From: a virus
Strand: one strand, 5' to 3'
Virus record (IMG/VR): IMGVR_UViG_3300035670_001027
Span: 1 to 28,191 of that record
Length of the DNA: 28,191 nt
Positions 1 to 28,191 of the stretch are shown here, one piece after another. The notes under the pieces were generated by a model. It worked only from the letters and a program-made list of their open reading frames with translations. It ran no database searches and was not told where the DNA came from. Numbering within the stretch: the first letter of the stretch is position 1; the number at the start of each line of letters is the position of its first letter. The position numbers were made by a program, and so were the translations under genes.

Positions 1-1
1 A

Positions 2-1306
2 GCCGGTAAGACGCTTCTGCAATTCGGCGTAACAGCGGATCAGATCAAGCCGACGCTAGCAAGGCTATCTGCAATATCACTCGGCAATCCAGAGCAATTC
101 CAATCCCTTGCAATGGCATTCGGTCAAGTGCAAGCCAACGGCAAGTTGATGGGGCAAGAAGTCTTGCAGATGGTCAACGCAGGCTTTAATCCGCTGCAGG
201 AAATCAGCCGGACGACCGGCATTGCAATGACTGACCTGCGAAAGCAAATGGAGCAAGGCGGCATTAGTGCCCAGATGGTTGCCGACGCGTTTAAGTCCGC
301 TACCGAAGAGGGCGGACGCTTCGCAGGGATGAACGAGAAGTTAGCCGCTACGCTATCCGGTCAGTTTGCTAAGGCCGGAGGCGATGTTAAGGCGTTGGCA
401 ATCGAGATCGGTACGCAATTAACGCCAGCGGTCACGGCGTTACTCGAAGCATTTCGCACGCAGGCACAAGGGGCGGGAACACAAAAGCTAACGCAAGGGC
501 TAGGCACGTTTGCTCAAGGGTGGGGATTCTTGGTTTCCTATGCTCAGGGCAAGTCGAATGAATACCTGCTTAACCTCAACGAGTTGGCAAGGGCCGAAGA
601 GGATGCGATTGCAGACGCGATGCATGCCGAATGGATGCGGCTCGAAAGCAAAAAGAAAGCCGACGCGGAAGCAGGAAAACTAGCCGAGCAAGCCAAGCAG
701 CGAGCGAAAGAAGAAGCAGCAGCGGAAAAGGCTAAGGCGGCGGAAATCGCCAAGGATGAGTTGAACAAAAAGCAGATCGAGGAATTAAAGTCACTCCGCG
801 ATCAGTACGATCAACTGACGATGAGCGAAGCGGAATACATGGCGGCAAAGCAGAAAGCCGCAGGGTACAGCGAGAACGACATTAAGCGATACCAGACGCT
901 TAATAAACTCATCGAAGAGGCGAAGCAGAAGAAGCAAGCCGAGCAAGATGCGGAGAAAATGAAAGAGGGTATGCGATCCCCTCAAGAGCAGATGCAAGCG
1001 GAACTGCAACGCATCGAAGGCATGGTAGCACTGGGGCCGGATAAGGGCCTAAGCCGTCAACAAGGCGATCAGGCAGCGATGGAAGCGGCAATGCGGTTTG
1101 GCACTCAGAGCGGCCAGGAAATCGCCAAGAATATAGCCCCCACGCTCAAAGCAGGCACCAAAGAAGCGTTTACATTCATGCAACAAGAGAACGCAAAATC
1201 GAAACAGCAAGCAGAGCAAAAGAAACTTGCAGAGGACTTGCTAGCGGAAACCAAGAAGCAGACGTTACTTGCCGAGAATTCACCGCGAATCGCTTTTAGG
1301 AGATAA
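2..1306 (+). CDS. Tail tape-measure protein, C-terminal part (5' end outside window)
   Basis: The frame is open from the first bases, so the gene begins upstream. The visible part is about 434 residues. The first 120 residues match the conserved tape-measure N-terminal domain (TIGR02675 type): a stretch reading LGNPEQFQSLAMAFGQVQ, then GKLMGQEVLQMVNAGFNPLQ and a TG-containing segment. After LTPAVTALLEAF comes a long Lys/Glu/Ala/Gln-rich region that should form coiled coil, as expected for a protein that spans the tail tube and sets its length. It ends 2 bases before the next ATG. An AGGAG ribosome binding site for that next gene lies in its last codons. No membrane segment is obvious in the visible part. 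The family call is secure; the total length is unknown. Confidence 0.9.
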   Translation, partial: AGKTLLQFGVTADQIKPTLARLSAISLGNPEQFQSLAMAFGQVQANGKLMGQEVLQMVNAGFNPLQEISRTTGIAMTDLRKQMEQGGISAQMVADAFKSATEEGGRFAGMNEKLAATLSGQFAKAGGDVKALAIEIGTQLTPAVTALLEAFRTQAQGAGTQKLTQGLGTFAQGWGFLVSYAQGKSNEYLLNLNELARAEEDAIADAMHAEWMRLESKKKADAEAGKLAEQAKQRAKEEAAAEKAKAAEIAKDELNKKQIEELKSLRDQYDQLTMSEAEYMAAKQKAAGYSENDIKRYQTLNKLIEEAKQKKQAEQDAEKMKEGMRSPQEQMQAELQRIEGMVALGPDKGLSRQQGDQAAMEAAMRFGTQSGQEIAKNIAPTLKAGTKEAFTFMQQENAKSKQQAEQKKLAEDLLAETKKQTLLAENSPRIAFRR

Positions 1307-1308
1307 CG

Positions 1309-2202
1309 ATGGCCAATGAGTTAGTCGGCAGCGAGTTACGCAAAGGCAGCGGGTTTGTTCGCAAGGGGCAAGGCTTCTCGCTAGTCTTCGGCGAGGCTTG
1401 GAGTTTTCGCGTCAAGACGGACGATAAGTTTACTTCGCGTCTGTCGGTGCTTACAGATACTCCAGGGCTACCCCGCGTTGGGTTGCTATACGGGCCGCTA
1501 GGCTTGGTATGCGATGACTTGACCGCCGAGCGGGATGAAAAGCATCCGATCTACTGGACAGTAGACGCAAAGTTTCAAACTGGCACCGAAGAGCAAAAGC
1601 AGTCGCAAGAGAATCCGGACAGTCCAGACCCTACGACATGGGTGCCAGTTTTTAAGATCGATTCGTTTGTGACTAAGGAGCGGGTTCTAGTCGCGGATCG
1701 AACTACGCCGACAGCCAAGAAGCCGGTAAACTCCGCAGGTACTCCATTCGATTCGCCGTTGACAGAGACGCGAAGCCTTTGCCAGTTTTCATTCGTGCAA
1801 TTTGAAGACGCCGGGCAAAAACTCAAGACCTTCCTAGATCGAAACGACACGGTGAACCAAGCCTCGTTTGACGCAATCGGGCAGATATTTGATCCAAGAA
1901 CCTTGCTACTCGAAGTGGTCGAAGCGGAATTAGGATCGTACGCAGGATACGCGGCTTGGCGGGTCAAGTATAAAGTCACGTACGACCCCGATAAGCACGA
2001 TGAACTACGGCTAGACGTTGGGCCTTATTACGTCGATGCAGCGGACGGCAACAAACTCAAACGCTATATGGACGATACAAACACCTTCGGCATTATTGGA
2101 GCTCTTGACGGTACGACTGGAGCAAAGGCAGCAACGCCAGCAACGCTTACGTTCAGGTGTAAAAAGGAAATCAATTTTTCATCCTTCATAAGGACTTCCT
2201 AA
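1309..2202 (+). CDS. Hypothetical protein, probable tail component
   Basis: A 297-residue protein I do not recognise. It starts 2 bases after the tape-measure stop, behind AGGAG at 1298-1302. The composition is soluble and beta-rich, with no signal peptide, no membrane segment and only three cysteines. Its position directly after the tape measure is where siphophages keep distal-tail and tail-tip genes, so a virion role is likely, but no motif proves it. The stop TAA shares its last base with the ATG of the next gene, suggesting translational coupling. Confidence 0.75.
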   Translation: MANELVGSELRKGSGFVRKGQGFSLVFGEAWSFRVKTDDKFTSRLSVLTDTPGLPRVGLLYGPLGLVCDDLTAERDEKHPIYWTVDAKFQTGTEEQKQSQENPDSPDPTTWVPVFKIDSFVTKERVLVADRTTPTAKKPVNSAGTPFDSPLTETRSLCQFSFVQFEDAGQKLKTFLDRNDTVNQASFDAIGQIFDPRTLLLEVVEAELGSYAGYAAWRVKYKVTYDPDKHDELRLDVGPYYVDAADGNKLKRYMDDTNTFGIIGALDGTTGAKAATPATLTFRCKKEINFSSFIRTS

Positions 2203-2531
2203 TGCCTGATGAAGTCTTATACGCTTTCAACGATGCCGATTCACTCGAACTGCTTCGAATGATTGGCAGCGGGTCAAGCACTGGCGGCAACAGCAATCCA
2301 ACGCAACAGACGGCGGATTGCTTGATAGCCGTCGCAACGAGTACAATCACAGCGAGGGCTGGGACTACGCTAGGCACTGGCACGGCGAAGGTTAAACGTA
2401 TTAGCGATGCAAACGTAGCCACTGATTTACACGATGTAGACGTTATCAACGTTGGTGCGGCTATAACAAACGGTGCGTGGCTGATGCTGTTCCGTGTTGG
2501 CAATAAGTTCTCGGCAGTGGAGATATGTTAA
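2202..2531 (+). CDS. Hypothetical small protein in tail module
   Basis: A 109-residue protein that overlaps the preceding stop by one base (TAATG). It has an acidic N-terminal part and a Thr/Ala/Val-rich middle that looks like beta strands (SSTGGNSNPTQQ followed by TIAVATS-like and LGTGTAKVKRI segments). It has one cysteine in the middle and ends in a terminal cysteine. I do not recognise a family. Its size and position between the tape-measure-linked gene and the cysteine-rich gene suggest a small virion or assembly protein; this is inference from context. Confidence 0.65.
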   Translation: MPDEVLYAFNDADSLELLRMIGSGSSTGGNSNPTQQTADCLIAVATSTITARAGTTLGTGTAKVKRISDANVATDLHDVDVINVGAAITNGAWLMLFRVGNKFSAVEIC

Positions 2532-3917
2532 ATGGGATGCTTTGGCAAATGCGGATGTGTTGAATGCTGCTTAACCGAAGCGGAAATGGCAGAAATCGCT
2601 TCAAGCGTTCGTGTTCAGCATCCGAGATACGATTCCATTGTCCCTTTTGATTCCGAGGCTTGCTGCAACACGGCCCAGGCTGGCGATACGCTTGGTGAGT
2701 TTTCATACTACTGTGTTACGACAAACACGCTGACGACAGATGAATCAATCTCGATTGCTTCGCTAATGTATAAAACGAAGAAGGTATCAGCGTCTCCACC
2801 GATAACAACCTGCGAAGAGCCTGACTATCCATTGGTCGATTTCGGTGATGTTTGCAGCGACGTTGTCACCTGCGGCAACGTAACGAAGACCTATAATGAA
2901 GTGCGAAAGGTTGCCGGATTTGTTGCGTGGACTTACGGACGCACTAGGGTTAGCGTTATCAAGAGGCTAGTAGTTTGCAACGAAGGAGCCGAGCCCGCTT
3001 GCAAGTTTATTGTAGAGTGTGCCGTTGAGGTTATTTATCAATTAGGTGCACTTGAAAAAATTGCAACGACAAAAAACGCGACTCTTTCCGGTCAAAGTGA
3101 TTGTTGCATCCTAGGGCAGGGATACGATCCAAACAGCGGATTCCCTCCGCTTCTCGTGCCTGCGGGCGAACAATGCTTTTGGAATCAAACGCAATCACCG
3201 CCAAGTTTCGATTGCACTACCGACGCGGAAGATGTTGCATGGGGCGCAACAGCTACAGTGTGGATTCGCAAGATTCGCGTATACGATAACGCCGACGATA
3301 TACCGAGCACAATTACGTTTGGCAATGGAGACACTAACACATGCATCTACGATCCTTGCCAAGCAAGCGAAGGCAGCCTTTGCATTGCAATAGGTGGCGA
3401 TGACATTCCAGCAAATCAAGGCGGTAATATTGTAACCGTGCCCATAACTACAAACTGCGGATACTGCTTTAGCTTTGGTAGAGAGTGCGAAGACTGCCCC
3501 GAAGCAATAGGTAACTATTGCCCTTGCGAGCCGAACTTGCCAAGAATTGATTCAAACAGCGGTATTGCCTTCGGGATGGATTCGTTCTCGTATGTAAACA
3601 ACCCTTGGAAGGTCGACAACTCAGTTTGCCACACGATCAGCATTGACAACATCGGAGCGTTTCGATGGTTTACTGACTGCCCCGACTGCATCGACCATCC
3701 GCTAGGGTATCCTGGAACTGGTGTACCAGAGGAAGAGCGAAACGACTGTAATTGGTGGGATTGTTATCGATGCGTCGACGGATGGGATCCGGTTATAGAT
3801 GTTCACCAACAGAAGCAAAGCAACGTGACCGCGTACACTTTCTACAGTACGTCGGTGCCCTATGAAGAACTTTATTGCATACCGTTTCCGACTGTAACAA
3901 TTACACTCAATCCGTAA
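2532..3917 (+). CDS. Cysteine-rich virion-type protein (34 Cys in 461 residues)
   Basis: This 461-residue protein contains 34 cysteines, about 7 percent, far above every neighbour. They occur as CC pairs (residues 12-13, 43-44 and about 190), CxC (CGC, CPC) and CxxC (CEDC, CPDC) motifs, densest at the extreme N-terminus (MGCFGKCGCVECC) and in the last 150 residues. No signal peptide is visible. Aromatic, Asp and Gly-rich segments near the C-terminus (NDCNWWDCYRC) look like a disulfide- or metal-stabilised surface domain. It lies in the tail module between small structural-type genes, so a tail-tip or receptor-binding role is possible. I do not recognise a named family. The next gene has an ERV/ALR-like sulfhydryl-oxidase motif, which may be related to its cysteines. 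Confidence 0.8.
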   Translation: MGCFGKCGCVECCLTEAEMAEIASSVRVQHPRYDSIVPFDSEACCNTAQAGDTLGEFSYYCVTTNTLTTDESISIASLMYKTKKVSASPPITTCEEPDYPLVDFGDVCSDVVTCGNVTKTYNEVRKVAGFVAWTYGRTRVSVIKRLVVCNEGAEPACKFIVECAVEVIYQLGALEKIATTKNATLSGQSDCCILGQGYDPNSGFPPLLVPAGEQCFWNQTQSPPSFDCTTDAEDVAWGATATVWIRKIRVYDNADDIPSTITFGNGDTNTCIYDPCQASEGSLCIAIGGDDIPANQGGNIVTVPITTNCGYCFSFGRECEDCPEAIGNYCPCEPNLPRIDSNSGIAFGMDSFSYVNNPWKVDNSVCHTISIDNIGAFRWFTDCPDCIDHPLGYPGTGVPEEERNDCNWWDCYRCVDGWDPVIDVHQQKQSNVTAYTFYSTSVPYEELYCIPFPTVTITLNP

Positions 3918-3921
3918 TCAA

Positions 3922-4341
3922 ATGATCGTTGCATTTAAACCTTTGGAATCTCTAGGAAAACAGCCACAAGACCAGCGAGCGGAAACCGTTGTGCCTAAAT
4001 TCCAACAAGTCGACTACAACGCACGTATTGAGGAACGCAAGGCTAAGCAAGGCCGCTTCGCATGGTCTAAGAAGCACGGCTACCTAGGATGCGATCCGCA
4101 ATGGCACGAACTTTGGGTGTTACTCATCCCAGCCTTTGGTTGCAGTTGTAAGCAAGACTTCGCCGACTATTGCAAAGACAACCCGCCTGACTTCTCATCG
4201 CCAAACGCCTATTGGCTTTGGGGCTACAATCTACACAACTGGGTAAACCGCAAACTCGGCAAGACCGAGTTGACCGTTGAAGAGGCATTAGCAATTTGGA
4301 GGCGGGAAGATGGCACGAAGCAAGGCGAGGGAATGGGCTGA
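3922..4341 (+). CDS. ERV/ALR-like protein with degenerate redox centre
   Basis: A 139-residue protein. Residues 73-114 read like the second half of an ERV/ALR sulfhydryl oxidase: a cysteine motif at 74-76 (CSC), a helix KQDFADYCKDNPP, a tryptophan pair near 98-100, then HNWVNRKLGK at 105-114. HNxVNxKLGK is the FAD-contacting signature of ALR/Erv1. The usual catalytic CxxC is here CxC, and the structural Cys of the WLC motif is replaced (WGY). Only about 11 residues separate WHELW from CSC, against roughly 30 in true ALR proteins. I infer a related or mimicking fold, with oxidase activity doubtful. It overlaps the next gene by 32 bases and follows the cysteine-rich gene. The gene is convincing; the function is not settled. 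Confidence 0.7.
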   Translation: MIVAFKPLESLGKQPQDQRAETVVPKFQQVDYNARIEERKAKQGRFAWSKKHGYLGCDPQWHELWVLLIPAFGCSCKQDFADYCKDNPPDFSSPNAYWLWGYNLHNWVNRKLGKTELTVEEALAIWRREDGTKQGEGMG

Positions 4342-5305
4342 GTCGTTATGCAGCAAGTTTCCAGAGACGGCAAATCTAACGTTAGCGAAGCGACTAGCGA
4401 AGGAGCATCCCGAAGCATTTAGCGTTGAGTCGGCTAGGTCACTAATCAGACTCATCCGAGGTGCCAGCGGAAAGCGTGCGGAGTCTTGGGCAACGCAACC
4501 TAAATCCAAAGGCGCAGCCGGACAGTTACCGCCAATGCCTCCATCGTTGGCAGAGCCTTGGAAGACGTTCGACATCAAAGGCAAGACGCGATGCGGGATC
4601 ATTTCCGACTTGCATCTGCCCTATCACAGCGACGTAGCAATTGAAACCGCATTGAGCTGGCTTGCAAAGAAGAAGATTGACACGCTACTAATTAACGGGG
4701 ACGCGGCGGACTTCTACGCGGCTAGCAAGTGGGACAAGAACCCAGAACGAGTTGGCATGAAGCGTGAACTGGAAATGGTTGATCAATCACTAACGCACAT
4801 CCGCAAACGCTTTCCGAAAAATCGCATCATCTACAAAGCGGGCAATCACGAAGAACGCTGGAACAAGTTTGTTTGGGCCAAGGCCCCTGAGATATGGGAT
4901 CTAAATCCGCTTCAGCTCCCTGAACTCTTGCAACTCAACAAGCATGGCATTGAGTGGGTCGAGGATCAGCGGCCAATCATGCTAGGCAAGTTGCCGATAC
5001 TTCACGGGCACGAATTGCCCAAGGGAATCTCATCGCCGGTGAACGCTGCTAGAGGTGCATGGATGCGAACGAAGCATACGGTACTTGTCGGGCACTCGCA
5101 TCAAACTAGTGGCCATTGTGAACCTAATATGTGGCACGATGAATGCTTTGTCTGGAGCACCGGCTGCCTGTGTGACCTTAATGCAGAGTACGCACGGATT
5201 AACCGATGGAATCACGGTTTCGCCTATGTTGAAACAACGGCTAGCGGTGACTTCGACGTAACGAACTTACGCATTGCCGAGGGCGGAATCGTTCGAGGTG
5301 GCTAA
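4310..5305 (+). CDS. Calcineurin-like metallophosphoesterase
   Basis: A 331-residue protein with every metal-binding motif of the metallophosphoesterase superfamily, in order: DLH at residues 100-102, GDAAD at 130-134, GNHEE at 179-182, HGH at 232-234 and GHSH at 261-264. Such enzymes use two metal ions to cleave phosphate esters, nucleic acids or small phosphodiesters; the substrate here cannot be told. The first 90 residues are an extra region with helical character, possibly a helix-turn-helix (LAKRLAKEHP...SVESARSLIRLI). The start ATG lies 32 bases inside the preceding gene, behind a GGAGGCGGGAAG purine stretch. The next gene follows without a gap. It could act in DNA degradation or host takeover despite lying next to tail genes. 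Confidence 0.9.
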   Translation: MARSKAREWAESLCSKFPETANLTLAKRLAKEHPEAFSVESARSLIRLIRGASGKRAESWATQPKSKGAAGQLPPMPPSLAEPWKTFDIKGKTRCGIISDLHLPYHSDVAIETALSWLAKKKIDTLLINGDAADFYAASKWDKNPERVGMKRELEMVDQSLTHIRKRFPKNRIIYKAGNHEERWNKFVWAKAPEIWDLNPLQLPELLQLNKHGIEWVEDQRPIMLGKLPILHGHELPKGISSPVNAARGAWMRTKHTVLVGHSHQTSGHCEPNMWHDECFVWSTGCLCDLNAEYARINRWNHGFAYVETTASGDFDVTNLRIAEGGIVRGG

Positions 5306-5614
5306 ATGCCAAAAGACCTATTTTGCGAACTACGTGACGCACTCAAAGCAGAGCATCCTACGCTCTCTATCTCGGTGCGTAGGTGCCGAGTCTCAAGCAA
5401 GGTTTGCGGCTATTGCAAACGAATGCCGGATCACTTCCTAATCCGCATTTCTTCGGCGCTGACGGAGCAAGAGCAACTAGATACGCTAATCCACGAAATA
5501 GCCCATGCCGCCAGTTGGATCGAGTGGGAAAACACGCAGCAACATGGGCCGCTTTGGGGCTTGGAGTACTCGAAAGCCTATCGAGTTTACGAAAAAATAG
5601 TTTCTGCGGAATAA
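5306..5614 (+). CDS. SprT-like zinc metallopeptidase
   Basis: A 102-residue protein with the zinc motif HEIAHA at residues 63-68, where His63, Glu64 and His67 match HExxH. It is followed by HGPLWG at residue 80, the usual position of the third zinc ligand in SprT-like proteins. Two extra cysteines (CGYC at 34-37) precede the catalytic helix, which differs from the usual C-terminal zinc ribbon of longer SprT proteins. SprT/Spartan relatives cleave DNA-bound or other tightly held proteins; the phage substrate is unknown. It starts immediately after the phosphoesterase stop and ends the first operon, before a 150-base gap with promoter signals. Confidence 0.85.
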   Translation: MPKDLFCELRDALKAEHPTLSISVRRCRVSSKVCGYCKRMPDHFLIRISSALTEQEQLDTLIHEIAHAASWIEWENTQQHGPLWGLEYSKAYRVYEKIVSAE

Positions 5615-5647
5615 ATTTTTCTCAATGTTTTCATTGGTCGAACGCAC

Positions 5648-5715
5648 TTTTTGACCGAAAACTACTAATTTTTGAAATTAGTAGTCTTGCAATGCTAAGC
5701 GGTTGCCGATAATAT
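5648..5715 (+). promoter_or_regulatory. Sigma70-type promoter P1 with a perfect 11-bp palindrome upstream
   Basis: TTGCAA (5687-5692), a 17-base spacer and TAATAT (5710-5715) form a good vegetative promoter. A perfect inverted repeat, ACTACTAATTT (5661-5671) and AAATTAGTAGT (5675-5685) with a TTG loop, abuts the -35 box. It may be an operator or an activator site. Further upstream is an imperfect palindrome, TTTTGACCGAAAA (about 5649-5660). A short CAATG-TTTT-CATTG hairpin (5623-5636) follows the previous gene. The 19 bases at 5675-5693 recur exactly at the second promoter. Confidence 0.75.
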
Positions 5716-5767
5716 TCTTGCATCAGAAGCAAGTGCTTCTAAAGTTTTCTTCACGAGGGTTAGGCAG

Positions 5768-5977
5768 ATGAACGCAACAGCACTCTACGGTTGGCAAATC
5801 CAGTACGCAGGCGACGACAGGCCGACAGTCAAGGTTTATGGAGACTTTGCAAAAGCTGAGCGAGTAGCCAAGCAGAGGAACAAGTACCAAGAGTCGTTTG
5901 AGATCACACCGGCTCCGAAGCCAGACCGAACGATTGAGATGGAGCAAGCAATAGCGGAGGTCAAGAAGTATGGCTAA
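5768..5977 (+). CDS. Hypothetical small early protein
   Basis: A 69-residue protein, the first gene behind promoter P1. The leader has GAGGGTTAGGCAG just before the ATG, closely resembling the leader of the gene behind the second promoter. The protein is alpha/beta in character with two Tyr/Trp-rich strands (YGWQIQY) and a charged helical tail; it contains no cysteine. I do not recognise a family. As the first product of a strong early promoter it is a candidate host-takeover or anti-defence protein, by position only. Confidence 0.7.
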   Translation: MNATALYGWQIQYAGDDRPTVKVYGDFAKAERVAKQRNKYQESFEITPAPKPDRTIEMEQAIAEVKKYG

Positions 5978-6392
5978 GAAGCAAAGCAATGGCCGTGGGT
6001 CGGAAGACCTGCGGCCAGTGGCGAGGAAGAGACGCACGTTCGAGGAAAAGAAAAAATGGATTCTAGAGCGACTTGATTGCAAGTGGGATCTGGAGTTACG
6101 GACTACCGTCAGGGGTCATCACGCACCGATAATCTGCTCTAGCGACGAAGAGGATGAAGAAGCTTGGCATGCTGAATTTGGCGGTTTCAGAAAGTATTAC
6201 ATGATGGGCAATCAAGTTTCCCCTGATTTCGCAAGAACGCTACGGTTAATGTGGGAGCAAAAAATACTGCTCAGGCGTACGCTCGGAAATCAGGGAGCTA
6301 GAGAGGGAGGCTACGCACAAAAGACTTATTGCGTTGTGTACTCGTCAAAAAAACATCACTACGAAGCGAAACTACTTCGCGGCGAGAAATAA
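5970..6392 (+). CDS. Hypothetical basic protein
   Basis: A 140-residue protein whose ATG lies 8 bases inside the preceding gene. The N-terminal 50 residues are highly basic (MAKKQSNGRG, VARKRRTFEEKKK), which suggests nucleic-acid binding. The middle has an acidic patch SSDEEDEE near residue 57 and the end is again basic. There are three cysteines without a paired zinc motif. I do not recognise a family. It shares the P1 transcript with the 69-residue gene and is followed by a hairpin and the second promoter. Confidence 0.7.
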   Translation: MAKKQSNGRGSEDLRPVARKRRTFEEKKKWILERLDCKWDLELRTTVRGHHAPIICSSDEEDEEAWHAEFGGFRKYYMMGNQVSPDFARTLRLMWEQKILLRRTLGNQGAREGGYAQKTYCVVYSSKKHHYEAKLLRGEK

Positions 6393-6397
6393 TCTTT

Positions 6398-6427
6398 CAG
6401 CGTTTTCCCTAGCGAAACGCTGGTTTT
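6398..6427 (+). terminator. Possible weak terminator hairpin
   Basis: CAGCGTTT (6398-6405) and AAACGCTG (6415-6422) form a perfect 8-bp stem with a 9-base loop directly after the stop codon at 6392. It is followed by a short GTTTT tract. The tail is too short for a strong intrinsic terminator, but the position between a gene end and promoter P2 fits. Confidence 0.4.
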
Positions 6428-6441
6428 CGATCAAAAGTTGG

Positions 6442-6490
6442 AATTTTATAAATTAGTAGTCTTGCAATCAATGCAAGCGGTCGATAATCT
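6442..6490 (+). promoter_or_regulatory. Sigma70-type promoter P2, paralogous to P1
   Basis: TTGCAA (6462-6467), 17-base spacer, TAATCT (6485-6490). The 19 bases at 6450-6468 (AAATTAGTAGTCTTGCAAT) are identical to 5675-5693 at P1, and the spacers share AAGCGGT and CGATAAT. The left arm of the P1 palindrome has decayed here; only AATTT-TAT-AAATT (6442-6454) still pairs. A near-palindrome TTTTCGATCAAAA lies at about 6424-6436. Confidence 0.7.
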
Positions 6491-6543
6491 TAGTACATCG
6501 CTAGCACGTCGCTAGCAAGTTTCTCAAGTAAAGGGTTAAGCAA

Positions 6544-6714
6544 ATGGCAGCGATTTACGCAAGTTTATTCAACGGTGATTCCAAGCCTCTGAGCAAAGAG
6601 CAGCAAAAGGAATACGATAAGTTCACAAGGCAAGCTCAAAAGCTTGTAGACGCAATGACAGATGAGCAAAAGCTCGAAGAGTTTGCGAAACTGATGAGCG
6701 ATACAACCAACTGA
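6544..6714 (+). CDS. Hypothetical 56-residue protein behind promoter P2
   Basis: A short ORF starting at ATG 6544 behind AAAGGGTTAAG, the same leader type as the first gene behind P1. The product starts MAAIYASLFNGDSKPLSKEQ and is mostly amphipathic helix, rich in Lys, Glu and Gln, with no cysteine or tryptophan. I do not recognise a family. Promoter, ribosome site and the lack of any other ORF in this stretch support it as a gene. A hairpin follows about 20 bases after the stop. Confidence 0.6.
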   Translation: MAAIYASLFNGDSKPLSKEQQKEYDKFTRQAQKLVDAMTDEQKLEEFAKLMSDTTN

Positions 6715-6732
6715 CGAGCCGGGAACGGCGAA

Positions 6733-6760
6733 ACCGCGAAAGCGGTCTTGGTTTTAGTCT
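6733..6760 (+). terminator. Hairpin with GNRA loop, possible weak terminator
   Basis: ACCGC (6733-6737) and GCGGT (6742-6746) pair around a GAAA tetraloop, followed by CTTGGTTTTAGTCTTT. The same CCGC-GAAA-GCGG hairpin occurs at 11659-11670 after another gene. The T tract is interrupted, so it may instead be an RNA-stabilising hairpin. Confidence 0.4.
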
Positions 6761-6784
6761 TTAGTTTTCTTGGGAGGTAATGCG

Positions 6785-6958
6785 ATGAAATTTGAGCTAG
6801 TGTTTTTCGGCGGTGTTTCGGTCAAGTACAAACGCAATCACGCAACGCTCGAGGCAGCGCAGGCCGAAGCGAAGCGAGTGCAACGCAAGATTAACGCAGC
6901 GGCACATCCTGCGATTGTTCGCGGGCCTGGACTCGGTGCAGATGGAGTGCAAGCCTAA
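6785..6958 (+). CDS. Hypothetical small basic protein
   Basis: ATG 6785 is chosen because GGGAGG lies at 6772-6777, at proper distance; the frame is open slightly upstream only through a TTG. The 57-residue product (MKFELVFFGGVSVKYKRNHA...) has a short beta strand and then a basic Ala-rich helix. I do not recognise a family. Its stop overlaps the next ATG by one base. Confidence 0.6.
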   Translation: MKFELVFFGGVSVKYKRNHATLEAAQAEAKRVQRKINAAAHPAIVRGPGLGADGVQA

Positions 6959-7179
6959 TGAGCATCCACGACCACTACAACGCACAAATTAACACAGCAT
7001 CGATGCTACTTGATGCAATTGCTCAGCAACTAGACCTGATGCCGGACACGTCGAAAGGCGATCACGTTGGGCATGCACACCTAGGCAAAATGATTGAGTT
7101 GAGTTTGACGCTTTCACGGGCGTCGCATGAGTTGCACAAGTTTCTAGATTTTATCAGGAGAGGCGATAAGAATGAGTAA
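6958..7179 (+). CDS. Hypothetical small helical protein
   Basis: A 73-residue, largely helical protein (MSIHDHYNAQINTASMLLDA...) with several histidines and no cysteine. It overlaps the previous gene by one base (TAATG) and the next by 8 bases. No family recognised. It belongs to the chain of small early genes transcribed from P2. Confidence 0.6.
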   Translation: MSIHDHYNAQINTASMLLDAIAQQLDLMPDTSKGDHVGHAHLGKMIELSLTLSRASHELHKFLDFIRRGDKNE

Positions 7180-7594
7180 CCAAGGTTTTCAAGGTATTCC
7201 CGGCGTACCGGATGGCTGGGAGTTGGTGCGATTTGACTACGCTGTCGAGGGCGAAAGATACTTGACTGGGTCGGGTGAGATCGTCGTCCACTTGTCGACC
7301 AAGCCGACGCAAGCAATGCGGTTAATCATCCGCAAGATCGAAGTGCCGAAGCAGTACCGACCGTTCGCAAGTGGCCTGGAATACATCCAAAAGCGGCTAG
7401 ACGGAATTGCCGTGGATTGGAAAAAAGGCGATATCGGTGGTTTTTACGCTATCGTTTCTGCGAACAATCTCTTCGTGTGGGTTGCGTTTGGTAAGGACAT
7501 TCAGGTGTTTGATTGGAAACAGGCTTTTGAGCGGCTTGTATTCCGCCATGTCGACGGCACGACATCGCCTTTCGGCGTGGAGGTGACAGAGTGA
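7172..7594 (+). CDS. Hypothetical protein with GWELV motif
   Basis: A 140-residue protein whose ATG lies 8 bases inside the preceding gene, behind AGGAGAGG. Near the N-terminus it has VPDGWELVRFDYAVEGERYL, a short domain type that I associate with phage and environmental-bacterial hypothetical proteins. A similar GYRLL/GWRVL block is found twice in the gene at 14090. The rest is beta-rich, with no cysteines. Function unknown. Confidence 0.65.
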   Translation: MSNQGFQGIPGVPDGWELVRFDYAVEGERYLTGSGEIVVHLSTKPTQAMRLIIRKIEVPKQYRPFASGLEYIQKRLDGIAVDWKKGDIGGFYAIVSANNLFVWVAFGKDIQVFDWKQAFERLVFRHVDGTTSPFGVEVTE

Positions 7595-7791
7595 GTAAGT
7601 CGGCACGATTGGAAACAACGCAACCGCCTTCGCACAATCAGGTAATCCGCAAAGCGGCATCACTCGAAGGCATCACGCTTTCGGAGTTTGTCGGTGAGGC
7701 TTGCCTAGCAAGAGCGGCGAAGACTCTCGGCATCAGCCTCAAGCAGTTGAAAGCGGAACTAGGCGAACGCATCCGGCGAGGTGAGCGATGA
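7591..7791 (+). CDS. Ribbon-helix-helix (DUF1778/TacA-like) protein
   Basis: A 66-residue protein starting at GTG 7591, overlapping the preceding stop by 4 bases. Residues 18-45 (VIRKAASLEGITLSEFVG and the following helix EACLARAAKTLG) match the ribbon-helix-helix fold of DUF1778 antitoxins: a short strand segment, then two helices with AAxxxGxTLSEFV. No GNAT acetyltransferase toxin, the usual partner, lies nearby, so it may be a transcription regulator or an antitoxin against a host toxin. It is followed by another small gene with 4-base overlap. Confidence 0.65.
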   Translation: MSKSARLETTQPPSHNQVIRKAASLEGITLSEFVGEACLARAAKTLGISLKQLKAELGERIRRGER

Positions 7792-7991
7792 GGATCTACC
7801 AGCCGGTGGAATTGTACTTTGTGCGATACCTTCGCAACGGTGACGACGTGATTACATCGACGCGAACGATTGCGACTGGAATCCCTGCGGGGATGACGGC
7901 GGGGGAAATGACCACGTTCATTGAGATTAAGTACCGCGAATTGTTCGCGGACGGTTTTGAGTTTGACGATATTGAATTTTTGGAGGTTTGA
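7788..7991 (+). CDS. Hypothetical small acidic protein
   Basis: A 67-residue protein overlapping the preceding gene by 4 bases (ATGA). It starts MRIYQPVELYFVRYLRNGDD and ends in an acidic, aromatic tail (FEFDDIEFLEV). It may fold as a small alpha/beta domain. No family recognised. It is not a GNAT toxin, so it does not complete a TacAT pair with the upstream ribbon-helix-helix gene. Confidence 0.6.
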   Translation: MRIYQPVELYFVRYLRNGDDVITSTRTIATGIPAGMTAGEMTTFIEIKYRELFADGFEFDDIEFLEV

Positions 7992-7993
7992 AG

Positions 7994-8353
7994 ATGAGCG
8001 TTTTTAAAGTGCGAGATGCGTTTCTGGCGTTGACGTATGAGCAACAGGCAATGATTGTGGACGACTGGATGGAACGCACGCCGATTGCTACGGTGATGGC
8101 TCCGTCTGCCCCTAAGGTGGCGGCTACAGAGCGACCGTCTACCACTCAGGCAACCAAGTACAGCCGCGACGGGATGCCGTACGACGAGCGAGAGACTGAG
8201 GCTTGCGATGCGTTACTATTGCAAGGATTTAACAGCGAAGAGGCGGCGAGGTGGTTTGATAAGAACAGAGCGTCCCAGCGAACTCATGCGGCTTGGGCGA
8301 TGTTCGCACTCAGAAGACGTGACGTTCTCAAGGCGAAAGGAGAACTGAAATAA
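7994..8353 (+). CDS. Hypothetical protein with helical C-terminus
   Basis: ATG 7994 is supported by GGAGG at 7982-7986. The 119-residue product has a helical N-terminus, a Pro/Ala/Thr-rich linker (about residues 33-53) and a C-terminal helical region containing LLLQGFNSEEAARWFDKN and FALRRRDVLKAKGE. The last part resembles a helix-turn-helix, which is only suggestive. It may bind DNA. The stop overlaps the next ATG by one base. Confidence 0.6.
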   Translation: MSVFKVRDAFLALTYEQQAMIVDDWMERTPIATVMAPSAPKVAATERPSTTQATKYSRDGMPYDERETEACDALLLQGFNSEEAARWFDKNRASQRTHAAWAMFALRRRDVLKAKGELK

Positions 8354-8457
8354 TGGCTCTTATTGCCCTAGTTGTCGGTTGTCTCGGTCTTGGTTTCGCT
8401 GCGGGCGTCGCTGCGATCCTGTTTGCGGGCGTAACGCATTGCGATGATTGCGAGTAG
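8353..8457 (+). CDS. 34-residue single-pass membrane microprotein
   Basis: ATG 8353 overlaps the preceding stop by one base. The product is one hydrophobic Gly/Ala/Leu/Val segment (MALIALVVGCLGLGFAAGVA and AILFAG) followed by a short tail THCDDCE with a CxxC pair. It should span the inner membrane once. Tight coupling to its neighbours supports it. Function unknown; possible roles are superinfection exclusion or a regulator of a membrane enzyme. Confidence 0.55.
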   Translation: MALIALVVGCLGLGFAAGVAAILFAGVTHCDDCE

Positions 8458-8464
8458 AACATGG
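8446..8464 (+). repeat. Direct repeat copy 1 at a gene junction
   Basis: The 19 bases GATTGCGAGTAGAACATGG occur here and again at 8689-8707. Both copies encode the end of one gene (Cys-Glu-stop) and the ATG of the next, so the junction itself has been duplicated or converted. Confidence 0.85.
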
Positions 8465-8700
8465 ACAGAAAGTATTTTCAGACTCGACAGATTGGAATTT
8501 TTCCGGTCGGTGCGGTTGTTGATGGCGTCGGGAAACAAGCATTCGACGACCTTTTGATGCAACATGGCAGAGCTTTTATCTTGCAAGTGCTTGAGTACGA
8601 CCACGAGTCTAATCGCGTAAGCATTAGACTCAAGCCCGGCAACGGGATGGTGCCAGTAGTTGCAATGGAAGAGGCATCCGGCGTAAAGGATTGCGAGTAG
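8461..8700 (+). CDS. Hypothetical small protein
   Basis: A 79-residue protein starting 3 bases after the preceding stop. It is beta-rich in the first half (GIFPVGAVVDGVG) and ends with DCE, the same three residues as the membrane microprotein upstream, because both 3' ends are copies of the same 19-base repeat. No family recognised. It lacks an obvious strong Shine-Dalgarno, so it may depend on translation coupling. Confidence 0.55.
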   Translation: MDRKYFQTRQIGIFPVGAVVDGVGKQAFDDLLMQHGRAFILQVLEYDHESNRVSIRLKPGNGMVPVVAMEEASGVKDCE

Positions 8701-8707
8701 AACATGG
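8689..8707 (+). repeat. Direct repeat copy 2 at a gene junction
   Basis: Second copy of the 19-base sequence found at 8446-8464, again spanning a stop codon and the next start codon. Confidence 0.85.
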
Positions 8708-8946
8708 CTGAAAAACTTTGCGACAGATGCGGAGTTAAGCCAAGAGTCCGCGACGAGAAGTATTGCAACAATTGCAAGTTCGCCGTTTTAAGGCAACTTG
8801 CAAAGGAAGGCTACCTGGAAGAATCGAAAGAGATTCGCAGGTCGTGGAATAAAGGCATGAGGGATCGTAAGTGCCTGCCGATGCACGCAGATTTGCGAAC
8901 TCAGGAAGAGAAGGATTTCGACGACGATGAACTTGATGCTACATGA
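8704..8946 (+). CDS. Zinc-ribbon small protein
   Basis: An 80-residue protein with CDRCG at residues 6-10 and CNNCK at 21-25. These are two CxxC pairs that would bind one zinc ion and form a small ribbon. The rest is basic helix (YLEESKEIRRSWNKGMRDRK) and an acidic tail ending FDDDELDAT. Likely a nucleic-acid or protein-binding adaptor; no exact family recognised. The membrane microprotein that follows starts inside its last codons in another frame. Confidence 0.65.
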   Translation: MAEKLCDRCGVKPRVRDEKYCNNCKFAVLRQLAKEGYLEESKEIRRSWNKGMRDRKCLPMHADLRTQEEKDFDDDELDAT

Positions 8947-9016
8947 CCTGTGCGAGCTTGGCACCGTGCTAAGCGTGGTCGGGTTTGTGTTGTGGTTTTT
9001 AATGGGAGGTGAGTAG
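8927..9016 (+). CDS. 29-residue single-pass membrane microprotein (tentative)
   Basis: ATG 8927 lies 20 bases inside the preceding gene. The product MNLMLHDLCELGTVLSVVGF plus VLWFLMGGE has one hydrophobic segment. Without it the 71 bases between flanking genes would be empty, and the overlap style matches this genome. The next gene's ribosome site GGGAGG lies within its last codons. Evidence is limited by its size. Confidence 0.4.
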   Translation: MNLMLHDLCELGTVLSVVGFVLWFLMGGE

Positions 9017-9017
9017 G

Positions 9018-9263
9018 ATGGAAAACGTTGAAAGCTTGTGTGCAATAGATATGCGTTTGATTTTGAAAATGATGGACGCACTCGATGATATTTCGCATGA
9101 AGGAATGAACGCCGGGTTTCGCTTTTCTGGTAGCATCGAGGTCTTCGATGAGGGCCATTTAAAGGGCGTGATTCAATTGGATGAAGATCTGACGGTTTAC
9201 GTTCCAGCGTCATGTCGTGACAGCATTCCGGTTATTGAAGCAGAAAGCGACGGTGCGAAGTGA
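9018..9263 (+). CDS. Hypothetical acidic protein
   Basis: ATG 9018 is chosen since GGGAGG lies at 9004-9009 just upstream. The 81-residue product begins MENVESLCAIDMRLILKMMD, is acidic throughout and probably alpha/beta. Acidic small proteins in phage early regions are sometimes DNA mimics; nothing here proves that. The stop overlaps the GTG start of the exonuclease gene by 4 bases. Confidence 0.6.
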   Translation: MENVESLCAIDMRLILKMMDALDDISHEGMNAGFRFSGSIEVFDEGHLKGVIQLDEDLTVYVPASCRDSIPVIEAESDGAK

Positions 9264-10066
9264 ACTACTACGAGATCGACGCACTAAGCAACAGTTCGCT
9301 CTCAGTGCTTGCGAAGAGTCCGCAAAGTTTCCATGCTCAGTACGTCGCAAAGACGATGAAGGGTGAGGAAACTGAGGCGATGGCGTTGGGTTCAGCGGTT
9401 CACATGCTTGCATTAGAGCCGCATCGGTTTGAGCAAGAGTACGACGTGCACGAAGGGCCGATTAATCCAAAGACGGGCAAGCCGTACGGACGCGATACCA
9501 AAGCGTTTGAAGAGTGGTTGACAACAATCGACTCTCAGTCAAAGTGGATCATGCGTGACGAGCTTGACGAGGTGAAGAAGATTGCCAGTGCGTTTCAATC
9601 GCATGCTACAATCGCTGACTTAATGAACCACGATTGCGACTTTGAGCGGCCTTACTCGATGACGTGGAGACATGATGACGGATGGACGACCTCGCTCAAG
9701 TGCAAGCCGGATTGCGTCATTGTCGGAGAATCGGTCATCCTCGACCTAAAGACAACGCAAGACGCAAGCCCTAGCAAGTGGCAGTGGTCAGCGTTGGATT
9801 ACGGTTATCATCGGCAAGCCGCGATTTACCTCGATACACTGGAGGCTATGTACAACAAGCCGTTCCGGTTTTTGTTTGGAGTTGTTTCGAAGAATGAGCC
9901 GTACGAAGTCGCGGTTTACAAGTTGAGCGAAGATGACATTGAGCGCGGTCGGGACGAGTACCATGCACTAATCGCAGAGTACCGGCGAAGAGTCGAAGAA
10001 AACGACTGGCTTGCAGATTGGCAGGTCGGCGAGGTTGTATTGTGTTTACCATCTAGGAGGCGATAA
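9260..10066 (+). CDS. RecE-like PD-(D/E)XK exonuclease
   Basis: A 268-residue protein starting at GTG 9260. It has the features of the RecE C-terminal nuclease (DUF3799-type PD-(D/E)XK): LGSAVHMLALEP at residues 43-54 with the motif His48, KPD at 149-151, a DLK catalytic motif at 162-164 (VILDLKTTQDAS), and YGYHRQAAIYLD at 181-192. Such enzymes chew one strand of double-stranded DNA 5' to 3' and leave single strands for annealing. The RecT gene follows with a one-base overlap, the classic exonuclease-annealase pair. The length fits a stand-alone nuclease domain rather than the longer E. coli RecE. Confidence 0.9.
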   Translation: MNYYEIDALSNSSLSVLAKSPQSFHAQYVAKTMKGEETEAMALGSAVHMLALEPHRFEQEYDVHEGPINPKTGKPYGRDTKAFEEWLTTIDSQSKWIMRDELDEVKKIASAFQSHATIADLMNHDCDFERPYSMTWRHDDGWTTSLKCKPDCVIVGESVILDLKTTQDASPSKWQWSALDYGYHRQAAIYLDTLEAMYNKPFRFLFGVVSKNEPYEVAVYKLSEDDIERGRDEYHALIAEYRRRVEENDWLADWQVGEVVLCLPSRRR

Positions 10067-10941
10067 TGAGCGAGAAGACAGAACAGCAAGCCGAAGCGGC
10101 GGTTGTTGAGGCACCTAAGGAAATCGCAAAGCGGCAAAGCCCGGCGCAGAAATTTCGGATGCAGGTTTACCAGACAGCTGGTAGCCTTTTGTCGAGTTGG
10201 GTCGGTGACGACAAAGCGAGAGAGGCGGCAGGACGTCTTAGCGTCGCGTTGGCAGCTTCGGCATCATCTGCCCGCAAGCCGGACGACTTCTTCGATTGCA
10301 CGCCTGAGAGCGTTGCTAGGGTGGTTGCGACGAGTGCCCTAACTGGTATCATGCCGTCCACAGGTGCAGCAAGTTTAGCGTATGCGATCCCGCGAAGACC
10401 TCGCAAGGGCGAGCAACCGCAACTCCAGTACATGCTTAGTCATCGCGGTATTAACGCACTTGCAAACCGTGCGGGGTTGCACATGCTTGCAATACCGATC
10501 AGTTACAGCGACGAAATCGAAGTTGCGGACAGTGGCGAGGTCAAGGTTAAGTCGATTGACATTGACAATCCACCGATGCGAGAGGATGAGTTGCGTGGCG
10601 TTGTCGTGCAGGTCAAGCGGCTTGAAACCGGGCTTATCGTTGCGACTGGATGGGTTGCAAAGAAACTCATCATTGAGCGGCGGCAAGGTTCGGATGGCTA
10701 CAAATTCGCGGAGCAAAACGAGTATGCGAAAGATAGCGATCCTTGGCATAAGTGGTTTGTCGAGATGGCGATGAAGACAGCAATGCACTACGCGATCAGT
10801 CGCGGTTGGTGCGTGATTGATGATACCGAAGCAGTCAGGGCGTTGTCGGCTGATGTTGCTGATGACGTCATCGACGTTGAGTCAACTCCAGTTAAACGCG
10901 TTGGCGGCATCGTCGACGCGATGCGAAAAGAGTTCGAGTAG
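10066..10941 (+). CDS. recT: RecT-family single-strand annealing protein
   Basis: A 291-residue protein with RecT hallmarks: the segment SALTGIMPSTGAASLAYAIP near residues 90-109, LSHRGINALANRAG near 124-137, and PWHKWFVEMAMKTAMHYAIS near 225-244. It coats single-stranded DNA made by the exonuclease and anneals it to complementary strands. It overlaps the exonuclease gene by one base. The C-terminus is acidic with a short basic end. A 45-base T-rich gap separates it from the next gene. The length is near that of E. coli RecT (269 residues). Confidence 0.93.
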   Translation: MSEKTEQQAEAAVVEAPKEIAKRQSPAQKFRMQVYQTAGSLLSSWVGDDKAREAAGRLSVALAASASSARKPDDFFDCTPESVARVVATSALTGIMPSTGAASLAYAIPRRPRKGEQPQLQYMLSHRGINALANRAGLHMLAIPISYSDEIEVADSGEVKVKSIDIDNPPMREDELRGVVVQVKRLETGLIVATGWVAKKLIIERRQGSDGYKFAEQNEYAKDSDPWHKWFVEMAMKTAMHYAISRGWCVIDDTEAVRALSADVADDVIDVESTPVKRVGGIVDAMRKEFE

Positions 10942-10986
10942 TTTACTAAGTCAGTTTTGTTTGTTTGTTTTTTGAAAGGTTTTCAG

Positions 10987-11658
10987 ATGTTACGTTTTGT
11001 TTTGTCGGTTGCGTTGGCGTTGGTTGGTTCAGTTGCTTCGGCTCAGACCCCGTTCCCTGCTCGGATTATTGAGGCAGGTCAAACGGTGACGGTGCCAAAG
11101 GGCAACTACACACTGACGCAGCCTGTGGTGGTGCGGTTTGGTGGTACTTTGATTGTCGAGGCTGGATCGGTGATCGAGGTTGCAGGTCAAGGCTTGCCAA
11201 TCTCGGTATACGGATCTTTGCGGATCTTAGGCACTGCCGCTGAGCCTGTGGTCATGCGTGCTAAGTCAGGTCACGTTTGCGGCGAGATTGCTACCTTCGC
11301 ATCTACAGGCAAGCGTCCATTTGTCGAGGCTAGATACTTGGATTTGACCGTAACCAAGGCTGGTTTACAGGAGGCTATTTGGCTCGACAGATGCGACTTC
11401 GCTCTGGAGGGATGCCGAGTCAGCAATCAATCCGGCTTCGGCGGTCGATCGGCTGTGAGTGTTGTAAACACCTCGATAGGCACCATTGCTAGCTGCTACC
11501 TCGACGGCGGAAACGATGTTGCGACTGGTGCGTCAGTCGGTCTGATTGTTGGTGAGACTGCTGGTATCGTGCAATTTGCGGAGATGCTGGTTGCCAATGC
11601 AACAACTGCGATTGATTGCCGAAAGCCAGTAGCGTTAATCAACGGTTCGATTGAGTAA
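10987..11658 (+). CDS. Secreted beta-helix-like protein
   Basis: ATG 10987 begins a clear Sec signal peptide: MLRF, a hydrophobic core VLSVALALVGSV, then ASA-Q for signal peptidase I cleavage near residue 19. The mature protein, about 204 residues, is beta-rich with repeating short strands (GGTLIVEAGSVIEVAGQG, ISVYGSLRILGTAAEPVVM) as in right-handed parallel beta-helix proteins. Three cysteine-containing segments occur in the second half. It would act outside the inner membrane. Its position between RecT and the clamp gene is odd for a structural protein, so it may be a moron altering the host surface. A GAAAGG ribosome site precedes it. The enzyme activity is unknown. Confidence 0.75.
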   Translation: MLRFVLSVALALVGSVASAQTPFPARIIEAGQTVTVPKGNYTLTQPVVVRFGGTLIVEAGSVIEVAGQGLPISVYGSLRILGTAAEPVVMRAKSGHVCGEIATFASTGKRPFVEARYLDLTVTKAGLQEAIWLDRCDFALEGCRVSNQSGFGGRSAVSVVNTSIGTIASCYLDGGNDVATGASVGLIVGETAGIVQFAEMLVANATTAIDCRKPVALINGSIE

Positions 11659-11737
11659 CCGCGAAAGCGGCCAGGAGCGGCAACTGCTGAAGTTGCGAGG
11701 CGGCAACTGCCTACATGCTAACAGCATCGAAGTTGCG
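11659..11737 (+). other. Tandem hairpin array before tRNA-like gene
   Basis: Directly after the secreted-protein stop lie three hairpins: CCGC-GAAA-GCGG (11659-11670), GCAACT-GCTGA-AGTTGC (about 11680-11696) and a nested one with the same GCAACT/AGTTGC outer stem (about 11703-11736) around ATGCT-AAC-AGCAT. The segments GCGGCAACTGC and GAAGTTGCGAGG each occur twice. The last GG of the second copy is the 5' end of the tRNA-like acceptor stem. This could be a processing leader or terminator cluster. Confidence 0.65.
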
Positions 11738-11738
11738 A

Positions 11739-11811
11739 GGATCGGTCGTCTAGTGGACTAGGACGCACTGCGGGACGCGGTGAAACGCAGGTTCAAATCC
11801 TGCCCGATCCT
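11739..11811 (+). tRNA. tRNA-like gene with abnormal anticodon loop
   Basis: The cloverleaf is complete: acceptor GGATCGG (11739-11745) with CCGATCC (11804-11810); D stem GTCT/GGAC with A14, GG and A21; T stem GCAGG/CCTGC with loop TTCAAAT. The anticodon stem CACTG (11766-11770) pairs with CGGTG (11778-11782), but the loop is CGGGACG. U33 is replaced by G and the purine at 37 by C, and loop bases C and G can pair, closing the loop to five bases. Read in register the anticodon would be GGA (Ser), yet the short 4-base variable loop is not that of a serine tRNA. The body resembles tRNA-Glu. No CCA is encoded. Decoding function is doubtful. Confidence 0.75.
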
Positions 11812-11826
11812 TTGGAGGGTAGCGTG

Positions 11827-12027
11827 ATGCGTTTAGTTTTATTGTTGGCTTGCGTGGCAGGATGCCAAGCAAAGCCGGTTTACTACGACTTAATGGAGGT
11901 TAGGTGTGAGAGTGGATTACCAAGGCAAAGTCAGAGAAATAACGCGACTTGCTTCCGTTTTGGAGCAAAGGATCGCAAACCTGGAGCATGCATTGCGGAA
12001 GATTATCGCGCACGCAGAGAGCGTTGA
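11827..12027 (+). CDS. Small lipoprotein, overlapping the next gene out of frame (tentative)
   Basis: ATG 11827 lies behind GGAGGG (11814-11819). The product starts MRLVLLLACVAGCQAK, with a lipobox (VAGC) at residues 10-13, so Cys13 would be lipidated and the mature part periplasmic. The 66-residue frame runs 122 bases into the next gene in a different frame. The overlapping part could be the fortuitous continuation of a very short lipoprotein, or a genuine overprint as seen for Rz1-type spanins, but no Rz partner is here. The signal peptide and ribosome site are the main support. Confidence 0.5.
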   Translation: MRLVLLLACVAGCQAKPVYYDLMEVRCESGLPRQSQRNNATCFRFGAKDRKPGACIAEDYRARRER

Positions 12028-12100
12028 GGGGAAGCAACTGGACGCGATAATAGACATTGCGTCTGATGCGTTGGGGCACATTGGTATTTATCAAGGTTAA
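11906..12100 (+). CDS. Hypothetical small helical protein
   Basis: GTG 11906 follows GGAGG (11895-11899) at good spacing; the same GGAGGTTAGGT sequence precedes the clamp gene. The 64-residue product is helical (VREITRLASVLEQRIANLEH...) with coiled-coil character and no cysteine. It ends 12 bases before the clamp gene and is probably co-transcribed with it. No family recognised. It overlaps the lipoprotein frame. Confidence 0.6.
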   Translation: MRVDYQGKVREITRLASVLEQRIANLEHALRKIIAHAESVEGKQLDAIIDIASDALGHIGIYQG

Positions 12101-12112
12101 CGGAGGTTAGGT

Positions 12113-13213
12113 ATGAAGGTCACAGTCCAGCGAATACCGTTTTTAAAGTCGCTCGAAATCGCGGCTTCGATTGTCGCAAGCAAGCCACAAAACGAAGTGC
12201 TGAGGTATGTCAAGTTTGCTTGCGACAGCAACAGGTTTACCCTTGAGGCAACCGATAACGAGTTGGCGATTTTGTGCAACGTGAAGCAATCCATACCGGA
12301 TTGCTCAAGTTACAAGGGCGGCAAAGCCCTGCTACTTCCCGCGAAGGTAATCCCAATCCTTAAAGATTGCGGCGGCGAGTCGGTTGATATTGAGGTAGAC
12401 AATCAACTGCGAATCACAACGCAATCGGGCGGCTTTACCTTGTCGATGCCCAATCCCGATGAGTTCCCAAGCGTTAAGATTGACGCGGCGGAAGGAGCGG
12501 CAGGCGTGCCAGGCGTTGCTCTTGCTGATGCGATTCGGCAAACGATCTACGCTACAGACTCGACATCAACGCGGTATCAACTCGGCGGCGTTTACTTCGA
12601 CATTGGCGAGCGGCTTACATGCGTTGCAACTGACGGAAGGCGGCTCGCTGTCTCATCCTGCCAGATTGCCGGCGAGGTAGCAGCGGTCAGCGGTATTGTG
12701 CCTATTCGCCCATTGCAAGCCGTATCACGCATTATCGCTGCGGAAGGATGCGGAGTGGACGTGATGATCGGTCACGCTTCGGCGGTGTTTGTATGCGGCG
12801 ACATATCGCTACAGACGCGATTAGTCGAGGGTAGATATCCAGACTGGCGGAAGGTTGTGCCGTCGACTGATGGAGCATCTACGCTCAAGTGCGATGCCGA
12901 AAAGTTTTTGAGCGTGGTACGCCAAGCCGCTATCGTCAATGATCAAGACAGTCGAGGCATTGACCTCGTAATCGGTAGCGGTGAACTGACAGCGACTGCA
13001 AAGACAGCCGAGGTTGGAGCGTCAAGCGTTGTGATGGGATGCGAGGCGGACACCGAAGCGAAGTTGACGGTCGATCACACGTACCTTGCCGACTTCCTTC
13101 GTTCGCTTGGTAAAGAGCAAACGGTTGAAGTTCGATACAAGCAATCAAGCGATCCGGTTGTATTGACATCCGGTGACGTTCTTGGGGTTATTATGCCAAT
13201 GGCGAGGGTGTAG
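12113..13213 (+). CDS. dnaN: DNA polymerase III beta sliding clamp (phage-encoded)
   Basis: A 366-residue protein, the normal length for bacterial beta clamp. Three tandem domains are visible. The first begins MKVTVQRIPFLKSLEIAASI and contains LEATDNELAI; the second contains CVATDGRRLAVSSCQ; the third begins about residue 250. The segment VEGRYPDWRKVVP (about residue 240) and the C-terminal VIMPMARV are hallmark clamp motifs; the MPMAR tail forms part of the peptide-binding pocket. It would encircle DNA and tether polymerases and repair proteins. Phage-encoded beta clamps are uncommon. GGAGGTTAGGT precedes the ATG. It lies with recombination and helicase genes, consistent with replication. 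Confidence 0.93.
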   Translation: MKVTVQRIPFLKSLEIAASIVASKPQNEVLRYVKFACDSNRFTLEATDNELAILCNVKQSIPDCSSYKGGKALLLPAKVIPILKDCGGESVDIEVDNQLRITTQSGGFTLSMPNPDEFPSVKIDAAEGAAGVPGVALADAIRQTIYATDSTSTRYQLGGVYFDIGERLTCVATDGRRLAVSSCQIAGEVAAVSGIVPIRPLQAVSRIIAAEGCGVDVMIGHASAVFVCGDISLQTRLVEGRYPDWRKVVPSTDGASTLKCDAEKFLSVVRQAAIVNDQDSRGIDLVIGSGELTATAKTAEVGASSVVMGCEADTEAKLTVDHTYLADFLRSLGKEQTVEVRYKQSSDPVVLTSGDVLGVIMPMARV

Positions 13214-13214
13214 C

Positions 13215-13559
13215 ATGATCGACAAGGACAAGCAGTACAAAACGCGGGGCGGATTGCCGTACAGATGCTACGCAACTGATGGAGGCGGACGGTTTCCCGT
13301 GCATGGTTCGTTTTTCAAAAATAACGAATGGCATCCAATCCAACATAAAGAAAACGGAATGTTTGGCGATGGCGAACACCATCACGACCTAATCGAAGTT
13401 AAGTTGCGAATGAGGTTCGAACGTTGGGTAGAGGTTGAACGCGACGGGAGTTATTCTCTATGGCTTGAAAAGCCTAGCACGGCGTCCAGCGTTGATGCGT
13501 TTGCAATCACCCGCATCTCGTTCGAAGTCGAGGAAGGCGAGGGGCTTGATGCGGTGTAG
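13215..13559 (+). CDS. Hypothetical protein
   Basis: A 114-residue protein starting two bases after the clamp stop (MIDKDKQYKTRGGLPYRCYA). The N-terminal part has TRGGLPYRCYATDGGGRFPVHG, a pattern I associate with small phage and environmental-bacterial proteins of unknown function. A HHHDLIEVKLR segment and a Trp/Glu-rich end follow. It may be a small beta-barrel. The next gene starts 11 bases before its stop. Confidence 0.65.
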   Translation: MIDKDKQYKTRGGLPYRCYATDGGGRFPVHGSFFKNNEWHPIQHKENGMFGDGEHHHDLIEVKLRMRFERWVEVERDGSYSLWLEKPSTASSVDAFAITRISFEVEEGEGLDAV

Positions 13560-13932
13560 ATGCTGCGAAAAGCGCTTGACTAAGTTCTACATCAAGCAAG
13601 GCAAGACGCATTGCGGATCGTGTGCTAGAGGCGTATCGGCGGGTTGTAGCTACTCTGATATCGTGCTAGGCTTGGCGGCTGAGGCTAAATGCCACGAATA
13701 CGCATTGAGACTAGAGCGACTTGCCGCGAGGCATCGAAACAATCAGCTAGTTGGCATGGAAACCAAACGAGCGGAAAGACTAAGGGCGGTATGGGCGAGC
13801 ATCAAACCGATGATTCAGCGACTAGCCTACAAGGGCAAAGACTCACCGGCGAAATGGTGGTGCGGGACATGCAACAGCCCATTGACGATTCAGCGTTGTG
13901 TGAAGTGCGAATTCAAAGCGGCGCATCAATAA
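13549..13932 (+). CDS. Protein with two zinc ribbons
   Basis: ATG 13549 is chosen because it gives the tight overlap typical here; the frame is open further upstream but inside the preceding gene. The 127-residue product has CRCC (3-6) with CGSC (22-25 region) near the N-terminus, and CGTC with CVKC near the C-terminus (WWCGTCNSPLTIQRCVKCEF). These should form two separate zinc ribbons joined by a basic helix (HEYALRLERLAARHRNN). A nucleic-acid-binding role is likely. No exact family recognised. Confidence 0.65.
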   Translation: MRCRCCEKRLTKFYIKQGKTHCGSCARGVSAGCSYSDIVLGLAAEAKCHEYALRLERLAARHRNNQLVGMETKRAERLRAVWASIKPMIQRLAYKGKDSPAKWWCGTCNSPLTIQRCVKCEFKAAHQ

Positions 13933-14093
13933 CGGAAGCATTCCGCGAACGGGTTGCAATGATGATTTACGATGGCGGCTTGAGTGAGTTTGACGCAACG
14001 AGGGCCGCTTATTTTGAGTTGCGACGGGCAGGGGGCAACGTGCCAACTGCGGTCAACGAAGAATGGAAGAGAGTTGGGAGGTTAGCGAAGTGA
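13869..14093 (+). CDS. Hypothetical small protein, start uncertain
   Basis: The coding part is clear after about 13905 (GASITEAFRERVAMMIYDGG, LSEFDATRAAYFELRRAGGN), a helical segment that is conserved-looking. The start could be ATG 13869, GTG 13905 or ATG 13961; I give 13869 as the longest with ATG that limits overlap with the zinc-ribbon gene. The product is about 74 residues. It ends 4 bases into the next gene, whose ribosome site GGGAGG lies inside it. Confidence 0.5.
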   Translation: MQQPIDDSALCEVRIQSGASITEAFRERVAMMIYDGGLSEFDATRAAYFELRRAGGNVPTAVNEEWKRVGRLAK

Positions 14094-14803
14094 GCGAGAA
14101 GATCGAACAGTTTTGGCGTGATGCAGACGGTGCAGACGTTATGCGAGTGATGGACGGTGAGACGGTCGAAGTCAGAGTGCGAGATTCCGACCGCGAAGAC
14201 TGGCGGGAATGTGAATTTCTTGGCGGTTTCCATTGCGGTAGAGATGGGTTTGAGTGGAAAGACTGCGATGGAGTGCCCTGGCAGCAATGCCAAGTCTACG
14301 ACCCGCCAGCGTGGTACATCAACAAGCCCGATCCCGGCGAAGGGTACAGGCTACTGGAAAAGTTTCCGCCGGAGGAACTGCAACCCAGTGATGAGTGGTT
14401 TGAGTCTGCTCCGTTTGAGACAGGATGGAAAGTATCGCACAACGAAAAACAAGGTAGCACACTTTGGTATCGCCGACGCATTGCCAACAATCCGGAAACT
14501 CCGGATAGTTCGAACTCTTCGGAAGTCCCAAATAGTTGCCGATCCCGCGACACAATCCCCAGCGGCTGGCGTGTACTCGGCGAAGACGACGAGCGGCTCG
14601 CAAGCGATGCGTTTTGGTCACGGAGTTGCAAAGAATGGATCGTGCTAGGTGATGACTGGGTTGGCGTCGCGAATAGGGAAAAGTTGCACGCGATCCGGCA
14701 GGTAGTGTTTCCCGATTATCACATGCTGCGAGTGGATCATATTTACGGATTACCAAACGGCTCAAAGATTACGATTACCGCGAAAGGCTTTGAGGTGGGA
14801 TGA
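14090..14803 (+). CDS. Hypothetical protein with duplicated GYRLL/GWRVL blocks
   Basis: GTG 14090 is supported by GGGAGG at 14076-14081. The 237-residue product is acidic and rich in Trp. It contains two related blocks: GEGYRLLEKFPPEELQPSDE at about 83-102 and SGWRVLGEDDERLASDAFW at about 158-176, each followed by Trp-rich beta strands. This suggests an internal duplication of a small beta domain. A Ser/Asn/Pro linker lies between them (about 135-150). Similar blocks occur in hypothetical proteins of phages and aquatic bacteria. No enzyme motif is visible; function unknown. Confidence 0.7.
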   Translation: MSEKIEQFWRDADGADVMRVMDGETVEVRVRDSDREDWRECEFLGGFHCGRDGFEWKDCDGVPWQQCQVYDPPAWYINKPDPGEGYRLLEKFPPEELQPSDEWFESAPFETGWKVSHNEKQGSTLWYRRRIANNPETPDSSNSSEVPNSCRSRDTIPSGWRVLGEDDERLASDAFWSRSCKEWIVLGDDWVGVANREKLHAIRQVVFPDYHMLRVDHIYGLPNGSKITITAKGFEVG

Positions 14804-15003
14804 TGACTCAAGCAAAATGCAAGCGGTGCGAGATTATCGACCAGGTGATTGCCGAAGCTAAATCGCTCGATTGGAGACTCTCCGAACTACTCGACAGATC
14901 CAGCATGGATTTGTCACCTTGTCGAAAGTGTGGCATCGCGGTTATCTCAATTCCAGAAGGTTTAGCACTGTGCAAGCGATGCGCAGAAAAGGCGGGTGAA
15001 TGA
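14800..15003 (+). CDS. Zinc-ribbon small protein
   Basis: A 67-residue protein starting at ATG 14800 or the adjacent ATG 14803. It has CKRC near the N-terminus, then CRKCG and CKRC in the C-terminal half (SPCRKCGIAVISIPEGLALC), where the last two pairs would form one zinc ribbon. The ATG overlaps the preceding TGA. Likely a small nucleic-acid or protein-binding module. Confidence 0.6.
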   Translation: MMTQAKCKRCEIIDQVIAEAKSLDWRLSELLDRSSMDLSPCRKCGIAVISIPEGLALCKRCAEKAGE

Positions 15004-15257
15004 TGAGTTTTGACGCTACCTGCCCGCATTGCGGAGAAGGGTTCGACGTTGAAGATCGGTACGAATGCGGTGAGTTTAACTGCCCCGAGTGCTACAAGCG
15101 AATATGGATCGAGGTTAACTACAAGAAAACCTACGAAGCACTTTGCGTAGATGCCGAGCATAAGTGGCTGCCGATAGGAATAGACGTAAACTACTTTCGG
15201 TGCGAAACATGCAACAAACTACAGCGAAAGCAAAATACCGAAAAGGCAGGTGAATAA
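15000..15257 (+). CDS. Zinc-finger protein with several CxxC pairs
   Basis: An 85-residue protein starting at ATG 15000 (or 15003). It has CPHCG, CPEC and CETC pairs (ATCPHCGEGFDV, FNCPECYKRIW, YFRCETCNKLQ). The first two form an ordinary zinc ribbon; the third may bind a second ion with other Cys. It overlaps the previous and next genes by one to four bases. Probably another nucleic-acid-binding accessory protein; no specific family recognised. Confidence 0.65.
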   Translation: MMSFDATCPHCGEGFDVEDRYECGEFNCPECYKRIWIEVNYKKTYEALCVDAEHKWLPIGIDVNYFRCETCNKLQRKQNTEKAGE

Positions 15258-15637
15258 TGCAATACATCTATCAAGCAACACTAGAACGCGTCGTGGATGG
15301 CGACACGGTCGATATCGTTATCGATCTAGGCTTTAGCGTCTTTCGCCGGGAGCGTATCAGGCTTTACGGCATCGATGCACCAGAGATAAATACCGAAGCG
15401 GGTAAACTCGCCAAGGCGTTTGTCGAAGGTTGGTTTCGAGACAATCCTAAGTTCTTTATCGAAACGATTGTTGTCGACGGAAAGGGCGTCAGCAAGCGGG
15501 ATAAGTACGGGCGGTATCTGGGCGTCATTGCTGAGCGATACAGCGATTTGAGCGATCCGGTATCGATGGACGCAACGCACCAAACGCTCAACGGTCAGTT
15601 GATTACCAGCGGACATGCGAAAGCGAGGGTTTGGTAA
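15257..15637 (+). CDS. Staphylococcal-nuclease-like (SNase) endonuclease
   Basis: A 126-residue protein with the SNase fold signature: RVVDGDTVDIVIDLG at residues 11-25, then RIRLYGIDAPE at 33-43 and KYGRYLG at 83-89. Catalytic residues correspond to Arg35, Glu43 and Arg86, with metal ligands Asp16 and Asp40. SNase enzymes cut DNA or RNA with calcium. There is no signal peptide, so it acts in the cytoplasm, possibly degrading host DNA or processing phage DNA. It overlaps the preceding stop by one base and is directly followed by the next ATG. Confidence 0.9.
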   Translation: MQYIYQATLERVVDGDTVDIVIDLGFSVFRRERIRLYGIDAPEINTEAGKLAKAFVEGWFRDNPKFFIETIVVDGKGVSKRDKYGRYLGVIAERYSDLSDPVSMDATHQTLNGQLITSGHAKARVW

Positions 15638-15877
15638 ATGGCGTGGCGAATAGTGTTACAGCCTGACGGCAAGTTGGCTCGGTTCAGCGAGGTTGTCGAC
15701 GACTTCACGGATGTTGATATGGATCATTGGGAAGCCGTGGACGAGTGCATCCGCGAAGGCATGTCGGTAATGGACGCAATCGAAAAGGTAAACAGAGGCA
15801 TCAAAGCCGGTAACGCTCGATACCTTGAGTGCCTAGAGACAATTCGCACGATACACGGAAGGGAGCATCAATCTTGA
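15638..15877 (+). CDS. Hypothetical small protein
   Basis: A 79-residue protein that starts immediately after the nuclease stop. It begins MAWRIVLQPDGKLARFSEVV, continues with an acidic Trp-containing segment (DVDMDHWEAVDECIREGMSV) and ends in a helix. Alpha/beta, soluble. No family recognised. The next gene overlaps its stop by four bases. Confidence 0.6.
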   Translation: MAWRIVLQPDGKLARFSEVVDDFTDVDMDHWEAVDECIREGMSVMDAIEKVNRGIKAGNARYLECLETIRTIHGREHQS

Positions 15878-16116
15878 CCAACAACGAACAGGCCGCAGCA
15901 CATCGCATTTTGCAGAAGCACGGCATCGAACACAAGTTGCACGGGTATCGCTTGCCGTTGACTAGCAATGAGTTCGCGGTGGAGATTGCTGGATGGAAGT
16001 TCGAGCAGTTTGCTGACGTTAAGAGTTACTTGGATCACAAATCTGCTAAGTTTGCTGACGCAGCAACCGAGATTGCCGAAGCGGTAAGGAGGGATGCCGA
16101 TGCCGATAAGCCGTGA
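15874..16116 (+). CDS. Hypothetical small protein, TTG start
   Basis: The likely start is TTG 15874, placed 8 bases after GGGAG and overlapping the previous TGA; the frame is open upstream but without a good ribosome site. The 80-residue product (MTNNEQAAAHRILQKHGIEH...) is alpha/beta and contains no cysteine. No family recognised. The next gene starts inside its 3' end. Confidence 0.55.
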   Translation: MTNNEQAAAHRILQKHGIEHKLHGYRLPLTSNEFAVEIAGWKFEQFADVKSYLDHKSAKFADAATEIAEAVRRDADADKP

Positions 16117-16342
16117 GCGACTGGTGGAGATCGAACAGCACGCTAGACGCTTTGGGCCAGCGAATTGCTGGACAGGGACTAGCGGTACACTCTCGGCAAT
16201 GATAATCGAACTGCTGAGGGAGATTGAGACACTACAAGCCGACAAGCAAAGGGGCAGCGGTTGCCTTGAGGTAGTTGGCGTAACGGAGGTTGATAGAGAT
16301 GAATTACGAAGAGTTTATACGGTCGAAGTCGCAATGGAATAA
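16100..16342 (+). CDS. Hypothetical small helical protein
   Basis: AAGGAGG at 16086-16092 gives correct spacing to ATG 16100; ATG 16094 would be too close. The 80-residue product begins MPISRERLVEIEQHARRFGP and is mainly helical, with a GTSG turn in the middle. No family recognised. It overlaps both the upstream gene and the helicase gene (43 bases), in different frames. Confidence 0.55.
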   Translation: MPISRERLVEIEQHARRFGPANCWTGTSGTLSAMIIELLREIETLQADKQRGSGCLEVVGVTEVDRDELRRVYTVEVAME

Positions 16343-17660
16343 CCGTTGCGGCGTTGACCCTGGAGAGTTGCCGGAGTGGTTGTACGACTTTCAAGCCTAT
16401 CTCGTTGAATGGGCGTTGCGTCAAGGTCGAGCAGCTATTTTTGCGGATTGCGGCATGGGTAAAACTGCGATGCAATTGGCATGGGCACAGCGGATCGTTG
16501 AGGTAACAAGCAAACCTGTTTTGATCGTTACGCCTATTGCGGTTGGCGCCCAGACAATCCAAGAGGCTGAACGATTCGGGATTACTGCGAAGCGATCCCG
16601 CGACGGTTCTTGCACTGGTGAGCGATGCGTATGGGTGACAAACTACGAGCAACTTCACAAGCTTGAACCGTCGATGTTTGCTGGCGTTGTGTGCGATGAA
16701 TCGTCAGCTATCAAAGACTTCAAGAGCGAACGAAAAGCGGTCGTCGTGGAGTTTATGCGGACGGTTCAGTATCGCTTGCTATGCACCGCAACAGCGGCCC
16801 CTAATGACTTTTGGGAGTTGGGCACGTCTAGTGAAGCATTGGGGCTACTTGGTTTCCGTGACATGATTACCAAGTTTTTCAAGCAGGAAACCAGCAAGGA
16901 CCATCACGGATGGGGCCGAACGAAATACCGTTTTCGTGGACATGCCGAGCAACCTTTTTGGTCGTGGGTTTGTTCATGGGCTAGGTCGATTCAGAATCCA
17001 AAGGATATCGGTTTCGATGGCTCTCGTTTTGTGCTGCCGCAACTCATCGAGGTCGAGCATGTTGTAAGCTCGGCAAGGTTGCGAGATGGTTTCCTGTTTT
17101 CGCTTCCTGCCCGCGACATGCAAGAGGAACGCGAAGAGCGGCGGCGTACAATGCCTGAGCGTTGCGAGATGGCAGCAAACCTAGTCCATCAACACGAAGG
17201 GGCTTCGGTTCTTTGGTGCGAACTTAACGACGAAGGAGACATGCTGGAGAAATTAGTTGCGGATTCGGTTCAGGTTAAAGGATCGACCAGCGATGACGAA
17301 AAGGAGGAGGCGTTAATTGGTTTTTCAAAGGGCGAAATTAAGCGGCTAATCATCAAGCCGAAGATTGGAGCGTGGGGACTGAATTGGCAACACTGCCATA
17401 ACGTAACCATGTTTCCTTCGCACTCGTTCGAGCAATACTATCAAGCGGTTAGGAGGTGCTACCGATTCGGACAAACGAAAGACGTTACCGTAAACATCAT
17501 CGCAAGCGAAGGCGAGCGGGGTGTTATTAAGAACTTGCATCGAAAGCAAGAGCAATCAAAAAAGATGTTTCGTGAGCTTTGCAAGCACATGAACAACGCT
17601 ATGCACATCGTTACTCAAGATTATTTCCCAGAGAGAGAAAAATTACCAACATGGCTATAA
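16299..17660 (+). CDS. SNF2-like helicase/translocase
   Basis: ATG 16299 follows GGAGG (16285-16289). The 453-residue protein has two RecA-like lobes: Walker A DCGMGKT at residues 50-56, motif Ia VLIVTPIAV at 74-82, motif II DESS at 133-136, motif III TATAAPNDFWEL at 163-174, motif V KIGAWGLNWQ at 355-364, and motif VI QAVRRCYRFGQ at 382-392. The arginine-rich QxxxRxxRxGQ is typical of SNF2 proteins. It would move along double-stranded DNA using ATP; phage SNF2 proteins may help replication or transcription. It overlaps the methyltransferase gene by 10 bases, suggesting a functional pair. The length is that of a compact core without extra domains. Confidence 0.92.
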   Translation: MNYEEFIRSKSQWNNRCGVDPGELPEWLYDFQAYLVEWALRQGRAAIFADCGMGKTAMQLAWAQRIVEVTSKPVLIVTPIAVGAQTIQEAERFGITAKRSRDGSCTGERCVWVTNYEQLHKLEPSMFAGVVCDESSAIKDFKSERKAVVVEFMRTVQYRLLCTATAAPNDFWELGTSSEALGLLGFRDMITKFFKQETSKDHHGWGRTKYRFRGHAEQPFWSWVCSWARSIQNPKDIGFDGSRFVLPQLIEVEHVVSSARLRDGFLFSLPARDMQEEREERRRTMPERCEMAANLVHQHEGASVLWCELNDEGDMLEKLVADSVQVKGSTSDDEKEEALIGFSKGEIKRLIIKPKIGAWGLNWQHCHNVTMFPSHSFEQYYQAVRRCYRFGQTKDVTVNIIASEGERGVIKNLHRKQEQSKKMFRELCKHMNNAMHIVTQDYFPEREKLPTWL

Positions 17661-18628
17661 CAGAACAAGTAATTACCGATCAGTACGCAATCTACAACGG
17701 AGACTCTGCGGAGTGGATCACATCGCTACCAAATGAGTCGCTAGGCATGAGTATCTATTCTCCGCCGTTTGCGACTGAGAACGGAGGCTGTCTTTACAAC
17801 TACTCAAGCAGCGTACGCGACTTGTCGAACGCTCGAACGTACGCGGAGTTTTTTGAGCATTACGCCTTCATCGTTGAGAACATCGCACGAGCCACAAAGC
17901 CCGGTCGAATCTCGGCGGTTCACTGCATGGACGTACCAAAGCAAGGGGCGAACATATGCGGATATACCGACTTCCCTGGCGATATCATTCGGTTGCATGA
18001 AAAGCTTGGGTTTGAGTACCTGCCGCGAATTTGCATATGGAAGGAGCCTTTAGCGGTGAGGAATCGCACGATGGCGAAAGCCTTGGCGCATCGTCAGATA
18101 TGCGAGGACTCGACGTTGACCAATGTTGCAGCGGCTGACTATCTGATTCCGTTTCGCAAGCGTGGAGAGAATCCGATTCCGGTAACGCATGAAACCGGGT
18201 TGCATGAGTACTACGGCGAACGCGAAGTCCCTGCCGATATTCATCGCTATCGCGGATGGACAGGAAAACAGACCGAGAATCGCTACTCTCATTGGATTTG
18301 GCGAAACTACGCATCGTGCTTTTGGGATGATATCCGGCTGGATCGGGTGTTACCCTACGAGGAAAGCAAGGACGAAGGCGACGAAAGGCACCAGCATCCG
18401 CTACAACTTGACGTAATCCAAAGAGCGGTCGAAATGTGGAGCAATCCAGGCGAAGCAGTCTTAACCCCCTTCATGGGCGTCGGGTCAGAAGTCTACGGAG
18501 CGGTGAGCCTGGGCCGTCGCGCTATCGGGTGCGAACTCAAGCCGAGCTACTATCGACAAGCGGTAAAGAATCTCGCATCGCTTGGTAAGCAGCAAGTGAC
18601 GCAACAACAACCTACCCTCTTCGACTAA
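17651..18628 (+). CDS. DNA methyltransferase (beta class, SPPF)
   Basis: ATG 17651 lies within the last codons of the helicase gene. The 325-residue protein has the catalytic motif IV SPPF at residues 37-40 and the AdoMet-binding motif I near the C-terminus (TPFMGVGSE at 272-280, with GRRAIGCEL at 288-296). This order, catalytic motif first, marks the beta class. SPP is typical of N4-cytosine enzymes, although N6-adenine cannot be excluded. No restriction endonuclease gene is adjacent, so it is probably an orphan enzyme protecting phage DNA. The last residues, QPTLFD, resemble a beta-clamp-binding peptide. Confidence 0.92.
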   Translation: MAITEQVITDQYAIYNGDSAEWITSLPNESLGMSIYSPPFATENGGCLYNYSSSVRDLSNARTYAEFFEHYAFIVENIARATKPGRISAVHCMDVPKQGANICGYTDFPGDIIRLHEKLGFEYLPRICIWKEPLAVRNRTMAKALAHRQICEDSTLTNVAAADYLIPFRKRGENPIPVTHETGLHEYYGEREVPADIHRYRGWTGKQTENRYSHWIWRNYASCFWDDIRLDRVLPYEESKDEGDERHQHPLQLDVIQRAVEMWSNPGEAVLTPFMGVGSEVYGAVSLGRRAIGCELKPSYYRQAVKNLASLGKQQVTQQQPTLFD

Positions 18629-18736
18629 AGGTTGGCTCGCCTGGGCAAAGGTGCCTGCTTTCATGGGGCAGGAATCCCGCCAAATGGGCTGGTGCGCGGT
18701 AAGTGCCGGTGTCTCACTTAACTACCGCTTCAACCT
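18629..18736 (+). ncRNA. Candidate structured RNA closed by AGGTTG/CAACCT
   Basis: AGGTTG (18629-18634) pairs with CAACCT (18731-18736) and closes about 100 bases. Inside are CCTGC/GCAGG (18654-18658 with 18668-18672) and a ten-pair stem GCGGTAAGTG (18696-18705) with CACTT and ACCGC (18715-18719, 18724-18728) around a 4-base bulge. No ORF fits. It may be a small RNA or a riboswitch-like element ended by the terminator at 18739. No known family is recognised. Confidence 0.5.
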
Positions 18737-18738
18737 CC

Positions 18739-18772
18739 GCGCTCCGACTCGAAAGAGGCGGAGCGTTCTTTA
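18739..18772 (+). terminator. Intrinsic terminator
   Basis: CGCTCCG (18740-18746) pairs with CGGAGCG (18759-18765), with an inner CTC-GAAA-GAG hairpin, followed by TTCTTTAAT. Strong GC-rich stem and T-rich tail. It ends the recombination/modification operon and lies upstream of the homing endonuclease. Confidence 0.75.
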
Positions 18773-18797
18773 ATCCTTTAACGTGACGAGTGAGTAA

Positions 18798-19274
18798 ATG
18801 GAAAAACCAATCTACAACGGGCGATACATCGCCTACAGTAACGGTGACATAGCAAACGCGGTGACGGGGCGAATCCTATCCGGCGGCAAGAACTCTAAAG
18901 GCTACTTGACGGTGAGCCTTTACGATGGATCAAGCCCAAAGCGGCCTAGATCGTTCCTCGTTCATCGCCTGATTGCACAAGCGTTTCTAGGTGACGACGA
19001 CGGCAAGCAGATCAATCACAAGAACGGCAACAAACTCGACAACCGAGTCGAGAATCTTGAGTGGGTGACAAATCAAGAAAACGTCGATCACGCTCGGTTT
19101 GTTCTCGGCAAGGATGGATTCGGCATCAAGTCTCCTCGATGCAAGATTGCACCGGAGATTGTCGAGCGTATCAAACAACGCGACAGGACAGCCCCTTTAT
19201 GGGCGGCTGAGTTGGGTTGCAGTGTGGATTACATCTATCAAATCAGATCAGGCCGGTATCGGTCGAGAGGGTAA
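18798..19274 (+). CDS. NUMOD4/HNH homing endonuclease
   Basis: A 158-residue protein. The N-terminal half has a NUMOD4-type pattern (YIAYSNGDIANAVTGRILSG...KGYLTVSL). It is followed by an HNH core: VHRLIAQAFLG, INHKNGNKLDNRVENLEW and VTNQENVDHA, with the histidines and asparagines of the HNH_3 family. The C-terminal part (CKIAPEIVERIKQRDRTAPLWAAELGCSVDYIYQI) is a helix-turn-helix DNA-binding domain. Such enzymes cut DNA and spread themselves. It has its own leader after the terminator, with GTGACGAGTGAG before ATG. No interrupted gene or intron is evident, so it is probably free-standing. Confidence 0.9.
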   Translation: MEKPIYNGRYIAYSNGDIANAVTGRILSGGKNSKGYLTVSLYDGSSPKRPRSFLVHRLIAQAFLGDDDGKQINHKNGNKLDNRVENLEWVTNQENVDHARFVLGKDGFGIKSPRCKIAPEIVERIKQRDRTAPLWAAELGCSVDYIYQIRSGRYRSRG

Positions 19275-19314
19275 CTTTCGTTGACTAGGCATATGCCTAC
19301 GGATTAACGAAAAG
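19275..19314 (+). repeat. Nested inverted repeat with perfect 12-bp palindrome
   Basis: CTTTCGTT (19275-19282) and AACGAAAAG (19306-19314, one extra A) flank the perfect palindrome AGGCATATGCCT (19287-19298). It may be an operator, terminator-like hairpin or replication-related cruciform. It starts immediately after the endonuclease stop. Confidence 0.7.
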
Positions 19315-19333
19315 TACAATTTAGCGAAATGGT

Positions 19334-19434
19334 GTGGCAGCCACTACAATACAACTACCCCCGGTCGGTGCATCTAGCGACTCTTCGCAAGGCTGCCACC
19401 TTAGCACTGGCCGGGGGATTTAGTACAGGGTACT
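19334..19434 (+). promoter_or_regulatory. Pseudoknot leader with SD hairpin before initiator gene
   Basis: Two long complementary pairs are interleaved: GTGGCAGCC (19334-19342) with GGCTGCCAC (19391-19399), and CCCCCGG (19358-19364) with CCGGGGG (19411-19417). The order A-B-A'-B' is that of an H-type pseudoknot with 9 and 7 base pairs. Next, AGTAC (19422-19426) and GTACT (19430-19434) form a hairpin whose AGGG, the likely Shine-Dalgarno, is in the loop, 7 bases before ATG 19438. This should control translation of the initiator. Confidence 0.65.
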
Positions 19435-19437
19435 GCT

Positions 19438-20319
19438 ATGGCAGGCGATTGGATCAAGATGCGAACGGATCTTTACCGAGATCCAAAAGTCTGCCTGATG
19501 GCGGACATGCTCAGCGACGAAAAGGGCGAATTGTCGCGTTACGTGTCACAGCAAACGCAACGTAACATGACCGTAACGCGTAACGTAACGCGTAACGCTT
19601 GCGTTGGTGCGTTGTTATCGGTGTGGGGCGTCATGCGTCATCGCGGAGTGCGAGTTGACGACGATTTGAAGTGCTTCGGTGTGGGGCTTTGGGTACTCGA
19701 TGACATTGCCGACATGCCCGGCTTTGGGTCAGCGATGGCGGCGGCTAGGTGGGTTGTTGAAACCGACGAAGGATTGATTTTCCCAAGGTTTTTTGATGAA
19801 TACAACGTAGAGCCAGACGGAAAACAGAAGTCTAAAAACGCAGAGCGACAAGCCCGATACAGAGAGAAAAAGCGGCTCGAATCAGAGCCTGAAAGTAACG
19901 TAACAAGTAACGTAACGCGTAACGTTACAGTAACGCCTAGAATAGAGAAGAGTAGAGTAGAGAAGAGTATTAATAACCCCCTACCCCCTAAGGGGACAAG
20001 TAAAGCCGCTTCGCTAGGCGAATGGGACATACCAGACGGTTTCGACACTCCAGAGGTGAGACAGGCCCTAGCAGACTTCGAGGCAATGCGAGCAAGCATC
20101 GGAAAGAAGATCAAAAGCCGGGCGAACGTCTCCAAGTCCCTGAGAGGCTACGACAGCCCGTCTCACTTGGTGTATGCGATTGAGTTTGCAATTGGCAATG
20201 AGTACCAAGGTATCAAGCCGGAGTACAGGCCAAGTAACGTAGGGCAAAGTGGCTACAACTCACCCAAGCCCAAGAAATCAACCTTACCCGTAATCGACGA
20301 AAACTGGGAGCCTGCTTAA
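19438..20319 (+). CDS. Replication initiator-like protein
   Basis: A 293-residue protein that starts MAGDWIKMRTDLYRDPKVCL, a beginning I recognise from phage replication proteins of the DnaD/replisome-organiser type. A winged-helix-like N-terminal domain (to about 125) is followed by a basic helix KNAERQARYREKKR (134-147) and a low-complexity linker encoding NVT repeats and RIEKSRVEKS, then a C-terminal domain. The linker and a segment near residue 43 are encoded by GTAACG repeats, so the gene probably carries the origin, like lambda gene O. The next gene is DnaB helicase, overlapped by one base. Its role would be to melt the origin and load the helicase. Function is inferred from layout and repeats. 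Confidence 0.75.
   Translation: MAGDWIKMRTDLYRDPKVCLMADMLSDEKGELSRYVSQQTQRNMTVTRNVTRNACVGALLSVWGVMRHRGVRVDDDLKCFGVGLWVLDDIADMPGFGSAMAAARWVVETDEGLIFPRFFDEYNVEPDGKQKSKNAERQARYREKKRLESEPESNVTSNVTRNVTVTPRIEKSRVEKSINNPLPPKGTSKAASLGEWDIPDGFDTPEVRQALADFEAMRASIGKKIKSRANVSKSLRGYDSPSHLVYAIEFAIGNEYQGIKPEYRPSNVGQSGYNSPKPKKSTLPVIDENWEPA
19537..19977 (+). other. Putative replication origin: GTAACG iterons inside initiator gene
   Basis: Cluster 1: CGTTAC (reverse, 19537-19542), then GTAACA/G at 19562, 19573, 19580, 19585 and 19592. Cluster 2: GTAACG/A at 19895, 19900, 19907, 19912, 19919 and 19930, plus reverse CGTTAC at 19923-19928. Immediately after comes a purine/AT-rich run with repeated AGAGTAGAG-type units and TATTAATAA (19938-19977), which could be the unwinding element. 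The arrangement mirrors lambda ori in gene O. Confidence 0.65.
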
Positions 20320-21635
20320 TGCCACTTCACCCAAGCCACTTTGAGACATGCAAAGCAATCGAGGAGCAACTGATTGCGGGTATCATCCTTCGGCCGGGAG
20401 ACTTCTACGCGGTCGCTGATGCACTCGATAGTTCCGACTTCATCCATCAGCCGATGGCGGACGCATGGGCAGCATTCCAAGCGATGTCGAAAGACGGCGT
20501 TGAGTTTCACCGCGAATCGGTGATGCTGTCCGAACTTCGCAAGCGTGGAGTTTTTGACAAGATCGGCGGCGATGTTGGATTCGCCGACTTGGTTACAAAG
20601 ACCGTACCGGGCCACATCGTCTACCACTCGGAGCAGGTCGCGGAATGGGCGGAGCGTCGGCGGGTACTGTTGGCTTTAGAGTGGGCGGTTACGGAGGCGT
20701 CATCGCTGGCGTTCGATCCTGACAGCGTGGTCAGTAATGCTCAACAGCGATTGCTCAAGGCTAAAAGCATTGGCGGCGAAGATGTTCAGCACCTTGGCGA
20801 CTTGATGGGCGATTACCTGGAGACTCTCGAAGATGCGAGAGCCAACAAGCGGACGGCGGCGGTAGTGCGGACTGGGTTCAGGGAAATTGACATGGCTCTA
20901 AGTGGCGGGATACCTTTAGGATCCTACGCAATCCTTGCCGCTAGACCGTCGATAGGCAAGTCGGCTCTTGCGATGGATATCGCACAAAACGCAGCGGCAA
21001 ACAACGATCACACGTTGTTCGTATCGCTTGAAATGAGCAATCAGCAAATCGGCCAGCGGCAATTTGCGAAGAATGCCGACATGCGGATCAGTGAAATGCA
21101 AAACGCCTCGTACACCGATGCCGATTGCTTGCGAATGCTCAAGGCTTGCAGCGAAGCGAAGCAACTACCGCTTTACGTGTGGCAAGCGGCAGGTATATCG
21201 ATGGCTCGCATCGAATCGCGGCTAAGGGCCGAAGTTGCCAAGCGTGGCGTGAGACTCGTTATCGTGGACTACCTTGGGCTCATTCGCGGTAGCAGTCCAC
21301 ATCAAAAGATTTACGAGCGGGTGACGCAGATTAGCGGCGAACTTGCGAGAGTCAGCAAGCAGCTCAACATTGCATTGTTGGTGCTATGCCAACTCGGCCG
21401 GGCGGCGGAGGGTGAAGAGCCTAGTATCAACATGCTGCGGGATTCCGGAGCCATTGAGCAGGACGCGGATATTGTGATGCTCTTGCACCGCGAAAGCCGA
21501 GACGCTCATGATGCCGCGGTATTGCTTGAGAAGCAGCGTAACGGCAAGGTAGGGCGGTTTAACCTTAAGTTCGACGGCAAGCGGTTTAGCGATGCGTTTC
21601 GAGACGCGGAAACATTTCACGGAGACTTTAAATGA
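20319..21635 (+). CDS. dnaB: Replicative DNA helicase, DnaB family
   Basis: A 438-residue protein. The N-terminal helical domain (LIAGIILRPGDFYAVADALDS, about 18-40) matches the DnaB N-domain. The RecA-like ATPase has Walker A AARPSIGKSALAMD at 207-220, a conserved FVSLEMS at about 234-240, Walker B LVIVDYLGLI, and the end signature LRDSGAIEQDADIVMLLHR followed by EKQRNGKVG and FDG. It unwinds DNA ahead of the replication fork as a hexamer. The start ATG overlaps the initiator stop by one base. The length is slightly shorter than E. coli DnaB (471). Together with the initiator and the beta clamp it forms the replication module. Confidence 0.95.
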   Translation: MPLHPSHFETCKAIEEQLIAGIILRPGDFYAVADALDSSDFIHQPMADAWAAFQAMSKDGVEFHRESVMLSELRKRGVFDKIGGDVGFADLVTKTVPGHIVYHSEQVAEWAERRRVLLALEWAVTEASSLAFDPDSVVSNAQQRLLKAKSIGGEDVQHLGDLMGDYLETLEDARANKRTAAVVRTGFREIDMALSGGIPLGSYAILAARPSIGKSALAMDIAQNAAANNDHTLFVSLEMSNQQIGQRQFAKNADMRISEMQNASYTDADCLRMLKACSEAKQLPLYVWQAAGISMARIESRLRAEVAKRGVRLVIVDYLGLIRGSSPHQKIYERVTQISGELARVSKQLNIALLVLCQLGRAAEGEEPSINMLRDSGAIEQDADIVMLLHRESRDAHDAAVLLEKQRNGKVGRFNLKFDGKRFSDAFRDAETFHGDFK

Positions 21636-21853
21636 GCAAGCCAACTTGGATAGCAAGCAAATTGCTGGAAGAGATCGAGCATCTACAAGCGTTGCTTGCA
21701 GAGCAAACAAGCGAAATCAAATCGCTTCAATCGCAACTTGCGAAGACGGCAAAAGACCGAACGCGGTTTAGGGATCGAAGCGAAGAGTTACGAGCGGAAC
21801 TGGCGAAGTACGTCAGGGCAGATAATCTAGTTTTGAGAGGGAAGAAGAAATGA
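21632..21853 (+). CDS. Small coiled-coil protein
   Basis: A 73-residue protein almost entirely coiled coil (LLEEIEHLQALLAEQTSEIK...LQSQLAK), rich in Leu, Glu and Lys, with a basic C-terminus RGKKK. It overlaps the helicase gene by 4 bases and the next by 4 bases. It might be a helicase-associated factor or an oligomerisation module; nothing specific can be read. Confidence 0.65.
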   Translation: MSKPTWIASKLLEEIEHLQALLAEQTSEIKSLQSQLAKTAKDRTRFRDRSEELRAELAKYVRADNLVLRGKKK

Positions 21854-22281
21854 GCGAACGTGAATTCAAGGTTGGGGATCGGGTGCGGGTTGTCACCGCT
21901 GAAAGCCCGCTGATTGGTAAACTCGGCACGGTCATCGAATGCAACGAACGAGATGTTTACGTGCTTGCGTCGATTGACGGGGTTTGCGCGTCGCACATCT
22001 GGTTTGCTAGGTGTAATCTGGAGCTAGTCGAACCTGCCCCAACTGTCAAGGAATGCTTGACAACTGACAATGTCAACCATCCACCGCACTACAACCAAGG
22101 TGGGATCGAGTGTATCGAGGCGATCAAGGCGGCGTTAGGCGATGGCTTCGTAGCGTACCTTCGCGGTAACGTGATGAAGTACCTTTGGCGATGCGAGCTT
22201 AAAGGCGGCCTCGAAGACCTGAAAAAAGCGGCGTGGTATTTAGATCGAGCGATTAAGGAGATGGAGGTGACCAGTGAGTAA
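21850..22281 (+). CDS. DUF3310 protein with N-terminal KOW-like part
   Basis: A 143-residue protein. The N-terminal 60 residues (FKVGDRVRVVTAESPLIGKL) look like a KOW/SH3-type barrel. The C-terminal half is the DUF3310 domain: VNHPPHYNQGGIECIEAIKA at 75-94, GNVMKYLWR at 106-114 and KGGLEDLKKAAWYLDRAI at 118-135. DUF3310 is widespread in phages and has been annotated as nucleotide-kinase-like; its biochemical role is unproven. It overlaps neighbours by 4 and 8 bases. Confidence 0.88.
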   Translation: MSEREFKVGDRVRVVTAESPLIGKLGTVIECNERDVYVLASIDGVCASHIWFARCNLELVEPAPTVKECLTTDNVNHPPHYNQGGIECIEAIKAALGDGFVAYLRGNVMKYLWRCELKGGLEDLKKAAWYLDRAIKEMEVTSE

Positions 22282-22786
22282 AAACATAGTTCTCGGCATT
22301 GACCCAGGGCCGAAAGAACATGCTTTTGTGTGGTGGGATTGCGACGAACAGCGGGTTATCCAACTTGACACGTTTTCGAGTTTCATTCGTTTTACCGAGT
22401 GGGAAAAACGCGAGATGCTCGCAAAGGTCAAGACCGTTGCCTGCGAGTGGATCGAGTCGTACGGCATGGCTGTCGGCCAGGAAGTCTTTCGCACTGTTGC
22501 CGGTATTGGATGGCTAGCCGGGACGATTGGCACTGAGGTTAGGTTGGTGCCACGCAAGGCGGTCAAAATGCACTTGTGCAACTCGATGAGGGCGAAGGAT
22601 GCGAACATTCGCCAAGCGTTGATTGACCGCTTCGGAGTCGTGGGCACCAAGAAAGCACCGGGGCCGCTATTTGGAGTCAGTAGCCACTACTGGGCGGCTC
22701 TTGCTGTTGCGGTTTACGCGGCGGAGACTCCGGCGAAAGACGGGGAGTTTTGGATTGAGGATCTGCGGAAGAGGTCTATCGTCTAG
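22274..22786 (+). CDS. RuvC-like Holliday junction resolvase/nuclease
   Basis: GTG 22274 starts a 170-residue protein with a RuvC-like RNase H fold. Motifs: VLGIDPGP (catalytic Asp10), CEWIESYGM (Glu58 or Glu61), VRLVPRKAVKMHL and KDANIRQALIDRFG (Asp109) and SHYWAALAVAVY (His138). In RuvC the last motif usually carries an additional Asp; here Ala fills that place, so the metal site may differ. Likely substrate: branched recombination or replication intermediates, resolved before packaging. It ends the replication operon; a promoter follows 8 bases later. Confidence 0.8.
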   Translation: MSKNIVLGIDPGPKEHAFVWWDCDEQRVIQLDTFSSFIRFTEWEKREMLAKVKTVACEWIESYGMAVGQEVFRTVAGIGWLAGTIGTEVRLVPRKAVKMHLCNSMRAKDANIRQALIDRFGVVGTKKAPGPLFGVSSHYWAALAVAVYAAETPAKDGEFWIEDLRKRSIV

Positions 22787-22793
22787 GCAAAGT

Positions 22794-22821
22794 TTGCAAA
22801 CCTCCTAGCACTTGCTACAAT
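22794..22821 (+). promoter_or_regulatory. Promoter P3 for lysis/tail-appendage module
   Basis: TTGCAA (22794-22799), 16-base spacer, TACAAT (22816-22821). The -35 is identical to those of P1 and P2. GGGAGGG lies between it and ATG 22845, so a short leader is expected. It sits in the only gap between the replication and lysis modules. Confidence 0.65.
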
Positions 22822-22844
22822 GCGAGTAACCAAGGGAGGGTAAT

Positions 22845-23027
22845 ATGCAAGACCTATTGAAGTCGAAACGTTTTTGGGCAGCCGCTGCGGTGGTTGCCGT
22901 GGTCGTGTTAAAGGGCAAGGTGCCTTTGACCGAAGAGCAGATACAGCAGCTCGTGTTTGCCGTTGGAGCGTGGATTGTAGGCGATTCGATTCGGCCTTTG
23001 CCTAAACCTGACGAGGTGGCAAAGTGA
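22845..23027 (+). CDS. Holin-like small membrane protein
   Basis: A 60-residue protein behind GGGAGGG. It has two hydrophobic segments: FWAAAAVVAVVVL (10-22) and IQQLVFAVGAWIVGDSI (33-49), joined by a loop KGKVPLTEEQ, and a charged tail KPDEVAK. This is the size and shape of small phage holins (two-segment class), and the EEQIQQ-V-GAWIVGDSI pattern resembles one family of such proteins. It lies first in the operon with a peptidase. The holin call is by topology and context. Confidence 0.65.
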   Translation: MQDLLKSKRFWAAAAVVAVVVLKGKVPLTEEQIQQLVFAVGAWIVGDSIRPLPKPDEVAK

Positions 23028-23326
23028 GTCTTTTTAAGCGATGCGAAACGGCATGGCGTCCCGATGACGCGATCAAGATCTACAACGAGACTGGCGGAGA
23101 TCGTCAAGCGTTCCGCCGAGCCTATCGACAGCATGCCAAGACCGTCTATGGACTTGACCCCGTAACGGTCATCATGCTCGTTCAGATGGCGATCCGTCTC
23201 TACTTCTGGGCCAGAGAAAACGGCTTTCTGTCGGCGATTCCTCAAGCCCAATATTCCAACGCTCCATCAGCGGCCCAGTTGTACGCAGAGGCGGAAATCG
23301 AGGCGGAAGCGAGTGACGATGAGTAA
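23024..23326 (+). CDS. Hypothetical protein with membrane helix
   Basis: GTG 23024 overlaps the preceding stop by 4 bases. The 100-residue product has a basic N-terminal helix (DRQAFRRAYRQHAKTVYG), a hydrophobic segment VTVIMLVQMAIRLYFWA (47-63) and an acidic C-terminal tail EAEIEAEASDDE. Probably membrane-bound and part of the lysis or assembly set. No family recognised. Confidence 0.6.
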   Translation: MSLFKRCETAWRPDDAIKIYNETGGDRQAFRRAYRQHAKTVYGLDPVTVIMLVQMAIRLYFWARENGFLSAIPQAQYSNAPSAAQLYAEAEIEAEASDDE

Positions 23327-23687
23327 GCCCGAATCGAGTTGGCTACCCTGGATCATCGCAGCGGGTGCGATTTACTTTGCGTTTCAGCGACCGGCTAACG
23401 TCGATCCAAAGCCCGCCGACATTAAAGGCGTTGTAGCGTCAACATTGCCGAACATCCGAGCGGCATACCGAGCGGCGTTTCTCGAAGCGGCCAGCAAAAT
23501 CGAGAGGCGTGAAATCGTCAACCAAGAGCAGTGGACGCAGTTTATAGCGTCGAATGCGGGAGCGAAGCAACGCGAAGCACTTGACCGGGTATACAACGCA
23601 ATCGATGAACTAAAGCTACCGGCGAGTTTTGAGGGTAAAGAGTCCGAGATTGCGAAGTTGAATCGAGATATAGCGGGGGCGTGGTGA
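23319..23687 (+). CDS. Membrane-anchored hypothetical protein
   Basis: ATG 23319 is preferred over GTG 23313. The 122-residue product begins MSKPESSWLPWIIAAGAIYFAF, an N-terminal anchor, followed by a soluble helical domain (LPNIRAAYRAAFLEAASKIE). This topology, short cytoplasmic end and periplasmic helical part, is that of inner-membrane spanin-type proteins, but no outer-membrane partner lipoprotein is evident beside it. It overlaps both neighbours. Confidence 0.55.
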   Translation: MSKPESSWLPWIIAAGAIYFAFQRPANVDPKPADIKGVVASTLPNIRAAYRAAFLEAASKIERREIVNQEQWTQFIASNAGAKQREALDRVYNAIDELKLPASFEGKESEIAKLNRDIAGAW

Positions 23688-24502
23688 TGGAATTTTTTAC
23701 CGGCTACGACCCAACGATTGAGCGACGCGACGAACTGCAAAACAATTCGGTATCGATGCCGTTTGCGCTAAAAGACTTTTCGGCCCCTGAGGAAATCGAC
23801 CCGCGAAGGCTTTTAAGGCACGATAAGCAAGGCAATATGGGAAGTTGCCAAGGTTTTTCGCTGACCAATTGCGGCGAATATCTGTTAGCCTTAGGGCACG
23901 GAGCGGTAAGCGAATCGCGGCAGTTCTCGCAGTTATTCGCCTACCTTGAATCTCAGCGTATCGACGGGTTACTCGGACGCGATCAAGGATCGACGATCAG
24001 CGGCGGCTTGCGAGTCGTAAAGGAGATCGGCTATTTACTCGAATCAGCCTTGCCTTATCGAACGCCGTATCCATCGAACGCACGGAGTTTAGTCACCGAT
24101 CAGATGCGGCTTGAGGCGGCACCCTATCGCATCCGTTCGCACACATGGCTAGAGAGTTACGACGACATCTACAAGTACCTTGCGAGTGGGTCAGGTGCGG
24201 TGCATACCGGGACTACGTGGAACGACTCGTTTTATAGTCAGAACGGCGTCTTGGAATCGGTCAGCCTACGCGGTGGCGGCGGTCACGCTACGGCATGGCT
24301 AGGCTACTCCAAACGCAAAGACAGTCGCGGACGCAATTATATATGGCGTCTGAACAGCCATAACGATTCATGGACTGAAATTGCCCCCTCGGTTATCGAT
24401 GCGTTGTGTCGGCATCAATACACGTCGATTGTCGGGATCAGCGACTTGAGCCTACCGGGGCCGCGTAGCGTATCGTGGTTACAGTCGAGGCCGTTAGGAT
24501 GA
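23687..24502 (+). CDS. Papain-like (C1) cysteine peptidase
   Basis: ATG 23687 is chosen for GGGGG at 23675-23679. The 271-residue protein has the C1 triad: QGNMGSCQGF at 48-57 with oxyanion Gln48 and active Cys54, GGGGHATAWLGY at 196-207 with His200, and RLNSHNDSW at 221-229 with Asn223. In true papain the sequences are QGxCGSCWAF, HA and KNSW; the match is clear. No signal peptide or inhibitory propeptide is obvious beyond about 45 leading residues. In this position, beside a holin-like gene, it may be a lysis enzyme, a virion maturation protease or a tail-associated peptidase. The substrate is unknown. Confidence 0.85.
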   Translation: MEFFTGYDPTIERRDELQNNSVSMPFALKDFSAPEEIDPRRLLRHDKQGNMGSCQGFSLTNCGEYLLALGHGAVSESRQFSQLFAYLESQRIDGLLGRDQGSTISGGLRVVKEIGYLLESALPYRTPYPSNARSLVTDQMRLEAAPYRIRSHTWLESYDDIYKYLASGSGAVHTGTTWNDSFYSQNGVLESVSLRGGGGHATAWLGYSKRKDSRGRNYIWRLNSHNDSWTEIAPSVIDALCRHQYTSIVGISDLSLPGPRSVSWLQSRPLG

Positions 24503-24522
24503 ACAAACAAGGAGGTTTGATT

Positions 24523-24933
24523 ATGGTATTGCTGTTTTTCGCGTTGTTGTTTTGGTCACAATCACCGCTGGTAAGCGATCCGACGCAATGCGATATTGCA
24601 CCGACATCGAGTGAGTTGATAAGCGAACTGGAGCAAGCCGCAAAGACTTTGATTAAGCCTGAAATTGCGGTTGATCCTACGCCAAGCCCAAGCGATAAAC
24701 CCAAGGTTGCAAAGCGAGAGATTGTTATATTCTCGGCGGACTGGTGCGAGCCTTGCAAGCAATGGAAGCGATGCGAGCAAGGCAAGTTTGATGAGGCCGG
24801 TTATACTTTTGCCTATGGCAATCCAAATGACGTTAAAAGGCTACCTCACTTTATTGTCACGGATGGCGATAAGACCGTCGAGATCGAAGGCTACATGACC
24901 CTTGAACGACTTGCAGCGGAGTTGGCGAAATGA
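24523..24933 (+). CDS. Membrane-anchored thioredoxin-like protein
   Basis: ATG 24523 has GGAGG at 24511-24515; an upstream ATG at 24499 lacks a good site. The 136-residue protein begins MVLLFFALLFWSQS, a signal anchor, followed by a Pro/Ser/Lys linker to about residue 64. The thioredoxin fold starts with EIVIFSADWCEPCKQW (66-81), where the redox pair is Cys75-Cys78, and has RLPHFIV with the cis-proline near 112. The domain would face the periplasm and reduce, oxidise or isomerise disulfides. In the lysis/tail region it may serve disulfide-rich virion proteins. A third Cys (residue 84) lies next to the active site. Confidence 0.82.
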   Translation: MVLLFFALLFWSQSPLVSDPTQCDIAPTSSELISELEQAAKTLIKPEIAVDPTPSPSDKPKVAKREIVIFSADWCEPCKQWKRCEQGKFDEAGYTFAYGNPNDVKRLPHFIVTDGDKTVEIEGYMTLERLAAELAK

Positions 24934-25136
24934 CTCAGGATTCCATCGTTTACGTAATCGGCACTGGCATCGTTACAGCATTATCAACGGTAGTTGGAGT
25001 GCTATGGAATCGCCAAGTTAAGAACGAAGAGACTACGCGAAAAGACCTCGAAGAATGCCGAAGCGACCGCGAACGTCTTTGGGCTAAGATTGAAACGCTA
25101 CAGACTGAAATTGGCAAGTTTTTGAGGGGTGCATAA
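24930..25136 (+). CDS. Small membrane protein with coiled coil
   Basis: A 68-residue protein overlapping the previous stop by 4 bases. One hydrophobic segment, IVYVIGTGIVTALSTVVGVLW (5-25), is followed by a charged coiled coil (EETTRKDLEECRSDRERLWA) to the end. This topology occurs in phage holin accessory or spanin-like proteins. No exact family recognised. Confidence 0.6.
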   Translation: MTQDSIVYVIGTGIVTALSTVVGVLWNRQVKNEETTRKDLEECRSDRERLWAKIETLQTEIGKFLRGA

Positions 25137-25633
25137 TGCGAGTGTCAGACCTGATTGAGCAGATTGACGATTGGCAGACAAAGACAATCGATGAAGTGTG
25201 GGCGGAATTGAACGCCAATACAAAGCAGTTTGTAAGCGATCAGTGGTGGAGTTTGCTTGGCATCGCTCAGGTAATCGGGGAGGCAAATGTATCGCCATTC
25301 ATCGCCTATCTAAAGTCGATCAATCTTGAATGGGTTGCAACGCAAGCAGCCGGACGCGGGATTCCGATTGGTGATCCAGCGATCAATACGATTTTGCGAA
25401 ACCTTGGAAGCACCGACGCATGGCTAATTGCAGAGGCCGGTCGGCGAATGGTAAGCCCGTTGGAGTTTTATGACCTCGCTCCAGATAAAGACCTCGTTGC
25501 AACCGTCTTAAGCGGTATGCAATTAGGAGCGATCAAGCGTGAGAAAAAGGTAATTGCGTCAAGCCGATATAATGCGTATTGTGCCGCGATGGAGGCGTGG
25601 AACGGTGACCCAAGCACGGAGCCTACACTGTGA
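25136..25633 (+). CDS. Hypothetical helical protein
   Basis: A 165-residue protein, starting on the last base of the preceding stop. It is helix-rich (MRVSDLIEQIDDWQTKTIDE, LLGIAQVIGEANVSPFIAYL), with one cysteine and no membrane segment. Placed between membrane proteins and tail appendage genes, it may be a virion or chaperone protein. No family recognised. Confidence 0.65.
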   Translation: MRVSDLIEQIDDWQTKTIDEVWAELNANTKQFVSDQWWSLLGIAQVIGEANVSPFIAYLKSINLEWVATQAAGRGIPIGDPAINTILRNLGSTDAWLIAEAGRRMVSPLEFYDLAPDKDLVATVLSGMQLGAIKREKKVIASSRYNAYCAAMEAWNGDPSTEPTL

Positions 25634-26286
25634 CAATCGCTTTGCAGGGTCAAGCGTCAGCACTGGCAACATCTATCACTCTGCCAAGTCACAGCGCGGG
25701 TGACTTGATTGTCATTCACGCCTCAAATCACGCATCGACGACAGTGCCAGACAAGCCGAGCAGCAGTTGGGTCAGTTCATACACAAGCTCTGCGGCCAGT
25801 TCGGTTTTGATTGCTTATTTGCACGCTCAAAACTCGTCGATGACGAGCGGCACTTGGACAAACGCGACGCATCTCTTTGCTACTGTGTGGCGAGGCGGGG
25901 CGAATACGATTGTAGTGCCGGAGTATGTGTCGGCTAACGCAGGCGTGACCATAAATGTTAACTATCCGGCTCAGCCTTTAGGCAGTTTTAAGACTGACGC
26001 ATTAGACCTCGCGCTCTTAGCGTATGCGCTTAACAGTGACTCAACAAACACGCTACTCGCTCCAGGTGCCACAACTGACCTGCAAGCCGATACGGACGGA
26101 TCATCTTGGCAAGCGAAGCAGTATTACCAGTTAGGCCGCACTACGAGCTGGGCAGGCACGACGGTACAGCAGGCCACATCAGCATTTTACCGCACGCTGA
26201 TGCTTACATTGGTGGAGTCCAGCATTTACGGCATAAGCAGCGGCGGCATATTTTTTAGACCCGGTATGAGTGGAGGAGTGGACTAG
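25630..26286 (+). CDS. Tail or virion-surface protein
   Basis: GTG 25630 overlaps the preceding stop by 4 bases. The 218-residue product is Ser/Thr/Ala-rich and has the jelly-roll-like pattern of a phage surface protein (ALQGQASALATSITLPSHSA, VIHASNHASTTVPD, WRGGANTIVVPEYVSANA). Such proteins occur as tail-associated or decoration proteins with beta-sandwich domains. It has no cysteines. The next gene is a long appendage protein, supporting a tail role. The exact family is unclear. Confidence 0.65.
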   Translation: MTIALQGQASALATSITLPSHSAGDLIVIHASNHASTTVPDKPSSSWVSSYTSSAASSVLIAYLHAQNSSMTSGTWTNATHLFATVWRGGANTIVVPEYVSANAGVTINVNYPAQPLGSFKTDALDLALLAYALNSDSTNTLLAPGATTDLQADTDGSSWQAKQYYQLGRTTSWAGTTVQQATSAFYRTLMLTLVESSIYGISSGGIFFRPGMSGGVD

Positions 26287-27776
26287 TGAGCAAGCAAAAG
26301 ATTTACGCCGGGATTACAAACCTGAATCTTACGGTAATCGTGTATGACAACACGTCTACGACCGGAGCGGGGTTAAGCGGGTTGACACATACAAGCAGCG
26401 GTCTGATTTTGGAGTGGAGGCGTGCCGGTGATTCTTCGTGGACGCAACTTGGTGTTGGGACTGGGCTTGTTGCTGGCACCTTGGGCTCTTACACATCAGG
26501 CGGCATTGTTGCGAGCGGTGGAAGGGCTGGCAGGTATCAAATCGGCATTCCTAACGCGGCTGTTGTGTCAGGGGACAGGATGGTCGAGATATGCTTGCGA
26601 GGTGCGGCTAATATGCATCCTGTTGACATTGAACTTGAGTTGGATGCGGTTAATTACCAAGACGCAACGGCGTTCGGTTTGTCGAAGTTTGCTGACATCG
26701 AGACGGACACGCAAAACATCCAGAGCAGATTGCCCGCAGCGCTGAACGATGGCCGGATGGACTCCTCGATTGGTGCATATCAAAGCGGGTTGGTGCCTAC
26801 CAACTTTGCAACGTTGAGCATCGACGGAAGCGGTCGAGTGTTGCTACAGCCTACGCAAACGGGCGTAACGATACCACTTGTGGAAACGGTCGGTACTGTC
26901 AACGAGTTAGGCGGCAGTGCTTTTGATGCAAATTCGCTAGATACAGAAATAGCCATTAAGGTTTGGGAGCAACTCACTACCGCCACCTGGCCTACTGACT
27001 CATTTGGCAAGCAGGTGCTTATAGGATCGTCAACGCAACGATCAGTTGCGGTCACTGGTAGCAATCATGTTGCAGCGGATATCCATGAGTTTCAGCCGGG
27101 CGTAATTACGGCGGCAGATTTTTCGGCAGGTGCGATTGACGCTAATGCACTAGCAGCGGATGCCGCAACAGAGATAGCAACTGCGGTCGGTACGTTGCAG
27201 GTGTTGACGCGGTTGGACAGCATGATTGAGAGCGATGGAGCGGGGCAATTTAGGTTTGACGTGATTGCTCTTGAGAATGCTCCAAGCGGTGGCGGTGGAG
27301 GTGGTGGTACTGACTGGACATCGAATGAGCGGTCGGCTATCCGGTCGATCCTTGGGTTTGATTCGAGCGGCTCGGTGGTTGATCCATCGGTTGGGATCTT
27401 GGATGAGATACGCGACGGGTTGGGGAATACTACCGTCAATGTCTATCCCGTGTCGGCATCAACTCCCGAGCGCGTGGCAGGCACGACCTTAACCTTCTAC
27501 CGCGACGAATCCAGAGCGGTGAGTGTGGTTACTGATTTTACGCTAACCTCGTTGACGCTTCGATTCGTGGTTGAGGATAACGATGGCGATGACGTGCTAG
27601 TCATCGAAGACGCGTCGATCACTAAGAGCAGTCAGACCTTTACCGTTAGCATCACAACAGCGGTAACGGCAAACCTTGGCAACTACCGTTGGAGTATGCG
27701 AGACATTACCAGCGGTAACAGCGTTATAGCCTTTGGCGTGCTTACCGTGCAGGAGGCAGCGTCAAAGGATGCCTAG
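26286..27776 (+). CDS. Tail appendage / baseplate upper-like protein
   Basis: GTG 26286 overlaps the preceding stop by one base. The 496-residue protein has three parts. An N-terminal beta domain (LTVIVYDNTSTTGAGLSGLT) resembles the BppU-type domain of baseplate proteins. A long central part carries Ala-rich helical repeats (ITAADFSAGAIDANALAADA). After a linker of eight glycines at about residue 338, a C-terminal beta domain (TLTFYRDESRAVSVVTDFTL to TVQEAASKDA) again has an immunoglobulin-like pattern. Modular proteins of this sort form tail fibres or receptor-binding baseplates. An AGGAGG for the next gene lies near its end. Confidence 0.7.
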   Translation: MSKQKIYAGITNLNLTVIVYDNTSTTGAGLSGLTHTSSGLILEWRRAGDSSWTQLGVGTGLVAGTLGSYTSGGIVASGGRAGRYQIGIPNAAVVSGDRMVEICLRGAANMHPVDIELELDAVNYQDATAFGLSKFADIETDTQNIQSRLPAALNDGRMDSSIGAYQSGLVPTNFATLSIDGSGRVLLQPTQTGVTIPLVETVGTVNELGGSAFDANSLDTEIAIKVWEQLTTATWPTDSFGKQVLIGSSTQRSVAVTGSNHVAADIHEFQPGVITAADFSAGAIDANALAADAATEIATAVGTLQVLTRLDSMIESDGAGQFRFDVIALENAPSGGGGGGGTDWTSNERSAIRSILGFDSSGSVVDPSVGILDEIRDGLGNTTVNVYPVSASTPERVAGTTLTFYRDESRAVSVVTDFTLTSLTLRFVVEDNDGDDVLVIEDASITKSSQTFTVSITTAVTANLGNYRWSMRDITSGNSVIAFGVLTVQEAASKDA

Positions 27777-28179
27777 ACTATGCCGATGCGGAAAGATTGT
27801 TGAAGATCGTTGCGAGTGCTTTAGTGGAGCATCAACGCAGCTTTCACGCTCCACAACGGCGGAAGGGCATGGCAGCGATCACCGTAAAGCGAGTGAACGG
27901 TATAGAGCAGAGCATCCGTTATGCGAGAGATGTGTACAGTTGCACGGTGCCATGCATGCTAAGCCGTCGAAGGACATGCACCACATAGTAAGCATACGCA
28001 AGGACGCGACGCAAAGGATGCAGCGTGGCAATTGGCTGGCGGTTTGTGCCGAGCATCACGAAGAGTTAGAGGGCAATGAGTTGGAAGGCATGGCGTGTAA
28101 GCGGTGGAGCGAGGCGAACTACGATGCGGCGATGGACACCCCCTCTAAGGTATGGGGGGCGTCTCAAAATGCGACTTAA
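27769..28179 (+). CDS. HNH endonuclease
   Basis: ATG 27769 lies inside the preceding gene; AGGAGG at 27751-27756 is its probable ribosome site. The 136-residue protein starts MPRLCRCGKIVEDRCECF, a zinc-ribbon-like segment, and then has HPLCERC and the HNH core MHHIVSIRKDATQRMQRGNW followed by LAVCAEHHEE. The two histidines (HH), Asn and the final His match the HNH motif. This family is commonly found just before the small terminase subunit and works with terminase in packaging. The end of the window lies 12 bases after its stop, so terminase genes may follow. Confidence 0.88.
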   Translation: MPRLCRCGKIVEDRCECFSGASTQLSRSTTAEGHGSDHRKASERYRAEHPLCERCVQLHGAMHAKPSKDMHHIVSIRKDATQRMQRGNWLAVCAEHHEELEGNELEGMACKRWSEANYDAAMDTPSKVWGASQNAT

Positions 28180-28191
28180 TACGGCTTCGAT

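Follow-up and report, generated by a model that had tools for sequence, protein, structure and literature searches.

The tRNA-like element located at positions 11739..11811 (+ strand) of the window, i.e., the entire 28,191-base stretch of DNA from an IMG/VR virus analyzed here, appears to be one member of a large and seemingly undescribed phage family of tRNA-shaped RNAs, whose probable role is in the cutting or maturation of viral transcripts. The reading that best fits the element itself, to which we assign a probability of about 0.45, is that of a tRNA mimic that does not decode and instead serves as a processing signal for RNase P and RNase Z. The fold, the conservation, the loss of the anticodon, the exchange of interiors, the position next to a Shine-Dalgarno (SD) sequence and, in the wider family, the covariation of the elbow were computed directly; cleavage by RNase P and RNase Z, and message cutting as the purpose of the element, are what we infer.

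A tRNA-like element with a closed anticodon-position arm

The record, which is probably a fragment, encodes a tape-measure protein, exonuclease VIII-type and RecT-type recombination proteins, a dnaN-like clamp, a DnaB-like helicase, a methyltransferase and other phage genes. Among these, ARAGORN calls a tRNA-Ser(GGA) at 11738-11812 (+), and the match of 11739-11811 to Rfam RF00005 runs end to end, with 44.7 bits (cut-off 29). Together with the loop sequence, these results confirm the preliminary description of a tRNA-like gene that lacks U33. Also as described, the stems and the D- and T-loop signatures are intact, all helices being present in both the sequence and the fold: the acceptor stem GGATCGG/CCGATCC (11739-11745 with 11804-11810), the D-arm (11748-11764), the 4-nt variable loop AAAC (11783-11786) and the T-arm, GCAGG TTCAAAT CCTGC (11787-11803). 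The elbow residues are the GG of the D-loop and the TTC of the T-loop. The discriminator is U (11811), and CCA is not encoded.

The anticodon-position arm, CACTGCGGGACGCGGTG (11766-11782), departs from this pattern. Its loop, CGGGACG between CACTG and CGGTG, has G at position 33 and C at position 37, and both C32-G38 and G33-C37 are paired in the minimum-energy and centroid folds, yielding a 7-bp stem that is zipped up to a GGA triloop (11773-11775). Thus, the C/G edges of the loop pair as had been proposed, but the five-base loop expected from that pairing is reduced to a triloop by the second pair. The folding energy is -33.2 kcal/mol (z -3.35), and an equally good fold was obtained in 1 of 200 shuffles. 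Among the 143 distinct ARAGORN tRNAs of the retrieved phage contigs, 129 have U33, in a sample that is biased because many of these contigs were chosen for carrying such elements; the exceptions include the window element and its counterparts in two relatives (L011 and L017).

The element accordingly combines a cloverleaf that has canonical acceptor, D- and T-arms with the absence of a 7-nt, U33-containing loop that presents a readable anticodon. ARAGORN reads GGA as a serine anticodon, so that a working tRNA for the serine codon UCC, or for some other codon, with an unusual loop could be envisaged; given that U33 is missing, that the loop folds shut, that CCA is not encoded, that the relatives described below have no anticodon at all and that the element lacks the long variable arm typical of serine tRNAs, this explanation is scarcely credible.

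Exact pattern scans for the window D-arm with the CGGGACG loop returned no match, and the cultured-phage collection contained no DNA similar to the 7-kb neighbourhood. BLAST with the element gave short partial matches only, mostly to annotated tRNAs, among the matches listed, and 30-nt D-arm queries retrieved no clear element, the three matches inspected not being tRNA-like. Two matches of a loose descriptor scan within the window (at 11948 and 14003) were discarded as chance, largely within ORFs.

Exchange of interiors at one gene junction

The interval that holds the element opens, right after the upstream stop codon, with a tetraloop hairpin (CCGC-GAAA-GCGG, 11659..11670, +), followed by two more short hairpins of the GCAACT...AGTTGC type (within 11680..11738, +; sequence and fold). 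On the other side, an SD sequence, GGAGG (11814..11818, +), begins 2 nt past the discriminator U and precedes a small ORF (11827..12027, +) with a lipoprotein-like N-terminus (MRLVLLLACVAGCQAKPVYY...), for which a Pfam search gave no match. Next comes the gene of a phage DNA polymerase sliding clamp (dnaN-like; 12113..13213, +; PHROG 947, E 4e-54). The product of this gene was the query in scans for relatives (25 loci), as was the recT product (8 loci), and the junction was compared in 24 loci, the window and 23 relatives.

All 24 loci contain a structured element in this interval. In 21 of them (the window and 20 relatives), the element is located directly 5' of the SD sequence and start of the small lipoprotein-like gene, which itself precedes dnaN; L006, L014 and L015 differ in that an additional gene intervenes. 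The GNRA-type hairpin, C(C/T)GC-(G/A)AAA-GC(G/A)G, is found upstream in 22 loci and covaries to CTGC-GAAA-GCAG in relatives.

Not one of the 23 relatives presents an anticodon that could be decoded here, and the normal loop that would have contradicted the preliminary description is absent from them. Two of them (L011 and L017) carry the same tRNA-like element with an identical anticodon-position arm, the CGGGACG loop included, although their D- and T-loops vary, and in a third (L023) this arm is shortened, its 5-bp stem being capped by a GACG tetraloop. The contigs come from different metagenomes, the two with the very same loop from two metagenomes other than that of the window, so that the loop is explained neither by misassembly nor by the decay of one isolated copy.

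Besides these zipped tRNAs (class A), several other structures occupy the junction. The commonest, class B (L002, L003, L005-L007, L009, L014 and L018-L022), is a perfect four-arm cloverleaf of 71-72 nt without a T-loop and without an Rfam match, in which the arm CAGTCRAAGAGGGC...GCTCCGTACTGA is conserved and two arms vary in a compensatory way. In class C, the acceptor and the T-arm are kept, with 'GGCGGCGTGG...' and with an insert instead of an anticodon arm. Class D (L008, L010 and L013) has the T-loop TGCGAAT or TGCGATT. Classes A-D are all closed by GGATCG/CGATCC or a close variant, and a fifth type (L016 and L017) has its own acceptor, GGATCAT/ATGATCC. The window has a closed hairpin; inserts occur at this locus or beside it in L003, L016, L022 and L026, on the same acceptor, and several elements stand in tandem in L003, L004 and L022. 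Interiors are thus exchanged under a nearly constant closing stem.

These comparisons bear out the idea of a non-decoding tRNA mimic, since the zipped loop is kept in two relatives, the arm is closed differently in a third, and others replace the anticodon arm but keep the acceptor and the T-arm. The alternative proposal of a degenerate tRNA is not supported, given that every helix is intact and that the D-/T-loop elbow covaries across the wider family. By eye, bacterial tRNA-Glu has a similar body, D-arm, 4-nt variable loop and T-arm; the element differs from it in the zipped CGGGACG loop, the lack of U33 and the discriminator U. With the anticodon lost, the short variable loop and Glu-like D-arm could accordingly be taken for those of a decaying tRNA-Glu gene acquired by the phage. 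We consider such decay very improbable: the stems are all intact, the altered loop is conserved across metagenomes while the D- and T-loops vary, and the relatives swap in other non-decoding structures instead of losing the element.

A wider family built on the tRNA chassis

Class C is not confined to the junction locus, as follows from scans with a T-arm/acceptor pattern and two versions of the class C D-arm. For the first version, GGCGTGGTGGGAACACGC, 46 of 80 distinct matches have, in the next 240 nt, a 5-bp T-arm and then a 7-bp acceptor strand of full complementarity, compared with 0.24 in dinucleotide shuffles, the null used for D-arm matches; for the second, GGCGTGGACNNNGACACGC, a complementary acceptor and a T-arm accompany 70 of 120 distinct matches (0.2 in shuffles). 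In total, these are 116 chassis elements of phages and prophages, with a summed shuffle expectation of approximately 0.4, in a sample that was picked by sequence patterns from uncultured contigs and is therefore biased to particular D-arms and acceptors. They have 71 different self-complementary acceptors, so that it is the pairing that is kept, not the sequence. The inserts are 14-195 nt long.

Pair counting in 34 chassis elements gave 99.8% paired cells and a covariation of 0.646, compared with 0.127 in shuffled and 0.07-0.11 in slid controls. Changes on both sides were seen at the acceptor, the T-stem and the 19-56 tertiary pair; because pairing of the acceptor and T-stem was a selection criterion, the independent evidence consists of the count against the null and of the elbow. 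There, positions 18-19 of the D-loop co-vary with positions 55-56 of the T-loop, in the combinations GG/UC, AG/GC, AA/GU and AC/GG. The 18-55 pair switches from G.U to A.G in step, the match holding in 63 of 64 cases (permuted mean 34.8, maximum 49 in 10,000), and the rare AA/GU and AC/GG combinations agree with this result, although kinship among the sequences inflates such counts. The 71 self-complementary acceptors and the D-loop/T-loop covariation indicate that, in this family, the tRNA elbow is selected and the anticodon arm is free.

The free variation of acceptor sequences also disfavours a DNA-only reading of these structures as Holliday-like or attachment-site hairpins, as do the pair changes in class B, which, on the + strand, include many G-U and almost no A-C.

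The surroundings of the chassis elements are heterogeneous. No more than 21 of 115 elements are followed within 15 nt by an SD sequence and a start codon, and the next ORF may begin almost at once (about 0 nt) or more than 1000 nt away, both of which argue against processing in the wider family. The flanking genes are both co-directional with the element in 52 cases and both opposite in 6, among those with both neighbours scorable, and a survey of neighbouring genes revealed diverse neighbours and no recurring partner. CCA occurs within the first 6 nt 3' of approximately 19 of 115 chassis elements, compared with CCA at the end of 148 of 199 ARAGORN tRNAs from the same contigs.

We consider it somewhat better than an even chance that these elements make up a large class of tRNA-chassis RNAs, not described before, in environmental phages and some prophages. 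In this class, compensatory changes would preserve the acceptor, D-arm, T-arm and elbow, and the anticodon arm would be zipped or would give way to structured domains that can be exchanged. As maturation cassettes, such elements would recruit the tRNA-processing enzymes of the host, so that viral transcripts are cut or stable non-coding RNAs are set free, and the window element would be a minimal member. As to novelty, no description of such a phage class was found in the open-access journal literature searched or in Rfam 15, and no Rfam family scored above threshold for the chassis elements of the tested loci. Because tRNA finders label these elements tRNA-Ser or undetermined, a class of viral RNAs may go unnoticed in annotated phage genomes.

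Additional observations concern particular members. In four loci (L041, L162, L188 and L193), different acceptors carry a common insert, AATATCTGCATCAGG...GCCAATA, which is hairpin-like, with a possible GGCT/AGCC pseudoknot, and shows a T-A to C-G stem change in L193. Six contigs (L049, L074, L082, L101, L112 and L122) contain large-phage tRNA-like genes with normal D- and T-arms and an encoded CCA but approximately 100 extra nt in the anticodon region. In L067, the gene next after the chassis element (3350-4141) encodes a queuine tRNA-ribosyltransferase (PHROG 887). Chassis elements also occur in GTDB genomes, on Chloroflexota, Sporomusaceae and Geobacteraceae contigs (L208, L210, L215, L220 and L223) that presumably represent prophages.

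Proposed transcript processing and its alternatives

The main argument for transcript processing comes by position, from a second structure in the same phage. A type I hammerhead ribozyme (6694..6769, +) is located directly 5' of another SD sequence and ATG; it matches Rfam HH9 with 24.9 bits, below the cut-off, and has the conserved core and covarying stems. More than 10 relatives retain the core, CUGANGA...GAAA, and by inspection stems I, II and III all vary in a compensatory manner; in relatives the ribozyme lies just before the SD sequence and start of assorted genes. Two unrelated structures, the self-cleaving hammerhead and the tRNA mimic with its shape suited to tRNA-cutting enzymes, thus occupy like sites. 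Among the functions listed in the preliminary description, a processing signal fits best with this and with the SD-adjacent position, a decoy being another possibility; the cleavage itself we infer.

Under the processing reading, decoding would have been given up, and the features read by tRNA-maturing enzymes, i.e., the 7-bp acceptor, the T-arm and the D-loop/T-loop elbow, would have been kept, the anticodon-position arm being zipped in the window or swapped for another domain in relatives. Placed inside a polycistronic phage transcript, such a signal would be cut on its 5' side by host RNase P, with a protective tetraloop hairpin remaining on the upstream message. A second cut, made past the discriminator U by RNase Z or by a different 3' nuclease, would release a message that starts with UUGGAGG, so that the new 5' end would lie at the ribosome-binding site for the small lipoprotein gene and dnaN. 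RNase P and RNase Z, like the ribosome, recognise the tRNA elbow (PMC4810234), and for the two nucleases this is also documented in PMC11693755. Class B, which has no recognisable T-loop, need not be an RNase P substrate. Given that the inserts are up to 195 nt long and that some are conserved on different acceptors, the data suggest that the inserts themselves do something.

A possible but less likely alternative is that the element encodes a tRNA-shaped RNA that is free and stable and acts in trans, in which the chassis would provide maturation and stability and the anticodon-side domain would be the working part, binding a protein or RNA or serving as a decoy for tRNA-cutting defence nucleases or tRNA-binding factors. 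A trans role is consistent with the presence of chassis elements in tandem (four in L103), with the proximity (up to 1 kb) of 13 of the 116 elements to a same-strand tRNA, where 4.8 are expected, with inserts conserved on unrelated acceptors and with the lack of a recurrent neighbour gene. T4 RNA C (species 1 RNA), which would be an old example, is an annotated small stable phage RNA that, like the chassis elements, has a tRNA-like T-arm at its 3' end (CCGGG TTCGAAT CCCGG) and a long insert replacing the anticodon arm; it differs in having no recognisable chassis D-arm, poorer acceptor pairing and a location within the T4 tRNA cluster, and no sequence similarity was seen. To our knowledge, no function is known for it. 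A trans-acting RNA fits poorly with a junction element that is fixed at one spot 5' of one SD sequence and with a would-be working domain that, in the window, is a mere 7-bp hairpin with a triloop.

The same abutment on the SD sequence would also be compatible with an uncut cis leader, in which a riboswitch or protein-binding site shaped like a tRNA would set the translation of the lipoprotein/dnaN operon by freeing or hiding GGAGG. By eye, AUCC in the 3' strand of the acceptor could pair with part of the GGAGG region, although this partial complementarity is possibly due to chance, and tRNA-like folds are known in riboswitches, for example yjdF (PMC9142559). However, structurally unrelated interiors replace each other at one spot, and the neighbours in the wider family are diverse, so that no common ligand or gene is apparent; we therefore view a cis leader as quite unlikely.

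For the processing signal, the best analogue is mascRNA, which has a tRNA-like fold with a lengthened anticodon-equivalent stem and an elbow, recruits RNase P and RNase Z to process the end of a long transcript and is not aminoacylated (PMC11693755). Like the phage element, mascRNA and menRNA, the tRNA-like 3' ends of MALAT1 and MEN-beta (RF01684), combine a tRNA-like acceptor and T-arm with a longer anticodon-equivalent stem that has a compact loop, D-loop guanines in the elbow and no coding role. In contrast, mascRNA belongs to an animal long non-coding RNA, in which it marks a 3' end, and its D-arm is reduced, whereas the element in the window comes from a bacterial virus, has a full D-arm and lies 5' of a ribosome-binding site. 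The chassis element of L163 gave a sub-threshold match to RF01684 (29 bits, E 0.083).

Other comparisons are more remote. In mitochondria, tRNA structures between genes punctuate polycistronic RNA as cutting sites; those tRNAs decode, whereas decoding is lost in the phage element. The wider family resembles tmRNA in combining a tRNA-like domain with an insert that replaces the anticodon arm, but the inserts span 14-195 nt and the element in the window is too small to accommodate a tag frame; neither ARAGORN nor Rfam found a tmRNA in the window or the loci searched. As to YrlA and bacterial Y RNAs, neither the window nor any of 16 loci gave an Rfam Y RNA match at E<=1. Theta (HDV-like) ribozymes located beside phage tRNAs are self-cleaving and have been proposed to trim suppressor tRNAs (PMC10879173). 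They are likewise phage RNA elements proposed to shape RNA ends around tRNA sequences, but their proposed substrates are real tRNAs, whereas in the chassis case the tRNA-like element itself is non-decoding.

If the processing reading is correct, messages of these phages would be segmented by RNA elements of two unrelated kinds, ribozymes and tRNA mimics. If, instead, the RNAs act in trans, they would be a natural counterpart of the laboratory 'tRNA scaffold' with exchangeable RNA domains and would offer a comparative handle on T4 RNA C.

Elsewhere in the window, Rfam matches at 5979-6240 (SOX2OT) and 16850-16893 (IRE) are at chance level. Two intergenic regions, at approximately 5655-5725 and 6445-6500, share ATTAGTAGTCTTGCAAT...GCGGT(T)G/TCGATAAT, possibly a promoter or regulatory repeat.

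Follow-up and report, generated by a model that had tools for sequence, protein, structure and literature searches.

A covarying pseudoknot leader, probably at the 5' end of phage replication transcripts, precedes differing first genes

What kind of RNA stands ahead of the replication genes of this virus, and what does it control? The window analyzed here, the whole stretch of 28,191 bases from an IMG/VR virus record, has 163 non-coding bases between an HNH_3 gene and a replication initiator, and these contain a 14-bp palindrome, a -10-like TACAAT, a knot and a Shine-Dalgarno (SD) region. The original prediction read two interleaved repeats in this gap as an H-type pseudoknot and a third repeat as an SD-in-loop hairpin, together gating translation of the initiator. 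The features of the locus and of the window are:

11739–11811: tRNA gene, the sole Rfam gathering match in the window
18798–19274: HNH_3 gene, upstream neighbor of the leader region
19286–19299, no strand assigned: 14-bp palindrome TAGGCATATGCCTA, a putative operator
19315–19320, plus strand: -10-like hexamer TACAAT (match to TATAAT); predicted transcript start about 19326–19327
19334–19342, plus strand: P1 5' arm GTGGCAGCC (sequence, descriptor, arm-swap test)
19343–19357, plus strand: L1, an A/C-rich single strand (A/C-rich across 11/11 types; 14–17 nt in representatives)
19358–19371, plus strand: P2 5' arm CCCCCGGTCGGTGC (descriptor, arm-swap test, alignment)
19372–19376, plus strand: junction ATCTA, containing UCU (UCU in 11/11 types)
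19377–19388, plus strand: P3 hairpin GCGA-CTCT-TCGC, 4 bp (descriptor, arm-swap test, alignment)
19391–19399, plus strand: P1 3' arm GGCTGCCAC (descriptor, arm-swap test)
19404–19417, plus strand: P2 3' arm GCACTGGCCGGGGG (descriptor, arm-swap test, alignment)
19422–19434, plus strand: SD-in-loop hairpin AGTAC-AGG-GTACT (sequence; kept by only part of the relatives)
19438–20319, plus strand: replication initiation protein, 293 aa, first gene past the leader here (phrog_2509, E = 1.2e-27)
20319–21635, plus strand: DnaB-like replicative helicase, the second gene (PF03796, E = 7e-59)

The initiator had no Pfam match, and its closest genome match (60%) was in a Planctomycetaceae MAG. Within its gene lie two clusters of GTAACG repeats (19537–19597 and 19895–19935), encoding NVTRNVT repeats; GTAACG occurs 31 times in the window against 12.2 expected, with 11 of these between 19537 and 19935. 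These clusters look like an origin with iterons within the initiator gene. In lambda, the origin iterons are located inside the initiator gene O.

Analysis of the gap confirmed the interleaved stems as an RNA pseudoknot, spanning 19334–19417. P1 forms the 9 bp originally claimed, whilst for the second stem the pairing stood and the length did not, as P2 extends to 14 bp (including 2 G.U) rather than 7. A third helix, the P3 hairpin, which separates the 5' arm of P2 from the 3' arm of P1, was absent from the earlier description. The unknotted fold of 141 nt beat its shuffles (z = -2.70), and in 40/40 contexts the knotted state was predicted to exceed the best unknotted state in stability, using a rough knot penalty of +9 kcal/mol. 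In the descriptor's segmentation L3 is 0–5 nt long, and 0–1 nt in types B, C and D (types are described below); by A-form geometry this would be too short to cross a P1 of 9–14 bp in a classical H-type knot. As hardly any gap separates the 3' strands of P3, P1 and P2, the three helices probably stack as one rod, most simply in the order P3-P1-P2, of approximately 30 bp and with the A/C-rich L1 running alongside. Conservation outside the stems was modest, consisting of UCU at the P2/L2 junction and the A/C-rich character of L1.

A descriptor for the knot arrangement, run on both strands of the window, located a single site (score 61.6), whilst in 60 windows simulated with a first-order Markov model (1.69 Mb, one strand) it had 4 matches with a best score of 52.2. 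Relatives were gathered by initiator, helicase and motif searches and then scanned with the descriptor and a covariance model. The model was built from a 7-sequence alignment of types A, E, G, H, I and J; a MAFFT alignment of 12 leaders had the stems misregistered. In total, 28 distinct cores falling into eleven types (A–K) were obtained from IMG/VR phage contigs, 26 by the descriptor plus those of L399 and L280. Types outside the training set were recovered by the model, B, C, D and F with E-values of 1.9e-9 to 6.3e-8 and K with 1.5e-5. A second run on 80 sources found type K at three loci (L280, L282 and L284), type G in L286, a truncated copy in L293 and, in L086, the C copy already known; all other rows were background or antisense. 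The element occurs once per record in the window and the four other matching virus records, where second matches were antisense to the same site.

Copies were found in IMG/VR contigs only. At 65 loci of cellular genomes with initiator relatives no leader was detected, a looser descriptor giving 9 weak matches, all scoring at most 50.0. The covariance model gave one match in 294 genomes of the phylum of L103, at L409, which resembles a plain hairpin, fails the descriptor and was rejected. A distant blastn search of a named-phage collection with three leaders (those of the window, L289 and L280) found no leader, with matches short, partial or absent. L085 and L087 carry GAAAAGTACAATTTAGCGAA with no knot at that place, and the majority of the 75 stretches that match ATGNNTAWAATGATKGCGT are unrelated. 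Searched against Rfam at E ≤ 10, the window leader gave weak sRNA/miRNA matches only, far under threshold; at E ≤ 1, L289 and L280 gave nothing and L002 three weak matches far under threshold; at the gathering threshold, 14 leader-bearing loci gave tRNAs alone. No description of the element was found among the matches listed in searches of the open-access PMC literature. Judged against Rfam 15 and these papers, the leader is apparently undescribed.

The relatives showed extensive compensatory changes, both in an alignment-free arm-swap test and in an alignment (A4), and the check that the original prediction had set on this point beforehand thus came out in its favor. In the swap test, P1 arms paired with their own partners over 9–14 bp, against a median of 5 bp for 110 cross-type combinations (7/110 reaching at least 9); for P2 the values were 13–15 bp against a median of 6 (11/110 reaching at least 9). 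Stem letters shared between types, e.g. A, G and H, probably explain some of the swaps that reach 9. The P2 of type K has two adjacent mismatches, leaving 8 bp uninterrupted. Across P2 and P3, alignment A4 (28 rows, 27 distinct), which had been fitted to the structure being scored, had 93.4% paired cells, with both sides changed in 18/19 pairs and covariation of 0.686 vs at most 0.155 when slid. P1 lay outside the covariance model, and on the model's alignment, where its registers are mixed, it was 66.8% paired vs 63.5% for one slid version; support for P1 rests on the swap test. G.U accounted for 16/277 stem pairs, which would be A.C mismatches on the opposite strand, and with both strands scanned every descriptor site with a score above 55 was on the coding strand of the operon. 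The G.U-mediated changes and the strand of these sites therefore point to the sense RNA as what is conserved. At the level of sequence comparison, the knot is confirmed as real: the stem letters differ widely between types and pairing with the own partner is retained. The comparison thus shows P1, P2 and P3 retained on the sense strand as their letters change, with P1 and P2 interleaved.

A -10-like hexamer (4–6/6 match to TATAAT) lies 8–13 nt upstream of P1 in 42/42 contexts. No clear -35 element was seen, and a promoter scan of 16000–28191 did not have the TACAAT promoter at 19315–19320 among the sites listed. With this spacing P1 would begin at about +2 to +7, so that the transcript 5' end is predicted to be tucked into the knot; going by a start predicted from hexamer spacing, the knot is probably the 5' end of the transcript. 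A second promoter-like site, with TGCTACAAT, is located at 22793–22821 just 5' of a small ORF at 22845, and no knot lies downstream of it.

Upstream of the promoter, two or more operator-like motifs alternate: TAGGCATATGCCTA, the palindrome of the window; GGCATTCCC...GGAATG, of which GGCATTCCC stands at the palindrome's place in other relatives; and ATTCCNAAGGA (window, L007, L021, L294). The choice of motif is independent of leader type. In the types of the TACAAT class (A, B2, C and D; one or two representatives per type), the 40 nt upstream were 95–97% identical and the 84-nt core 32–45% (ungapped). Conversely, B2 and B shared 89% of the core and 65% of the upstream sequence. Whole leader cassettes have thus probably been exchanged between nearly identical promoter flanks. 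Such exchange may reflect drift with recombination, or selection for difference.

The genes that follow the leader also differ. Those seen first across the leaders encode a replication initiator, a DUF1376 protein, or an HNH-like or unknown protein. An ORF beginning MKTHG..., one beginning METLNDI... and others follow the leader in L086 and L097, where the initiator is approximately 2.6 kb downstream, and in L038 an HNH-like gene comes first. From the leader to +3.4 kb in L086 and L097, the genes MKTHGVGKSN... and METLNDI... and a possible HNH gene were seen to precede the initiator. Because the leader precedes differing genes, with the initiator 2.6 kb off in two loci, it appears to belong to the promoter and not to the initiator. 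To say that it controls the initiator was therefore too narrow, as L086, L097 and L038 put other genes first.

Leader type and first gene were also uncoupled at the level of protein domains. Counting initiator N-domains or first genes per leader type, type A had two N-domains, B three first genes, C, D and I two each, E three, and G two or three. The N-domain MAGDWIKM occurred with types A, B, D and E, and MARIRT with D, G and J; type K had MGRIRT, a close variant of MARIRT. As one leader type precedes unrelated N-terminal domains and one N-domain follows several types, control by the initiator's own product, as originally suggested, is unlikely. A caveat is that a conserved C-terminal part is common to many initiators. 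Identity to the window in this part was 96% over 116 residues in L089 and 42% over 104 in L289, and in L263 was confined to the last 18 residues; ahead of it, the initiators of the window and these three loci had no similarity. The C-terminal part ends in STLPVIDENWEPA in the window and L263, and probably faces the helicase. It was observed that N-terminal domains have been swapped for unrelated ones, the C-terminal part being kept to varying extent. Promoter class and operator class likewise vary independently of leader type. With such independence from gene, promoter class and operator class, the leader would not simply be a switch for the first gene.

The hairpin AGTAC-AGG-GTACT was located as predicted, with AGGG 7 nt ahead of the ATG at 19438. 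Using a rule that required SD letters in the loop and a stem of 5 bp or more, with G.U allowed, such hairpins occurred at 18/27 leader-gene junctions, which are not independent, compared to 174/951 other genes (18%) and 31% of shuffles. Their letters differ among types A, B, D, G, H and K, in which they may be a real second control; 9/27 junctions failed the rule, with the hairpin absent or weak at several. It lies outside the conserved element and travels partly with the gene module. The claim that RNA folding gates translation is thus partly supported: the hairpin enrichment speaks for it, and an inconsistent predicted SD exposure and the junctions at which the hairpin is missing speak against it.

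The explanation we tentatively favor is that the knot is a cis-acting 5'-terminal structure for the whole early replication mRNA, most likely shielding its 5' end. The early replication operon transcript would start with the knot, its 5' end tucked in, and this would protect the polycistronic mRNA against decay that depends on the 5' end, raising or prolonging expression of the operon whichever gene is first. Transcription from the hexamer, P3-P1-P2 stacking and 5'-end protection are each putative here. Secondary structure at the 5' end stabilizes bacterial mRNA, since both RppH and RNase E require a single-stranded 5' end (as described in PMC3997798). Shielding fits the leader because of its 5' position and its indifference to sequence and to gene. 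Against it, a plain hairpin would suffice, and UCU, L1 and the knot itself suggest more specific recognition; a purely structural role does not predict that alleles are exchanged whole where the flanks are nearly identical; and the P1 register was mixed on the model's alignment. The distance from P2 to the start codon, 19–27 nt in 41/42 contexts, would suit a translational role as well, in which initiation at the first gene is tuned by the SD hairpin and by a knot bordering the ribosome site on its upstream side. The SD-in-loop hairpins, enriched and differently spelled in six types, speak for this reading, which we nevertheless consider unlikely: the hairpin is weak or missing at several junctions, predicted SD exposure showed no consistent shift between knotted and unknotted states (in a rough energy model), L280 has 49 nt from P2 to the AUG, and the family of the first gene varies.

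A role of this promoter-proximal RNA in transcription itself, with the RNA either modifying RNA polymerase (put-like) or being bound by an antiterminator of the phage (nut-like) and so allowing terminator read-through, is possible, although on the unlikely side. Put RNA acts by suppressing termination via the zinc-binding domain of beta'. Such a role fits the placement, at a predicted early-type operon start whatever genes follow, as well as the shield does, and a nut-like site with a cognate protein would suit exchangeable alleles. HK022 putL, as described in PMC9378689, lies just downstream of PL, is approximately 70 nt long, pairs from A3 and contains a triplex; as such it resembles the leader in being a promoter-proximal early-operon RNA of similar size, helical at its 5' end and gene-independent, whilst the promoter adjacency of the leader is that of the hexamer, with promoter and timing both predicted. 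Unlike the interleaved P1 and P2 with P3, put consists of two tandem hairpins; furthermore, a strict scan of the window found no strong co-oriented intrinsic terminator, and a separate tool-based scan counted 17 terminator-like sites vs 12.8 (sd 3.8) in shuffles. It is quite doubtful that P2 and a U run act as a conditional terminator, perhaps releasing a short, trans-acting, allele-specific leader RNA. There are 5–6 T after P2 in types G, H, I, J and K and in L017, and the leaders come as discrete alleles that appear to have been exchanged. In phage P4, CI RNA made from a leader represses the replication genes (PMC4825925); P4 is comparable in having a structured replication-operon leader for which discrete specificities are conceivable. 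However, P2 (as segmented) is followed by at most 4 T in types A, C, D, E and F and in most of B, and as P1 and P2 share no bases there is no alternative, mutually exclusive antiterminator stem, so the leader was not assigned to the intrinsic-terminator attenuators. Unlike in P4, no complementary target region was found in the window, nor an unusual sense match to the leader elsewhere in it, and no tyrosine integrase was found in 10/10 records, of which many are fragments. At 9308–9320, 13 nt match the leader's complement, which is borderline at 5% of controls. A DNA element (an origin or operator cruciform) or chance inverted repeats in place of RNA is very improbable: the leader is flanked by a palindrome and an initiator gene holding GTAACG repeats, but the high-scoring sites keep to the coding strand and the stems contain G.U pairs, and covariation speaks against chance repeats.

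Comparison with other knotted RNAs gave further partial likenesses. The strand order P1-P2-P3-P1'-P2' of HDV-like ribozymes, in which P1 has about 7 bp and P2' is preceded by a catalytic junction, is the same as that of the leader; we rejected membership, since P1 here is 9–14 bp, 0–5 nt between P1' and P2' excludes P4 or a catalytic junction, and there is no Rfam match. The preQ1-III riboswitch is a pseudoknot of the HLout type whose P1 stacks between P2 and P3 and whose expression platform is distal (as described in the review PMC11625349). The leader agrees with it in strand order and short linkers, its own stacking being deduced from connectivity, and differs in having few invariant unpaired letters and in preceding phage replication rather than queuosine genes; as the Rfam family model was unmatched by the leaders searched, membership was again rejected. 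The T4 gene 32 leader likewise has a pseudoknot 5' of a phage replication gene (PMC3014915); that knot is bound by the gene's own ssDNA-binding protein beside an unstructured A+U-rich ribosome-binding site. Unlike at gene 32, the first gene here varies and is not an SSB.

A further reading, distinctly improbable, is that the leaders form an undescribed RNA family in which a 5'-terminal, triple-stacked knot of the HLout type serves as the replication region's exchangeable specificity cassette, its alleles changing places as whole units amid nearly identical promoter flanks and being read by an allele-matched protein or RNA factor. If true, this would mean early replication control at the RNA level, together with exclusion or immunity among co-infecting relatives.

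Few structured RNAs are known to head phage early operons, most of them in lambdoid and T4-like phages. The leader described here is small and backed by covariation across eleven types, and its hypervariable alleles, set amid conserved flanks, lead one to ask what selection favors such divergence. It could show whether a pseudoknot can cap a viral operon independently of the genes in it, or uncover a new RNA signal that polymerase or ribosome reads.

Follow-up and report, generated by a model that had tools for sequence, protein, structure and literature searches.

The question raised by this locus is whether the short repeats found inside a phage replication initiator gene mark the site at which replication of the phage genome begins. 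The window analysed here is a whole virus record of 28,191 bases, and the region 19537–19995 within it very probably represents the replication origin of the phage, embedded in its own initiator gene. This gene (19438–20319, forward strand) encodes a product of 293 aa which was identified by profile search as a replication initiation protein of PHROG 2509 (E 1.2e-27) and PHROG 9474 (E 2.4e-13). No Pfam match to the protein was found up to an E-value of 1, and a DnaT C-terminal domain was likewise not found at this threshold, so that the protein is not classed as DnaT-type. The initiator gene adjoins that of a DnaB-type replicative helicase (20319–21635, forward strand; Pfam DnaB_C, E 7e-59). 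A HNH_3 endonuclease gene (18798–19274) lies just 5' of the initiator gene, and is also present in relatives L003 and L030–L032 and absent from the collected loci of others. Other genes of the window include a phage-encoded DNA polymerase III beta sliding clamp (12113–13213, matching 3 of 3 Pfam domains), an Exonuclease VIII (RecE)-like gene (9260–10941) with a RecT-like annealing protein encoded directly after it, and a Holliday junction resolvase-like gene (22274–22786, PHROG 1770).

The first-pass annotation, made from the sequence alone, had noted two groups of the hexamer GTAACG/A within the initiator gene and had read them as the origin; all of these copies were confirmed. Cluster 1 (19537–19597, forward strand) is composed of one reverse copy at 19537 and five forward copies at 19562 (GTAACA), 19573, 19580, 19585 and 19592. 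Cluster 2 (19895–19935, forward strand), lying ~327 bp away, holds six forward copies at 19895, 19900 (GTAACA), 19907, 19912, 19919 and 19930 and one reverse copy at 19923. Tandem Repeats Finder reported period-12 arrays at 19572–19597 and 19893–19935. Across the 28-kb window GTAACG occurs 31 times where 12.2 would be expected, a count which none of 100 shuffles reached, and the densest 75-bp stretch for GTAACR, at 19895, contains seven copies, with third-order Markov simulations (n = 60) giving a maximum of three per 75 bp for GTAACR and five for any 6-mer. A scan of the entire record, which had been proposed as a check on the origin reading, found no other GTAACR cluster of comparable density. 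A GC-skew switch, also proposed as a check, was not seen at the site; this outcome is negative or uninformative, and is counted against the origin reading, as are the degenerate form of the window's own purine tract, the weak structural matches and the scarcity of upstream copies in some relatives (see below).

Repeats of this kind could instead be operators, through which the initiator or a phage repressor regulates transcription of the replication genes, with the origin located elsewhere. Short direct and inverted repeats can indeed be operators, and autoregulation by initiators is common. However, no copy of GTAACR was found between 18843 and 19537 and there is therefore none immediately upstream of the initiator gene, the record holds no other candidate origin cluster, and the association with the helicase gene and with the stem-loop and purine tract that adjoin cluster 2 (see below) fits an origin better. 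We consider the operator explanation to be highly unlikely.

As both clusters are coding, a further explanation is that they arose as a side effect of selection for a repetitive NVT or TRNVT peptide (e.g., one acting as a helix cap or flexible linker), with the DNA repeat simply following. The peptide VT..VT recurs in relatives, and cluster 1 sits in a folded region with constrained residues. Nevertheless, when amino acids were held fixed and codons were drawn from the phage's own usage (20,000 draws), cluster 1 gave a mean of 0.98 copies and a maximum of five against the six observed, and cluster 2 gave a mean of 1.79 and a maximum of six against the seven observed. These counts are out of reach of synonymous shuffling, and synonymous codon choice does not explain either cluster. 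A strong codon bias towards the motif was moreover confined to the clusters, with the 33 non-redundant relatives using CGT for 73% of arginines inside the clusters vs 21% outside, AGT for serine (59 vs 13%), GTA for valine (43 vs 14%) and ACG for threonine (68 vs 32%). Some copies in relatives lie on the opposite strand or encode a different residue (RYV or RDV in place of RNV) and still preserve a GTNAC-like DNA motif, and other branches have quite different peptides with DNA repeats of their own (GTGACG, GCGGAC or GTAGAC) at the same two places. We consider selection on the protein to be a highly unlikely explanation, and the origin reading is preferred.

The two clusters differ in the part of the protein which they encode. 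An AlphaFold2 model (27 aligned relatives) predicts a folded N-terminal domain at approximately residues 10–126, with pLDDT mostly near or above 90, and low confidence from about residue 154 onward, where the initiator is presumably disordered. In the folded domain, the codons of cluster 1 specify the first part of the helix of residues 48–69 together with the loop that precedes it, and those of cluster 2 specify a disordered linker. Searches of the N-terminal domain against the PDB with Foldseek and VIA-align gave only weak winged-helix matches (CprK, CRP). The VIA-align match to the winged-helix plasmid initiator 4pt7 (Z 3.8 over 81 residues) was tied with unrelated folds, ribosomal proteins among them, and no fold was assigned. 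Because likeness to solved structures is weak, a DNA-binding winged helix is plausible for this domain rather than demonstrated.

Relatives of the locus were gathered from viral contigs and bacterial genomes. Counts from several of the scans are to be read as at least the number given, the loci examined being among the matches listed rather than a random sample, and gene counts overstate the number of independent events because relatives are not independent samples. Both clusters are kept in homologs of the N-terminal domain down to ~40% protein identity. This persistence wherever the initiator domain is shared, on which the first-pass annotation had made its reading depend, together with the uniqueness of the clusters in the genome, supports the reading of these repeats as a replication origin. 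Beyond what had been noted earlier, a family-wide layout was found in which cluster 1 lies in the codons of the folded domain and cluster 2 in those of the disordered linker, followed by an in-frame (AGAGA)n tract and often by a stem-loop. This same layout, with group-specific spelling of the repeat, recurs in phages of many bacterial groups, cultured phages among them; Xanthomonas phage CP2, for instance, has copies of GTAACG at both places and then the tract. When the iteron-coding residues were masked, iteron class tracked the N-terminal tree (a quick build with many weak forks) with 12 changes vs 32.9 when shuffled, none of the 200 shuffles being as low.

The AT/purine-rich run which had been noted after the second cluster was also borne out. 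It begins with a degenerate polypurine pentamer tract (19939–19968, forward strand), reading AGAAT, AGAGA, AGAGT, AGAGT, AGAGA and AGAGT, which is presumed to be a strand-opening element, and ends in an AT box, TATTAATAA (19968–19976, forward strand). The 39 bases at 19938–19976 contain 11 G and no C (28% GC vs ~52% for the window) and qualify as an AT-rich unwinding element, although one built of purine pentamers and not of a plain AT stretch. Directly 3' of this is a C/G stem-loop, CCCCCTACCCCCTAAGGGG (19977–19995, forward strand), and Tandem Repeats Finder reported an AGAGA array at 19944–19967 and an ACCCCCT array at 19976–19990. The tract of the window is a degenerate version, in-frame and in the same pentamer register, of a near-invariant (AGAGA)n in relatives, most of which have AGAGAAGAGAAGAGAAGAGAAGA or a close version of it directly 3' of cluster 2. 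The tract codons AGA-GAA-GAG-AAG are identical in all 74 of the 74 genes encoding REEK.R, AGA making up 9% of arginine codons elsewhere, and the purine tract is fixed at the nucleotide level in these relatives. An exact 23-mer of the tract was found inside an ORF in 86 of the 86 loci examined among the matches in viral contigs, including initiators with unrelated N-termini, and a 19-base version occurs once each in a Kluyvera genome, a Citrobacter genome and phage epsilon15.

Other simple repeats were searched for as controls. Matches to (GAA)n fell in miscellaneous genes, with no family above 3 of 62, and the non-purine pentamer (ACATA)n gave eight matches in the viral collection. The period-4 purine repeat (AAGG)n was rare as well, with 30 matches across the entire viral collection. 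ORFs held 18 of these, and some of the ORFs were initiators; therefore, initiators are not completely free of polypurine repeats with a different period. The permuted pentamer (AAAGG)n failed as a negative control, as it too is found within phage initiators, albeit other ones (65 of 75 being phrog_2562). Polypurine pentamer tracts of this (AAAGG)n type were observed inside the Lin1244_N/phrog_2562 initiators of numerous viral contigs (L394–L473).

Local folding, aligned on the end of the tract in 95 genes, was enriched at two places, namely at cluster 2, where it is expected because the iterons are inverted there, and directly after the tract, where 26% of the genes fold with z < -2 against a background of ~2–3%. 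A CCCC..GGGG stem was rejected as a general feature, being limited to 24 of the 95 genes, with a stem-loop of variable sequence being more general. Three initiators of the swapped DUF1376 type (L019, L022 and L024) were seen to have a pyrimidine-rich coding strand, CTCCCTACTTCCTACTTCC, at approximately nt 450–490 of the gene, where others carry the purine tract.

The strongest evidence in the case for the origin comes from natural hybrids. In these (L019, L020, L022–L024, L026 and L030–L032) the C-terminal part of the initiator is 86–98% and DnaB 97–98% identical to that of the window, and the N-terminal domains are unrelated to that of the window, being of DUF1376 type in L022 and of a different MAGDWIK type in L030. 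GTAACG clusters are missing from the hybrids, which instead have two clusters of a repeat resembling TGCGAACGCA or GCTAACGC; these alternative repeats were recognised by visual inspection of the codons rather than by blind search. The left edge of the DNA shared with the hybrids falls at 19943–19969 of the window, at the purine tract. Conversely, L014–L018 keep the N-terminal domain and the iterons and differ in their C-terminal parts and downstream genes. Among relatives with the same N-terminal domain the downstream neighbour may be DnaB, Toprim-DnaB, an IstB/DnaC-type ATPase or an unassigned gene. The iteron thus travels with the N-terminal domain, since hybrids with another N-terminal domain carry another repeat, and the C-terminal part is co-inherited with the helicase gene. 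This change of repeat with a change of N-terminal domain lends indirect support to the binding proposed in the first-pass annotation. On the most economical interpretation, recognition of the iterons would belong to the N-terminal domain and the C-terminal part would serve the helicase.

In a test free of prior choice of motif, an iteron 6-mer was picked from cluster 2 alone and then counted upstream and downstream in 83 genes. Upstream it occurred 250 times, where synonymous shuffling would give 68.9, and downstream 21 times. Fewer than two upstream copies were found in 18 of the 83 relatives, some having few or none, and cluster 1 may therefore not be essential everywhere. It is conceivable that the origin consists of cluster 2 and the purine tract only, and that cluster 1 does something else, e.g., controls copy number by handcuffing or provides reserve binding sites. 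In lambda, only the iterons adjoining the AT-rich element are needed for unwinding (PMC7466680), and here a distance of 300 bp separates cluster 1 from the tract. Against this, cluster 1 with the same iteron is kept in most relatives, those with swapped N-terminal domains included, and replication of Stx-phage can require extra iterons that are weakly bound (PMC7466680). We regard this narrower origin as a tenable, though not the favoured, explanation, and retain both clusters as parts of the proposed origin.

We conclude that the origin is probably of the lambda-like intragenic iteron type, with unusual features. As in lambda gene O and its Shiga-toxin phage variants (PMC7466680), the initiator is encoded by the very sequence that contains the iterons, extra copies of which add codons; the origin sits mid-gene with several iterons beside an AT-rich element, to which the purine tract would correspond by position; and the initiator gene is beside one with a helicase function. 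Unlike lambda, the window has two separate clusters, one of them inside the codons of a folded N-terminal domain; purine pentamers form the adjacent element (in the family often followed by a stem-loop); and the neighbour of the initiator is DnaB itself rather than P. The likeness drawn here concerns layout and presumed mode of action; the match to the 'O-like' PHROG 678 (E 4.4e-5) covers residues 130–278 only and leaves out the N-terminal domain. Another counterpart is the initiation protein of Salmonella phage epsilon15 (NC_004775.2, 35179–35856), which has a homologous N-terminal domain and, within its gene, two iteron clusters (nt 54–105 and 333–373) with a purine tract directly 3' of the second. 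It differs in its iteron, GCGGAC, with two reverse and two forward copies per cluster, and in having a DnaT domain as its C-terminal part; the annotation shown for the record carries no origin mark. The pentamer tract may also be paralleled by the DnaA-trios and DnaD recognition element (motif 5'-TnnT-3') of Bacillus subtilis oriC, where short, repeated, strand-asymmetric motifs likewise occur in the unwinding region and one strand is recognised for helicase loading, in that case in a chromosomal and DnaA-dependent system (PMC10201434).

In the mechanism proposed, the initiator N-terminal domain would bind the GTAACR iterons of both clusters, which may be bridged across the intervening DNA into a single nucleoprotein complex. 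This complex would open the duplex next to cluster 2, at the AT box and the purine-rich pentamers, and recruitment of the helicase (in this phage the DnaB encoded by the adjacent gene) would fall to the C-terminal part, which is exchangeable. The roles assigned to cluster 1, the tract and the stem-loop are those that we infer.

In the literature searched, which covered few subscription journals, neither the pentamer tract nor an intragenic origin with two clusters was found to be described, and this is weak evidence of novelty. There is perhaps an even chance that these loci represent a widespread and unrecognised class of phage origin, in which an iteron array is duplicated in the N-terminal codons of the initiator, and a period-5 polypurine tract, common at the nucleotide level to initiators with unrelated N-terminal domains, acts as a strand-opening or helicase-loading element into which domains of different iteron specificity plug. 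Why such a tract should be common to unrelated phage initiators is a testable question which the finding raises. The parts of the layout are very clear in epsilon15, a cultured phage, and the natural swaps of N-terminal domain and iteron are ready-made specificity experiments. Origins and their iteron specificities would then be readable directly from the initiator genes of many phages and prophages.
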